The notes under the pieces were generated by a model that ran no database searches, had not been told where the DNA came from, and saw nothing but the letters and a program-made list of their open reading frames with translations. This document shows, one piece after another, positions 1-52,700 of a stretch of 52,700 nt of DNA (position 1 is the stretch's first letter; each line of letters opens with the position of its first letter). Made by a program: the position numbers and the translations under genes. The stretch spans positions 1 to 52,700 of the forward strand of contig JUEB01000005.1 of assembly GCA_000802095.1 (NCBI GenBank), written 5' to 3'. Source of the stretch: Peptococcaceae bacterium BICA1-7 (lineage in GTDB: Bacteria > Bacillota > Desulfotomaculia > Desulfotomaculales > Desulfocucumaceae).

Positions 1-985
1 GGTTGGGCCCGAATCCCCAGGCGGTTTCGTACTCTATGGGTGCGCACACCTTTCCGTCGGGCATTGGGTATACGTTGGAGCACCTCATCACACAGCCGGG
101 GTGGCAGGCATGGGTGGCCTTGCCCCCGCGGGCCACGGCCACTTCGGCCAGCTTTTCGCCGGAAACCTCGTTGGCCCTGTCAAAGCGCCCGAAGCGGAAG
201 TTACGGGTGGGCAGTGTGCCTGCCTCGTTGATGATGTTCATGAGCACGTTGGTGCCGTAGGAGGGCAGGCCCTGGCCGCACACCGGGTGGTCCAGCAGTA
301 TTTTGGCGAATTTCTTGGCCGAGGCCTTGAATTTCTCCTGGTCCTTTACCGGGGCGTCAAAGGTGCCGGGGCTGTCCACCACTATTACCTTTATCTTCTT
401 TGATCCCATTACAGCACCCAGCCCGCCCCTTCCGGCGTAGCGGCTGCTGTTGCCCTCGGTGTCATTGTTGGTTATCCCGGCGGACTGCATGAGCATCTCT
501 CCGGCCGGCCCTATGGTTATTACGGCCACTTTTTTCCCGTAGCGCTCCCTGCACAGGGCGGTGACCTCATAGGTCCCCTTGCCGGCCAGGTCATTGGCGC
601 TAAAGAGCTCGGCGCCGTCTTTGGTTATTTTTATGCCGTGCCAGTCGCTGCCCTGGGGCATTCCCTCCAGCACCACGGCCTTTATGCCGAGGCTGGCCAG
701 CTTCTGGGAGGTTATCCCTCCGGCGTTGGCCTCCTTGATGCCTCCGGTAAGGGGGCTCTTGCCGCCCACCGAAAGTCTTCCGGAGGATGGTGCGCTGGTT
801 CCGGAAAGAAGGCCGGGGGCTATGACTATCTTGTTGTCCTCTCTCAGCGGATCGCAGCCTGCCGGCACCTCGTCCAGCACCAGCTGTGAGGTCAGCGCCC
901 TGCCCCCCAGGGGTGCATATTTCTCTGGTGTATCTTCATACTTCAATACTTTGTCGGTCATGTTGACCCGTATTATTTTGGACAT
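1..985 (-). CDS. Aldehyde ferredoxin oxidoreductase (AOR), N-terminal part, cut by window edge
   Basis: Tungsten/molybdenum-pterin enzyme that oxidises aldehydes to carboxylates (or the reverse) with ferredoxin. The ATG at 985 has an AGGAGG site 8 nt upstream. 328 codons are visible and the rest lies off the left edge; family members are about 600 aa. The start MSKIIRVNMTDK matches AOR N-termini. The glycine-rich pterin-contact segment (RYAGRGGLGAVMGSKK) lies near residues 205-220, and a CHPGCVMRC cluster near residue 300 (C-x3-C-x3-C) fits three of the four [4Fe-4S] ligands. A second, distinct AOR is at 32367-34298. The physiological substrate cannot be read from sequence. Confidence 0.93.
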   Translation of the reverse strand, partial: MSKIIRVNMTDKVLKYEDTPEKYAPLGGRALTSQLVLDEVPAGCDPLREDNKIVIAPGLLSGTSAPSSGRLSVGGKSPLTGGIKEANAGGITSQKLASLGIKAVVLEGMPQGSDWHGIKITKDGAELFSANDLAGKGTYEVTALCRERYGKKVAVITIGPAGEMLMQSAGITNNDTEGNSSRYAGRGGLGAVMGSKKIKVIVVDSPGTFDAPVKDQEKFKASAKKFAKILLDHPVCGQGLPSYGTNVLMNIINEAGTLPTRNFRFGRFDRANEVSGEKLAEVAVARGGKATHACHPGCVMRCSNVYPMPDGKVCAPIEYETAWGFGPN

Positions 986-1084
986 ATACAACTACCTCCT
1001 TTTATATTTGAGGTTACCGTTATGAATATTCGATGCCGAACGGTTTCATACCTTCTTTTTGTGTAAAATTGCACATGATATTTT

Positions 1085-1110
1085 AAAAAAAAACCGCCCC
1101 AGGCGGCAAG
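1085..1110 (-). terminator. Intrinsic terminator after hslO
   Basis: Read on the minus strand, GCCGCC-TGGG-GCGGT is followed by eight or more T residues. It lies about 130 nt past the hslO stop. The 986-1242 gap otherwise holds the AOR ribosome site and a dispersed repeat. Confidence 0.85.
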
Positions 1111-1154
1111 TATACGCTTTAAGCAGTCAGTAATAAGAGAGCAATGCCCAAACC

Positions 1155-1218
1155 ATTATGTCTCCTGACTCCCGACCGGAGGTAATACCATAAAGCAGTT
1201 TCCTGTCTCCTGACAGCG
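1155..1218. repeat. Dispersed repeat with CCGACCGG core (copy 1)
   Basis: TGTCTCCTGACTCCCGACC and its right flank match the reverse complement of 51791-51850 over about 55 nt, with only a few changes. Each side is built on a seven-base unit (TCTCCTG) abutting CCGACCGG. It is intergenic and has no ORF. Confidence 0.7.
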
Positions 1219-1242
1219 GCTTCCTTAAAGAATTAGCAATTC

Positions 1243-2118
1243 TCAGCCCTGCATCTCCTCCAGGAGATTTTTCAGATCCTCTGCAGAAAAAGTGTAAACC
1301 TCTCCGCAAAAGTGGCAGCGCACCTCAGCCTCTCCTCTTTCCTCAAGAAGGCGGAGAATATCATCTTTACCCAGGCTTACCAGTATTCCCTCCACCTTTC
1401 TCTGATCACAGGAACATTTAAAGGCCACCGGCAGCCTGTCCAGTATTTTAAGCTCATATTCACCGGCCACCGCCCGGGCTATTTCTTCAGGGCCGGCCCC
1501 TTCTCCCATCAGGCTGCTTATGGTGGGGAGAGAAGCCAGATTTTTCTCCAGGCCGGCCACTACCGCCTCATCCGCCCCCGGCAGTATCTCCAGCCAGAAT
1601 CCCCCCGAGGACCTCACCTTACCCTCCCTGTCCACCAGGACTCCAAGGGCTACCGCTGACGGCGTCTGCTCTGAGGTAACCAGGTAGTGGGTAATATCTT
1701 CCGCAATTTCACCGGAAATTATTTCCACGCTGCCGGTGAAGGGCTCTTTCATTCCCAGATCCCTGGTCACATTCAGCATTCCCCGTCCCACAGCCTCACC
1801 TACGGGGAGCTTTCCCTCCACCCTGCGGGGCAGGTCCACATGGGGCTCCTGTACATAGCCCCTTACCTCACCCCTGGCATTTGCCGAAACCACTATAGCG
1901 CCCAGGGGTCCGTCACCCATCATTCTCAGTGTAATCATATCGTTGCCCTTGAGATTGGCCCCCAGCAGGAGCGCCCCGGTAAGGGTCCTGCCCAGTGCGG
2001 CCGTGGCCACCGGCCAGGTGTCGTGTCTTACCATAGCCGTCTCTGCAACTCCAGTGGTCACTGCTGCCATCACACGAAAATTCTGGTCCCTGTCTATGGT
2101 TTTGATTAAAAAATCCAT
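1243..2118 (-). CDS. hslO: Hsp33 redox-regulated chaperone
   Basis: Cytosolic holdase chaperone activated by oxidative unfolding. Its C-terminal zinc centre releases zinc when four cysteines form disulfides. The four cysteines are visible as CSC (about residue 236) and CHFC (about 269), in the family pattern CxC...CxxC. About 291 aa is the normal length. The ATG at 2118 is preferred over the GTG at 2124, because the AAGGG site is 9 nt from the ATG but only 3 nt from the GTG. The gene stands alone with its own terminator downstream. Confidence 0.97.
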   Translation of the reverse strand: MDFLIKTIDRDQNFRVMAAVTTGVAETAMVRHDTWPVATAALGRTLTGALLLGANLKGNDMITLRMMGDGPLGAIVVSANARGEVRGYVQEPHVDLPRRVEGKLPVGEAVGRGMLNVTRDLGMKEPFTGSVEIISGEIAEDITHYLVTSEQTPSAVALGVLVDREGKVRSSGGFWLEILPGADEAVVAGLEKNLASLPTISSLMGEGAGPEEIARAVAGEYELKILDRLPVAFKCSCDQRKVEGILVSLGKDDILRLLEERGEAEVRCHFCGEVYTFSAEDLKNLLEEMQG

Positions 2119-2277
2119 AATCACCAGCCCTTATGCATCTAATTTTTTAATTATACATTTTCTTCCGGGCAGCAGGCAACAGCATACATATTTTCACTAT
2201 CTAAATTTAGGGTTTTTAGAAGGAATATGACATGTTCTGACGAAACAATCAAAAAACAAGAATCAGGCAGGTGCGGC

Positions 2278-3225
2278 ATGAGAATCAAGTTCACCCTGTT
2301 TACTATATTTATGGCTTTAGCTCTATCCCTGGCCGGATGTGCCAAAAAAGAGGAGGCACCCGAGGCCGGAACCCCGGTTGAAAGTGTTCCCACAGAGTCC
2401 TCCACCGTCGACAGCAGCAGCGCCCCGACTGAAACTCAGCCATCAATACCGGTCGGTGTGAACGACCCTATATCTGCACAGACTCCCCGGTCCATTACCA
2501 GTCTGTCCTCCCTGCCCGAGGTGGTGGCCTCCGACAGTGTAGAAATTAAAGGCAAGACCCGGCCCGGCTTCAAGGTATATATAGAGGGGCAGGAGGTATT
2601 CCCCAATATTAAAGGAGAATTCAGCTTTAAACAAAACCTTCAGGTGGGCAAAAATGAATTAAAGGTGATCACCCTGGGCAAGGAAAAAATAGAGGAGACA
2701 AAGACCCTTGCCATCGAGCGGCGCCCCGTGCCGCCAATGCTCACAGTGGTTCCACCTGCGCTCTCTGACAGTGAGTTTGTAACCATAAACGGACAGACAG
2801 AGAAGGGGTGCATTGTTTATGTTAACGCCACCCCCACCATGCCTGACCGGGAGGGTAAATTCACCTCCTCCGTGCAGCTAAAGGAGGGAGACAATAATAT
2901 TACCATAACCTCCACCAACCGGGACGGGGGCACCGCCGCTCTGGAAAGAACCATCGCCTTTACGCCCCCTGACCCCATGCTTGAAGTTATCATTCCCGAC
3001 ACAGCCAACAGCAAACAGGTAACCATCAGTGGAATCACAGACAACAATACAGCTCTGGTGCTCTATGTAAACGAAGTGAAATCTTCCATAAACCAGCAGA
3101 ATGGAACCTTCAGCAGCACTTTAACACTGGAGGATGGCTTAAATGAGATTACCGTTACAGCCATAAACAAATGGGGCAAAAAGGCCACCGTAAGCGGTAG
3201 TATTTTCCTATACTCAACATCGTAG
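2278..3225 (+). CDS. Lipoprotein with three Ig-like repeats
   Basis: Predicted exported lipoprotein of 315 aa. From the ATG at 2278 the signal peptide has a hydrophobic core and the lipobox LAGC, so the mature protein starts at Cys about 21. A low-complexity Ser/Thr/Pro/Glu linker follows to about residue 85. Then come three tandem repeats of about 75-80 aa with the recurring pattern VTI-G-T--G---YVN ... G-F---L--G-N-ITVTA. These resemble bacterial Ig-like or glucodextranase B-type beta-sandwich domains. No catalytic motif is seen; a surface scaffold or wall-binding role is plausible but inferred. An upstream in-frame ATG (2227) would put 17 charged residues before the signal peptide and is less likely. 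The gene at 3253 is 27 nt downstream, so the two are probably cotranscribed. Confidence 0.85.
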   Translation: MRIKFTLFTIFMALALSLAGCAKKEEAPEAGTPVESVPTESSTVDSSSAPTETQPSIPVGVNDPISAQTPRSITSLSSLPEVVASDSVEIKGKTRPGFKVYIEGQEVFPNIKGEFSFKQNLQVGKNELKVITLGKEKIEETKTLAIERRPVPPMLTVVPPALSDSEFVTINGQTEKGCIVYVNATPTMPDREGKFTSSVQLKEGDNNITITSTNRDGGTAALERTIAFTPPDPMLEVIIPDTANSKQVTISGITDNNTALVLYVNEVKSSINQQNGTFSSTLTLEDGLNEITVTAINKWGKKATVSGSIFLYSTS

Positions 3226-3252
3226 AAAACCTTATCGGAGGTTTGTCGTTAA

Positions 3253-3750
3253 ATGAGAAAAATAATTGCAGTAATTCTAGTGCTATTCCTGTCCCTTGCG
3301 CTGGCGGGATGTTCCAAAAAGGGCGCCTCCACCACAAACCAGAACATAAAAACACTGGTTGACGGATACCAGAACTCCATGGTATCCTACTATTCCGTCA
3401 AAAGCATGCAGGACAGCTCACTTTTGATCAACCAGGTGAACGACAGCCTGAAAAAGGTTGAGGACAGCAAAAAAAAGCTGGAACAGCTGACCGGCATCAA
3501 TGAAACAGTTACTGACGCCAAGATTAAAGCCGAGCTGTCCAACTTTATCGACCTGGGCAGGGAAAGGGAAAGGATTGTAATGAAATACCTGGACGATTTG
3601 CGGCGGGACCTGGACTACAAATACAGGAATCCTGACGCCCAGGTTGATATCAATAAATATATTTCCCAGATACCCAATAACCTGCTGGATCTGGAATACC
3701 AGTCAAAGCAATCAAATGACCGCCTCCAGCAGCTGCTGGTCAAGAAGTAA
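3253..3750 (+). CDS. Small helical lipoprotein of unknown function
   Basis: 165 aa, preceded by GGAGG 10 nt before the ATG. The signal peptide ends in the lipobox LAGC (Cys about 20). The mature part is rich in Lys, Asp, Leu and Gln and reads as mostly alpha-helical, possibly coiled-coil, with no enzyme motif. It follows the Ig-repeat lipoprotein by 27 nt. A GC-rich hairpin without a T tract follows at 3752-3770. I do not recognise the family. Confidence 0.82.
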   Translation: MRKIIAVILVLFLSLALAGCSKKGASTTNQNIKTLVDGYQNSMVSYYSVKSMQDSSLLINQVNDSLKKVEDSKKKLEQLTGINETVTDAKIKAELSNFIDLGRERERIVMKYLDDLRRDLDYKYRNPDAQVDINKYISQIPNNLLDLEYQSKQSNDRLQQLLVKK

Positions 3751-3751
3751 A

Positions 3752-3770
3752 GACCGCCCTGCGGGCGGTC
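3752..3770 (+). terminator. GC-rich hairpin after lipoprotein pair
   Basis: GACCGCCC-TGC-GGGCGGTC is a perfect 8-bp stem 2 nt after the stop codon. There is no T tract, so it may act as an RNA 3' stabiliser rather than a full terminator. Confidence 0.45.
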
Positions 3771-3779
3771 AGCTATCAG

Positions 3780-3815
3780 CAGTTAGCAGTTAGCAGTTAG
3801 CAGTTAGCAGTTAGC
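3780..3815. repeat. Five tandem copies of CAGTTAG
   Basis: Five perfect seven-base repeats in the gap between convergent genes (3751-4024). A related motif (CAGCTATCAGCA) is at 3770-3781, and another such stretch follows the gene ending at 25835. Confidence 0.9.
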
Positions 3816-3869
3816 AAAAGACTCCTGTTTACATGAAAGCGGCTGCCAATGAGATTGCCGTTTAACAAA

Positions 3870-3916
3870 AAAAGAGCAGATTACTTTTTCATTATGAAAA
3901 AGTAATCTGCTCTTTT
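3870..3916. repeat. 47-nt perfect palindrome
   Basis: Two 23-nt arms, starting AAAAGAGCAGATTACTTTTT, are perfect reverse complements separated by a single T. It sits between convergent transcripts and ends in TTTT on either strand. It could be a bidirectional terminator or the fused ends of a small inverted-repeat element. Confidence 0.9.
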
Positions 3917-3965
3917 GTCCCATAATGTGTCACATATTATTATCTTAAAAGAAATGCCTTAGTAA

Positions 3966-4008
3966 TTCTGAATTCTGAGTTCTGAGTTCTGAGTTCTGAA
4001 TTTCGACC
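3966..4008. repeat. Heptamer array TTCTGAR x5 abutting CGACC
   Basis: Five consecutive TTCTGAA/TTCTGAG units run directly into TTTCGACC. The same layout (TTCTGAA units then CCGACC) recurs at 46166-46318 and 48895-48931. Confidence 0.85.
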
Positions 4009-4024
4009 GCAAAGCAACTCAGAA

Positions 4025-4477
4025 TTAGCCCTTCTTACTCAATTCCCCGGCCAGCAGGGCGGCCAATTCGGGATTCTGCTCCTTTATCCTGGCCAGGTAC
4101 ATGAATACACTGCCCGGGTAAGGTATACTATCGCTCAGCACCGTATATTCCACACTACTGCGCACCAGAGCCACAACGCAGTCCGGGGTGTGGTTGTCCC
4201 GGCACTCCTTGCACTGGCGGCAGGTCTCAGCCAGGGCGGGCACCAGCGCCTCAGGATAATAATGTTTGAAATCACCCTTTGGTATAAGGCTTGACGCCCC
4301 GGGAACATCCAGCAGCCCCTTTTGCACGGCATAGCTTAAAACTCTCCGGGCAAAGCCCATCAGACACTCAGGCTCCCTGCAGTCGGGAGTTCCCTTATAG
4401 TCACACTGTGAGCAGATATTTTCCAGCGGCACGGCCATTTTTTCCAGGTCCATTCCAGCCGGTCCCGCATAACGCAT
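4025..4477 (-). CDS. Cys-rich protein with two related cysteine modules
   Basis: 150 aa, soluble. Two similar modules are visible: CSQCDYKGTPDC...C followed by GFARRVLSYAV, and CRQCKECRDNHTPDC followed by ALVRSSVEYTV. This looks like an internal duplication of a C-x2-C...C unit that could bind metal. The ATG at 4477 is favoured because GGGGGAG lies 8 nt upstream; the GTG/ATG at 4486/4483 sit almost on that site. It follows the sulfite reductase-like gene by 18 nt, so the two are likely cotranscribed and it may be an accessory or electron-transfer partner. I do not recognise a named family. Confidence 0.8.
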   Translation of the reverse strand: MRYAGPAGMDLEKMAVPLENICSQCDYKGTPDCREPECLMGFARRVLSYAVQKGLLDVPGASSLIPKGDFKHYYPEALVPALAETCRQCKECRDNHTPDCVVALVRSSVEYTVLSDSIPYPGSVFMYLARIKEQNPELAALLAGELSKKG

Positions 4478-4495
4478 AACCATCACTCCCCCGTT

Positions 4496-5203
4496 CTAAT
4501 CCTCCAGGAATTTAACAAAATCGTCAGGTGGCGCCTGTTGAGCCTCCTTTACCCCGGCGGGGGGTAGAAAGGGCGTCAAACCAAGCCTGGTTATGGCCCG
4601 CCCCAGCTTTTCGCCGGGCTCTCCCAGTGCCCTGAAGCGATTCAGTACATGATCAATCAGTAAAAAAACATCTTCTCTCTTTATTCGCCGGGCAACAACC
4701 TCTCCGTGAAGAGGCTTTGAGCTGCCTCCAAAACCTCCGATGGACACATCAAAAACCTCCCGGCCCGAAGACACAATCCCCAGGTCTGCGCAGTACGGGT
4801 CTGTACAACCCCTTAAGCACCCGGCCACCGCTATTTTAAAGTCCTTGGGAACCTCCATGCCCAGGTATTTATCCTGTATTTCAATGCCCAGCGCCAGCGC
4901 TTCCCCAACGGCCCTGGGGCAAAGTGCGCTGCTGCCGGCACAGGCCTTTACCGCTCTGACTACATTGCCGTAGGGAGATACCTTAAGTCCCAGGCCAGGC
5001 AGTGACTCTACCAGCCTGCCGGCCCCTTTCTCGTCAAGGACAGCCACCAGGGTCTGTCGTGTGCTCAGCTTGATCCTGAAAACTCCGCACTCTTCAGAGA
5101 GTCGGGCCAGTCCTGATAGCTGTTCAGGTGTCATAACCCCGCAGGAGGCAACAATGTCTATAGCCACCATGCCGTTTTTCTGCCTAAAAATACCGTCACC
5201 CAT
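4496..5203 (-). CDS. Small siroheme/[4Fe-4S] nitrite/sulfite reductase-like protein
   Basis: 235 aa, far shorter than assimilatory NirA/CysI (over 500 aa) and similar in size to the low-molecular-weight sulfite reductases of sulfate reducers and methanogens. The N-terminal ferredoxin-like half contains FRIKLSTRQTL. The siroheme/cluster ligands are present as CAGSSALC (C-x5-C, about residue 88) and CLRGC (C-x3-C, about residue 129), followed by CTDPYCAD. AGGGGG lies 7 nt before the ATG. It likely catalyses six-electron reduction of sulfite or nitrite, or binds siroheme for another role. It is flanked in the same direction by a deacetylase gene (15 nt upstream) and the Cys-rich gene. Confidence 0.85.
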   Translation of the reverse strand: MGDGIFRQKNGMVAIDIVASCGVMTPEQLSGLARLSEECGVFRIKLSTRQTLVAVLDEKGAGRLVESLPGLGLKVSPYGNVVRAVKACAGSSALCPRAVGEALALGIEIQDKYLGMEVPKDFKIAVAGCLRGCTDPYCADLGIVSSGREVFDVSIGGFGGSSKPLHGEVVARRIKREDVFLLIDHVLNRFRALGEPGEKLGRAITRLGLTPFLPPAGVKEAQQAPPDDFVKFLED

Positions 5204-5218
5204 AGCAATCCCCCTAAA

Positions 5219-6046
5219 CTAAAACATAGTTTCTCCGCCCGGATTAAACAGTCCGTTCACAATGGCCATAAAAGCTTCCATGTCCACCCCGGGGCCTATG
5301 TTAAACCTCTTAAGGCCCATCGGCGGGTCTCCGGCCCTCACATAGCCATCTTCAATGGTAAAACCCATCCGGTACCCTGCCCCGGCGGATGCCTTCAGGG
5401 CTTCAGCACCGGTGGCGCCATATGGATAGGCAATGGAAAAGGGCCTGTTAATGCCTGCCCTGCTGCACACCAGGTTAAAAATGGCCAGATCTCTTGCTAT
5501 TTCCTGCTCGGAGAGGGCCAACAAAGCCGGAGTACCGTCTATTTCCCTGTGCAGGCCATAGGTGTGAGAGCCTATTTCCACCAGCCCGGACCTGGTCATG
5601 CTCATCAGCTGAAGCCCGGTAAGGTGTTGCCTGGCGTTTGGCGGAACACTGCCCATTAGAAAAAGAATGGCCCTGAAATTAAATCTTTGCAAATAGGGAT
5701 AGCAGTACAGGTAGTTGGACTCGTACCCGTCATCGAAAGTAATAACCACGGTCTTGGGAGGGAGCCTCCGGCCTGACTTCACAAAGCCCTCCAGCTCTGC
5801 CAGCGAGGCTGTGTAGAAGCCGTTGTCGTGCAGGTAGTCCATATGCCGGGAAAACTGTTCCAGAGGTAGTATCGAAGCATTTGAGGAGTCTCCGGTGGCC
5901 ACGCCGGGCAACACCTCATGATAGACTATTACCGGCACTTTTTCCGCCCCCGGCTGTTCAGCCGCCAGCGCCAGGGAGAATTGACCAGTGTAAAAAAATA
6001 AGGCTGCGCCCAACAGGCACCGAAAAAAAGCATTCAAACCAGTCAA
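5219..6046 (-). CDS. Exported polysaccharide deacetylase (NodB domain)
   Basis: About 275 aa with an N-terminal signal peptide (hydrophobic stretch ending ALAAEQ). The NodB homology domain starts at about residue 95. TFDDGY carries the catalytic Asp and metal Asp, GSHTYGLH the metal His residues, and AYPYG is motif 3. It likely removes acetyl groups from cell-wall or extracellular polysaccharide. No ATG start exists in frame because a stop lies 12 nt upstream. TTG at 6046 or TTG at 6037 (9 nt after GGCAGG) must be used; 6037 has the better spacing. It sits 15 nt upstream of the sulfite reductase-like gene. Confidence 0.88.
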   Translation of the reverse strand: MTGLNAFFRCLLGAALFFYTGQFSLALAAEQPGAEKVPVIVYHEVLPGVATGDSSNASILPLEQFSRHMDYLHDNGFYTASLAELEGFVKSGRRLPPKTVVITFDDGYESNYLYCYPYLQRFNFRAILFLMGSVPPNARQHLTGLQLMSMTRSGLVEIGSHTYGLHREIDGTPALLALSEQEIARDLAIFNLVCSRAGINRPFSIAYPYGATGAEALKASAGAGYRMGFTIEDGYVRAGDPPMGLKRFNIGPGVDMEAFMAIVNGLFNPGGETMF

Positions 6047-6253
6047 CCTGCCATTTCAATCATAAATTGGAAACACATCTATAATTCGACATTGTTTTTC
6101 CCACTCCTTCACTGGTCCGGCTTTTTAATAAAAGATTGCCATTACTTTCAGACTGATGACAAACCATTTTTCATAATATCTGCTTGAAAGCGACATTCAT
6201 AGGGGCAGGGAATGATCAGCCACTTGCTAACATTGTCAACAGCCTGATTACTT

Positions 6254-8635
6254 CTACCTGTTGAATTTTTGGGGTTTGATTGTACTTCCATCACTGACCA
6301 GCACCGTAAGACCATCCCTATCGGTGCGAAAGACCATTACCTTTCCGGCCTCCAGTAGTTCAAGGGTATCAGGGTGAGGCTGTCCGAAAGAGTTACGGCC
6401 CACTGAGATAACCGCCAGACCGGGACTTACCCTTTCTATGAAATCCTTGCTGACATACCTGCTGCCATGATGGGAGACTTTCAGAACATCATGTTTCAGT
6501 GGAAATCCGCTTTCCACCAGCTGTTGCTGTGCCTCCACTTCAATATCTCCAGTAAGTAGAAACGATCTTTTCTGGTAGCGGACCGACAAAACCACAGAAT
6601 TGTTATTCATATCTGATCTGGTGCCGCACAGCGGCCTGACAGCGGGGCCCAAAACATCAACCCTGACCCCTGGGTCAATTGAAAGGGCATCACCGCACAC
6701 TATTTCCTGTACAAGAATATTTTTTTCACGCACCCTGGCAAGGAAGCCATTATAGGCAGGATCGGGCAGCTCTCCGGACTGATCCCCTGAATTTAGCGGA
6801 GGAATCAGCACGGCGCGTATATCAAATCGCCCCAACAGGTACAGTGCGCCTGCGGCATGGTCCTCATGGGGGTGAGTCAGCACCAGGGCATCCAGCTTTC
6901 TGACACCAATCCTTCTCAGGTAGGAGGTTACAACCTCTCCTGATCCCCGGCCCTTCTCAAATTCTCCCTTCCGTCCTCCGGCATCCACAAGCATGCCCTG
7001 CCCTCCGGGAAAGCGTATAAAGATGCTGTCCCCCTGCCCCACATCGATAACATGAACCTGCAATAGCCCCCGTCCCTGGATCTCTGCCGGTAAAAGGGCC
7101 AGTGCCGGAAAAACAGCTAGCAGGCAGACCAGTATCAGCCTTAGCGGTATATTTTTCCACCTTTTAACCCACAGTGAAGGCAGCGCCAGGAGGGACAAAT
7201 ACCACAGCCCCATGGCCACCCAATGTGGGGAGGGGACATACTGAACCCCCCCGGGGATTTGGTGCACCGCCTTCACCAAAAGAAGCATCAGCTCCAGCAG
7301 GGCTGCGGAGAAGTAATTGATTACCACGGCAACCTTTATAAACACCAGTCCGGCCAGTCCCGCCACAAGGCTCAGGGGAAGTATCAGACCCACCAGGGGA
7401 ACGGCCAGAAGATTGGCGGGAATTGAAATAAGAGAAATAAGATAATAATGATAGGCCACCAGTGGCAGAGTTCCCAGAACAGCCCCCAGAGACACCGAAA
7501 GGGACCCCCTGACCCACGGTCTCTCCAGTCCGGCCCTGGCCAGCGCCCTGTCGAATAATGGGCCAAGGTGCAGTATTCCCCAGGTGGCCCCGAAGGAAAG
7601 CTGAAAACCGGGCTCAAAGAGGGCTACGGGAGAGAATATAAGTATTGCCAGGGCCGATGCGGCCAGGGTGGTGGGCCAGTCTTTATCCTTGCCCAGGTGG
7701 CGTCCCAGAAGCTGGACCCAGGCCATAAGGGCAGCCCTAACCACCGCCGGGCCCATGCCGGTAATAAAGGTGTACACCACAAGTACCGCCGTGATCACCG
7801 GAAAGCTTGCCCTGTTAAGTCCTGCAAGCCCCATTAGTCCTATCACCGCAGCCACCACAAAGCCTACGTGCAGGCCGCTGACCGAAAGTATGTGGACTAC
7901 CCCCGACTCGTTAAAAGCCTCGGCAGTACCGGGATCTATCCCGGCCCGGCCGCCAAAAACCATTCCGTTAATCAAAGCGGCATGACCGGGCTCCATAGTA
8001 GCCCGGTTGATTTCCATCAGGCGCTGCTTTATTCCCAGGGCAGCCCCGGCCAGGGGGTTGCCGCCTCCGGAGCCAACTTTTGTAATGTCAGATGTTTCTT
8101 TTACTGTCATCAGAGCCCATATGCCCCGGTCGTGAAGATACTCCCCATAGTCAAATCCCCCGGGATTGCCCGGGCTCTCAGGAATATACGGCCTCCCTCT
8201 GACACTTATTAAATCCCCATAGCCATATCCGGCAGCAGCGCCGGGGACATGAACCAATATTTTCCCTTCTGCGCCGGACTGCTGCTGCCCGAATATAATT
8301 TTTTGCGCCTCCAGGGTATATACAGTTCGATCCCCTCTGAAATCAGGGTCTCTGCATATGTAGCCTTCAATGCTGACACTTTTATCCAGAAAGGCTGCCA
8401 TACTGCCCGGACCAGCGCCGCTGTCCCTGGCGGCCGCGGCCCAGCCCAGAAAGAGAAAGGCCGCCACCATAACCGGAAAAGAATTACTTTTGCAAACAAG
8501 GAAAAGGACTGCTGCCGACGTCAGCAGAAATAGGGCGGCCAGCAGGAGCGCCCATGGGGATAGATCAATAAAATGAGAAAGGGCTATGCCGCCGGCATAA
8601 GCTATGGTTACTAATAGAAGTGGCCTGGCAGTCAA
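6254..8635 (-). CDS. comEC: ComEC/Rec2 DNA-uptake channel
   Basis: 793 aa, normal full length. Membrane channel that carries single-stranded DNA across the cytoplasmic membrane in competence. It has an N-terminal DUF4131-like region with two or three membrane segments, then the Competence domain (about residues 210-480) with many hydrophobic helices and HILSVSGLHVGF. The C-terminal metallo-beta-lactamase-like domain has DVGQGDSIFI, LTHPHEDHAAG and SHHGS. The TTG start has GAGG 8 nt upstream. comEA lies about 3 kb upstream on the same strand, separated by three unrelated genes, rather than directly before comEC as in Bacillus. The 6047-6253 gap shows no gene. Confidence 0.96.
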   Translation of the reverse strand: MTARPLLLVTIAYAGGIALSHFIDLSPWALLLAALFLLTSAAVLFLVCKSNSFPVMVAAFLFLGWAAAARDSGAGPGSMAAFLDKSVSIEGYICRDPDFRGDRTVYTLEAQKIIFGQQQSGAEGKILVHVPGAAAGYGYGDLISVRGRPYIPESPGNPGGFDYGEYLHDRGIWALMTVKETSDITKVGSGGGNPLAGAALGIKQRLMEINRATMEPGHAALINGMVFGGRAGIDPGTAEAFNESGVVHILSVSGLHVGFVVAAVIGLMGLAGLNRASFPVITAVLVVYTFITGMGPAVVRAALMAWVQLLGRHLGKDKDWPTTLAASALAILIFSPVALFEPGFQLSFGATWGILHLGPLFDRALARAGLERPWVRGSLSVSLGAVLGTLPLVAYHYYLISLISIPANLLAVPLVGLILPLSLVAGLAGLVFIKVAVVINYFSAALLELMLLLVKAVHQIPGGVQYVPSPHWVAMGLWYLSLLALPSLWVKRWKNIPLRLILVCLLAVFPALALLPAEIQGRGLLQVHVIDVGQGDSIFIRFPGGQGMLVDAGGRKGEFEKGRGSGEVVTSYLRRIGVRKLDALVLTHPHEDHAAGALYLLGRFDIRAVLIPPLNSGDQSGELPDPAYNGFLARVREKNILVQEIVCGDALSIDPGVRVDVLGPAVRPLCGTRSDMNNNSVVLSVRYQKRSFLLTGDIEVEAQQQLVESGFPLKHDVLKVSHHGSRYVSKDFIERVSPGLAVISVGRNSFGQPHPDTLELLEAGKVMVFRTDRDGLTVLVSDGSTIKPQKFNR

Positions 8636-8725
8636 TGTAAAAACCTCTTTCGCTTATACACGACAGCATTCTATTTAATGTCACATATTTCCTGCACATC
8701 CTATATATAGCTTTTATTTTTTAGC

Positions 8726-8768
8726 AAAAAAAATACCGGCCACATTTGTGAAATACTGTGGCCGGTAT
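8726..8768 (-). terminator. Intrinsic terminator
   Basis: On the minus strand the 12-bp stem ATACCGGCCACA / TGTGGCCGGTAT is followed by eight T residues. It ends the transcript of the gene at 8784-9713, just before comEC. Confidence 0.9.
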
Positions 8769-8783
8769 CTGTTGTAGCTCTGA

Positions 8784-9713
8784 TCATATTGTCAGGTCTT
8801 CCTCGGTATCCTCCGGCGTTATTCTGGCAGCAGGCAGATCATCCTTGCCGGGCAGCAGAAGAGGCTTTACCGAGCTGTAATCCACTCTCCAGCCTAAGTA
8901 ACTGCTGTGACAGACTTTAACCGACCCCGCCCTCTCAAAACTTTTAGCGCTATTTTTTAACTTTAATCCCAGTTCAACAGTTACCGTGTCTTCCTTTCCG
9001 GAAGCGCGGTGAAGGTTTGCCCTATCGACATTCTGGGCCATCTGCAACAGCTCCGTCAGCTGGTCGGGGGTCTCAAAATAGGTTACTCTGGCCAGAATAC
9101 CCAGCTCGCCCTGATCAAGGGCTGTAAAAAAAGTTTTTACAACCTCCCCGGGGCTGCTTTCTGCCAGCATCTCATCCAACATTCCCGCCGCCTTGCAGAC
9201 CATTAGCATGTGCGCCGGGTCTTCACGCCTGTTTACATGGAGCCGGGAATCCCTGAAATGTATGCAAAAATGCCCCGGATAATTATTGTCCTTTATTTGT
9301 TGGGAGCCATGGGGCATTCCATTTATAGAGCAGGCCAGAAACCTCTTGCCATCCAACGTAAGCAGGGCGGCCCGCCTTTTCCAGCTCCAACTTCCTCCAA
9401 ATATACTGTTCATCTCCACCGAGTCCAGATAGGAAAGGGGCTCTGTATCAGCGTGATAAGATCCTCCCACCCTCATTACCTGAAAGCTCCTCCCGGTGTC
9501 TAAATCTATTATGCGGGCCGTTCCTTTCCTTGGAAATATTCTATTGACCTCCGCCCACCCGATATATTCTCCATAAAGCGTCCCGCCTTCTTCCACCGCC
9601 CCGCCGGGATTTTTGGCCGGCGTATATACCGACAGGGCCACCATTAGACTCAATACCAGCACAGAAATAGCATACCTTACCCTGGCATATATCATGCCGC
9701 TGCCGTTTTTCAT
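8784..9713 (-). CDS. Conserved exported/membrane-anchored protein, unknown function
   Basis: 309 aa from the ATG at 9713 (AGGTGG 8 nt upstream; GTG at 9725 is the alternative). One N-terminal hydrophobic segment (about residues 8-28) works as signal or anchor. The body contains a densely patterned block, GWAEVNRIFPRKGTARIID, then WSWKRRAALLTLDG, SINGMPHG, and GHFCIHFRDS followed by HMLMVCKAAG. The invariant-looking His, Cys and Gly residues suggest an enzyme-like fold, and the block recalls extracellular wall-active proteins, but I cannot name the family. The C-terminal 120 aa resembles an NTF2/DUF4878-like helical domain, and it ends in an acidic tail. Confidence 0.82.
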   Translation of the reverse strand: MKNGSGMIYARVRYAISVLVLSLMVALSVYTPAKNPGGAVEEGGTLYGEYIGWAEVNRIFPRKGTARIIDLDTGRSFQVMRVGGSYHADTEPLSYLDSVEMNSIFGGSWSWKRRAALLTLDGKRFLACSINGMPHGSQQIKDNNYPGHFCIHFRDSRLHVNRREDPAHMLMVCKAAGMLDEMLAESSPGEVVKTFFTALDQGELGILARVTYFETPDQLTELLQMAQNVDRANLHRASGKEDTVTVELGLKLKNSAKSFERAGSVKVCHSSYLGWRVDYSSVKPLLLPGKDDLPAARITPEDTEEDLTI

Positions 9714-9829
9714 CTGGCCCACCACCTGCCCCTGGTAGTTTTTACCTATATCTATGATTTACCGGGGCAGGCTATAACTAAAAAGCCGGGCTTTTAACCG
9801 TGGATTTTTTATTCAGTAAGCTTAATTTT

Positions 9830-10669
9830 TCAGGGCAGATACTGGGCAGCCTTGGTGGCCACCGCAGACATGCGGACCAGCTCATAGTGGTCATAGTCCC
9901 AAAAATCCGCTACATGGGTGGCCCCGTTAATCAGCGGGGAAGCTTTGGGCACTGCCCCGTCACTGTCGGTCCCATGCAGTAATGTAAGGGTGTTCCAGCC
10001 GGCATATATCTCTCCCAGCACACCCCACTCCCAGATAAATCCGTCCGCATCACCACGAATGGTGGATATTTTCCCCCCGCTATAGAGGGGGCCGGGGATG
10101 GGGTATGCTATGTTGAAGCTCTCCACCCATGAAGGTTTAAGGTTTTCTACAGCCTTCTCCGCACCAATGAAGAAGGCTCCCCAGTCCATGTCGTCTGCCA
10201 GGGGCGAGCCATGGTGGGGGGTCCCCAGAGTCACCAGCCCGGCTACCGTATCTGGCTTCAAATAGATATAGCGGCGGGAAACAAGCCCTCCCATGCTGTG
10301 GGCGATTATATCAATCTGGCTGCTCAGGCCATAAGACTTCTGGAGCAGGCCTATTTTTTCAGCCATCAGGCCGGCCTGAGCATCAACATAATCGTCACCC
10401 GCCGAGAAGTCGTTTTTACCGATGGTAATTATGTTCTTACCGTCAACTATCTTTGTTGACACTGTATTGTCCGAATTGAGGTAGAGTATGTATACATTCC
10501 CTGATCCCCACGTATTGACGCAGACCTTTAAAAAACCATCGCTCCACTGGTGCTTATTGGAAAGCCCATGCACAAGCACAAGGTCATTGCTTTTTGCCGC
10601 CAGAGCCGCCTGGGCTCCCACGGCAACAAAAAAACAGCAGCTAATAAGCAGAATAATCAGTTTACGCAC
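9830..10669 (-). CDS. Secreted alpha/beta-hydrolase lipase
   Basis: 279 aa with a Sec signal peptide (ends ALAAKS). Triacylglycerol lipase-like fold: an oxyanion loop LVLVHGLSN near residue 33, the nucleophile elbow AHSMGG (Ser about 125), and TLGTPHHGSP just after it. The catalytic Asp is probably in GTDSDGAVP, and the His in the C-terminal DYDHYELVR. It likely hydrolyses esters or lipids outside the membrane. The GTG start has GGGGG 9 nt upstream. It stands between an exported unknown protein and the lytic transglycosylase; terminators on both sides suggest it is monocistronic. Confidence 0.9.
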   Translation of the reverse strand: MRKLIILLISCCFFVAVGAQAALAAKSNDLVLVHGLSNKHQWSDGFLKVCVNTWGSGNVYILYLNSDNTVSTKIVDGKNIITIGKNDFSAGDDYVDAQAGLMAEKIGLLQKSYGLSSQIDIIAHSMGGLVSRRYIYLKPDTVAGLVTLGTPHHGSPLADDMDWGAFFIGAEKAVENLKPSWVESFNIAYPIPGPLYSGGKISTIRGDADGFIWEWGVLGEIYAGWNTLTLLHGTDSDGAVPKASPLINGATHVADFWDYDHYELVRMSAVATKAAQYLP

Positions 10670-10743
10670 CTCATCAAACCCCCTAATAAAATTATTTTGG
10701 TTATTAAATAAAATCTCTGGTTACCCGCTCACCTCCCCGGGTT

Positions 10744-10787
10744 AAAATAAATAACCCTTAAAACAATAGCTGTTGTTAAAGGGTTAT
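10744..10787 (-). terminator. Terminator after lytic transglycosylase
   Basis: On the minus strand ATAACCCTT / AAGGGTTAT pairs over 9 bp with an extra ACAA/TTGT inner stem. TTATTTTA follows. The rest of the 10670-10923 gap is AT-rich with no ORF. Confidence 0.6.
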
Positions 10788-10923
10788 CGATAACGTTATT
10801 ATTAAAGTAATATTATAGCATAAATTAATGACAATAGTGGGCTAAAATGTTGCACAATATTTGCAAATATTTACAATATTATTTATTCCCAGACCGAAGT
10901 CTTTTGCCCGGCTTTGTAGTCTA

Positions 10924-11592
10924 TTAAAAAATTCTGAAGATGTTGTTTATCTTATTGAGATAAGATGTGGTCTCCTGGTATGGAGGCACCCCCCCGTGGC
11001 GATCCACCGCCCCTGGACCAGCATTGTAGGCGGCCAGGGCAAGTCTTGCATCCCCACCAAACCTGTCCATGAGAGACCTGAGGTAGCGGGCTCCTCCCTC
11101 TACGTTTTCAATGGCATTAAAGGGATTTTCCACACCCAGCGAGGCGGCCGTACCCGGCATAAGCTGCATAAGCCCCATGGCGCCGGACTTTGACACCGCA
11201 AAAGGGTTGAAGTCTGACTCCACCTTGGCCACTGCCTTTAGAAGGCCAGGGTCAATGCCAAATTTTTTAGCCGTGCTTTCCAGAATATGATCAAGTCCTC
11301 TATTGGAAGAAACACTTGCTGATCCGGCGGGAGGGGTGCGGAATTGTCTTGGCGACACGGTTTTTAAGTACTCCGGCATCCTGACGCCGGGGCTGGTTAC
11401 TCTTTTGACGGTCTGTCCCGCACCTGAACCGGCATTTTGGGAATCCATAAGCGCCGCAAGTATAACAGCAAAGTTGGCGTTGGAACTGGATCCTATACCG
11501 CTCTCTTCACTTCTCCGGCTTTCAAAGTTGCCGGTATACATCTGCATCTGTACCAGACGCGCCATAGTTTCTACATCCATGCCAAATACCAT
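10924..11592 (-). CDS. Lytic transglycosylase (SLT domain)
   Basis: 222 aa. Cleaves peptidoglycan glycan strands to 1,6-anhydro products. The C-terminal SLT/goose-lysozyme domain begins at about residue 105. KVESDFNPFAVSKSGAMGL contains the catalytic Glu, followed by GLMQLMPGTA, GGARYLRSL and ALAAYNAGPGAV, all family signatures. The N-terminal 100 aa is low-complexity, with no clear signal peptide, as in many phage-tail, spore or flagellar-type transglycosylases. Start ATG 11592 lacks a strong ribosome site; ATG 11580 is possible. It lies 6 nt after comEA, so the two are likely cotranscribed. Confidence 0.92.
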   Translation of the reverse strand: MVFGMDVETMARLVQMQMYTGNFESRRSEESGIGSSSNANFAVILAALMDSQNAGSGAGQTVKRVTSPGVRMPEYLKTVSPRQFRTPPAGSASVSSNRGLDHILESTAKKFGIDPGLLKAVAKVESDFNPFAVSKSGAMGLMQLMPGTAASLGVENPFNAIENVEGGARYLRSLMDRFGGDARLALAAYNAGPGAVDRHGGVPPYQETTSYLNKINNIFRIF

Positions 11593-11598
11593 CCCCGT

Positions 11599-12201
11599 TT
11601 ACTGGTTAACTGTAATCCTGCCTTTGATCTGTTCATACTTCTTTTCGCCAATTCCAGGCACATTCTTTATTTCTTCCTCCGATGTAAAAAGTCCTTTGTT
11701 TTCCCTGTAATTTATTACTCTTTGGGCCAGGGCGGGCCCCAGTCCCGGCAGCGACTCCAGCTCCCTAACCCCGGCCCGGTTGATATTAACCCTGGCCGGC
11801 CCGGCGGGGGTTACCGTTTTTACGCCGGAAGAAACCTTTGGCGACTGTACTGCTTCAGCCTTTTCCGGGATCTCTATTTTTTCACCGTCTTTTAAGAGCC
11901 TGGCCAGATTTATGCCCTGCATATCTGCAGCAGCAAGGGGCACGGCCTTTTCCACCGCGTCCATCACCCTGGCCTGCCCCGGAAAACTGTATACCCCGGG
12001 TCTTTGCACCGCGCCTGTAACATGCACACTGATTTCCCGTGTACTTCCCTCTGTCACCAACTGATTTACATCCACCGGGCTATCTTTAGGGCTGCTCTTC
12101 CAGAGGGCCACTCTATGCCCGGCGGTAAACAATAATACCGCAGCTATAACAATAATGGCTAACTGCTGCTTTCTTTCAATATACATTAATAACCAGCCCA
12201 T
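11599..12201 (-). CDS. comEA: ComEA-type DNA receptor
   Basis: 200 aa. Membrane-anchored DNA-binding protein that hands DNA to ComEC. One N-terminal transmembrane helix (about residues 12-30) is followed by an SLBB domain (ISVHVTGAVQRPGVYSFP, about 57-110). A spacer leads to a C-terminal helix-hairpin-helix pair (VNINRAGVRELESLPGLG and IKNVPGIGEKKYEQIKG). This order and length fit ComEA. ATG 12201 and ATG 12186 are both possible; neither has a strong ribosome site. Its partner comEC is separated from it by three genes. Confidence 0.95.
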   Translation of the reverse strand: MGWLLMYIERKQQLAIIVIAAVLLFTAGHRVALWKSSPKDSPVDVNQLVTEGSTREISVHVTGAVQRPGVYSFPGQARVMDAVEKAVPLAAADMQGINLARLLKDGEKIEIPEKAEAVQSPKVSSGVKTVTPAGPARVNINRAGVRELESLPGLGPALAQRVINYRENKGLFTSEEEIKNVPGIGEKKYEQIKGRITVNQ

Positions 12202-12257
12202 CCATATTGCAATATTAATTACTTATTCTCCCATTGTGTCAATATTCCTTTTTCCCA

Positions 12258-12983
12258 TCATTCATTAATCCTTATCCGTCCATCCCTTTCCAGTGTGGCC
12301 AAAATAACCTTACCTTTTATGCGACCGGTTTCCTTAAGCCTTTGCTCCAGCCAAGCCCTGTCAAGACCCAGCTTTTCAAGCTGATCCTTGATAATTTCGC
12401 CGTCCATCACCAATACCGCGGGAAGTCCCTCCGGGTCCGGTGAAAGACCAAGATCCCCCGGCGACAGCGGCCTTTTACAGGGCTTTGGAATCACACTAAG
12501 CTTCCCGGAAGTTTCGATGACGGCTACATCCACGTCATCCGGACTTGGATATCCCTTTTCCCTGAGCTGGGCCATCAGGTCATCAAGATTATACCTGGCC
12601 TTTCTCATTTCATTCTTTAGAATTTTACCACCCTCGATAACCACCTGCGGCTTGCCGTCCAGCAAGCATCTGAGTTTACGGCTGTGGAGGGCCGCAAAGC
12701 TTAATCCAACCTCTAAGAGGACTAGCACTGCAAGGGGAATAACAGCATGCCAGATGGGGAATGACTGCGACTGCATAGGCATGGCCGCTATCTCCGCCAC
12801 AATTATGGCCACCACCAGGTCAAATGGGGAAAGCTGCCCTATCTGCCGCTTACCCATAAGCCTGACCACCAGCAGCACCACAAAGTAAACAAAAACAGTA
12901 CGAAGCACAATTGCTGAAAAATCAGTTGCCATATTCCAGCCCAACAATAAATAACCCTCCATTCTCTTTCTTATTCTTCGCAT
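12258..12983 (-). CDS. YetF/DUF421-family membrane protein
   Basis: About 241 aa (224 aa if it starts at ATG 12932, which is likely because it begins directly before the first helix). Three N-terminal membrane segments include RLMGKRQIGQLSPFDLVV, the DUF421 signature. Two cytoplasmic DUF421 repeats follow (KPQVVIEGGKI and the block with DLMAQLREKGYPSPDDV). In Bacillus such proteins are linked to the spore and to sodium sensing, but the molecular role is unknown. A trailing 60-aa segment carries a YetF-type second copy (VLVMDGEIIKDQLEKLGL). No clear operon partner. Confidence 0.87.
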   Translation of the reverse strand: MRRIRKRMEGYLLLGWNMATDFSAIVLRTVFVYFVVLLVVRLMGKRQIGQLSPFDLVVAIIVAEIAAMPMQSQSFPIWHAVIPLAVLVLLEVGLSFAALHSRKLRCLLDGKPQVVIEGGKILKNEMRKARYNLDDLMAQLREKGYPSPDDVDVAVIETSGKLSVIPKPCKRPLSPGDLGLSPDPEGLPAVLVMDGEIIKDQLEKLGLDRAWLEQRLKETGRIKGKVILATLERDGRIRINE

Positions 12984-13018
12984 CTGGAAGGCTCAATAAA
13001 GAAGTTATTTTTTCCCAC

Positions 13019-13063
13019 CAAAAAAACGCCCCGGGAACTTGAGCGAATAAGGCCACCCGGAGC
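13019..13063 (-). terminator. Possible terminator, minus strand
   Basis: GCTCCGGG pairs with CCCGGGGC (one G-T pair) across a 20-nt loop and is followed by a T tract on the minus strand. It could end readthrough from the DUF2325 gene. Confidence 0.4.
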
Positions 13064-13166
13064 TTAATTAAGAAACTTCTATTCTTAATGATTTCTTTTA
13101 GTTAGCTTAATAAAACCTTAATAAAAAAAATTTATAATATAAATAAAGTAATGGAGGTTTATAAGT

Positions 13167-13376
13167 ATGAACAGTAACAAGGAAAACAGCTCAAGCTCAT
13201 ACCCTTTAGAAGGAGGCAAGGCCCCACTTTCAGACCGCTTTGGTAACCCTATTATAAAAGTCAGCATAAGAGGCGGGATCATCTGCAACCGGATAGAAAA
13301 ATTCTGGACCGAACAGACCATCATAATTAAAAGTACGCCTTCTGACCATTCCGCAAAGCCCGTTCTACCTCTTTAA
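13167..13376 (+). CDS. Small hypothetical protein
   Basis: 69 aa. It has GGAGG 9 nt before the ATG and a TATAAT-like sequence at about 13133, which are good signs for a real gene. The product has a Ser-rich start, then DRFGNPIIKVSIRGGIICN and a Trp/Glu/Thr-Ile stretch; no family is recognised. Its last 12 bases overlap the 3' end of the opposite-strand DUF2325 gene. Confidence 0.5.
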   Translation: MNSNKENSSSSYPLEGGKAPLSDRFGNPIIKVSIRGGIICNRIEKFWTEQTIIIKSTPSDHSAKPVLPL

Positions 13377-14192
13377 GGTATTCCCGGCCAGTGCTTCCTG
13401 GCACTGGCGGACTGCCCCCGAGGCTCCTTTTGAAGGGGCATAGACAAAGGGCTTTCTGTTTTTAAGGCACATTACCTCCACCGCCGGCATGCGGTGAGAC
13501 ATCATCTCGGTTACAATCACAACCACATCTGCCCGGCGAACCTTTGACTCAACAGTCTTTCCAGGCCCCCCCTGGAAGCCCGACTCCCAAAGAAAGCCGG
13601 CTCCCCTCCTCTCAAACATTTTTTTAAAGGCTTCCTTGTACAAATCAGCCCCTACAACCAGAACTGTGCGGTTCGACAGTATGGGGTCCGCCACATCAAG
13701 CATTACCCTTTCTCTACTTTCTGTCTTGGGCCGGCCAGGAAACGTTGTCTGTTCCGGTAGATCTGTCTCCTCATATTTCCAGGCAATCCTGGCTCCGGAG
13801 GGTTCTCCCCTCAGATAGGCCACCTCCACCAGGTCTCCCTCTCTTAATCTCATGGCCCTTGCCTCACCCGCCCTAAGGGTGATCAGCCCTTCATCATCAC
13901 TGTATATCATCCACTCTCCGCCGTGAAAAAGCACCGGCCCCACAACCGACACCCTTTGCCCCGACGATCCCTGTCCCCTGCGCTCCTCTACGGTAAATTC
14001 ATAAAGATCAGAGTCACCCATTCTGCCCAGAAAAACCGCTGAGAGAATGTCTCCCTCCTCCAGACCCAGCCTTCGCACCCAGACCTCGGGGATAAATATC
14101 TCCTTACCTGACTCCGTCCGGATGGTGCCCCCCCTGGGCAGCCTTGCAAAACTACCACAGTGAGCAGAGCTTTCACTTTCACCAATGACCAT
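13365..14192 (-). CDS. DUF2325 domain protein
   Basis: 275 aa. GGAGGG lies 9 nt before the ATG. The C-terminal about 95 aa is a DUF2325 domain: VLVVGADLYKEAFKKMFERR, then ADVVVIVTEMMSHRM and KNRKPFVYAPSKGASGAV. This Rossmann-like fold is found in many clostridia and has no defined activity. The N-terminal about 150 aa has two beta-rich modules (one around EVWVRRLGLEEGDILSA, one around RAGEARAMRLREGDLVEVAY) resembling AbrB- or OB-like barrels, which could bind nucleic acid. It is divergent from the IclR gene; the 14193-14487 gap has no other ORF. Confidence 0.85.
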   Translation of the reverse strand: MVIGESESSAHCGSFARLPRGGTIRTESGKEIFIPEVWVRRLGLEEGDILSAVFLGRMGDSDLYEFTVEERRGQGSSGQRVSVVGPVLFHGGEWMIYSDDEGLITLRAGEARAMRLREGDLVEVAYLRGEPSGARIAWKYEETDLPEQTTFPGRPKTESRERVMLDVADPILSNRTVLVVGADLYKEAFKKMFERRGAGFLWESGFQGGPGKTVESKVRRADVVVIVTEMMSHRMPAVEVMCLKNRKPFVYAPSKGASGAVRQCQEALAGNTLKR

Positions 14193-14487
14193 AAATAAGT
14201 CCCTCCCGCCTTACAAATGGGATTTATGTATTAATATGTCTTAATTAAACCATATTTAACACATTATAATAACCCCTTCCGGCGAAATACCTTTTATATA
14301 GTTTTGAGTGCCGTAATTAATTTTTTACCATTTAATAGTCGGTAAGCTTGCCAAAACGACGTTTCAATTCCCTAAACCTGCCGGTCGGAAAAGATTCTTT
14401 GCCTTCCATACAGAAAGACTATATTATATTTAATAAGTTTTTGAAAATTCCCAATATTGGCTTTATTAATAAGGAAGGAGTTCACAG

Positions 14488-15279
14488 ATGGCTGATCACT
14501 CCGCAGAAAACCCGGTTCATTCGGTGGAGCGAGCGCTGGTCATACTGGAAGCCCTTGGACGGAACTCCCAGGGATATGGCTGCACCGAACTGGGACAACT
14601 GCTTAATCTACATAAAAGCACCGTCTACAGACTGGTCTCTACTCTCCTTTCATACGGATTTGTTGAAAAAGACCCCAATAACGATAAATACAGGCTGGGC
14701 ATAAAAATAATGCACCTTGGGCTGGAGGCCCTAAACGGCCTTGATTTCAGAAAGGTAGCCATGCCATATATACAGGAACTGGTCCAAATCTCCAGGGAAA
14801 CAGTACAATTAGCTGTACTGGAGGGAAGCAACGTGCTGGTTGTCGAACGGGACCACTCCCCCGAGGCCATAACAGTAAACCTTGGTCTGAGGGGTGAAGT
14901 ACACTGTACTGCAGAAGGCAAATTGCTTATGGCCTATCTTACCCACGACAAAGCCGTCGGCATACTCAGGGAAAGGCCCATGCGCCAGTATACAATAAAC
15001 ACTATTACAGAAATCAGCCAGATGATTTCTCATCTTGAAAAGATACGTTCTCAGGGGTTTGCCATCAACGCCGAGGAAATGGTGGAGGGAGTAAGGGCTA
15101 TAGCCGCACCGGTTTTTAACCACAACGGCAGAAATATAGCAGCGCTCAGCATTGCCGGGCCCAGTTCCAGACTGTCACTGGAAAGAATATACAGGCTGGT
15201 TACGGTTTTAAAAGAAACCTGCGCCTCAATATCCATGCAGTTGGGCTGCAACACAGTACTTAATCCAAAGAACTTTTGA
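14488..15279 (+). CDS. IclR-family transcription regulator
   Basis: 263 aa. N-terminal winged helix-turn-helix (VERALVILEAL to GFVEKDPNNDKYRLG; recognition helix about LHKSTVYRLVSTL). The C-terminal effector domain (about residues 80-250) contains VLVVERDHSPEAI, HCTAEGKLLMAY and GFAINAEEMVEGVRAIAAPV, typical of the IclR ligand pocket. GGAAGGAG lies before the ATG. It probably senses a small carboxylate or aromatic effector and controls the synthetase that starts 40 nt downstream. The gene order regulator-synthetase supports this, but the ligand is unknown. Confidence 0.94.
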   Translation: MADHSAENPVHSVERALVILEALGRNSQGYGCTELGQLLNLHKSTVYRLVSTLLSYGFVEKDPNNDKYRLGIKIMHLGLEALNGLDFRKVAMPYIQELVQISRETVQLAVLEGSNVLVVERDHSPEAITVNLGLRGEVHCTAEGKLLMAYLTHDKAVGILRERPMRQYTINTITEISQMISHLEKIRSQGFAINAEEMVEGVRAIAAPVFNHNGRNIAALSIAGPSSRLSLERIYRLVTVLKETCASISMQLGCNTVLNPKNF

Positions 15280-15319
15280 TAATTAATAATACAACTGTTT
15301 ATAAAGGAGTTGAATCGGG

Positions 15320-17008
15320 TTGAAAACAGGCAGTACCAAGGGAAGAAAGCCGTATACCGAGTTCAACCTGGCCAATTACGACAATGAGTGCGAATCCTTC
15401 AGCTGGGAGTCCGTGGAAAGGGAAATCGGCTGGCAGAGGGGAGCCCCCGTGAACATCGCGTACTCCTGTGTGGACCGCCATGTCCGGGAGGGAAAGGGTG
15501 ACCGCAAAGCCCTTATCTTTCTTAAAGAAACCGGGTTCCAGGAATACACGTACAGAGACCTGGAGAGATTATCCAACAGGTTCGCCAGCGCACTTAAAAA
15601 ACTGGGTATCCTGAGAGGAGAACGTGTAGCTCTGTTTCTGCCATCAATCCCGGAGCTTTATATAAGCCTGCTGGGAGTGGTAAAAGCAGGGGCAGTGGCC
15701 ATCCCTCTGCATAGCAAATATATGAGTGACGCCGTGAAGGGATTCCTGGAAGACAGCAAACCATCACTGGTAATTACCACCTCCCAGCTGTACGAACGTA
15801 TTTCAGACACCAGGGTAAAGTTCATCGTGGTGGGTGATGATGGGGATAACGGATGGCACAGCCTGCTGGGCAATTCTGATGAAAGCGAGGCGGCCACCCA
15901 GTGGATGAATCGTGAAGACCCCCTGCTTCTTTTGTACACCTCCGGATCCACTGGAAATCCAAAGGGAGTAATTCATGTTCATGAAGGGGCTCTTCAACAT
16001 TATAAAACCGGGCAGTGGGTCCTTGATTTGAAAGAGAATGACGTGTTCTGGTGCAACGCCGACCCGGGGTGGATAACCGGAATATCTTACGGCATCTGGG
16101 CGCCCCTCTTAAACGGTGTAACCACGCTGGTTTATAACGGACCCTTTGAGGCAGATAAGTGGTATAGCATCCTTGAAAAAAACCAGGTCTCGGTCTGGTA
16201 TACCACACCTACCTTCCTCAGGCTTTTAATGTCAGCCGGAACCCGGGTAGTAAAAAAGCACAGCTTTAAGTCCCTTAGAAAAATACTTAGCGTGGGAGAG
16301 CCCTTAAACCCAATTTTCAACCGCTGGAGCATGGCTACATTAAACCTGCCCATCTACGACAATTGGTGGATGACCGAAACCGGGGGGATAATGATCGCCA
16401 ATTTTTCCTGCCTTCCCGTAAAGCATGGCTCCATGGGAAAACCTGTGCCCGGCATCCGCGCGGCCATTATAAATGAAAGCGGTGAAGAGCTGCTGCCGTA
16501 CGAAATGGGCCAGCTCGCCATAAAGGTCGGGTGGCCTGCCATGATGAGGGGGATATGGAATGACTCTGAGAAATACAGCAATTACTTCAGGATGCCCCCC
16601 TGGTATCTTACCGGAGACCTGGCCTACAGAGATTATGAAGGTTACTTCTGGTTCCAGGGAAGGATTGACGATGTCCTCAAAATTAACAGCGAAAGGGTTG
16701 GCCCCTTTGAAATAGAGAGTAAGCTGGTGGAACACCCGGCGGTGTTGGAGGCCGGAGTTATAGGCAAGCCTGACCCCCTGCGCGGGGAGATTATAAAGGC
16801 CTTTATTGTACTTGACTCCCACTATTCCTGGTCAGAGGAATTAAGACAGGAAATCCGCCACTTTATCAGCAGCAAACTAGCTCCCCATCTGGTGCCGGAA
16901 GAGGTAGAGGTATGTTCCCGCATGCCCAGAACCAGGAGCGGAAAGCTTATGAGAAGAGTGTTAAAATCATGGGAGCTCGGATTCCCGTATAGTGATCTGC
17001 CAACATAA
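15320..17008 (+). CDS. AMP-forming acetyl/acyl-CoA synthetase (AcsA-like, 562 aa)
   Basis: Adenylate-forming enzyme: carboxylate + ATP + CoA to acyl-CoA + AMP + PPi. Its length is close to Bacillus AcsA (572 aa). TSGSTGNPKGV is the P-loop (about 210), NWWMTETGG the A5 motif (about 352) with the tryptophan that limits the acyl pocket to acetate or propionate, and TGDLAYRDYEGYFWFQGRID is A7-A8. PRTRSGKLMRR near the C-terminus (A10) has the lysine that is the usual site of regulatory acetylation. The TTG start is about 10 nt after AAAGGAG and gives MKTGSTKG. It follows IclR by 40 nt and ends in its own terminator. A second, longer synthetase is at 17566. Confidence 0.92.
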   Translation: MKTGSTKGRKPYTEFNLANYDNECESFSWESVEREIGWQRGAPVNIAYSCVDRHVREGKGDRKALIFLKETGFQEYTYRDLERLSNRFASALKKLGILRGERVALFLPSIPELYISLLGVVKAGAVAIPLHSKYMSDAVKGFLEDSKPSLVITTSQLYERISDTRVKFIVVGDDGDNGWHSLLGNSDESEAATQWMNREDPLLLLYTSGSTGNPKGVIHVHEGALQHYKTGQWVLDLKENDVFWCNADPGWITGISYGIWAPLLNGVTTLVYNGPFEADKWYSILEKNQVSVWYTTPTFLRLLMSAGTRVVKKHSFKSLRKILSVGEPLNPIFNRWSMATLNLPIYDNWWMTETGGIMIANFSCLPVKHGSMGKPVPGIRAAIINESGEELLPYEMGQLAIKVGWPAMMRGIWNDSEKYSNYFRMPPWYLTGDLAYRDYEGYFWFQGRIDDVLKINSERVGPFEIESKLVEHPAVLEAGVIGKPDPLRGEIIKAFIVLDSHYSWSEELRQEIRHFISSKLAPHLVPEEVEVCSRMPRTRSGKLMRRVLKSWELGFPYSDLPT

Positions 17009-17046
17009 CAAGGTGAATGGGTGTTCAAAGGTATTTTTCCGGTTGG

Positions 17047-17069
17047 AGTGACTTAGTCACTTTTTTTTT
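17047..17069 (+). terminator. Intrinsic terminator after acsA-like gene
   Basis: AGTGAC-TTA-GTCACT followed by eight further T residues. Confidence 0.93.
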
Positions 17070-17071
17070 AC

Positions 17072-17565
17072 CGTTTGAACCCTGATTATGGATAAAAATT
17101 ATTATTATTTTGCCACTTAGCTGATTTTTCTTAACTTTCACACTATTTTAAGGTATAAATAATGAAACAGCGTTTTGTAATGCGAAACAGCAAAAGAAAA
17201 AACTGTTAGGCGGAGGGCCATACATCCCATCAGAAGGGCCCCTTGCAGGCACCCTCACAAGCAAGGCTTGATACCACACCCGAAGGAATATCCGGATGTT
17301 TTATAACTATCTATTATCCTTTCGAAAATACTTTGCCATTTTTTCCTTAGATGGAATCAACAAAAAATAAAAATGGGGGTGATAAAAACCTGAGGCGCCA
17401 TTGATGTCAATAGGTGGCATTTTTGATCAGGTAATTATTCTATATGTGTCACATCCAAAGGCAGAACACGTGACAGAGTTCTTTGACCTAATATATATAT
17501 AAGCCCAATTATCATTATTTGTCTGAGTTTCCTAAAAAATTTTCATCTAAAAGAGGAGGTAAACC
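17072..17565 (+). promoter_or_regulatory. Long leader/upstream region of acs with nested inverted repeats
   Basis: About 490 nt without an ORF. At 17388-17432 three nested inverted repeats occur: ACCTGA/TCAGGT, GCCA/TGGC, and ATTGA/TCAAT, with ATTTTT between the middle and outer right arms, as in an attenuator. TGTCAC (17447) and GTGACA (17470) form a wider inverted repeat near a TTGACC (about 17482) that could be a -35. A GC-rich segment at 17210-17280 has several short complementary stretches (AGGGCC, AAGC-AAG-GCTT). I cannot match this to a known riboswitch. Confidence 0.4.
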
Positions 17566-19533
17566 ATGTCAACAGGTAGTGTACAAAACTTAATGACTGA
17601 AAACAGAGTATTTGCTCCGTCTGAGGAGTTTTCCGGAAAAGCCCGGGTTAGCACCCGGGAGCAGAGAGATGAAATGTACCGCAAGTCGGTGGAGCAGCCC
17701 AATGAATTCTGGGCGGAGGTAGCCGAGGAGAACATTGAGTGGTTTAAAAAATGGGATGCTGTCGAGGAATATGATTTCACCGACAATATCTTTATCAATT
17801 ATTTCCGGGGAGCCAAACTGAACGCCTCATACAACTGCTTAGACCGTCACTTAAAGACCTGGCGCAGGAACAAGGCGGCCCTCATCTGGCAGGGCGAGCC
17901 CGAGGATGAGTACCGTGTATACACCTATGACCAGCTGCACCGGGAAGTTTGCAAGTTCGCCAATGTGCTTAAAGGCATGGGGGTTAAAAAAGGTGACCGG
18001 GTAACCGTTTACCTGCCCATGATCCCTGAACTGCCCATAACAGTACTGGCCTGTGCCAGGATTGGCGCCATTCACAGTGTTGTTTTCGGAGGCTTCAGCG
18101 CCGAGGCACTGAGGGACAGAATTCTTGACTCCGATGCCCATACACTGATCACCTGCAACTATGGCCTGAGGGCAGGAAAACTTCTCAATAGTAAAGAAAA
18201 CGCCGACAACGCTGTTGCCAACTGCCCCAACGTAACGAACTGCGTTGTGGTTAAAAGGGTTGATAAGGACTGCAATATGGTGGAGGGGCGCGACCACTGG
18301 TGGCATGAAAAAATGGCCCAGTCATCACCTGATTGCGAGCCGGAGCATATGGACGCTGAAGATCCGCTTTATATCCTGTACACCAGCGGATCCACAGGCA
18401 AACCCAAGGGTGTGATGCATACTACCGGTGGGTATATGGTCTACACCACCCATACCTTTAAGAACATTTTTGATTACCGTGATGAGGATGTCTTCTGGTG
18501 CACAGCCGACATCGGCTGGGTGACCGGCCACAGTTACATTGTCTACGGCCCTCTCTCCGCTGGAGCAACCTCCTTTATGTTCGAGGGTGTTCCCAACTAT
18601 CCCCAGCCGGACAGGTTCTGGGAGATAGTAGAAAAGTTCCGCATTAATATATTCTATACCGCCCCCACCGCCCTCCGGGCTATGATGAGGGACGGCGAGA
18701 AATGGCCCCTGGGTAGGGATCTCAGCAGCCTGCGCCTTCTGGGCACAGTGGGCGAGCCCATCAACCCCGAGGCCTGGATATGGTACCACACAGTAATAGG
18801 CAAAGAAAAAACCCCCATTGTGGATACCTGGTGGCAGACCGAAACCGGTGGGATACTGATCACCCCGCTGCCCGGGGCCATCCCCACCAAGCCCGGCTCG
18901 GCTACAGTGCCCTACTTTGGTCTCAATCCAAAGGTTATCCGTCAGGACGGCAGCGAGGCCGATGCCAATGAAGGCGGCTACCTGGTTATAACCAAGCCCT
19001 GGCCTGGGATCATGCGGGGCGTTTACGGAGACCCCGAGAGGTTTAAAAATACTTATTTCATTCAGTATCCCGGCTACTACTTTACCGGTGACGGCGCCCG
19101 CAAGGATGAGGACGGTTACTTCTGGCTAATGGGCCGTGTGGATGATGTGCTTAACGTCTCCGGTCACCGCCTGGGCACTGCTGAAGTGGAAAGCTCTCTG
19201 GTATCTCACCCGAAGGTGGCCGAGGCCGCTGTGGTAGGCTTCCCGCACGATATAAAGGGCGAGGGTATCTACGCCTATGTAACCTTGAAAGAGGGATTCG
19301 ACTTTGACGATGCCCTGAAGAAAGAACTTGTTGCCCATGTGCGTAAGGAGATTGGGCCTATCGCGTCTCCTGATAAAATACACTTTACCAACTCACTGCC
19401 AAAAACAAGAAGCGGTAAAATTATGAGAAGGATTCTGAGAAAAATAGCCTCCGGAGATATAGACCAGCTTGGCGACACCTCCACCCTGGCCGACCCCACA
19501 GTGGTAAGTTCCCTGGTGGAAGGAAAGCAGTAA
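17566..19533 (+). CDS. acs: Acetyl-CoA synthetase (AMP-forming)
   Basis: 655 aa, typical full-length Acs. Activates acetate to acetyl-CoA through acetyl-AMP. An N-terminal cap ([22 protein letters not shown]) is followed by the adenylation domain with [14 protein letters not shown] (about 270), [11 protein letters not shown] (about 420) and [20 protein letters not shown] (about 510). The C-terminal lid has [14 protein letters not shown] and [15 protein letters not shown], whose lysine is the conserved acetylation switch. AGGAGG lies 6 nt before the ATG. Two acs-type genes side by side, a transporter downstream and an acetyltransferase/deacetylase pair 5 kb further on suggest a carboxylate-assimilation region. 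Confidence 0.97.
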
Positions 19534-19651
19534 CCGCTGAACCCCACACCGGCCGGTCAGCCATAAAAGTAAAGCCTTAAAGATGGCTGCAGGACTGTGA
19601 GGGCAAGTATTTAAACCTATGACGCTACCAGATTAAAACAGTATAAAGGGT

Positions 19652-19692
19652 ACAAGAATTGCCCGATTTTTTTAAAAGTCGGCAATTCTTGT
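19652..19692 (+). terminator. Hairpin after acs
   Basis: ACAAGAATTGC(C)CGA pairs with TCGGCAATTCTTGT over 14 bp with one bulge; the trailing sequence is T-rich but interrupted. The remaining gap to 19915 has a weaker hairpin around 19780 (CATCCTGCC-AAA-GGTGG), no ORF, and the ribosome site of the next gene. Confidence 0.65.
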
Positions 19693-19915
19693 TACTCTGA
19701 TTTTATTCTAGCTTTATATTTCTTTAATTTTTCGAAATTTCAGTTTTATCTGGTTGCATACAGAATATCTATAGTACCATCCTGCCAAAGGTGGTGATGC
19801 CTATAGCAACTGTACAGACAGAAAAATCCAGGCATTATCTAATTATTCATTCGGAAAAAAGGTTTTTAAAGTACGGTAATTCCAAGGTTAACAATAAAGT
19901 TTGGAGGTAAAGCTT

Positions 19916-21169
19916 ATGAATTCTCCTTCTCAGCCCAGTTTACAAACTGCCTGGCTTAAGGTTTTCGCAGGTACCGGCGTTAACCTTTGCCTGGGTGTCC
20001 TCTATACCTGGAGTGTTATTGCGGCTGCTCTGAGGACCCAGCTCGGGTGGACCGCTACCCAGTCCCAGTTCCCGTACACCCTGGCCTGCCTTGTCTTTGC
20101 GGCCTGCATGATACCGGGCGGACGTATGGTGGATAAAATAGGACCACGCTGGGTGGTTACAGCGGCTGCCATACTTGTCGGAGCCGGCATGTTCCTCAGC
20201 GGACTGACTGCACAGCTTACCGGGATTACCATCGGGTTCGGTCTTCTGGTAGGGGCAGCCATGGGATTTGGCTACGCCGCCCCCACACCGGCGGCGGTAA
20301 AATGGTTCCAGCCCCACAAAAAGGGCCTGATCGCAGGACTGGTGGTCGGTGGCTTCGGCGGAGCCTCCATTTACATTGCTCCTCTGACCAACTCCCTTTT
20401 AAAGAATTATGGAGTTCAGAACACCTTTTATATACTGGGAGGCATCTTCTTTGCGGTAATGGTACTTCTGGCCCAGTACCTTTCTATCCCGCCTGCGGGC
20501 TATGTCCCCTATGGCGGACCTGCTCCCCAGACAAAGGCTGGAGCGGCCACAGCCTCTAAAAGAGATTATACCCCCGGTGAAATGGTTAAAACTCCTCAGT
20601 TCTATCTGCTCTGGCTGATGTTCTTATTTGGTTCTTCAGCCGGCCTGATGATCATTGGCCACCTGGCCACCATCTCCAAGGTGCAGGGCGGCATTACCTG
20701 GGGCTTCATCCTTGTGGCGGTGCTGGCTGTGGCCAACGCCGGCGGTAGGATTTTCTTCGGCTGGCTGTCAGATAAACTGGGGCGGACCAACACCATGCTC
20801 CTTGTTTTCGCAATACAGGCCGTTAACATGTTCATGTTCATTAATTATACCTCAGCCGCCACCCTGCTCATCGGCTCAGTACTGACCGGCGCTTCCTACG
20901 GCGCCTGCCTGTCGCTGTTCCCGACAGTCATCTTTGACTACTACGGACTAAAGAACGGCGGATACAACTACAGCTTTGTTTTCTCTGCCTGGGGTGTTGC
21001 TTCATTAATCGGCCCTATTATTGCCGGCCGCGCTATGGACCTCACCAACAGCTACCAGGGCGGCTACACTGTCTCCGCCATACTAATGCTTGTGGCGGCG
21101 GGCCTGGCTATTATAACCAAGCCTCCCAAAACAGTTAAGCTAGCCTCGGATGCTAAGATATCGGGCTAG
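19916..21169 (+). CDS. MFS transporter, oxalate/formate antiporter-like (OxlT family)
   Basis: 417 aa with 12 hydrophobic segments. Start ATG 19916 is set by GGAGG 8 nt upstream (the in-frame TTG at 19901 overlaps that site). GVLYTWSVIAAALR in helix 1, GGRMVDKIGPRWV between helices 2 and 3, and GWLSDKLGRTN between helices 8 and 9 are family marks. OxlT-family proteins exchange or take up small mono- and dicarboxylates. With acs upstream, an acetate, formate or related carboxylate is a reasonable guess; the substrate is unproven. Confidence 0.9.
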   Translation: MNSPSQPSLQTAWLKVFAGTGVNLCLGVLYTWSVIAAALRTQLGWTATQSQFPYTLACLVFAACMIPGGRMVDKIGPRWVVTAAAILVGAGMFLSGLTAQLTGITIGFGLLVGAAMGFGYAAPTPAAVKWFQPHKKGLIAGLVVGGFGGASIYIAPLTNSLLKNYGVQNTFYILGGIFFAVMVLLAQYLSIPPAGYVPYGGPAPQTKAGAATASKRDYTPGEMVKTPQFYLLWLMFLFGSSAGLMIIGHLATISKVQGGITWGFILVAVLAVANAGGRIFFGWLSDKLGRTNTMLLVFAIQAVNMFMFINYTSAATLLIGSVLTGASYGACLSLFPTVIFDYYGLKNGGYNYSFVFSAWGVASLIGPIIAGRAMDLTNSYQGGYTVSAILMLVAAGLAIITKPPKTVKLASDAKISG

Positions 21170-21200
21170 CCCGGTCAGCAAATCCATATGAAGTGATTAA

Positions 21201-21233
21201 AAACCGCCGGCTGATAAACAGCCGGCGGTTTTA
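21201..21233 (+). terminator. Intrinsic terminator after OxlT-like gene
   Basis: AAACCGCCGGCT-GATAAAC-AGCCGGCGGTTT, a perfect 12-bp stem, then TATC. Confidence 0.85.
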
Positions 21234-21383
21234 TCACGACGGTAAGACCGGGGCGACTATAGCTTTTCATTAAAAAGATATTCTTTTATCCAATACAGGA
21301 AGGCATAATACCCTTCCTTGTAGTAAATATAATAATGAATATTCAAAAATTATATTGACCGTGGTACGATAGGAGGATTTATT

Positions 21384-22241
21384 ATGTTGAGGACTGTATT
21401 ATTCTGCCCGGCCAATGATCAGAAGAAAGCCGGCAAGGCTATGACCTCGGAGGCCGACGCCATTACACTTGACCTGGAGGACGCAGTGGCGTACAGCCAG
21501 AAAGCAGCAGCCAGAGAGTCCTTAAAGGAAATACTCTCTGTGTCCCCTGCCAAAAAGACCTTTGTAAGAATTAACGGTGCCTCATCCCCGTACATTCTGG
21601 ACGACATTGATGCAGTAACAGGCCTCCCTCTGGAGGGAATAATGCTGGCCAAGGCTGATTCCGCCGAAGAGGTACTGCGGGTGGACTGGCTGCTGGGGCT
21701 GATGGAACATAAAAAGGGCCTCCCCCCCGGAAAAATACGGCTGATACCCTTTATTGAAAGTTCCAGAGGAATGCTTAATGCTCCTGAAATAGCCTCCTGT
21801 ACGTCCCGCATTAAAGCCCTTGCCTTTGGCGGAGTTGATTTTTCTCAGGAACTGGGGCTCAGGTATCCAGCTGAAAGCGAGGGGCTGTTTTTTGCCCGCA
21901 GCCAGCTGGTTATAGCCTCGTCCGTGGCCGGTATAGAACCTCCCCTGGATACCGTGTACCCCGATATAAGGAATGTGGCCATGCTGGAGCCGGAGGCAGA
22001 AATTGCCAGAAAAGCAGGATTTCAGGGCAAGCTTGTCATACACCCCACCCAGGTGGCCCCGGTTAATCGTGTCTTCACCCCCACTGCCCAGGAGATCGAG
22101 TATGCCCGTAAAGTGGTGGCCGCTTTCGATGAGGCTGAAAATTCAGGAACTGCTGTAATACAGGTGGAAGGCAGGCTGGTGGAGTACCCTATTTACAGGA
22201 GGGCGCTGGAAATCCTCGGGCCGCACAAAATAAAAAACTAG
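21384..22241 (+). CDS. CitE-like HpcH/HpaI-family lyase
   Basis: 285 aa TIM-barrel enzyme of the citrate lyase beta / malyl-CoA lyase superfamily. TLDLEDAVA (about 29) and FVRING carry Mg2+/CoA-ester contacts. IPFIESSRGMLNA holds the metal-binding Glu, FGGVDFSQELG the Asp, and IHPTQVAPVNRVFTP the C-terminal signature. Citrate lyase alpha and gamma subunits are absent, so it is probably a stand-alone lyase or thioesterase for malyl-CoA, citramalyl-CoA or a related 3-hydroxyacyl-CoA. AGGAGG precedes the ATG. The following MFS gene is 55 nt downstream, so they may form an operon. Confidence 0.9.
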   Translation: MLRTVLFCPANDQKKAGKAMTSEADAITLDLEDAVAYSQKAAARESLKEILSVSPAKKTFVRINGASSPYILDDIDAVTGLPLEGIMLAKADSAEEVLRVDWLLGLMEHKKGLPPGKIRLIPFIESSRGMLNAPEIASCTSRIKALAFGGVDFSQELGLRYPAESEGLFFARSQLVIASSVAGIEPPLDTVYPDIRNVAMLEPEAEIARKAGFQGKLVIHPTQVAPVNRVFTPTAQEIEYARKVVAAFDEAENSGTAVIQVEGRLVEYPIYRRALEILGPHKIKN

Positions 22242-22296
22242 AGGAGGCCACTATAGCCTTAAAGTTCTATTAAAACAGACTTCCCGAGGTTTATAT

Positions 22297-23508
22297 ATGC
22301 TGACAGATACATCAAGATACAGAAAAGCAAATCTGGCTCTGTTTATTGCATCTTTCATAACCTTTTCGGATATCTATATGAGCCAGCCCCTGCTCCCGCT
22401 GTTTGCCCGGGAATTTAACCTCTCCTCCGCCGAGGCCAGCCTTGCTGTCTCACTGGTCATTTTTCCCATAGGACTGTCGTTTCTTTTTTATGCCCCGGTG
22501 GCTGACGTGGTGGGCAAGAAAAAACTACTCTCCACGGTGCTTATACTTTCAGCCTTTCCGGGAATAGCCACGTCATTTTCCGGGTCTTTTGAAATAATAC
22601 TGCTGGGCAGGCTGGCGGACGGACTTCTTCTGGCGGGAGTTCCAGCCATAGCCATGGCCTATATAGGTGAGGAATTCGACTCAAAAAAACTGGCCACCGT
22701 TATGGGCCTGTACATAAGTGGGAACACCCTGGGAGGAATGGGAGGCCGGATAATCAGCAGCTTCCTGGCGGAATACCTGTCCTGGAGATATTCCTTCATG
22801 ATACTATCCCTACTGCACCTTGCCGGAGCGGTTGCCTTCGCCTGGCTTATCCCCTCCCCAAGGTCCTTTAAGCCTGCCCCGTACAGGCCTCTCAAAGTAT
22901 TGAAGACCACCGCTGCCAATATGAAAAACCCTTTATTGCTGGGGGCATACATAACCGGCGGATTCATAATGTTCAACTTTGTAGGTATTTTTAATGTGCT
23001 TACCTTCAGGCTGTCGGCCCCACCCTACAGTTTTTCCTCCGATACACTGGGGCTCCTTTTTCTTACCTATCTTTCCGGCACATTCAGCGCAGCTCTTATT
23101 GGAGTTATCTCCGGCCGGAGGGGGGTACTCTTTTCGGCCAGGGCCGGCCTGGCCATTGCCGCCGCCGGAACATGCCTGACCCTATTCTCCTCCGTACCCC
23201 TGATAATAATAGGTCTTCTGGTTATGTGCTTTGGTTTTTTTGCCGCCCATTCCTCGGCCACCTCCTGGGTTAGCGCCGCCTCCGGTCAGGACAAGGCTGC
23301 CGCCTCAGGACTGTATGTGCTGTTTTACTATACCGGGGGAAGTCTGGCCGGAGTAGTGCTTAGCCCTATATGGGACAGGTGGGGTTGGCCGGGAGTGGCT
23401 GCAGTCTCCTTTTTTCTGTTTCTGGCCTGCATACCAATAATAGGGTGGATTGCCGGGCAAAAAAAGGCCCCTGTTACCGGGGCCGACTCTCTTTTGAAAA
23501 AATACTAA
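22297..23508 (+). CDS. MFS transporter (YnfM/arabinose-efflux type)
   Basis: 403 aa, 12 predicted helices. FITFSDIYMSQPLLPLF in helix 1, YAPVADVVGKKK between helices 2 and 3, and a GRLADG...GVPAIAMAYIGEE block are typical of the YnfM/YdhP-like drug:H+ antiporter branch. Possible cargo is a hydrophobic compound or a carboxylate. GAGG lies before the ATG. It is probably cotranscribed with the CitE-like gene and ends at the 23541 terminator. Confidence 0.88.
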   Translation: MLTDTSRYRKANLALFIASFITFSDIYMSQPLLPLFAREFNLSSAEASLAVSLVIFPIGLSFLFYAPVADVVGKKKLLSTVLILSAFPGIATSFSGSFEIILLGRLADGLLLAGVPAIAMAYIGEEFDSKKLATVMGLYISGNTLGGMGGRIISSFLAEYLSWRYSFMILSLLHLAGAVAFAWLIPSPRSFKPAPYRPLKVLKTTAANMKNPLLLGAYITGGFIMFNFVGIFNVLTFRLSAPPYSFSSDTLGLLFLTYLSGTFSAALIGVISGRRGVLFSARAGLAIAAAGTCLTLFSSVPLIIIGLLVMCFGFFAAHSSATSWVSAASGQDKAAASGLYVLFYYTGGSLAGVVLSPIWDRWGWPGVAAVSFFLFLACIPIIGWIAGQKKAPVTGADSLLKKY

Positions 23509-23540
23509 GATGTTAATTTAAATACACTATACGATATAAG

Positions 23541-23566
23541 AACCCCGGGGAGAACCCCAGGGTTTA
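23541..23566. terminator. Bidirectional terminator-like hairpin
   Basis: AACCCCGGGG-AGAA-CCCCAGGGTT, 9 of 10 bp paired, between convergent genes. Confidence 0.7.
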
Positions 23567-23595
23567 ATTATACTTTAAATGCTTACCGTAAGTAA

Positions 23596-23895
23596 TTATG
23601 CATATCTGCTGTTTTTGGCAAAGCAGTCACGGCAGTATACCGGGCGCTCTCCGCTTGGTTTGAAGGGAACCATGGTATCGGCCCCGCACTCCGCACACAC
23701 GGCCGGGAACATTTCCCTGCGGCCTGAAGGCCCCTGCCCGCCTTCCTCGCGGTTTTTCCTCCTGCGGGCGGCCCTGCAGTCCAGACAGCGCGAAGGGTCA
23801 TTGGTGAATCCCTTTTCTGCAAAAAACTCCTGTTCAGAAACCGTAAATACGAATTCCTGTCCGCACTCCCTGCAAATAAGAGTCTTGTCCTGCAT
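23596..23895 (-). CDS. Double zinc-ribbon protein
   Basis: 99 aa. Two Cys-pair zinc ribbons: CRECGQEF...CLDCR (residues about 8-40, the zf-trcl type) and CAECGADTMVPFKP...YCRDC (about 67-92). A basic RRRK linker lies between them. This two-ribbon protein recurs in clostridia and Chloroflexi. Nucleic-acid or ribosome binding is plausible but unproven. AGGAGG lies 8 nt before the ATG. Confidence 0.88.
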   Translation of the reverse strand: MQDKTLICRECGQEFVFTVSEQEFFAEKGFTNDPSRCLDCRAARRRKNREEGGQGPSGRREMFPAVCAECGADTMVPFKPSGERPVYCRDCFAKNSRYA

Positions 23896-24121
23896 CTAAT
23901 AAACCTCCTAAAAGATTATTAGCCCAAATGGTGAGGGAATCCCGGAATCTGCCTACCCACCACCAAAGGACTAAGCAGCAGGGAACAAAAACCTCTTATT
24001 GAGCTACTTAAAATTATTATACTCCAAGAACAAAAAATGGGAAGCATGTACTTGAATATTTTTATTTTTTTAGTAGAAGAATAAATAAACCATACATGGC
24101 ATAAAAGGGGGAGAACTGACT

Positions 24122-24286
24122 GTGACCCATAGGAGCAGGAACAGCAAAAAAGAACACCCCAGGACACCGGAATTTGCCCCCGGCAATTATGATCTTCTGG
24201 AGGAAAGTCCCTCCCGGGATGAAAAAAGAGAAGACGCTACCACCAGGGTAACACGCCTGTCCTACGACGAGGTGGACCCCAGTTGA
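24122..24286 (+). CDS. Small charged protein, 54 aa
   Basis: GTG start with GGGGGAG about 9 nt upstream, 54 codons and a TGA stop. The product is hydrophilic: MTHRSRNSKKEH at the start, PEFAPGNYDLLEESPSRD in the middle and TRLSYDEVDPS at the end. No hydrophobic core; possibly disordered or spore-associated. The codon pattern is regular and it is the only good ORF in the 23896-24475 gap. Confidence 0.6.
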   Translation: MTHRSRNSKKEHPRTPEFAPGNYDLLEESPSRDEKREDATTRVTRLSYDEVDPS

Positions 24287-24475
24287 ATTTTTATTCTTTC
24301 CCCGACCGTTTATCTTACCTGAGAACCCCATAGGAGCCTATTCAGTCCACCAGGGCCGGAGCATAATTTTTTCTTATCAAAAACATAACTAACTGCAATT
24401 TCACACTTTTAAGCACTGGTGTTAGAATAATCAACAAAGGAGAGCGCCTCGCCCGGCGCCGGAGGTGATTTGCAT

Positions 24476-25009
24476 ATGTCCTGTAAAAAAGGCTTTAAAA
24501 GCACTGAAAGGCTGATTGAAGATGTATGGAACAGGCTGGTCAGCCTGAGGATAATAAAATGTCTGGAGACATACGCAAACACCATTTCAAAAACTACCGG
24601 CTTTAAGGTGGAGGCCAGTATATATGAAGGTGTCGGCCTAAACGATTTTAAATCAATATACTGTGACTTTGCAGGCCAGGATGTACCCTTCAGGCTAAAC
24701 CTGGAGATAATAACCGGCCCCAGGCAGGAACTTGATTTATTCATTATTGATTTTAACATACCTGTAGATCTGAGAGGTCACGGTATGGGATCAGGAATAA
24801 TATGCGGTCTTTTAGGCATTTTTTCAAGGTTTCGCATTAGGACTATCACGCTAAATCCCGTCGGCAAAAGAGCTCAGAAATTCTGGCAACAATTTGGCTT
24901 CAGCCAGATGTCCGGTCAGAGGGCACTGATGCTGAGCCTGGAATACAGAGAATATACCTTTAGGTGCGCTAACCTGTTATTCCGCAACCTTAAAGATTTG
25001 ACAGCATAA
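24476..25009 (+). CDS. GNAT-family N-acetyltransferase
   Basis: 177 aa. Start ATG 24476 is 10 nt after GGAGG; the in-frame TTG 24470 is too close. The C-terminal half has the GNAT core: FIIDFNIPVDLRGHGMGSGI is motif A with the R/G-x-x-G-x-G/A acetyl-CoA loop (RGHGMG), and RAQKFWQQFGF is motif B. The N-terminal half is unusual. The next gene, a deacetylase-family protein, begins 22-25 nt later. That pairing, close to two acetyl-CoA synthetase genes, suggests a protein-lysine acetyltransferase playing the AcuA role. It is not obviously AcuA by sequence, so this is inference. Confidence 0.78.
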   Translation: MSCKKGFKSTERLIEDVWNRLVSLRIIKCLETYANTISKTTGFKVEASIYEGVGLNDFKSIYCDFAGQDVPFRLNLEIITGPRQELDLFIIDFNIPVDLRGHGMGSGIICGLLGIFSRFRIRTITLNPVGKRAQKFWQQFGFSQMSGQRALMLSLEYREYTFRCANLLFRNLKDLTA

Positions 25010-25034
25010 CTAAATAGCCGGGGAGAGATACCTG

Positions 25035-25835
25035 ATAAAAGTAATATTCCACAAGTTATGCCTGGAGGATTATGCCGGCGATCACGCATCCTCAGCCGGC
25101 AGGCTGGACAGAGCATACAGCGAGCTACTGGGAAGTTATGAGTTTATAGAACCGGGGCCGGCCTCCGAAGAAGACCTGAAACTGGTGCATGAGGCGTCTT
25201 ATATAGAAGAAATAAAGCAGCATAAAAAGCTGTACCAGGCAGCCGCCCTGGCGGCAGGAGGGGCTATCGAGTCAGCCCGCCTGGCCATGCAAGGGGAAAA
25301 ATCCTTCGCTCTTATACGCCCTCCCGGTCATCACGCCGGCTACAAGAGAAAGTGGGGATTCTGCGTTTTCAATAATGTTGCCATAGCGGTTGAAAGTATC
25401 CGGGCACAGCGCCAAACCATAAAAGCTTTAATCATAGATATAGATCTGCATTTTGGGGACGGCACCTTCCAAATATATAAGAATATACCTGAAGTACAGT
25501 ATCACCACGTCAGCGGAAGTGAGAGGCATAAATTTTTGGAATGTCTGGGGGATTATCTGGATCACAGCCTCCACTGTGATCTCATTGCAGTATCGGCAGG
25601 CTTTGACACCCACGAATATGACTGGGGCTTTTTACTTAAAACAGAAGACTATAACATCGTGGGCAAAATGATTAATTCCTTCGCCGAAAGAGCCAGCGGG
25701 GGAAAAGTGTTCGGAGTTCTGGAAGGAGGTTACAACCACCATTACCTGGGTGAGAATATAAAGTCCTTCCTACTGGGACTGGAAGGCTACACCTACCTTC
25801 CCCGGCCCCTGTCTTCACCACCTGAGTTTATATAG
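25035..25835 (+). CDS. Histone deacetylase-family (AcuC-like) protein with non-standard start
   Basis: Zn-dependent deacetylase fold, about 266 aa. RPPGHHAGYKRKWGFCVFNN carries the His pair, IDIDLHFGDGTFQ the metal Asp/His, SAGFDTHEYD the second metal Asp, and VLEGGYN the Gly loop with Tyr. Upstream of the first ordinary start (GTG 25185) the frame continues for 50 codons with family-like sequence (IKVIFHKLCLEDYAGDH, then SAGRLDRAYSELL). Relatives normally start MKVIFH. Here that codon is ATA (25035), preceded by CTG (25032) and, 9 nt upstream, GGGGAG; no ATG, GTG or TTG occurs after the stop at 25011. It is likely translated from AUA or CUG, or coupled to the GNAT gene. Confidence 0.85.
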   Translation: MKVIFHKLCLEDYAGDHASSAGRLDRAYSELLGSYEFIEPGPASEEDLKLVHEASYIEEIKQHKKLYQAAALAAGGAIESARLAMQGEKSFALIRPPGHHAGYKRKWGFCVFNNVAIAVESIRAQRQTIKALIIDIDLHFGDGTFQIYKNIPEVQYHHVSGSERHKFLECLGDYLDHSLHCDLIAVSAGFDTHEYDWGFLLKTEDYNIVGKMINSFAERASGGKVFGVLEGGYNHHYLGENIKSFLLGLEGYTYLPRPLSSPPEFI

Positions 25836-25953
25836 ACTAGCCGTCAGCTATCAGCAAATAACAGTCAGACTAATAACAAATTACGGCTTTTTAGTTTTTT
25901 GCCCCGACAGAATAATATCTTATTAATATCTATTTTCCATAAGGCTGATAGCT

Positions 25954-25979
25954 AAAAAAAAACCTGCCTTGGCAGGTTA
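25954..25979 (-). terminator. Intrinsic terminator after DUF169 gene
   Basis: On the minus strand AACCTGCC-AA-GGCAGGTT is followed by seven or more T residues. The 25836-25953 stretch holds only degenerate CAGTTAG-type repeat sequence. Confidence 0.9.
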
Positions 25980-26006
25980 ATATAAAAAGCAATATATTTA
26001 AAATGA

Positions 26007-26810
26007 TTATTCGGCATCCTTGAAGCGCACCATGGGACAGGCCTTGCAGACATGGAGCCCGGGGAATTCCTGGCCGGGTGAACCCACCATGGAAGGTCCT
26101 CCAAACTTGTCCACCCGGCGGATAAGCTGCCTGACCAGAGCATCAATGTGCTTCCCGGGGATATACACGTTTACCTCACCGGTTTCAGTTTTCCCAGAGG
26201 TATAGCTTCCTGCGCACATGGTATTCATATTGGGCTTTTGCTCATTGTAACAGTAAGCCATTCCGCCGCATACAGCAGAGTTGATGGTATGCTTGAATTC
26301 AAGAGCAGGCACCCTTTTACCGCCTATATAGTCATTTAGTATATGATAAGCCTGCAGGGCATTAACTACTAAAAAGACCACGTCCGGATCAAATGCCCCT
26401 TTTCCCAGGGGGGCTGTGACGAAGCCCTTCATGCCTTCGGGCAGCCTGGACTTGGCCAGCAGGCATTCCTTGGCCATGTCCCAGTCTATAGTATACTTGA
26501 GGTGCTCATCAACCTCGGGGTCGCTGGGCTCACGCATGCCAAAACAGGTTTTGGCATTGCCGCACATAAGGTTATCTTCGGTGGCCTTGACTATATAGTC
26601 GTTCATCCGTGATGCAAGGGCTATCTGGCATACAGTCATTTTTGGCCCCGGCACCTTGTCGGCCTTGAAATTATCGAATTCTTCCTGGTCCCAGAAAAAT
26701 TTTACCGCCACCGGGTGATAGGAAAGTTTGTAGAGGTATTCCATGGCGTCAGCCATCTCTTCATAATTGAGATTTTCCTTTTCCGCAAGGGCCTTTACAT
26801 CCAAAAGCAA
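26007..26810 (-). CDS. DUF169 family protein
   Basis: 267 aa, soluble. Matches the DUF169 pattern: VAVKFFWDQEEF near residue 35, MTVCQIALASR, CGNAKTCFGM, GFVTAPLG, LVVNALQAYHILN, SAVCGGMAYCYN, VNVYIPGKH and a C-terminal CKACPMVRF. The recurrent cysteines suggest metal or cofactor binding. DUF169 proteins are common in anaerobes and archaea near C1 and redox genes; no activity is assigned. The TTG start (26810) is set by GAGGAG 7 nt upstream. It is the last gene of a same-strand cluster with a TauE exporter and Crp-like regulators. Confidence 0.88.
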   Translation of the reverse strand: MLLDVKALAEKENLNYEEMADAMEYLYKLSYHPVAVKFFWDQEEFDNFKADKVPGPKMTVCQIALASRMNDYIVKATEDNLMCGNAKTCFGMREPSDPEVDEHLKYTIDWDMAKECLLAKSRLPEGMKGFVTAPLGKGAFDPDVVFLVVNALQAYHILNDYIGGKRVPALEFKHTINSAVCGGMAYCYNEQKPNMNTMCAGSYTSGKTETGEVNVYIPGKHIDALVRQLIRRVDKFGGPSMVGSPGQEFPGLHVCKACPMVRFKDAE

Positions 26811-26928
26811 ATTATACTCCTCCTCCGCTGTCTGGTTAGTTTAATTATAAGTGGTAACAACACACTTTTGTTAGGCCAAATACAGGGGCTCAACCCAATC
26901 CGGACAGAAAAAACCTATTTCGCGAAAA

Positions 26929-27486
26929 TCAGTTTATTTTATCCTCAACAGCTAAATTGGTGCTAAGAGGCACAGCTTCTTTAGGGTCCATCGCACTTTT
27001 AAAATATGGCAGGTAGGGCCTTAAGGCGGAAAAGACCATCCGGGCTAGAATGTAATTTACCAGGAAGGTTAAAAAATAGCCACCAGTAAGCTTACTGGTA
27101 AACAGTGGAAAGCTGATATCAGAAAACCTTGTCTGCATCCAGGACAGGGCGAAGAACGCCGGCCAAAGATAAGATGCAGAAAGGCCGAACATGCCAAAAA
27201 ATATACGCCCGAAAGTATCGTTAGCCTCACGGTTGACAGCCTTGTAACCAGTTTTGTCTTTCAGCCGAAGCGCCGCCATCGACGTCTCATGAAGCTCTCC
27301 AAGCCTGGAGTTGAGATTTTTAAAGTAGTGCCGGTTGACCCGGTAAACAATCGATGTTGTAAAATCCCCTATAATTACCGTAATCATTGCCAGCAAAAAA
27401 GTCCCAATAAAATAATCAGGCACAGTCCAGCCCGTTAATCGGTATAAAGAGATTAAGAAAGTGTCAAGCGCGGTCCACCAGTCCAT
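26929..27486 (-). CDS. Membrane protein with Oxa1/EMC3-like layout
   Basis: 185 aa. One membrane segment near residues 22-45 is followed by a basic, helical cytoplasmic stretch (YRVNRHYFKNLNSRLGEL to about 90), then two or three more hydrophobic segments (FGRIFFGMFGLSASYLWPAF; GGYFLTFLVNYILARMVF). This layout recalls DUF106/EMC3/Oxa1-type insertases, but no diagnostic motif is present, so it is a structural hint only. It lies 77 nt downstream of the TauE/SafE gene on the same strand; a helper for that exporter or for DUF169 is a guess. Confidence 0.7.
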   Translation of the reverse strand: MDWWTALDTFLISLYRLTGWTVPDYFIGTFLLAMITVIIGDFTTSIVYRVNRHYFKNLNSRLGELHETSMAALRLKDKTGYKAVNREANDTFGRIFFGMFGLSASYLWPAFFALSWMQTRFSDISFPLFTSKLTGGYFLTFLVNYILARMVFSALRPYLPYFKSAMDPKEAVPLSTNLAVEDKIN

Positions 27487-27563
27487 TCCCTACCTCCTAT
27501 AAAAAAGCGTTACCCGGCGCCGGGGAAATGCTTACCGCGGCGCCGGAACAAAAAGTGTGCTTC

Positions 27564-28733
27564 TTACATCGGAACCCATGCCTGGCCGAAGAATCCCTTG
27601 CTAAAGTAGCCAAGACCCACATAAAGGGCCAGTACCACGAAAAGTCGCTTCAGCCATATGTCAGGGATGTACTTTTGTGTGCGGGGTCCAATCATTGAGC
27701 CTATAAATATTCCAATCAGCTCAACGCCTATGAGGGTCCAGTCCACGGCAGCGCCGGTATTGGTCAGGTAAGAGGTTATGCTGGTAATCATACTGATCAA
27801 CACTGCCAGGGCAGATGTACCTGCCACAACAAACATGGGCAGTCCCACAATACTGGTAAGGTAGGGAACATACAGGAATCCCCCGCCCACCCCAAGGAAA
27901 GCGGATATAGACGCAATCACAATACCGCCGATAAAAGCCATGACTGGGTTAAAGCCAAATTCTGCGCCAAAAAAGGAAAACTCAATCCTGCCCAGTCCCC
28001 ATTTGGTAACCTTGATTCCTTCATCAGTACCGGCGCCCTTTTCCTTTACACTCTTTTCAAAGGCCTGGGCCGCAGCTTTGGCCGCCTTTTTGCCGGCCTG
28101 CCCCTTGGGGGTTGTCTCGTAAAGAATGAATCCGCCCACCACAAAAACCGCCAATCCAAACCAGCCCTGGTACGCGCTGAACGAAATCTTACCGCCGGTA
28201 AGCAGGGGGATAAAATACGCCCCTAAAAGTGATCCAAAACCCAGCGCCAGTCCCAGAGGCCAGGCCAGACGCTTTGAGCGGTAGTAATTCAGACTGCCTA
28301 TGCCTGAGGAAAGACCCACCAGCCACTGGTTAGCCATCCGAATTGAGTCGGTCATAACTTTGTTAAATTCGGGAGCAGTCTTCTTAAAGCCCTTGGTATA
28401 ATCTCCGAGGCCAAATATAGTCATGTGACCCACACCGGCCATGATTCCGCCAAAAGCTCCTACTGTTGAGAAAATCCAGCCTACCCAAATCGCCCACAGA
28501 AAAGCTACTACAGGGCTAATTTGGGGTGCCCCCGGAATGCCCAAAAATCCCTTGGGAGCATTTGGGTCAATGGTTCCGGCCGGTGCTTTGGCTATAGCGG
28601 CCCCAAGTTTACCACCCAGCCCAAAATCGTTTCCCACCTGGGCTGCTGAGGCCAGTGTGCCGAAAACCAGCCCACCAAGGATGATTATTAGAACAAATAA
28701 TGACGCCTTATAGAGCAAATTTTTTTTACGCAA
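27564..28733 (-). CDS. TauE/SafE-family exporter
   Basis: 389 aa, longer than the usual about 250-aa TauE because of an N-terminal segment (signal-like helix, then a Gly/Pro-rich extracellular stretch) and a cytoplasmic Lys/Ala-rich insert at about residues 210-250. Two TauE/SafE halves are visible; the second begins IGGIVIASISAFLGVGGGFLYVPYL, the strongest family motif. Such proteins move organic or inorganic sulfur anions or other small anions. The TTG start lacks a strong ribosome site, suggesting weak or activated expression. It lies downstream of Crp-type boxes at 29033-29070. Confidence 0.9.
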   Translation of the reverse strand: MRKKNLLYKASLFVLIIILGGLVFGTLASAAQVGNDFGLGGKLGAAIAKAPAGTIDPNAPKGFLGIPGAPQISPVVAFLWAIWVGWIFSTVGAFGGIMAGVGHMTIFGLGDYTKGFKKTAPEFNKVMTDSIRMANQWLVGLSSGIGSLNYYRSKRLAWPLGLALGFGSLLGAYFIPLLTGGKISFSAYQGWFGLAVFVVGGFILYETTPKGQAGKKAAKAAAQAFEKSVKEKGAGTDEGIKVTKWGLGRIEFSFFGAEFGFNPVMAFIGGIVIASISAFLGVGGGFLYVPYLTSIVGLPMFVVAGTSALAVLISMITSITSYLTNTGAAVDWTLIGVELIGIFIGSMIGPRTQKYIPDIWLKRLFVVLALYVGLGYFSKGFFGQAWVPM

Positions 28734-28990
28734 ATCATTTCCCGGCCCATTTTTCCTACCTTACCGTTTTTTACAATCGGAAAGTCGGAGGTCTTCCTGC
28801 CGGGTTTTCACCTCTCTTGTTCCATATTTGCCGCAAACCTTTTGTTTAAGGCATTTAATAAAGAAGACCTGATTAAGTTCTGTCTAGTCCTGCCAAACCG
28901 GATAATGCCCTCACCCCCTATGAAAACATCTGATTATAAAATCCCCCCTTTTTTCCTGATTATTCTTAAAATCTTCTAGTCTACCGTATC
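28734..28990. other. Upstream region of tauE
   Basis: AT-rich, no ORF with a ribosome site. Several G-runs on the minus strand (GGGGGGATTTTATAAT, AGGGGGTGAGGG) and a TATAAT-like element near 28935 are the only marks. Confidence 0.35.
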
Positions 28991-29021
28991 AAAAAAAAAG
29001 CCCGGCCAATGTCAGCCAGGT
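28991..29021 (-). terminator. Terminator downstream of the HTH-less Crp gene
   Basis: On the minus strand CCTGGC pairs with GCCGGG (one G-T pair) and is followed by C and nine T residues. It lies between the Crp-type boxes and tauE, so it could also attenuate any transcript started at those boxes. Confidence 0.65.
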
Positions 29022-29032
29022 GACTCTATAGA

Positions 29033-29070
29033 TGTCTTTTTCATGACAACAGGTTGTCGCCGGGACGACA
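29033..29070 (-). promoter_or_regulatory. Tandem Crp-family boxes near tauE
   Basis: TGTCT-N6-TGACA at 29033-29048 and TGTCG-N6-CGACA at 29055-29070. Their centres (29040.5 and 29062.5) are 22 bp apart, exactly as in the pair at 29751-29788. The right-hand box extends to TTGTCG-N6-CGACAA. They lie in the 3' region of the 145-aa gene, about 300 bp upstream of tauE. Confidence 0.7.
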
Positions 29071-29137
29071 AATAACCTGATCGGCCTTTATATGCTTGAC
29101 CGGACAGGATCCCTTCCCTAATAAATTATTTTTTCAA

Positions 29138-29575
29138 TTAGCCCCTATTTTTTACTCCCCTGTATTCCATAATACTTACAATCTTTTTCAGTAAAAAAGG
29201 ATTGCTGTTCATCAGCTCCTGTAAAACTTCCTTTTCCACGGAAAGTAGAGTGGTGTTACAAAGAGCTACTGCTATATAGGATCTTACATTCCTTAAAAAA
29301 GTATCGGAAAGTCCCAGCAGTTCCCCGGGCGCCCTGATGCCTTCCACAGAGATTTTGTCGCCTGTTGAGTTACGGGTAGCTGTGCCTACCAGTCCTTTTT
29401 CTACAAGGTACACCTTTCCGGCAATATCACCGTCACCGAACAATTTCTCACCCCTCTTATACCGGACCCTGTACCCGATATCTCTGAGGAATTCTTTTTC
29501 ATAATCTTTCAAAACCGGCTCTTTCAATTCCGACACTGATGTTACCCCGATAATCACACCTCCCATTCGGTTCAT
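29138..29575 (-). CDS. Crp/Fnr-like effector domain without DNA-binding domain
   Basis: At most 145 aa. It consists of the cyclic-nucleotide-binding-type beta-barrel (YKRGEKLFGDGDIAGKVYLV, then GIRAPGELLGLSDTFLRNV) and the start of the dimer helix (LQELMNSNPFLLKKIVSIME). It then stops where a Crp protein would continue into the HTH. It is similar to the first two thirds of the full regulator at 29931-30599 and probably arose by duplication. The ATG at 29575 has no clear ribosome site; a GTG near residue 14 (VSELKEP), 8 nt after GGGG, is a better candidate. No remnant of an HTH domain was found downstream, so it looks like a finished short gene. Confidence 0.8.
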   Translation of the reverse strand: MNRMGGVIIGVTSVSELKEPVLKDYEKEFLRDIGYRVRYKRGEKLFGDGDIAGKVYLVEKGLVGTATRNSTGDKISVEGIRAPGELLGLSDTFLRNVRSYIAVALCNTTLLSVEKEVLQELMNSNPFLLKKIVSIMEYRGVKNRG

Positions 29576-29750
29576 CTATTTTTTAGGATATCAAAAACAT
29601 ATATGCATGGATGTCCTGCAGGCGACCATTGATTTGTCACCTTCCCGCCATAAATCATTGTATAAAATTTAACCAAATTCATGATTATTCATAAAAAGTC
29701 TTATATATCAAGTGATCTGCGCATTAAATAAATCTTTGGCAATTTTTTCA

Positions 29751-29788
29751 TGTCAAAAAAATGACATACCTTTGTCGCTATGGCGACA
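29751..29788 (-). promoter_or_regulatory. Tandem Crp-family boxes upstream of the HTH-less Crp gene
   Basis: TGTCA-AAAAAA-TGACA at 29751-29766 and TGTCG-CTATGG-CGACA at 29773-29788, both perfect palindromes with centres 22 bp apart. The lower box overlaps a minus-strand -35 (TTGACA, 29756-29751); ATTTAT is 17 nt further on. That puts the boxes near -38 and -60 of the predicted transcription start, the usual class II and class I activator positions. Confidence 0.78.
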
Positions 29789-29873
29789 TTGCCCAGCCAG
29801 CACATAAGGGTCAACACCATAATGCTGCGCTATATAAACGCCCCTGAAGAGGCCGGAAGATAATACCTTTAAC

Positions 29874-29908
29874 AACAACAAACCCGGGAAGACCCCGGGT
29901 TTGTTGTT
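29874..29908 (-). terminator. Terminator after full-length Crp gene
   Basis: AACAACAAACCCGGG pairs perfectly with CCCGGGTTTGTTGTT (15 bp, 5-nt loop); the T tract is short. Confidence 0.75.
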
Positions 29909-29930
29909 GAAGGCTATTAACTTTTTGACA

Positions 29931-30599
29931 TCATGTTATCCATTTGGAAAGCTTGTCGGGGTTCAGCACCATTGTGCCCCTCCCCTTGTATTCAATGCTC
30001 TTTTCCGTTTTAAAGGTATTCAAAAGAGAAGTCACCGTCTGTCTTGAGGTTCCTACCATGTTGGCCAGTTCCTCGTGAGTGAGCTGAAGGTCTATTTTAA
30101 TTCCGCTTCTTTCCTCCACTCCACAGCGATCCCCCATTTTAAGAAGCATGAGGGCCAACCTGCCGGGAGCCTGCCAGCACACCATCTCGTGGATTATTCC
30201 CTCGGCTTCCCTCATCCTGGCACCCAGGAGTTTGGCCACCTTAAGGCCCAGGATAGAATTTTTGGCCAGCACCTCTTCAAACTTGTTCTTTCGGATAATC
30301 ACCAGGCTGACATTATTTATCGCACCTGCGAAGCAGGTGCGCTCTCCACCCCATAGTGTTTCAGCGAGGCCCATCATCTCTCCATGACTCCTGATACTGC
30401 CTACGGTAACCCTCCTGCCATCGGGTGAAAGCCGGTATATCTTGACATACCCGCTCTCAATGAGAAACACCCGGTCGGCAAAATCCCCGGCAGAGAAAAC
30501 AATATGGTTTTTGGGGTAGTGAACCGTAAATCCAGCCTCTCTCAAAATCATTTTTTCCACTTCATCCAGGACAGGGAAATCAATATTTGCCAAAGACAT
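29931..30599 (-). CDS. Crp/Fnr-family transcription regulator
   Basis: 222 aa. N-terminal effector barrel (residues about 10-120: YPKNHIVFSAGDFADRVFLI, then GSIRSHGEMMGLAETL), long dimer helix, and a C-terminal winged HTH (LTHEELANMVGTSRQTVTSL). The recognition helix reads SRQTVTSLLN, with Gln where Fnr has Glu and where CooA also has Arg-Gln. That fits the TGTCG half-sites seen nearby. No Fnr-type N-terminal cysteine cluster and no CooA-type Cys/His haem ligand is visible, so the signal is unknown. GAGG lies 7 nt before the ATG. The likely targets are the two tandem-box regions at 29033 and 29751. Confidence 0.93.
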   Translation of the reverse strand: MSLANIDFPVLDEVEKMILREAGFTVHYPKNHIVFSAGDFADRVFLIESGYVKIYRLSPDGRRVTVGSIRSHGEMMGLAETLWGGERTCFAGAINNVSLVIIRKNKFEEVLAKNSILGLKVAKLLGARMREAEGIIHEMVCWQAPGRLALMLLKMGDRCGVEERSGIKIDLQLTHEELANMVGTSRQTVTSLLNTFKTEKSIEYKGRGTMVLNPDKLSKWIT

Positions 30600-30812
30600 G
30601 CCGTCACCTCTTTTCTCTGTTAGCTATAAAACATATCTTCTACACCTGTACCTATATTCCTCTATACATTCGACAATTATCAAGAATATTCAATCATTTT
30701 TGACATATGGCAAAAAACTTCTTTAGGGAGCACAAAAAGAATTATACTTATCCCGCAGGGGATGTCAATGGTATATATTACCAGTTAACCCAGGGTCAAT
30801 TATCGTTCAGCC

Positions 30813-30840
30813 AAAAAAAGCGCCCGGATTACTCGGGCGC
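30813..30840 (-). terminator. Intrinsic terminator after NMO-like gene
   Basis: On the minus strand GCGCCCG-AGTAAT-CGGGCGC is followed by seven T residues. Confidence 0.93.
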
Positions 30841-30852
30841 CCCTGGTTGCAA

Positions 30853-31821
30853 TCATCCCACCCTGGTGTTACCCAGGCAATGCTTCAGTTCATAGAGCAG
30901 GTTGTTGAATATATCCTTTACCGATAGAATATCCTTTATTTGGTGAACGTTCTGGCCAACAAACACAACTCCCTCATCCACCCTTCCAGTCCTGGAGTTC
31001 TCCAGCGCGTCCATAATGCAGTACTGACCTGAGCACTGTTTCAGACAGCCCTCGCAGAATTCAGGCTTGGGAGCATCTCCGGAAAGGAGCCTTTCTACAA
31101 AGGAGTTCTTAAGAGCCCTGCCAGGCAATCCTACCGGGCTGGGTATTATGGTTACATCTTCCGGGCCGGCTTTAAGATACATTTTCTTAAACAGATCTGA
31201 TACACTGCACTCCTTGCTGAGAACAAACCTGGTGGCCATCTGGATTCCGCTGGCTCCAATTTTAAATGCCCGGGAGATACCCTCACCGTTTACTATTCCT
31301 CCTGCAGCCAACACAGGAATTTTAACAGCCTCCCTTATGGAGGGAAGTATTTCAAAAAGCGGCCTGTCTGTGCCAAGGTGTCCCCCTGCCTCTGTTCCCT
31401 CTACAACCACAGCGGCAGCCCCGTATTTTTCCGCCGCCATGGCCAGCCTTGCTGAAGACACAATAGAAACAACAGGTATGCCTGCCTCCTTGCTCCATTT
31501 AAAAATGTCACGGGAAAAACCGGCCCCTGTGAAGATCATGTCTACCTTCTCCTCCATGGCCGCTTTAACCATGTCAGCGAACTCTCTTACGGCAAACATT
31601 ATATTTACCCCAATAATTCCTCCGCTAAGCTTTTTGGCCTCTCTTATTTCGGCCCGCATTTCCTCAATAGCCATTCCGGTGGCCCCTATTATTCCAATCC
31701 CGCCTGCATCAGCCACAGCTGCGGCCAGTGAGGATGTGGACACCCTCAAAGCCATGCCGCCCTGGACAATAGGAAAGGTTGGGATAATATCAGCAATTTT
31801 GAGCTTGGGAAGCTGCAGCAT
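30853..31821 (-). CDS. Nitronate monooxygenase / FabK-like FMN flavoprotein
   Basis: 322 aa TIM-barrel flavoprotein. FPIVQGGMALRVSTSSLAAA at the N-terminus, GIIGVNIMF, IFTGAGFSRD, VVVEGTEAGGHLG (FMN/His site) and VLAAGGIVNGEGISRAFKIG (phosphate site) define the family. A C-terminal cysteine group CEGCLKQCSGQYC is present. In strict anaerobes members often act as enoyl-ACP reductases or unassigned oxidoreductases rather than oxygenases. Start ATG 31821 is set by AGGAGG 9 nt upstream; the longer frame lacks a site. Confidence 0.9.
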   Translation of the reverse strand: MLQLPKLKIADIIPTFPIVQGGMALRVSTSSLAAAVADAGGIGIIGATGMAIEEMRAEIREAKKLSGGIIGVNIMFAVREFADMVKAAMEEKVDMIFTGAGFSRDIFKWSKEAGIPVVSIVSSARLAMAAEKYGAAAVVVEGTEAGGHLGTDRPLFEILPSIREAVKIPVLAAGGIVNGEGISRAFKIGASGIQMATRFVLSKECSVSDLFKKMYLKAGPEDVTIIPSPVGLPGRALKNSFVERLLSGDAPKPEFCEGCLKQCSGQYCIMDALENSRTGRVDEGVVFVGQNVHQIKDILSVKDIFNNLLYELKHCLGNTRVG

Positions 31822-32077
31822 TTTAAATCGCCTCCTGTTACTTAATATACACATAAAGGTTTTTAAATACTAATACCTTGAACTCTTGTAGAAAATATTT
31901 CATGATTTATTATTTCCTTGATATTAGGGACAAAATACAACTCAACTCATTTTACGAAATTTTAGCCAAACTATCAACACTACAGCAAAAACTTTCTTGA
32001 TAACTTGAAGGTTTTTTTGTAAGGTTAAAGAAATTAAATAATTAACTGATAAAATAATTATTTAAAGGGTGAAACCC

Positions 32078-32311
32078 ATGTCCAAAGAAATCCTTGTTAA
32101 GCCATCCCTCTGTACCGGCTGTTCAACCTGCTCCCTGGCCTGCTCACTGCAGAACAGGGGTGAGTTCAGGCCCTCTCTGGCTTATGTGAGGATCGCCAGA
32201 AAAGAATTTGAGGGGCTTTTTGAGATAACCTTTTCCTCCGGCTGCAGGGGGTGCTGCGCCTGTGCCCGCTCCTGTCCCTCGGGGGCCTTAAAAATTATAG
32301 AACTGGCTTAA
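32078..32311 (+). CDS. Small ferredoxin-like protein with two Cys clusters
   Basis: 77 aa from ATG 32078, AAAGGG 8 nt upstream. The first cluster is CTGCSTCSLAC (C-x2-C-x2-C-x3-C). The second is CRGCCACARSC, equivalent to C-x2-CC-x-C-x3-C, so it probably binds two [4Fe-4S] clusters. It lies 55 nt before an AOR gene and is the likely electron acceptor or polyferredoxin-type subunit for that enzyme. The 31822-32077 gap is AT-rich with no other ORF. Confidence 0.88.
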   Translation: MSKEILVKPSLCTGCSTCSLACSLQNRGEFRPSLAYVRIARKEFEGLFEITFSSGCRGCCACARSCPSGALKIIELA

Positions 32312-32366
32312 AAATTGCTAATAGTCAAAAAAATAATACGGGGGTGTACGGCGGACTGGTGGAGGT

Positions 32367-34298
32367 TTGCCGGAAAAATCCATGGAATACTGCGGTTATA
32401 CAGGGATAATACTGGATATTGACTTAAGTGAGGGCGTCATTCTAAAAAAAGAGCTTCCCGTAGAGCTGGCCCAAAAGTATCTGGGCGGAATAGGCTTTAA
32501 CTCCGCCATACTTTACCGGGAGCTGCCACCGGGGATAGACCCTCTGGGCCCGGAAAACATACTGGTGTTCAGCACCGGCCCCCTTGTGGGCAGCACAGTG
32601 CCCACCGCAAGCAGGACCGAGGCCTCGGCCCTTTCCCCGGCCACAGGCCTGTTCGGCACGGCAAACTCGGGGAACTATTGGGGTGGGGAGCTCAAGTTTG
32701 CCGGCTATGATGCACTGATCATCCGGGGGAGGGCCCAAAAGCCGGTTTTTATCTGGATAAACGACAGCAGTATAAGTATAATTCCTGCGGAAAGCCTGTG
32801 GGGTAAAGACTCCTGGGAGGCTATCGAAGCCATTCAAAAAGAGCTGGGAAACCCGGACATACAGGTGGCTTCCATCGGGCGGGCGGGAGAAAACAGGGTC
32901 AGGTATGCCTGTATAGAAAACGGCCCCTACGATGCCTGGGCCCGCACCGGCCTGGGAGCCGTAATGGGAAGTAAAAATCTAAAGGCAGTGGCCGTCAGGG
33001 GCACCGGAGCCATAAAGGTGGCACGGCCCAGTGAATTTGCCTCCACCGTTAAAAACACCTACAGCGCCATGACGGGGTCACCCTTCTACGGCCCCTTCAG
33101 CAAGTTTGGAACCATGCTGGCCAGTACTCCTTACCATGAATTTGAAAGCCTTCCGGGGAGAAATTACCAGCAGGGGTCTCCGGACGGCTGGCTGGAGACC
33201 AGAACCAGGAAGCAGTTGGGGAAACTAAGCAGGCGGGGCGTGTCCTGCATAGCCTGCCCCATAGCCTGCGCCCACTGGGTACAGGTAAAGGAAGGAAAGT
33301 ATAAAGACCTTTCTCTCAAAGATATGGAGGTAACCCCGGTAATTGGATTTGGAGCAGGGTGCGATATACAGGAACTGCCCGCCATTGCCTCCCTTAGCGG
33401 CGCCTGCCAGCGCCTGGGGCTTGATATGGTATCGGCCTCAGCCTGTGTGGCCTTCACCATGGAGATGTACCAGAAGGGTATTATCAACAGGGAGGACCTG
33501 GGTTTTGAGCTGCCCTGGGGAGACGAGGAGGGCGCCTTGAGGCTGCTGGAAATGATCGCTGCCCGCCAGGGCCTGGGCAGTGTGCTGGCCGAGGGAACCC
33601 GGCAGGCAGCTGAAAAATTCCCGGGCGCAAAAAACTTCGCCACCCACGTGAGGGGTCTTGAGTGCATGCTGGCCGACCCCAGGGGGCGCTGGTCCACCTG
33701 GACATTCGGCTACATCACCAACATCAGGGGCGGAGATCATCTGAGAACCAGGAACCCTGTAGAAAACCTCAAATTCAATGACAATCCAATCCCCTACCGC
33801 ACTGAAAAATTTGGTCTCTCCGACCAGGTCTATGATGGCCTGGATATGCCAAAGGAGCTTAAAAGGGCAGCCTTTGACCCTGACACCCGGGATGTCAATA
33901 TCCCAATAATGTCTATGTGGTCAGAAAACCTTATAACTATTTTCAACTCCCTGGGAATATGCATCAGGCCCCCCCTTCTGCACACCCTGGGACCAACCCT
34001 GATGGCTGAGCTTTTAACCCATCTCACAGGAATTGATTTCAGCCCGGAGGAAATAGCCCTTGGCGGAGAGCGCATCTGGAATACCATTAAGCTCTTTAAT
34101 ATAAAGCACGGTGAGAGACCTGAGCAGGCTGACTACCCGCCCAGATTTTATGAGACACGCCCTGACGGCAAGCAGGGCCTTGACCCCCGGGCGGTGAAGG
34201 CCACCCTCAGTGAGTATTATGCCGCCCGGGGCTGGGACCCGGAAACAGGAGCGCCCACGCCCGGGAAATTGAAAGATCTGGGAATCGAAGAGGTCTGA
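32367..34298 (+). CDS. Aldehyde ferredoxin oxidoreductase
   Basis: About 640 aa, complete. Tungsten- or molybdenum-bispterin enzyme that interconverts aldehydes and acids using ferredoxin. N-terminal GYTGIILDIDLS, pterin-loop TGLGAVMGSKNLKA (about 200), cluster ligands CIACPIAC (about 300) and the fourth Cys in GICIRPP (about 535). TTG 32367 and ATG 32382 are both possible; ATG 32382 gives the usual start position before GYTG, but GGAGG is 16 nt away, whereas TTG is nearly on that site. The ferredoxin-like gene upstream is the probable partner. The first AOR (1-985) shares the family but not close sequence. Confidence 0.95.
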   Translation: MPEKSMEYCGYTGIILDIDLSEGVILKKELPVELAQKYLGGIGFNSAILYRELPPGIDPLGPENILVFSTGPLVGSTVPTASRTEASALSPATGLFGTANSGNYWGGELKFAGYDALIIRGRAQKPVFIWINDSSISIIPAESLWGKDSWEAIEAIQKELGNPDIQVASIGRAGENRVRYACIENGPYDAWARTGLGAVMGSKNLKAVAVRGTGAIKVARPSEFASTVKNTYSAMTGSPFYGPFSKFGTMLASTPYHEFESLPGRNYQQGSPDGWLETRTRKQLGKLSRRGVSCIACPIACAHWVQVKEGKYKDLSLKDMEVTPVIGFGAGCDIQELPAIASLSGACQRLGLDMVSASACVAFTMEMYQKGIINREDLGFELPWGDEEGALRLLEMIAARQGLGSVLAEGTRQAAEKFPGAKNFATHVRGLECMLADPRGRWSTWTFGYITNIRGGDHLRTRNPVENLKFNDNPIPYRTEKFGLSDQVYDGLDMPKELKRAAFDPDTRDVNIPIMSMWSENLITIFNSLGICIRPPLLHTLGPTLMAELLTHLTGIDFSPEEIALGGERIWNTIKLFNIKHGERPEQADYPPRFYETRPDGKQGLDPRAVKATLSEYYAARGWDPETGAPTPGKLKDLGIEEV

Positions 34299-34337
34299 AA
34301 AATAAGCGAAAGACCCTGAAAATCACCTGGGTCTTTA

Positions 34338-34518
34338 TTAGCCACAGAGGACACAGAGATCACAGAGAATTTACTCTTAGGTATTAACCCTAAGGACTGA
34401 AGTATAGTTGTAAATCATAGAATTGTATCCAGTTATTTCCATTATATTAATTAAAAACTCATACAGCATTCAAGCAGGTCTTAAAAAACTCTGTGTCCTC
34501 TGTGTGCTCTGTGGCTTA
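34338..34518. repeat. Inverted repeat element based on CACAGAG units
   Basis: AGCCACAGAGGACACAGAGA at 34339 is repeated in inverted orientation at 34488-34515 (CTCTGTGTCCTCTGTGTGCT). Each end holds three copies of an 8-9-base CACAGAG-type unit. The 120-nt interior is AT-rich and non-coding. Confidence 0.8.
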
Positions 34519-34559
34519 AAAAGGGCCGCATAAGATTTCCAGTATAAGTATATTCAGAG

Positions 34560-34958
34560 TTAGACCGGCCTCTGAAGAGCTCCGTGTGGAAGTGTCTCCA
34601 CATGTATGGGGAAAAAGCCCCCGGAATGTCCGTTTAGTATTATTTCAAACCAATGGGCGCCTTCCTGTTCAAAGGTAAGCAGAACCTCCACCACGCTGTT
34701 GAAATAAGGGGTGGCCACCGAAAGACTAAAGAGATGCAAAGGGGTTTCAAAAACCACCCGGCCCCTGTCCGGCGTTAGAAATTTTAGTGTAAAGCTATGA
34801 CTGCCGCTGTCACCGCACCAGCCCGCCACCACGAAGCACCTGTGCCGACAGGGGTATCCAAGGGCGTGTATTCTGTAAAAAATACCTTCAAGATTATACC
34901 TTCCGCTTTCAGCAGCCACCTTATTGCAAAAAAGTAAATTACACAGTACTGGAACCAC
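34560..34958 (-). CDS. DUF6941-like protein
   Basis: 132 aa, predicted beta-sandwich. The GTG start gives MVPVLCNLLFCNKV, then GRYNLEGIFYRIHALGYPC, resembling the DUF6941 pattern (cysteine-Lys start, GIF, Phe-Pro). The rest alternates hydrophobic residues and ends GGFFPIHVETLPHG. No enzyme motif; the family has no known role. GGGAG lies 11 nt upstream. It is 44 nt from the LysO C-terminal gene and may be cotranscribed. Confidence 0.68.
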   Translation of the reverse strand: MVPVLCNLLFCNKVAAESGRYNLEGIFYRIHALGYPCRHRCFVVAGWCGDSGSHSFTLKFLTPDRGRVVFETPLHLFSLSVATPYFNSVVEVLLTFEQEGAHWFEIILNGHSGGFFPIHVETLPHGALQRPV

Positions 34959-35002
34959 CTGAGCACCATCTCCCGTATTTTAAAAACCTTTCGAAAATAG
35001 AA

Positions 35003-35602
35003 TCAAAGTCCTATAAAAAGAGGTACCAGCACCGGCACCATGGAGGATAGGACCAGGCCGTTGACAACTGCAATGATGGCGGTTTCCGGATCGGTAACCC
35101 TGGCGATGAGGGGTAGGGTGGTATCCATAGTGGTGGCGCCACCGGGAGCAACCGCCACAACACCCATAGATCTGGCCGCCAGTATAGGTATAATAATAAA
35201 AGCAATCAGCTCCCTGGCCACATTGGTCAGAAAGGCCAGTGCCCCAGTCTCTACGCTGTATATCTTGGCCAGAAGCACCCCTGACAGGCTGTACCAGCCA
35301 AACCCAGCCCCGATGGCTGTGGACTCGTTCAGGGGGATCCCCATAATAGTTCCCCCGGCCGCGGCCCCTGCCAGGCTGCCGGCAGCCACCAGCACCGGGA
35401 CAAGGAAAACCTTTATGCCCATTTCCCAGAGTTTTCCCCATGTCTCCCTCTTCGACCCTATATCTATGCCGATTCCTACCAGCATCACGCACAGCGCCAG
35501 GGTAGTCACCGGGTCAATATATAGCGTAAAAGCTTCCGGAATAAACCACCGCCCTATAATTACCCCAAAAAGGATAGCCCCCATCACAAACAAGGTCATC
35601 AT
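35003..35602 (-). CDS. lysO: LysO-type lysine exporter, C-terminal subunit
   Basis: 199 aa, 6-7 membrane helices. Matches the C-terminal two thirds of single-chain LysO (YbjE, 299 aa): LVGIGIDIGSKRETW, GFGWYSLSGVLLA and TLPLIARVTD, plus FLTNVARELIAFIIIP. LysO exports lysine and toxic analogues. Here the protein is split: the N-terminal third is the separate gene at 35606-35905, 3 nt upstream. The two lengths sum to 298 aa, equal to the one-chain form. Confidence 0.9.
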   Translation of the reverse strand: MMTLFVMGAILFGVIIGRWFIPEAFTLYIDPVTTLALCVMLVGIGIDIGSKRETWGKLWEMGIKVFLVPVLVAAGSLAGAAAGGTIMGIPLNESTAIGAGFGWYSLSGVLLAKIYSVETGALAFLTNVARELIAFIIIPILAARSMGVVAVAPGGATTMDTTLPLIARVTDPETAIIAVVNGLVLSSMVPVLVPLFIGL

Positions 35603-35605
35603 AGC

Positions 35606-35905
35606 CTATATGCCCCTCTTCCTTGAATCCCCGCTCTTGCCTGCTTCCAGCCACCTGAAGATGGCAAAAACAGCCAACACACTTCCGGCTACTGAGAAAG
35701 CGGCCAGAACAAAGGCCTGCAGCCCTATCCTGTCCAGATTGGCCAGAACCTTATCGTTAGAGCCCAACTGGGCTCCCATGGCGGCCAGTAATATAAAAAG
35801 CCCGGTCATTGTCAGACGCTGTATTATTCTGGAGCGGGCCTCTCCGGGAGGGAAAAGATAGCCTATGGCAACCCCCCCTGCAAGAGATAGAAATATGTAT
35901 ATCAT
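35606..35905 (-). CDS. lysO: LysO-type lysine exporter, N-terminal subunit
   Basis: 99 aa, three membrane helices. LAGGVAIGYLFPPG and LAAMGAQLGSNDKVL correspond to the N-terminal third of YbjE/LysO. It ends with a charged tail (GKSGDSRKRG) and its own stop, and the second gene starts 3 nt later with its own ATG. The junction falls in the loop between helices, so this looks like a natural split gene pair, not a damaged one. Confidence 0.88.
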   Translation of the reverse strand: MIYIFLSLAGGVAIGYLFPPGEARSRIIQRLTMTGLFILLAAMGAQLGSNDKVLANLDRIGLQAFVLAAFSVAGSVLAVFAIFRWLEAGKSGDSRKRGI

Positions 35906-35939
35906 TTTTATTCACCATTAGACCTTTATAGTTTTAAAA

Positions 35940-35963
35940 ACAAAAACGGCGCAAAAGCACCGT
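35940..35963 (-). terminator. Intrinsic terminator
   Basis: On the minus strand ACGGTGC-TTTT-GCGCCGT (one G-T pair) is followed by five T residues and TTTTT. Ends the 118-aa gene upstream. Confidence 0.75.
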
Positions 35964-36015
35964 CTTTCCTATAACCCGGCTGCTGAGGCAGTAGTGTATG
36001 CCTTTTATACCATAC

Positions 36016-36363
36016 CTAGCACTCCGCCTTGCAGATAAAATAATTCTGCTCCAGTGTGGTATCGGCTATTTTCATGAAACTCTCTTCCGGATTCCAGGTA
36101 AGCTGTATCCTTATGCCGTCAAAATAGTCAACATTCTCTATATCGCCCACGGCCACCCTGTTGAAGAACCCTGTCCGGTGGATGAACACCAGCTGGAACT
36201 TGTCATTTCTTAAGAGCCTGAAATATGTGTCACCAATATTTTTGTCTATTATAACAACCTCGGGGACAGATTTGTCCAGAAGTTTCTTATTTCTTGTATA
36301 CCAATCCAGGGTGCCCGCTTTTACGTTTATCTCATCGATCATATCGTCTTTTCTAAACGCCAC
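36016..36363 (-). CDS. Small hypothetical protein
   Basis: 115 aa from GTG 36363, GAGGGG 8 nt upstream (GTG 36372 is too close to the site). Soluble, mixed alpha/beta: RKDDMIDEINVKAGTL, WYTRNKKLLDK, VVIIDKNIGDTYFRLLRN, VFIHRTGFFNRVAVGDIEN and a C-terminal Cys pair near CKAEC. No family recognised. It is monocistronic and ends at the terminator at 35940. Confidence 0.75.
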   Translation of the reverse strand: MAFRKDDMIDEINVKAGTLDWYTRNKKLLDKSVPEVVIIDKNIGDTYFRLLRNDKFQLVFIHRTGFFNRVAVGDIENVDYFDGIRIQLTWNPEESFMKIADTTLEQNYFICKAEC

Positions 36364-36492
36364 CTTGCCCACCCCTCTGGAATGTAATACTATAAAGAAT
36401 AATTCAGCATTTTAGCTTTTTATCCTTCTTGCCCTGCCATAAAATATAAAAAGATTGTGCATATAAGTACATAATAGAAAGGAGTTCAGACA

Positions 36493-36642
36493 GTGGCAGA
36501 TACCGGTACTTCGGTTTTATTAATCATACTGGCCTTTATTGCCGTTATTTTGGGCATTAAACTAATCAAGGGAATTATCAGGATGTTTTTGATATTGGGG
36601 GTTTTAATCCTGGCCCTCTGGTATTTTACCAGGCTGTTTTAA
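36493..36642 (+). CDS. Small membrane protein, 49 aa
   Basis: GTG start 6 nt after AAAGGAG, 49 codons, TAA stop. MADTGTSVLLIILAFIAVIL is followed by a Gly-Ile-Lys hinge and a second hydrophobic stretch (MFLILGVLILALWYF), so two short helices or one hairpin. Its function is unknown. It precedes the ATPase gene by 150 nt. Confidence 0.7.
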   Translation: MADTGTSVLLIILAFIAVILGIKLIKGIIRMFLILGVLILALWYFTRLF

Positions 36643-36792
36643 CGGGATTGTATTTTTGTGAAATACATAGCAGGAAAAATTCTTTTTCGGTAGTAATATG
36701 TAGTAGTAATCTATTGGTTCGAAACAGCACAAAAAATGCTTGCCGGAAAAGAATTGCAAGGGCGATTAAAATATATCGGGGAGGGGTAACGC

Positions 36793-37353
36793 ATGAGCAA
36801 ACAGCGCAAAATAGCAATCATAGGAGGCCCGGGGACAGGTAAAACCACTCTGGTAAAACAACTGGACGTTGAGTACAGTATGGCTGGCTATGCCACCGAC
36901 GTGTGCCTGGAATTCGCCCGGTCCTACATAGTGAACTATGGCGTGCCCAATAATATATTTGAGCAGTTTCTTCTTTACGAGGGGCAAAAGCAGCGTGAGT
37001 CAGAGTTTAAGCACTGTGAAATACTTTTCTGTGATAATGCCACTATATTAAACTATGTTTATGGGCTGATGTCCTGTGACTACAACAACCCCAAAGAGGT
37101 CTACTCCCTGATGAAACTTTTTGAGTGGGCCATGAAAGACCTGCCCTACTACCAGGTGTTTTATGTTCCCAGAGAGTTTACCCTGGTAAAGGACGGGGTA
37201 AGGTATCAGGATGACGATTTTGCAGTGATGGTGGACAAGAAAATAAAAAATTTCCTTGACATTATGAATGTGCCTTATATAGTCATCCAGGGCGACCTGG
37301 CTACCAGGGTGCAAAAAGTTAAGGATATAATAGGCTTTGAGAATAAGAAATAA
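36793..37353 (+). CDS. P-loop ATPase (AAA_28/NadR-kinase-like)
   Basis: 186 aa. Walker A GGPGTGKTTL at residue 11; a Walker B-like ILFCDNA at about 76. CLEFARSYI and the acidic NYGVPNNIFEQFLLYEGQKQ block recall nucleoside kinases of the NadR type. A small kinase or a signalling NTPase is likely. GGGGAGGGG precedes the ATG. It ends at a hairpin terminator. Confidence 0.85.
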   Translation: MSKQRKIAIIGGPGTGKTTLVKQLDVEYSMAGYATDVCLEFARSYIVNYGVPNNIFEQFLLYEGQKQRESEFKHCEILFCDNATILNYVYGLMSCDYNNPKEVYSLMKLFEWAMKDLPYYQVFYVPREFTLVKDGVRYQDDDFAVMVDKKIKNFLDIMNVPYIVIQGDLATRVQKVKDIIGFENKK

Positions 37354-37382
37354 TAGCTGACCGAAAAGCCGTTTGGCAAAAG

Positions 37383-37420
37383 AAAAGGGGCCGACTCCCA
37401 AAAGTCGTCCCCTTTTCTTT
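37383..37420. terminator. Bidirectional terminator
   Basis: AAAAGGGGCCGACT pairs with AGTCGTCCCCTTTT (13 of 14 bp), followed by CTTTTT on the plus strand, between convergent genes. Confidence 0.88.
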
Positions 37421-37466
37421 TTGACTCTCCAGTCTTAGCAGATTCAACAGGCCACCGGGAGGGCAT

Positions 37467-40400
37467 TTACTTGGCCACTCCGCTGCCGCTGCTAAACCAT
37501 AAAGATGTTCTTTTAACAATAGCCCGGCCAACATCGTCAAGTATTGTATACATGACCGGTATTAGCACCAGAGTAATAATAGTTGATAGGGTGAGTCCGA
37601 AGGACACCACCACCGCCAGCGGTGCCTGCCCCTCAGAGCCTTCACCGCTTCCGAAGGCAAGAGGGATAAGCGCCAGCACTGTTGCCAGAGTGGTCATCAT
37701 AATTGGCCGCAGCCTTACCGGACCGGCCCTTCGAATAGCCTCATCACGGTTTAGACCCCTTTTCCTGAGAGTGTTCACATAATCTATAAGCACAATGGCG
37801 TTGTTAACTACAATTCCTATAAGCATAATATAGCCTATCAACGCCGGAACACTGAGGTTATACCCTGTAATCAAAAGGCCCAGAGTAACTCCCACAATGG
37901 TTGGCGGTATGGAGAACATTATTACAAAGGGGTAAAACAGGGATTCAAACTGGGCTGCCATAACCATGTATACAAGCACTATGGCCAGCAGAATAGCCAA
38001 CCCCATATCTCCAAAAGAATCCGCCATGTCCTGGGCCTGCCCGCCTATGTCCAGGGTATACCCGGGGGGAAGCTTTATGGCATCCAGCCGGGCAGTAATG
38101 TCCCTGTTTACACTGCCGAGGTCTCTTCCGACAAATTCTGAGTCCACGGTCACCAGTCTGGCCTGGTTAAAGCGTGTTATACTGACCGGGGCATGGTTCA
38201 ATTCAACCCTGGCCACGTCACCCAGGGCAAGCCGGGCTCCAGTAGCCGATATAATCATGGTGTTGGCCACATTGTTTATATCCAGGCGGTAATTATCCGG
38301 GTACATCAGCCGTATATCTATCTCATCTTCCCCGGTCCTTACCCGTGACACAACCTGCCCGTCAAAAGCAGTTCTGGCAGCCGAAAGCACCTGGCCGACG
38401 GTAACCCCATACTGGGCAGCCCTTTGGCGGTCTATCAGAACCTGCATTTCAGGCCTGGCCTCCTCAAGGCTGCTGGTAACGTTACGGGTCCCCTCAACAG
38501 CCTTGACCTCCTCAGCCACCAAGCCTCCAAGGTCCTCCAGCACGCCCAGGTCATCTCCCGCTATCCTTATGCTTACGGGCGCCCCCGCTCCTCCTCCCCC
38601 GCTGTCATCCGCCACATCGACGGTGAATTTGGCGCCGGGAATACCGTTAATCTGGTTTCTGAGTTTTTCCACCATCTCATCGGTGGAGATATTTCTTTCT
38701 TCAAGGGGCTTAAGCTTTATCTGAATAGTGGCCACCTCAGGGGACCCTCCCCCCAGCATGGCAAATTCCCCCCCGCTGCCGATACTGGAAAAAATTATAT
38801 CGGTGGCCGGCTCTGAAGATGCTATTTCCTCAACCCTGGAAACAATTTTTCCTGTTTCGGAAAGCTGGGAGCCTGTGGGAAGCTCAACATTTACATTTAT
38901 TTGCCCCTGGTCCATACTGGGTATGAATTCGGTTCCCACCGCCACTGCCAGCACTATGCAGGATCCCACAAGCAGCCCCAGGCTGGAAAGCACAACAGTC
39001 TTGCGGTGACCCAGAGCCCAGTTGAGAAGAACTGAGTACTGATCAGCAAAGCGGCGATAATATTTTCCAAATCTTTCAGCCGGAAGGTGAAGGGTTGTCA
39101 TTATTTTCCCCCGGCCATTTACACCTTCTCCATTCTCATTGTCTGTTATGGTCACCCGCAACATCCTGGCGGTGATCATGGGGACCAGTGTAAGGGCCGC
39201 AAAAAGTGCGGCCAGGTGAGAAAAGCTGACCGTCAGCGCCATCGGCCCGAACAGAATACCTGCCAGGCCCTGGACAAACACTATGGGCATGAACACAACT
39301 ACCTGGGTGGCTGCAGACGCCACAACAGCGTTGCCAACCTCTGAAGTGCCCTTTATAGCGGAGTCAATGACACCGTGGCCATCCTGCCTGTACCTGTAGA
39401 TACTTTCCAGCACCACCACCGAGAAGTCCACCAGGGAGCCCACACCCAGGGCCAGGCCGCCCAGTGACAGCATGTTTATTGTCTGCCCTCCGAAATACAT
39501 CATGCTGAAGGTGCCTATAATGGATATGGGAATAACCATAGCCACTATTATGGTACTCCTGAAGCTTCTCAGGAACAGATATAAAACGATAACTGCCAGG
39601 ATGCCGCCCAATATCCCGTGCTCCACAACATTGCCAATTGACTGCTTGATAAAAACAGACCCGTCATATACTACATCCAGTCGCATTCCTTCAGGCAGCT
39701 GGGCCTTTATCGAATCCATCGTTTCGTGAATACCCTCGGCCACCCGGACTGTATTTCCGCCGGTCTCCTTGAATATCATAATGCCCACAGAGGGGCTGCC
39801 GTTTACAAAACTTATTTGTGTGGTTTTCTTATAATCATCCTTTATAGTGGCCAGGTCTCCCAGCCGTATGGCCCCCCCGCCCGGAAGACTTATAGATACA
39901 TTTTCAAGATCCTTTGCCTTTTTATATTCACCCACCACCCGTATGTCCAGGTCACTGGCTCCCTTAATCACTGATCCGGCAGTTCCGGAGAGATTATCCG
40001 AGCTTATTGCCTGGGACACCTGGCCGGAGGTGAGACCAAAGGCCTGCAGCTTGTGCTGGTCCAGCACAACTTTTATTTCAGCTTCCCTTCCTCCGGTAGC
40101 ATAGGCCGAGGCCACCCCTTCAGTTCTTTCCAGCTTGGGCTGTATTACATCCTCCGCCACCCTTTTCATCTCCGAGAGGTCGGACCCTGAAAGGGTCAGG
40201 GACATAATGGGCATGCTGTTGGGGTCCATCTTCAAGACCTGGGGTGTCTTAACATCAGAAGGAAGATAACTTCTGATAATATCAATCTTATCCCGTATAT
40301 CCAGGGCAGCCTGGTCCATATCCACGCCCCACTCCAGTTGTATCCCTATCCGGGACACCCCTGACTCGGACCAGGAGATTATATCCTTGACGTTATTGGC

Positions 40401-40619
40401 AGACGCAAGAACCCCTTCCATGGGTTTTGTCACCAGGTTCTCTACCTCTGCCGGCGAGGCGCCCTCGTACTGGGCGGAAACCAATACAAAGGGAAGGTTC
40501 ATATCCGGATAAAGGTCAACCCTCAGTTTTGGAAGTGATACCACTCCCAGCAGAATAAGGGCTACTATAAGCATGGAAATGGCCACCGGGCGTTTTACTG
40601 AAAACTCGGCTAACTTCAA
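37467..40619 (-). CDS. RND efflux pump, AcrB/SwrC type
   Basis: 1050 aa, two repeated halves. SVKRPVAISMLIVALILLG at the N-terminus, YEGASPAEVENLVTKPMEG in the porter domain, and TM4 with LALGVGSLVDFSVVVLESIY. The second half has GNVSxxD-like porter elements and ends PVMYTILDDVG. It exports drugs or amphiphiles using proton motive force. The start overlaps the adaptor stop by 4 nt. No outer-membrane channel gene is near, as in SwrC of monoderm Bacillus. Confidence 0.95.
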   Translation of the reverse strand: MKLAEFSVKRPVAISMLIVALILLGVVSLPKLRVDLYPDMNLPFVLVSAQYEGASPAEVENLVTKPMEGVLASANNVKDIISWSESGVSRIGIQLEWGVDMDQAALDIRDKIDIIRSYLPSDVKTPQVLKMDPNSMPIMSLTLSGSDLSEMKRVAEDVIQPKLERTEGVASAYATGGREAEIKVVLDQHKLQAFGLTSGQVSQAISSDNLSGTAGSVIKGASDLDIRVVGEYKKAKDLENVSISLPGGGAIRLGDLATIKDDYKKTTQISFVNGSPSVGIMIFKETGGNTVRVAEGIHETMDSIKAQLPEGMRLDVVYDGSVFIKQSIGNVVEHGILGGILAVIVLYLFLRSFRSTIIVAMVIPISIIGTFSMMYFGGQTINMLSLGGLALGVGSLVDFSVVVLESIYRYRQDGHGVIDSAIKGTSEVGNAVVASAATQVVVFMPIVFVQGLAGILFGPMALTVSFSHLAALFAALTLVPMITARMLRVTITDNENGEGVNGRGKIMTTLHLPAERFGKYYRRFADQYSVLLNWALGHRKTVVLSSLGLLVGSCIVLAVAVGTEFIPSMDQGQINVNVELPTGSQLSETGKIVSRVEEIASSEPATDIIFSSIGSGGEFAMLGGGSPEVATIQIKLKPLEERNISTDEMVEKLRNQINGIPGAKFTVDVADDSGGGGAGAPVSIRIAGDDLGVLEDLGGLVAEEVKAVEGTRNVTSSLEEARPEMQVLIDRQRAAQYGVTVGQVLSAARTAFDGQVVSRVRTGEDEIDIRLMYPDNYRLDINNVANTMIISATGARLALGDVARVELNHAPVSITRFNQARLVTVDSEFVGRDLGSVNRDITARLDAIKLPPGYTLDIGGQAQDMADSFGDMGLAILLAIVLVYMVMAAQFESLFYPFVIMFSIPPTIVGVTLGLLITGYNLSVPALIGYIMLIGIVVNNAIVLIDYVNTLRKRGLNRDEAIRRAGPVRLRPIMMTTLATVLALIPLAFGSGEGSEGQAPLAVVVSFGLTLSTIITLVLIPVMYTILDDVGRAIVKRTSLWFSSGSGVAK

Positions 40620-41809
40620 TTGGATTCACCCCCGGTTGGGGCCGGCGGGCTGCTTTCAGCCTCTGCCTCTTTCACCTGCACTTTCATGCCGTCCACCAGC
40701 AGGTGATTACCCTTCACAGCAACCATTTCACCCTCGCTGAGCCCGGAAAGAACCTGGGAATATCCCTGCCCCACCATGCCTGTGGTAATCTTCCGGGCAT
40801 GGGCGGTATCGTTTTCTATCACGAAAACTCCGGGACTGCTGTCTCCTTCCAAAATGGCCTCGGTGGGCACCACCAGGGCACTATCCACCTTCCTGGTGAT
40901 CAGGCGCAGGTCGGCCACCATTCCCGGCTTTACTTCCTCCCCGGGGTTATCCAGTGTTATTTCAGCAGGATAGGCCCTGGTGGTTCCGTCAGACTGTGGG
41001 GCCACAGAGGACACCGTTCCCTGGTATGACTTGCCGGTGGCGCTTACGAAAATATCCACCTGCTGCTGGAGAGCCACATGAGATACCATGCTTTCTGCAA
41101 GATTGACCTTAACCAGCAGGGGGCGGTCCTGTATAAGGGTATATACCGGAGTCTGCTGGGACACCAGCTCACCCATGTCAGTAAGCCTCTGGGCCACCAC
41201 CCCGGCAAAGGGAGCACGGACTACTGTGCTTTCAAAATCATTTACGGCCTTGTCAAGCGCAGCCTGGCACTGTGCAATCTGGGCCTGGTTGCTCTTATAG
41301 GCCGTCTCAGCCATAGCGTACTCACCCCTGGCCTTCTCCAACTGGCTTTGGGAAACCGCCCCCTGGTTAAAAAGCTCTTCAGTGCGGCCATAATTAGCTT
41401 TAGCGTTTTCATAGCCGGTTTCAGCCTGAATTGAGTTGGCCCTGGCCGCGGAAAGATTGGCCTCGGCCACCCTGAGGGCGGTCTGATAATCACTCTGATC
41501 TATGGTTAGAAGTACCTCTCCCTGGGCTACCCGCTGACCTACCCGGGCATTTACCGAAACTACTCTGCCGGTCACCCTGGGCGCCAGCTTGGCCTCGGTA
41601 AAGGCTGTAACTGCACCGGCTATGCTAAGTTCCTCACCAAAAGGACGGCTGGTTACAGCGGTGACAGCAACAGGCTGCAGCCTCTCCTGGGTGGTAACAT
41701 CTTTATCTTTTTTGGTCTGTGCCCTGACAACAATAAGAACTACCAATATAACTACTACAGAAAGAATAATAGCGGGCTTCTTCCATTTTCTCCCTTTCCC
41801 CTCAGACAT
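40616..41809 (-). CDS. RND adaptor (HlyD/AcrA-type membrane fusion protein)
   Basis: 397 aa from ATG 41809, AGGAGG 6 nt upstream. One N-terminal membrane anchor, lipoyl halves (APRVTGRVVSVNARVGQRVA and VRAPFAGVVAQRLTDMGELV) around a coiled-coil hairpin, then beta-barrel and membrane-proximal domains. It couples the RND pump to the outside. Its first 8 nt overlap the MarR gene and its stop overlaps the RND start, so marR-adaptor-RND is one operon. Confidence 0.94.
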   Translation of the reverse strand: MSEGKGRKWKKPAIILSVVVILVVLIVVRAQTKKDKDVTTQERLQPVAVTAVTSRPFGEELSIAGAVTAFTEAKLAPRVTGRVVSVNARVGQRVAQGEVLLTIDQSDYQTALRVAEANLSAARANSIQAETGYENAKANYGRTEELFNQGAVSQSQLEKARGEYAMAETAYKSNQAQIAQCQAALDKAVNDFESTVVRAPFAGVVAQRLTDMGELVSQQTPVYTLIQDRPLLVKVNLAESMVSHVALQQQVDIFVSATGKSYQGTVSSVAPQSDGTTRAYPAEITLDNPGEEVKPGMVADLRLITRKVDSALVVPTEAILEGDSSPGVFVIENDTAHARKITTGMVGQGYSQVLSGLSEGEMVAVKGNHLLVDGMKVQVKEAEAESSPPAPTGGESN

Positions 41810-42284
41810 TATCGTCCTCCTGTTCACTTCCCTCTTTCAATACAGTTTTCAGTGTTTCCAGCATAAACTTTTCTGCATCTATGTAATTTCGGGCGCCCTC
41901 GCGGCCCATATGGGTAATCAGCAGTTGAATTTTTTTCCTTCGTCTGGCAGCAAAGGTTCCTATTACTTCCCGGCCCTGGGTCGTAAGTCCGGCATATACC
42001 ACCCGGCGGTCCGTTTCACTTCTGTCCCTGGTTATGAGCCCTCCCTTCTCCAACCTGTCCAGAAGACTGGACGCGGCCGCCATGGTTACCCCCATAAAGT
42101 CCGCCACATTAGAAACGGTCACTGTCTCCCTGTCCAGCAGAAACTTGAGCAGCATGATCTGCACATGTGTAAGGCCCTCTTCATTTCCCCTTTCAAACAT
42201 AAACTCATGAAAAAGAAAAAAGGCGTCTTCCCAGATCTTTTCCAGTTTAACTGCGTACTCGGAATATATACCAGGTTCCTCCAC
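41802..42284 (-). CDS. MarR-family regulator
   Basis: 160 aa winged-helix protein. HTH at VTVSNVADFMGVTMAAASSLLDRLEK, wing at RDRSETDRRVVYAGLT. First gene of the efflux operon and probably its repressor, relieved by a pump substrate. The GTG start follows GGGGGG. A palindrome overlaps its -10 (see 42307-42335). Confidence 0.93.
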   Translation of the reverse strand: MEEPGIYSEYAVKLEKIWEDAFFLFHEFMFERGNEEGLTHVQIMLLKFLLDRETVTVSNVADFMGVTMAAASSLLDRLEKGGLITRDRSETDRRVVYAGLTTQGREVIGTFAARRRKKIQLLITHMGREGARNYIDAEKFMLETLKTVLKEGSEQEDDNV

Positions 42285-42306
42285 CCATTCCCCCCCTTTG
42301 TATTGA

Positions 42307-42335
42307 TTAATATCATAAATTATTAGCCATGTTAA
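42307..42335 (-). promoter_or_regulatory. Promoter and possible MarR operator
   Basis: Minus strand -35 TTAACA (42335-42330), 17-nt spacer, -10 TATTAA (42312-42307). A near-palindrome TTAATA-N8-TATTAG spans the -10 and spacer and would suit autorepression by MarR. Confidence 0.6.
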
Positions 42336-42390
42336 ATTTACCCCTTTAATACTTCCATGTCAATAATATTTTGGCTTTAAATGCAAATAA

Positions 42391-42409
42391 GGGCTGACTC
42401 TTCAGCCCT
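42391..42409 (-). terminator. Hairpin after HIT gene
   Basis: GGGCTGA-CTCT-TCAGCCC, 7 bp, followed on the minus strand by TTATTTG. Confidence 0.6.
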
Positions 42410-42426
42410 TGGTATGCATTCTTCTA

Positions 42427-42912
42427 TTATTTTTCCTTATTCAGCACCTCGACAAGTTTTTTATAAGTCAGGTCAAGGCCCTCGGAGATTACCCTGACAT
42501 CTCCCAGTACAGGCATAAAATTGGTATCCCCACCCCAGCGGGGAACTATATGTACATGAAAATGACCGGGTACGCCTGCTCCGGCAATTTTCCCAAGGTT
42601 CACCCCTATATTGAAGCCCTCCGGGTTAAAGGCCTCTCTTAGCAGCGCAGTCATCTTTTGGGTAACCAGACCAAGTTCCAGAATCTCATCCTGGTCCAAA
42701 TCTGTAAGGTCTCCCACATGCCTTTTGGGTGAGATTAGAATATGACCGTTATTATACGGGTAGAGGTTTAAAAGAGCAAATACCCTGTCCCCCCTGAATA
42801 AAACATAATTCTCGGCATCTTTATCAGAGGTCAGCTTTTCGCAAAAAATACAGGCGGAGCCATGATCCTTACCGATGTACACCGTTCTCCACGGAGCCCA
42901 AATCCTGTCCAT
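42427..42912 (-). CDS. HIT-family nucleotide hydrolase (Ap4A-type)
   Basis: 161 aa. GHFHVHIVPRW carries the HIT catalytic triad pattern H-x-H-x-H. An N-terminal CIFCEKL zinc pair and PYNNGHILISPKRH are typical of Ap4A phosphorylases/HIT hydrolases. It cleaves dinucleotide polyphosphates or nucleotidyl-amines. It is monocistronic. Confidence 0.93.
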   Translation of the reverse strand: MDRIWAPWRTVYIGKDHGSACIFCEKLTSDKDAENYVLFRGDRVFALLNLYPYNNGHILISPKRHVGDLTDLDQDEILELGLVTQKMTALLREAFNPEGFNIGVNLGKIAGAGVPGHFHVHIVPRWGGDTNFMPVLGDVRVISEGLDLTYKKLVEVLNKEK

Positions 42913-43054
42913 TGTATTCTTCGTCTCCCTTACATAAAAAGTTTCACAAGGAAAGTTTCTACATGTAATATATCATTTCCTTCCCATAATAAACCCTTTC
43001 AAAGAAGTATAAGACTGATATACAAAAGGAAAGCAGTGTCACCAAAGGATAACC

Positions 43055-44371
43055 TTAGATCTTCATATTCCCTATATGGCTTAGCGCGCCGGCGGGAGAG
43101 TCATGACCATGGCCTGACCCGTAAATGGGCGGCGCGGTAAGTTCGGTATAGGCGGGTATGCCGTGCTCGTTAATATCCAGACCCTCAGCCTCTTCCTCGG
43201 GTGTAACCCTTACTCCCATTGTCTTTTTCAGTATTACAAAAACTATGAAAGTGGTGGCAAAGGCCCAGATGGAAACTGAAAATACACCCAGCGCCTGAAT
43301 ACCTAGCATTTTGAGTCCACCACCATACAAAAGCCCTCCCTTTTCGGCGAAAATACCCACTGCCAGAGCTCCCCAGGTGCCGTTGACCCCGTGCACAGCA
43401 ATAGCCCCCACCGGATCGTCCGCCTTAATTTTATCAAAGAAGCCCACCGCCAGTACTACCAGCACACCAGCAATGAGACCTATAATAACGGCAGACACAG
43501 GAGAAACGTAGGCGCACCCGGCGGTAATAGCGGCCAGCCCGGCCAGAGCTCCGTTTATGGCCATACTGGGGTCCGGCTTCCCCCACCTGATCATGGTAAA
43601 CAGCGCTCCCGAAGTGCCGCCGGCGGCGGCGGCAAGATTGGTGGTAAGCGCTATGCGGGCTATATTCATGTCCAGGCCGGAAAGTGAGCTGCCCGGATTG
43701 AAGCCGAACCACCCAAACCAGAGAATGAAGGTCCCCAGAAAGGCCAGGTGCATATTGTGGGCCGGCATTACGTTTATACTGCCATCCTCGCTGTATTTTC
43801 CCATTCTTGGGCCAAGCACTATAACTGCGGCCAGGGAACACCATCCGCCCACCGCGTGCACTGCTGCGGAGCCGGCGAAATCAAGCATGCCCATTTTAGC
43901 CAGCCAGCCATCAGCTCCCCATACCCAGTGGCCGGATACAGGATATATAATTCCGGTAACCAGTACAGTAAAAATCATATAGGTGGTAAATTTCATCCTT
44001 TCGGCCACGGCTCCTGAAACAATAGAGGCCACGGCCATAGCAAAGGCCGCCTGAAAAATATAATAGGCATAAAGAGGAATTCTCAATTGGACATGATCCA
44101 TACCTCCATCAAGGAAAAAACCGCTGGTTCCGAAAAGCCCCGCCCTGTCAAGTCCGAACATTATGGCAAAGCCTATGGCCCAGTAAGCAAGCATCCCCAG
44201 GCTGCAGTCGGTGAAAACCTTCATAACTATATTCAATGAGTTTTTTGCCCTGATAAAGCCGGCTTCCAAAAAGGCAAACCCGCCCTCCATAAAAAAGACA
44301 AGGGCAGCGCAGAGTAAAACCCATATTGTATCAATCCCTCTGGCAAGTTCCGAAATGCTGAACGAATCCAT
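43055..44371 (-). CDS. amtB: Ammonium transporter (Amt family)
   Basis: 438 aa, 11-12 helices. Twin histidines of the pore lie in GSAAVHAVGG and AVHGVNGTWG. FAFLEAGFIRAKNS and GWFGFNPGS are family marks. GGGGGAT precedes the ATG. It takes up ammonium and is normally gated by a PII protein, which is encoded just upstream on the same strand. The leader between them contains an ANTAR-like hairpin and terminator. Confidence 0.97.
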   Translation of the reverse strand: MDSFSISELARGIDTIWVLLCAALVFFMEGGFAFLEAGFIRAKNSLNIVMKVFTDCSLGMLAYWAIGFAIMFGLDRAGLFGTSGFFLDGGMDHVQLRIPLYAYYIFQAAFAMAVASIVSGAVAERMKFTTYMIFTVLVTGIIYPVSGHWVWGADGWLAKMGMLDFAGSAAVHAVGGWCSLAAVIVLGPRMGKYSEDGSINVMPAHNMHLAFLGTFILWFGWFGFNPGSSLSGLDMNIARIALTTNLAAAAGGTSGALFTMIRWGKPDPSMAINGALAGLAAITAGCAYVSPVSAVIIGLIAGVLVVLAVGFFDKIKADDPVGAIAVHGVNGTWGALAVGIFAEKGGLLYGGGLKMLGIQALGVFSVSIWAFATTFIVFVILKKTMGVRVTPEEEAEGLDINEHGIPAYTELTAPPIYGSGHGHDSPAGALSHIGNMKI

Positions 44372-44400
44372 ATTTTATCCCCCATATTCAATAAAATATA

Positions 44401-44460
44401 AAACGCCCCTAAGCCCTTCCGGGCGGGAGCGTCTTTGCTCAGTAAAATATTATTATTTTA
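44401..44460 (-). promoter_or_regulatory. Second ANTAR-like leader, between glnK and amtB
   Basis: Minus strand order: stem TAAAAT with hexaloop AATAAT (44460-44443), then 2 nt, then stem GAGC with hexaloop AAAGAC (44440-44427), then a terminator whose left arm ACGCTCCC starts within the second stem's right arm, with right arm GGGGCGT and TTTT. The second loop has the A1/G4 signature; the first has A1 but A at position 4. Confidence 0.6.
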
Positions 44461-44510
44461 TTGCGCTCAACATCGAGAAAACTATGATCCCTGGAAGCAT
44501 TCTCCTGTAG

Positions 44511-44849
44511 CTATAGGGCCTCATTACCCCTCTCACCCGTCCTGATGCGGACTGCATCATCAATGGTTGAGATAAAAATTTTCCCGTCTCCTATTTCACC
44601 AGTACGGGATACATTGCTGATAGCTTTGATAACACCATCTTCCAGGCCATCCTTGACCACAATCTCCACCTTTATCTTGGGCAGCAGGTTTATGCTATAC
44701 TCCTGCCCCCTGTAGACCCCTGTCAAACCCCGCTGCTTTCCGCAGCCGAATACCTGTGTAACGGTCATGCCGTAAACCCCCATGCTGTTCAGGGCTTCCT
44801 TGACCTCATCCAGCTTGTGTGGCCTGACAATGGCTTCAATCTTCTTCAC
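44511..44849 (-). CDS. glnK: PII nitrogen-regulatory protein
   Basis: 112 aa. T-loop RGQEYSINLLPK contains the modifiable Tyr; the C-terminal signature TGEIGDGKIF is present. It binds ATP/ADP and 2-oxoglutarate and blocks AmtB when nitrogen is plentiful. GTG start preceded by GAGGGG. It is transcribed from the promoter at 44967-44995 through the ANTAR-type leader. Confidence 0.97.
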   Translation of the reverse strand: MKKIEAIVRPHKLDEVKEALNSMGVYGMTVTQVFGCGKQRGLTGVYRGQEYSINLLPKIKVEIVVKDGLEDGVIKAISNVSRTGEIGDGKIFISTIDDAVRIRTGERGNEAL

Positions 44850-44876
44850 GGCTACCCCTCCCCCGTTTCAGAATAA

Positions 44877-44946
44877 AAAAAGCCCTATACCGCAAAAGAG
44901 ACGGCATTAGGACCTTCGTTGGCCTTAAAGTACAACTCTGTACCTT
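44877..44946 (-). promoter_or_regulatory. ANTAR-type dual-hexaloop antiterminator and terminator before glnK
   Basis: Minus-strand RNA: P1 is AAGGUAC-AGAGUU-GUACUUU (44946-44927), a 7-bp stem with hexaloop AGAGUU. After AA, P2 is GGCC-AACGAA-GGUC (44924-44911). The terminator follows: GUCCUAAUGCCG pairs with CGGUAUAGGGC, then seven U residues. The right arm of P2 (GGUC) is shared with the left arm of the terminator, so the two exclude each other. Both loops have A at 1 and G at 4, the signature bound by ANTAR proteins such as EutV and NasR. Confidence 0.85.
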
Positions 44947-44966
44947 CAAATATGCTCATCTAAATA

Positions 44967-44995
44967 ATTATAATTTTATATCACCCGCCGGTCAA
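44967..44995 (-). promoter_or_regulatory. glnK-amtB promoter
   Basis: TTGACC (44995-44990), 17-nt spacer, TATAAT (44972-44967). Predicted start near 44960, about 14 nt before the first ANTAR-type hairpin. Confidence 0.82.
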
Positions 44996-45003
44996 TAATA
45001 AAC

Positions 45004-46131
45004 TTAACTCTTATAAATTCTGGGGACCCTTGCCGACAGAGTTGAGACAACCTCATAATTAATGGTCCCCATAAGACCGGCCACTTCCTCCACCGAAATA
45101 AACTCCTCTCCCTGCCTTCCGAAAAGAACAACCTCGTCACCGGGAGACACCCCCGGAATACCGGCCACATCAGCCATGCACTGGTCCATGCATACCCTGC
45201 CCACCACCGGAGCCCTTCTACCCCTTACCAGCGCCTGCCCCCTGGAAGACAGCAGCCTTGAAAAACCGTCCGCATACCCCACCGAAAGTGTGGCAATAAT
45301 AGTCTCCCTTTCAGTAACATAGGTACTCCCGTAGCTGACCGGGAATCCTGCCGGAACCCTTTTGACCTGGGCCACTCTTGTTTTCATGGACATAACTGGC
45401 CTGAGGCTTAATCGGCAGGCCTCCACCTCCTCAGAAGGATAAAGCCCGTACATAGAAATACCTGCCCTTACCAGGTTAAAGCAGCTAAGTGGATGGCCAA
45501 TTATAGCCGCGCTGTTAGCGGTGTGCACCAGAGGGAAAACTATTCCCTCCCGGCGCAGGTCCGCCAGCAGACCGGTAAATTTATCCAGCTGGGACAGGGT
45601 AAAGTCCTTGTCCCAGCTGTCTGCGCAGGCCAGATGGGTGAATATGCCCGACAGCCGAAGATGATCCTGCCCGGCGATTTCTTTTATCTCGTCAATGGAC
45701 GAGGCAGCCCCGGCCACTACCCCCAGCCTGCCCATGCCGGTATCCACCTTTATATGGACGGCCAGGCTCAGTCCGGACCGGCGGGCCTCCCGGTTGACCT
45801 CCCGGGCATAATCCGCTCCATAAACCGTTTGCTCCAGCATATGCGCGGCAGTATCCCGGATCTGCCCGGGGGGAGTATAGCCCAGCACCAGAATTGGCTC
45901 CTCTATCCCTGCCCGGCGAAGTTCCAGTCCCTCTGACGATCTTGCCACCGCCAGGCGGGCAGCACCGGCGGACAGGGCTGCCTTTGACACCTCCACGGCC
46001 CCGTGGCCGTAAGCATTGGCCTTGACCACAGCCATTATTCCGGTCTCTGGGGGAATAACCCTCCTTATTTCACTTATGTTATGGGAGAGTGCTCCCAGGT
46101 CTATTTCAGCCCATACCGGGAGTTCAATCAT
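45004..46131 (-). CDS. alr: Alanine racemase
   Basis: 375 aa PLP enzyme making D-alanine for peptidoglycan. [12 protein letters not shown] holds the PLP lysine (about 37); the C-terminal domain has [10 protein letters not shown] and [10 protein letters not shown] with the catalytic Tyr region. Start ATG 46131 has GAGG 8 nt upstream; the in-frame GTG 46140 is nearly on the site. The acpS-nnr-alr order recalls the Bacillus acpS region. Confidence 0.96.
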
Positions 46132-46165
46132 GATATGCACCTCTTATACGCTTATACTGATAACA

Positions 46166-46318
46166 TTCCCGGTCGGGAGTCAGAATTCAGAAGTCAGAAT
46201 TCAGAATGGTAAAAGCATTTCTTATATGCATAATTACTAGGCTTTGGGCTCTGCCGGCAGAGCCCTGCTGAAATATTCTGGGTTCTGTATTCTGACTCCT
46301 GTATTCCGACCGGGAAGC
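46166..46318. repeat. Inverted-repeat element between nnr and alr
   Basis: Left end CCCGGTCGGGAGTCAGAATT (46169) is matched in inverted orientation at 46280-46315 (…CTGACTCCTGTATTCCGACCGGG). Both ends are made of heptamers (CAGAATT/CAGAAGT). The centre holds a perfect 20-nt palindrome, GGGCTCTGCCGGCAGAGCCC, at about 46246-46265. No ORF. Confidence 0.78.
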
Positions 46319-46335
46319 AGTGCCTGTAAGCAGTA

Positions 46336-47886
46336 TTAATTTTCCAGCGACTTTATTACCCCAGGGAGAAAATTAATTATATCCCCGGCCACAAGTCCCA
46401 TCAAACCTTTCTTCAGGGCTGCGCTGTCTCCTGCTGCGCCGTGGAGATATACCCCCGCCGCAGCGGATCTGTCAAGCTGCATCCCCTGGGCCGCCAGCCC
46501 GGCTATAACACCGGCCAGGACATCGCCGCTTCCCCCGGTGGCCATACCTGGATTTCCTGTGGAGTTAATGTATATAATCCCATCCGGAGATGCTACCACT
46601 GTCCTGGCCCCCTTAAGGACCAGCACCACCCCCCACTCTGCAGACCTCAGGTGTGCCTCCCGCAGCCTGTTTTTCTGTACAGCCCCGGCGGAGGCGCCTA
46701 TCAGGCGGGCCATTTCACCGGGATGGGGAGTCATAACCACCGGAGCTTTAACTTTCTTAATAGTATCCAGGTTGCCGGCCAGAGCGTTAAGGCCATCGGC
46801 ATCCAAAACCAGGGGCAAATTATTGAATGATACTATCTCCCTCACCACTGACACTGTCTCAGGATGTGTGGACAGACCTGGCCCCAGCACCAGCACATCA
46901 GACCTCTCCATCATTTCAGAAATAACCGGCAGCGCTTTTTTTGACAGTGTTCCTGCCCCGGTACCAGGTACAGGCGTAACCATTACCTCTGCCAGCATAG
47001 AGGAAGCAGGCAGGTACACCTCCTCCGGAACCGCCAGGGAAACCAGACCGGCGCCGGACCTGAGAGCCCCCCCGGCTGCGAGACAGGCCGCGCCCACCAT
47101 ACCCCGGGCCCCTCCCACCACCAGCACCCTTCCATAATCTCCCTTGTGGGAGGTGTTGGGTCTAAACGGCAGCCAGCCCCTTACCAATTCCCTGTCCACA
47201 AGGTTGTGTTTTATGCTTTCCTCCTCCAGCAGCACTGGAGGAAACGATATATCGGCCACCTTCATTTCTCCCGTGTAACCGGCTCCTGGCTCAAGAAGAA
47301 GACCTATTTTGGGCAACCCGAAGGTAACAGTCACACTTGCCCTTATGCACGGCCCCCCTACATTTCCAGTGTCGGCCTCCAGCCCCGAGGGGATATCCAC
47401 TGACACTACCGGCTTGCCGCAGGCGTTAACAGCCTCAATTATGCGGCCTGCCCATTCCCTTACCTTTCCCTTAAAGCCCGTACCGTATATAGCATCCACA
47501 ACCATATCAGTCTTTACCAGGAAGAGCCTGACAGCGTTTAAATCTTCCTTTTGGGTAACTGTATAAATCTTTTGATCCATCTTACGCCATATGGCAAGGT
47601 TTACAGCTGCATCCCCTGAGATATTTTCCGGTTTATCCAGCAAGAGCACCTTTACATCGGCCCCCATGTTATAAAGGTGCCTGGCGGCCACCAGCCCGTC
47701 TCCCCCGTTGTTCCCCTTGCCGGCAAATACAGTTACCGTCCGGCCATAAGCCGGGCCAAGCCTTTCCGCCACCGCCTCAGCCACCCTCCGGCCTGCATTC
47801 TCCATCAGCACAATTCCCTGTATACCGAAGTTATATATAGCCTTCCGGTCAATTTCTCTCATTTCTCCGGCGGTCACAGCCTTCAT
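46336..47886 (-). CDS. nnr: Bifunctional NAD(P)H-hydrate epimerase/dehydratase
   Basis: 516 aa. N-terminal YjeF_N epimerase domain (to about 215; GKGNNGGDGLVAARHL) and C-terminal carbohydrate-kinase-like dehydratase (VLVLGPGLS, LDADGLNAL, MTPHPGEMARL, GNPGMATGGSGDVLAG). It repairs NAD(P)H damaged by hydration. The start overlaps acpS by 4 nt (ATGA). Confidence 0.96.
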   Translation of the reverse strand: MKAVTAGEMREIDRKAIYNFGIQGIVLMENAGRRVAEAVAERLGPAYGRTVTVFAGKGNNGGDGLVAARHLYNMGADVKVLLLDKPENISGDAAVNLAIWRKMDQKIYTVTQKEDLNAVRLFLVKTDMVVDAIYGTGFKGKVREWAGRIIEAVNACGKPVVSVDIPSGLEADTGNVGGPCIRASVTVTFGLPKIGLLLEPGAGYTGEMKVADISFPPVLLEEESIKHNLVDRELVRGWLPFRPNTSHKGDYGRVLVVGGARGMVGAACLAAGGALRSGAGLVSLAVPEEVYLPASSMLAEVMVTPVPGTGAGTLSKKALPVISEMMERSDVLVLGPGLSTHPETVSVVREIVSFNNLPLVLDADGLNALAGNLDTIKKVKAPVVMTPHPGEMARLIGASAGAVQKNRLREAHLRSAEWGVVLVLKGARTVVASPDGIIYINSTGNPGMATGGSGDVLAGVIAGLAAQGMQLDRSAAAGVYLHGAAGDSAALKKGLMGLVAGDIINFLPGVIKSLEN

Positions 47887-48275
47887 ACTGTATTCCCCCC
47901 CTTTATTGCCAGGGCAAAGGCCACCGCCATGTCCCGTTCATGGCTTATACTCAATAAAACCCTGGCTATTCCCCTGTCACCGGCCAGTTTTCCGGCATTC
48001 CCACTCAGATGAGCTTCAGGAGGCGAGGAACCGCTCCTGACCACCTCAACATCGGTCCACCTGCACCCCAAAAGCCCTGTTCCCAGTGCTTTAAGCACAG
48101 CTTCCTTGGCAGCGAACCTGGCCGCCAGACACTGATATGGGTCCTTTCTTTTTAAACAGTATTCCAGCTCCCCCTCGGTAAAAACCCTTTGCAGAAAGAG
48201 GTCTCCTCTCCTCAGGGCTACAGCCCTTATACGTTCCACACTGACTATATCAGTGCCAATACCTTCTATAAGCAA
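47883..48275 (-). CDS. acpS: Holo-ACP synthase
   Basis: About 130 aa. Transfers 4'-phosphopantetheine from CoA to apo-ACP. GIGTDIVSVERI, RFAAKEAVLKALGTG and LLSISHERDMAVA are diagnostic. TTG 48275 is preferred: GGGG lies 7 nt upstream and it places the usual start (MLIEGIGTD); TTG 48290 is the longer option. First gene of acpS-nnr. Confidence 0.95.
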   Translation of the reverse strand: MLIEGIGTDIVSVERIRAVALRRGDLFLQRVFTEGELEYCLKRKDPYQCLAARFAAKEAVLKALGTGLLGCRWTDVEVVRSGSSPPEAHLSGNAGKLAGDRGIARVLLSISHERDMAVAFALAIKGGNTV

Positions 48276-48340
48276 ATAATCACCCCGCAAACAAAAACCC
48301 TTTTAACCCGCTCCCGGTTGCATGAAAATTCTCCGTAAAA

Positions 48341-48366
48341 TGAAAAAAACCTGCCTGAGGCAGATT
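48341..48366 (-). terminator. Intrinsic terminator
   Basis: On the minus strand CTGCC-TCA-GGCAG is followed by GTTTTTT. Ends the 122-aa gene. Confidence 0.82.
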
Positions 48367-48384
48367 TTAGGGCTTAGTGCCTGA

Positions 48385-48753
48385 CTACTGAAAGTCCTGC
48401 GCCGGACCGGGCGCCTTGAATTTTCCGGTAAGCTTGAAATTAACCCATTCTGGAAAAGGAATGCCGGAATTTGCAAAAAAATCGCTCTCCATGCCTTTTT
48501 CGATGTCCTTTTCCTTTAAAAATTCTCGCACAGCCCGCAGTGCCGCCTCATACAGCTCTTTGTCCAGCAGATTTTCCTCAATAAGCAGAATACGCATGGC
48601 AATAGTCTCTTCTTCAAGCTTTTTGAGCCTGCTGAAAAGCTCAATAAACATAAGCCTGGAAACATCCTCATCAATATTTCTTCCTATATTGCCCAAAAGT
48701 GACCATATCTTGGCGTCACTCATCATCTCCCAGACAACCTGCAAATTCCACAC
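48385..48753 (-). CDS. Hypothetical helical protein
   Basis: 122 aa at most. Rich in Leu, Glu and Lys, with long predicted helices (LMFIELFSRLKKLEEETIAMR; EAALRAVREFLKEKDIEKGM) and a Pro-rich end. The start is uncertain: GTG 48753, an internal TTG or the ATG pair near residue 10. No family recognised. Confidence 0.7.
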   Translation of the reverse strand: MWNLQVVWEMMSDAKIWSLLGNIGRNIDEDVSRLMFIELFSRLKKLEEETIAMRILLIEENLLDKELYEAALRAVREFLKEKDIEKGMESDFFANSGIPFPEWVNFKLTGKFKAPGPAQDFQ

Positions 48754-48822
48754 CCCTATTCCTTAAAAAACCTATCGGCTGGTATTCTTGACAAAAACCA
48801 TTATTTTCTATACATTGACAGA

Positions 48823-48852
48823 AAAAAACCGCCCAATTTGGCGGTTTTTTTT
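48823..48852. terminator. Bidirectional terminator
   Basis: AAAACCGCC-CAATTT-GGCGGTTTT with T residues on both sides; it serves the response-regulator gene on the minus strand. Confidence 0.85.
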
Positions 48853-48894
48853 GCTTATCAGCCATATTTAGCTTGTAAAGAATGCCCGAAACCA

Positions 48895-48931
48895 TTCTGA
48901 CTTCTGAATTCTGAATTCTGTATTCCGACCA
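48895..48931. repeat. Heptamer array TTCTGAA abutting CCGACC
   Basis: TTCTGACTTCTGAATTCTGA and the following TTCTGTATTCCGACC match the ends of 46166-46318 and the array at 3966-4008. Confidence 0.8.
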
Positions 48932-48955
48932 ATAAGAAAATAGTATAAGCTATTG

Positions 48956-49741
48956 TCAAAACCCCAGTATCTTCCTTAATTTTTTGGCCTGGGCCCTGCT
49001 TACGGGCACCTCACTGTTTTCCTTATCTTCAACCACCAGGTTGTAAGTGCCGTTAAAGAAAGGAACAATCTCCTTGACCTTGTGCAGATTAACCAGATAA
49101 CAGCGGTGGGTCCGGAAGAAAACCGAGGGATTCAGCCTGGCCTCCAACTCCTTTAGGGTGAACCTTGTAAAAAGCTTATCGGAAAAAGTTTTAATATAGA
49201 TGTAATCCTGCTCGGTGAAAGCGTAAAAAATATCCGACTCGGCCACCAAAACAGTTTTACCCTGCTTCTCAGCAGGAATCCTGTCTATTTTTATCTGCCC
49301 CTGCTGGGTGGGGGCAGTCCTCACATCGGCTTCCTGCTGGTCCAGGCCGGCTGAGGCATCAGCCCCGGAATACTCCTGTGAGATTCTGACAACCTTGTCT
49401 ATGGCTTTTTTAAGTCTCCCCGGCTCAACAGGCTTGAGCAGGTAGTCCACGGCATTTACCTCAAAGGCCTGAACGGCATGCTCGTCATAGGCGGTTACAA
49501 AAATAACGTGGGGCTGCCTGGGAAGTTCCTGTATAGCGGCCCCTAGCTCAAGTCCCGACATTCCCGGCATGGAGATATCAAGGAAAAGAACCTGGTAGTC
49601 CAGTGCCTTGATCAGGGCAAGAGCCTCCTGGGCACTGGTGGCCTCACCCACAATTTCAATATTCTCAAAACTACTGAGCGCAAACCTTAACTCCTGCCTG
49701 GCCGGGTATTCATCATCAACTATAAGAGCTTTTAATTTCAT
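48956..49741 (-). CDS. LytTR-family response regulator
   Basis: 261 aa. Receiver domain with ALIVDDEYPAR, phospho-acceptor Asp in LFLDISMPG (about 55), and VTAYDEHA. LytTR DNA-binding domain from about 165 (FYAFTEQDYIYIKTF, FFRTHRCYLVNL). It binds direct-repeat sites at target promoters. It starts 2 nt after the kinase stop, so one operon. Confidence 0.96.
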   Translation of the reverse strand: MKLKALIVDDEYPARQELRFALSSFENIEIVGEATSAQEALALIKALDYQVLFLDISMPGMSGLELGAAIQELPRQPHVIFVTAYDEHAVQAFEVNAVDYLLKPVEPGRLKKAIDKVVRISQEYSGADASAGLDQQEADVRTAPTQQGQIKIDRIPAEKQGKTVLVAESDIFYAFTEQDYIYIKTFSDKLFTRFTLKELEARLNPSVFFRTHRCYLVNLHKVKEIVPFFNGTYNLVVEDKENSEVPVSRAQAKKLRKILGF

Positions 49742-49743
49742 TT

Positions 49744-51045
49744 TTAGCCTTCCTCCCCGCCTGTTGGTTTACATATAAGGGGTATCCTTATAAAGATTGA
49801 CGTTCCCTCACCGGGAACACTGTCTATCTGCAGCCCATATTCCTCCCCAAACAGCCCTTTCAGCCTTTCATGAACATTGGACAGCCCCACCCCATTGCCG
49901 GACCCGTAGCCCGGTTTCAATATAAGGGGCATTTTTTCCGGAGGGATGCCCACACCATTGTCCTTTACTTCAAATATTATCTCCTCTTCCTCCTCAAGGT
50001 AGGCCCTTATCCAAACTGTCCCCTGTCCCTGTTTGGGAAGAACACCGTGTTTTATGGCGTTCTCTACCAGGGGCTGAATGGAAAGAACAGGCACCTGGTA
50101 ATCAAACAAATCCTGGTCAATATCCCTTATTATTTTGAGTTTATTCCTGAATCTGGCTTTCTCCAGTATCAGATAGGTATTCAGATATTCTATCTCTTCC
50201 TTGATTGAATAGAAGTGCCCGTGCCTTTTCAGGGCATATCTGAAAAAGGTGGCCAGGCGTATGAGAAGCCTCCTGGCAGTCTCGGGGTTGGTTCGGACAA
50301 ACATTATTATTGTATTCAGAGTATTAAAAAGAAAATGGGGATTGATCTGGGCCTGGAGGGCATCCAGCTCAGCCTTGGTGACCAGGCGCGCCTGCCTGTC
50401 CAGCTCGGCCAGTTCCATCTGCAGCCCCAGCATCTGAGCCACACCCTCGGCAAGCTTGATATCAGGATGGCTAATCTCACTTTGCTTTAGATGATATAGC
50501 TTAACAGTTCCCAAAACCTCCCCCTTGCACTTCAGCGGGGCTATAACAGCTGACTCCAGGGGGCAGTTTTCCACCGGGCAGATCAGGTTGTAGCGATTCT
50601 TTACCACCATCAGGTCACCTGTGTTTAATACTGCCCTGGTGGCATCCGTCATTATGGGCCCGCCGGGCTTGTGGTGGTCGGAGCCGGCCCCAACGTAGGC
50701 CAGCACCTTCTCTCTGTCTGTTATGGCCACCGCCGCGACATCGGCTATAGCCTTTATTATTTCTACTGTCTTTCCAGCGGTATCTTCGTTAAGCCCCCTG
50801 CGTAGAAAGGGAAGAGTTTCACTGGCTATTCTGAGAGTGGGATCCAGAGGGTGGTCCTCCAGAACACACATCCTGCCACCCTTTTGCAGGTATTTAATCA
50901 GATATAAAGTGGTTCCGCACCCGATGGCCAGCATCATCAGCCCTGCTGCCCACACGGGCAGCCCGGGGAAAAAGAGCAGTGAAACAGCCGCCAGATTTAA
51001 GGGCAGCCACCTGAGAGCAACATTTTTTATTACAAATATATCCAC
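49744..51045 (-). CDS. LytS/YpdA-type sensor histidine kinase
   Basis: 433 aa. Two N-terminal membrane helices (against five or more in full 5TMR-LYT kinases), a GAF domain (about 90-210), His_kinase domain with QAQINPHFLFNTLN (phospho-His) and an HATPase domain (VENAIKHGV, VKDNGVGIP, GNGVGLSNVHERL). GTG start 8-9 nt after GGGG. The short sensor suggests cytoplasmic sensing by the GAF domain. Partner: the LytTR regulator downstream. Confidence 0.94.
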   Translation of the reverse strand: MDIFVIKNVALRWLPLNLAAVSLLFFPGLPVWAAGLMMLAIGCGTTLYLIKYLQKGGRMCVLEDHPLDPTLRIASETLPFLRRGLNEDTAGKTVEIIKAIADVAAVAITDREKVLAYVGAGSDHHKPGGPIMTDATRAVLNTGDLMVVKNRYNLICPVENCPLESAVIAPLKCKGEVLGTVKLYHLKQSEISHPDIKLAEGVAQMLGLQMELAELDRQARLVTKAELDALQAQINPHFLFNTLNTIIMFVRTNPETARRLLIRLATFFRYALKRHGHFYSIKEEIEYLNTYLILEKARFRNKLKIIRDIDQDLFDYQVPVLSIQPLVENAIKHGVLPKQGQGTVWIRAYLEEEEEIIFEVKDNGVGIPPEKMPLILKPGYGSGNGVGLSNVHERLKGLFGEEYGLQIDSVPGEGTSIFIRIPLICKPTGGEEG

Positions 51046-51347
51046 TAATGAGACACCCCGTTGTTATATTACGATACTTCCTGGCGTTGACCAAAAGTTT
51101 GTTTATCTATACCTTTTTACGGTTGCTTTCACTTTTTATACCATGGATAGCACAGTTAGTAAATATAATGCTTATAATTTAAAAATTAATATTAATAAAT
51201 ACTATTCGACAACAGTTATTATCAATCCTTCCCACCGTAGCACCAAAAATTAGTAATCCTCTATACATACTGCGCCCCCTCAGGTAAGGTATGTATAGAA
51301 ACCGGGTAGTAGACCTTAATGAATTTCATTAAAGACAGGGGCATGTG
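51046..51347. promoter_or_regulatory. Divergent intergenic region with a 10-bp inverted repeat
   Basis: No ORF. CTATACATAC (51261-51270) and GTATGTATAG (51289-51298) are perfect inverted repeats 18 nt apart, an operator-like arrangement between lytS and the plus-strand gene. A separate palindrome is at 51335-51368. Confidence 0.55.
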
Positions 51348-51368
51348 ATGGATATCACATGTCCCTGT
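51335..51368 (+). promoter_or_regulatory. 15-bp-arm inverted repeat containing a Crp consensus
   Basis: ACAGGGGCATGTGAT-GGAT-ATCACATGTCCCTGT, one mismatch. Its core TGTGA-N6-TCACA (51344-51359) equals the E. coli Crp consensus. It overlaps the AGGGG site and ATG of the longer form of the next gene. Confidence 0.65.
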
Positions 51369-51755
51369 GGTAATAAGCAAAAAGAGTCAAAAGTAAGAGT
51401 TAATGAGCAGCCATTTCTTAAAATAGGCCCACGGAACGATTGCACTATTTATCACATTCCCTTAGAATATAATCAAGTAACGGATATCACAAAGGGGGCC
51501 GGGAGTATGGCGGATATAATTGATTTCTGGTGTCTCAAGTATTCATACAAACTGATAGAAAAGTCCTGCAGCTGCATGCTTCTGGTTGGTTCCCGGAAGG
51601 CAGTGATGGACAGAAGAAGAAAGCTGATAGCCTCGGGAATGAATCCCACCAATCTGGTAGTGGTTAAAACCAGCCAGGAGCAGCAGGATGAGTTTAAAAA
51701 ATCAGGAAATTCTCTGGTATTTATGACCCTGGAAAATTGGAATCAGGCAAAATAA
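51348..51755 (+). CDS. Hypothetical protein with two possible starts
   Basis: 135 aa from ATG 51348 (AGGGG 6 nt upstream) or 82 aa from ATG 51508 (AGGGGG 8 nt upstream, MADIIDFWCLKYSYKL). The long form adds a CPCG motif near the start. The C-terminal part (LLVGSRKAVMDRRRKLIASGM) is mixed alpha/beta. If the long start is used, its initiation region lies inside the hairpin at 51335-51368. No family recognised. Confidence 0.65.
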   Translation: MDITCPCGNKQKESKVRVNEQPFLKIGPRNDCTIYHIPLEYNQVTDITKGAGSMADIIDFWCLKYSYKLIEKSCSCMLLVGSRKAVMDRRRKLIASGMNPTNLVVVKTSQEQQDEFKKSGNSLVFMTLENWNQAK

Positions 51756-51756
51756 A

Positions 51757-51800
51757 AAAACCGCCGGTATTGCGGCGGTGCCGTCTTGCAGACGGCGAGG
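51757..51800. terminator. GC-rich hairpins after the 51348 gene
   Basis: ACCGCCG-GTATT-GCGGCGGT followed by GCCGTCTTGCAGACGGC. The T tract is on the minus strand only, so on the plus strand it may be weak. Confidence 0.5.
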
Positions 51801-51852
51801 AGACAGGAGACTGCTTATAGGTAATACCTCCGGTCGGGAGACAGGAGACAGA
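51791..51852. repeat. Dispersed repeat with CCGACCGG core (copy 2)
   Basis: The reverse complement matches 1155-1218. GGAGACAGGAGAC heptamers flank CCGGTCGGG. Confidence 0.7.
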
Positions 51853-51901
51853 ATAAGCGGGCATTTCTGCAGCTCAAAGGCCCCCTGATAAGGAAGACCC
51901 T

Positions 51902-51948
51902 AAAAGGGGACAGGTTTTTTTCAAAAAAGCAGCCTGTCCCCTTTTTTA
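51902..51948 (+). terminator. Intrinsic terminator
   Basis: AAAAGGGGACAGG pairs with CCTGTCCCCTTTT and is followed by TT. No gene directly precedes it on the plus strand except the one ending at 51755. Confidence 0.8.
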
Positions 51949-52026
51949 CCGTTTGCCAAAAAGCGGTTACCAAAAGAGAGTGCCGTTCACTTTAGTGCTT
52001 TAAAGCGTCATATAGTTCCTGAACGA

Positions 52027-52247
52027 TAAAAAAGCACCGATGGTGCTTGCCCTTTTTGAATGCTATCAGAGGAAGTTTTTTTGAAACGCTCTTAACGGAA
52101 ATTGGGATACTTCAGGAGAACTATACTTTCCTGGTGTATTAAAATTAAATTGTGGATAAAAAAGTAGTTTCCCCAGTGACTATGGAAATAGTGAAGTACC
52201 TTGCCGGGAACTTCAATAACCACCCTTTGAAAGGAGGTCCACGTCAC
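52027..52247 (+). ncRNA. IS110 left-end non-coding region, possible bridge RNA
   Basis: About 220 nt before the transposase. Foldable segments include AAGCACC-GAT-GGTGCTT (52030), CAGGA...TCCTG (52111-52133) and TTTCC...GGAAA (52168-52189). In IS110 elements the non-coding end encodes a bridge RNA that chooses target and donor. No sequence-level proof here; the element boundary is not visible. Confidence 0.35.
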
Positions 52248-52700
52248 ATGGGGAAATCTAAAAAACATATTCGTGGTCGTAAAGGTGAGTACTTTAGCGA
52301 ACAGATCCGTGGAATCAACCTGGAGCAAGTTCTTGTGGTCGCTATAGATGCCGCCAAGCACCACCAGAAGGCCCTTATATGTAATTATTTCGGTGACGTT
52401 ATTGAAGATTCCTTTTTCTTTGCCACTAATCTTGAGAGCAACCACTTGTTGGTGCAAAAAATCAATGAAGCTAAGGAACGTACTAATGCGGTCAAGGTGT
52501 TCCTAGGGATTGAGTCTACCGGTCATTATTATGAGGATGTTGTCCGGCAGCTCCAAGAACATGGCTACAATGTATCTATTATTAACCCTCTTACCACTAA
52601 GGAGGAACGATCTGCTTCCCTGAGCTGGTGTAAAACCGACGATATTGATCTGGCAGCTATTGCTTTTTGCATTATCCACAATAAAGGAACTGAATCAAAG
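52248..52700 (+). mobile_element. IS110-family transposase, N-terminal part, cut by window edge
   Basis: 151 codons visible, AAGGAGGT 9 nt before the ATG. RuvC-like DEDD residues: Asp in VVAIDAAKHHQKA (about 36), Glu in FLGIESTGHYYE (about 90), Asp in WCKTDDIDLAAIA (about 135). The C-terminal Ser-containing domain lies off the window. An opposite-strand frame here is a shadow. Confidence 0.93.

Follow-up and report, generated by a model that had tools for sequence, protein, structure and literature searches.

What decides whether transcription begun upstream of glnK, the gene of a P-II protein, continues into glnK and the ammonium transporter gene amtB? The question is raised by the minus-strand leader of glnK-amtB, found in the gap of 154 nt from alr to glnK within a window (the whole stretch of DNA that was analysed) of 52,700 nt. 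In our judgment this leader is very probably an ANTAR-type transcription attenuator, presumably antiterminated on nitrogen limitation by an ANTAR regulator that is encoded on contig C1. The features on which the argument turns are the following.

45004-46140, minus strand: alr, alanine racemase gene, co-directional with glnK; its stop, at 45004, lies 8 nt before the -35 box
44990..44995, minus strand: -35 box TTGACC (sequence; TTGACC in congener G002, TTGATC in congener G001)
44967..44972, minus strand: -10 box TATAAT (sequence), 17-nt spacer from the -35 box; kept in both congeners
44927..44946, minus strand: ANTAR-type hairpin P1, AAGGUAC[AGAGUU]GUACUUU, 7 bp (sequence, structure scan, held-out model match at 44912-44944)
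44939-44934, minus strand: P1 loop AGAGUU (sequence)
44911..44924, minus strand: ANTAR-type hairpin P2, GGCC[AACGAA]GGUC, 4 bp including one G.U (sequence, structure scan, held-out model)
44920-44915, minus strand: P2 loop AACGAA (sequence)
about 44875..44917, minus strand: intrinsic terminator and U-tract (folding dG -18.2 kcal/mol); GGUC of its left arm also belongs to P2
44511..44849, minus strand: glnK, P-II protein, 112 aa, GTG start (PF00543, E 1e-29)
43055..44371, minus strand: amtB, ammonium transporter, 438 aa (PF00909, E 1.3e-124)

A preliminary description had listed a TTGACC-N17-TATAAT promoter and two hairpins 2 nt apart with hexaloops AGAGUU and AACGAA, and all of these are present on the minus strand; the spacing of 2 nt is that between full stems, and the linker is 5 nt when P1 is counted as 4 bp. 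In the sequence of this genome, position 1 is A and position 4 is G in both loops, again as described, and P1 and P2 are both closed by a C-G pair. The overlap of P2 with the left arm of the terminator was likewise borne out by structure prediction, in which the entire right arm of P2 sits within that left arm, and P2 and the terminator are predicted to be mutually exclusive. The dual hairpin alone folds at -10.5 kcal/mol, as against the -18.2 kcal/mol of the terminator. It counts against the hairpins as described that the minimum-energy fold pairs A1 of the first loop with U6, by which a tetraloop is drawn and not a hexaloop.

From this arrangement we infer the following course of control. 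Transcription would start just past the TATAAT box and, with no active ANTAR protein at hand, the nascent RNA would fold into the terminator and stop before glnK. One of the two ANTAR response regulators encoded on C1 would be activated, presumably by nitrogen limitation, and would then bind the loops of P1 and P2 and keep P2 closed. With P2 closed, its right arm would be withheld from the terminator and the polymerase could read into glnK-amtB.

Chance would seldom produce such a leader. When the terminator-side arm was fixed and the upstream 52 nt were redrawn from their own dinucleotides, an A1/G4 dual hairpin (P1 of at least 5 bp, P2 of at least 4 bp) appeared in 2 of 100,000 leaders and a purine-1/G4 dual hairpin, at the same stem thresholds, in 10 of 100,000, the thresholds having been set after the site was seen and one base being doubled at the join. 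Across the window and loci (278,668 bases), 79 dual hairpins with an overlapping terminator were found when any loop letters were admitted; 31 of them carry A1 and G4 in both loops, and 52 carry a purine at position 1 and G4 in both. No A1G4/A1G4 structure and two purine-1/G4 structures in all came from ten Markov versions of these bases. Since the scanned loci were picked for P-II or ANTAR genes, many real structures are to be expected if the motif goes with such genes. The structure scans omit the duplicates L001, L002, and L005, and the counts over 278,668 bases and of loop letters also omit L065 (a duplicate) and L066 (the C15 look-alike mentioned below). In total folding energy the leader does not stand out (z -0.26; plus strand, z 0.57), and overall folding energy was rejected as evidence because these values are uninformative.

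An ANTAR protein had been expected elsewhere in the genome, no ANTAR gene having been seen in the window. The genome (G000; 4.75 Mb in 33 contigs) indeed holds two ANTAR genes, both on contig C1, and no ANTAR gene was found on contig C5, to which the window belongs.

L003:15490-16071: ANTAR1, immediately followed by a glutamine synthetase gene and preceded by a gene that we take to be gltD-like
L004:6885-7478: ANTAR2, between a sensor-kinase-like gene upstream, presumably for a histidine kinase, and another glutamine synthetase gene

Both proteins have a receiver-ANTAR architecture in domain searches, and the PDB entries that match them best are 1s8n and 6wsh, which we take to be Rv1626 and EutV, respectively. 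As we read the alignments, the phospho-aspartate of the receiver is present in both, as are the residues matching EutV R142, K143, K147, and M172; at the position of EutV Y164, ANTAR1 has F and ANTAR2 has Y. In place of the second acidic receiver residue (again by our own reading), S is found in ANTAR1 and A in ANTAR2, and the receiver Thr/Ser seems, from the alignment, to be absent in ANTAR2. Control by phosphorylation is therefore not assured for either protein.

The same kind of site stands before other nitrogen genes of this genome. R1, a model of 38 sites including that of the window, found six places in the genome at E <= 0.02, each before nitrogen genes, and four of the six (the window site and three others) were themselves training rows.

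C1:140448: site before the 1569-aa frame of glutamate synthase (gltB, assigned by position), E <= 0.02
C1:134193: site before ANTAR1, E <= 0.02
C1:133424: site in the gap from ANTAR1 to glnA, E <= 0.02
C1:131664: site before the second glnA, E <= 0.02
C15:54151: site before amtB2-glnK2, the second amtB-glnK operon, E <= 0.02
window glnK site: before glnK-amtB, E 0.0019, not independent since it is a training row

The next R1 place (E 0.11) lies inside a gene that we presume to be RND-transporter-like. The glnK leader is thus one site of a nitrogen-assimilation regulon that comprises gltB, one ANTAR gene, the glnA genes, and the second amtB-glnK operon. A scan of the ANTAR clusters L003 and L004 returned no site when a 4-bp P2 was demanded and three when 3-bp stems were admitted. 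The leader of glnA3, which adjoins ANTAR2 (L004:6626-6884, minus strand), carries P2 as CAGGGC[AATGGA]GTCCTG with a terminator-like stretch, and no recognisable P1 was found in it. A P1 look-alike on C15, with one mismatch, was dropped, as it lies in what appears by eye to be a coding stretch with neither P2 nor a U-tract close by.

Two further models were built without rows from the genus's glnK-amtB operon. R2 comprises 30 of the 38 rows of alignment A3, with L016 as the only P-II locus to supply a row, and its seed is biased to GGC/GCC P2 stems, unlike P2 of the glnK leader. R3 comprises 37 rows: the window and L006 were left out, L007 supplied no row, and L071 was added; four rows come from this genome (L003 twice, L004, L071), and the four corresponding own-genome matches are such by construction. 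Five sites misaligned by MAFFT (L019:1450, L020, L023, L024:1447, and L033) were left out of A3, as was L025, which is near-identical to L020. The paired cells of the seed rows are 100% by construction, the rows having been selected for pairing, so that only the covariation counts are informative; six of the eight stem pairs change on both sides.

Within the window, R2 ranked the glnK leader first of 21 (10.3 bits, E 0.46) and the glnK-amtB gap second; R3 ranked the leader first of 6 (20.1 bits, E 0.0014) and the gap second (14.8 bits, E 0.031). The leader was not listed genome-wide, neither with R2 at E <= 1 nor with R3 at E <= 10, although places of 13 bits are in the R3 list, and we suppose that it was dropped there by the fast first look of the search. 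At about 20 bits the leader is not significant genome-wide by score alone, and the place inside the RND-transporter-like gene scores higher (20.9 bits with R3). Rather than by its score, the case is carried by the position before glnK, the overlap with the terminator, and recurrence.

This modest score invites the thought that the site was recognised by an ANTAR protein in ancestors and is now weak or unused, with glnK left to basal read-through. The leader does score below the gltB and ANTAR1 sites (20.1 vs 43.4 and 38.2 bits with R3, the latter two being training rows), P1 before amtB is degenerate, and the P2 loops of the congeners have drifted: one reads GACGAA and the other is a 5-nt GATGA (by eye), so that A1 of this loop is kept in neither. 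The preliminary description had looked to A1 and G4 in both loops of relatives, and this holds for P1 and fails for P2. Nevertheless, the promoter, A1 and G4 of the P1 loop, and the terminator are all kept in the window genome and both congeners, and changes in the P1 stem preserve pairing (by eye), the fourth pair from the loop being G-C or A-U and the fifth G.U or G-C in two of the three genomes. In each congener the glnK leader is likewise matched by R3 (E 0.0005 and 0.0035). We consider decay of the site very improbable, and an ANTAR-type attenuator still in use remains our preferred reading.

The loss of A1 from P2 in the congeners does not sink this reading, as position 1 varies across the order and EutV is reported to contact G4 and to make no specific contact to A1. 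Among 51 distinct structures in which G4 was required in both loops and position 1 was left free (a count that also omits L067-L109), 36 have A and 13 have G at position 1 of the P1 loop (49/51 purine), and 38 have A and 12 have G at that of the P2 loop (50/51 purine). Each stem is closed by C-G in 47 of the 51. Loop position 1 across the order is therefore A or G, and not strictly A. In the EutV-RNA structure, as described in the accessible text (PMC8934654), G4 stacks on Tyr164 and no specific contact is made to A1. According to the portions available of two other papers, NasR preferred A1 and G4 in SELEX (PMC7496416), and changing the A at position 1 of eutP to U lowered induction, G not being the change tested (PMC3369931). 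The consensus in the supplement of Ramesh et al. 2012 is, according to the accessible text, written in IUPAC codes that include R (PMC3369931), and we therefore make no claim that the purine rule is unpublished.

A second attenuator, degenerate in form, sits in the 139-nt gap between glnK and amtB.

44427..44460, minus strand: degenerate P1 and P2 together (structure scan; R3 match at 44428-44454)
44460-44443, minus strand: its P1, UAAAAU[AAUAAU]AUUUUA, with A and not G at loop position 4
44440-44427, minus strand: its P2, GAGC[AAAGAC]GCUC (sequence)
44391..44430, minus strand: its terminator, overlapping its P2 (folding dG -16.4)

The same gap of both congeners retains the terminator and a P2 with loop AAAGAC or AATGAC, and no canonical P1 was seen there (both by eye); R3 matches there are weaker than those in the glnK leaders (E 0.12 and 0.027). 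Sites with a degenerate or missing P1, before amtB and glnA3, are either decaying or can work with one hairpin. The latter would fit a proposal drawn from the crystal structure, that the two hairpins are not bound simultaneously by an ANTAR dimer. It is possible, if doubtful when taken as a whole, that a relaxed loop code (purine at position 1, G4) is combined with attenuators made of P2 alone (amtB, glnA3) and with two attenuators in series, by which amtB would need ANTAR action twice.

Recurrence in relatives was followed with both held-out models. Across 28 other P-II loci and the window, R2 gave 17 matches at E <= 0.1, of which 10 lie within about 150 nt upstream of a P-II gene on the same strand. 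R3 matches at E <= 0.1, on either strand and anywhere in the locus, were found in 20 of 30 P-II loci; six of the 20 are sources of R3 training rows, and the match in L011 is a partial one at the edge. A full dual site also stands directly 3' of the P-II gene in L009, L010, L019, and L024. In 80 named P-II loci from many phyla, a partly dependent set in that L118 appears to be another stretch of the contig behind training rows, R3 gave 14 matches at E <= 0.3 in 8 loci, not all of them P-II leaders. All 8 loci are titled Bacillota or a genus thereof (Desulfofundulus, Pelotomaculum, Desulfovirgula, and others); Bacillota account for 14 of the 80 by their titles, read by eye, and no match at E <= 0.3 was obtained in the other 66.

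Sites and ANTAR genes also occur together. Among 60 related genomes, an ANTAR gene was found in 55 and a site at E <= 0.05 likewise in 55; 53 have both, three neither, two sites only (G020 and G043), and two an ANTAR gene only (G004 and G033), a co-occurrence with a Fisher p of 0.003 when genomes are treated as independent of kinship. The two are physically linked in 9 of the 60 genomes, where no more than 2.5 kb separates an ANTAR gene from a P-II gene (by eye). G020, a genome that is 96% complete, has five ANTAR-type sites at E <= 0.05 with no ANTAR gene found in it, which reflects an assembly gap or a loss.

It might be argued that the terminator merely ends alr transcripts and that the two hairpins are incidental, given that alr is co-directional and ends so close to the -35 box, and that the leader is not unusual in folding energy. 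Such an origin is hardly likely, as alr and the terminator are separated by a promoter that both congeners keep, along with the P1 hairpin and the terminator itself, and 10 of the 17 R2 matches noted above stand directly upstream of P-II genes. Although attenuation by itself is no proof of ANTAR action and the ANTAR reading of the leader is a prediction, we give very little credence to control of the terminator by a riboswitch, a T-box, a leader peptide, or another antiterminator protein, since no Rfam family reaches its gathering score anywhere in the window, the sole Rfam match near the leader at E <= 10 is to a snoRNA family (E 3.7), and the loops and stems fit the ANTAR pattern common to the genome's other nitrogen leaders.

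The ANTAR-type attenuator that we favour has close precedents. Ramesh et al. 2012 defined the ANTAR RNA, and the accessible text reports the mechanism as shown in E. faecalis (PMC3369931). Sites before P-II, ammonium-transporter, glutamate-synthase, and glutamine-synthase genes were already published there, and regulons are given for Desulfotomaculum reducens and D. acetoxidans, the latter with at least 13 sites in six units (PMC3369931). Like the Desulfotomaculum attenuators as described in that text, the glnK leader has dual hexaloops, A1 and G4, and a P2 that overlaps an intrinsic terminator; unlike that description, position 1 is here a purine and not strictly A, and a second, degenerate site lies between glnK and amtB. 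The leader or its like may be included in tables S1/S2 or figure S2 of the same work.

The leader resembles EutV and the eut leaders of Enterococcus faecalis in the receiver-ANTAR protein, the two hexaloop hairpins, and the exclusion between P2 and the terminator, so far as that system is covered in the accessible sources. It differs in that the signal there is ethanolamine, received via EutW, and in that Tyr164 of EutV is replaced in ANTAR1. The eut linkers measure 5-12 nt in the text available, whereas the full stems of the glnK leader are closer together, and a 3-nt linker in eutP drastically cut induction (PMC3369931). The nearest precedent for signal and direction is NitR, an ANTAR protein of Clostridium saccharobutylicum that induces GS/GOGAT genes by antitermination on nitrogen limitation; its targets in the passage available are GS/GOGAT and not glnK-amtB (PMC6316151). 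NasR/nasF of Klebsiella and NasT of Bradyrhizobium share with the glnK leader the placement before nitrogen genes, two hairpins, a C:G closing pair, and a preference for A1 and G4 (PMC7496416, accessible portion), but both answer to nitrate. Deletion of nasT in Bradyrhizobium lowers glnK2 about twofold (PMC6759348).

No experimental study of an ANTAR-type glnK-amtB leader was found in the literature searched, to the extent that its texts were accessible, most subscription papers lying outside it. ANTAR control of P-II and ammonium-transporter genes is thus already known, and the glnK leader adds a well-supported further example. It supports RNA-level ANTAR control of the whole nitrogen set (glutamate synthase, glutamine synthetase, P-II, ammonium transporter) in this group, and points to two refinements of the ANTAR code, namely that loop position 1 takes a purine and that an attenuator may have a single intact hairpin.

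Two minor observations concern the remainder of the window. Between alr and the next gene, positions 46178-46310 carry AGAATTC-rich repeats like the text found by eye beside ANTAR2 and glnA3 on contig C1, and this repeated text is perhaps a small dispersed element. Farther on, positions 48956-51045 (minus strand) encode a response regulator and sensor kinase pair, which we presume to resemble LytT/LytS.
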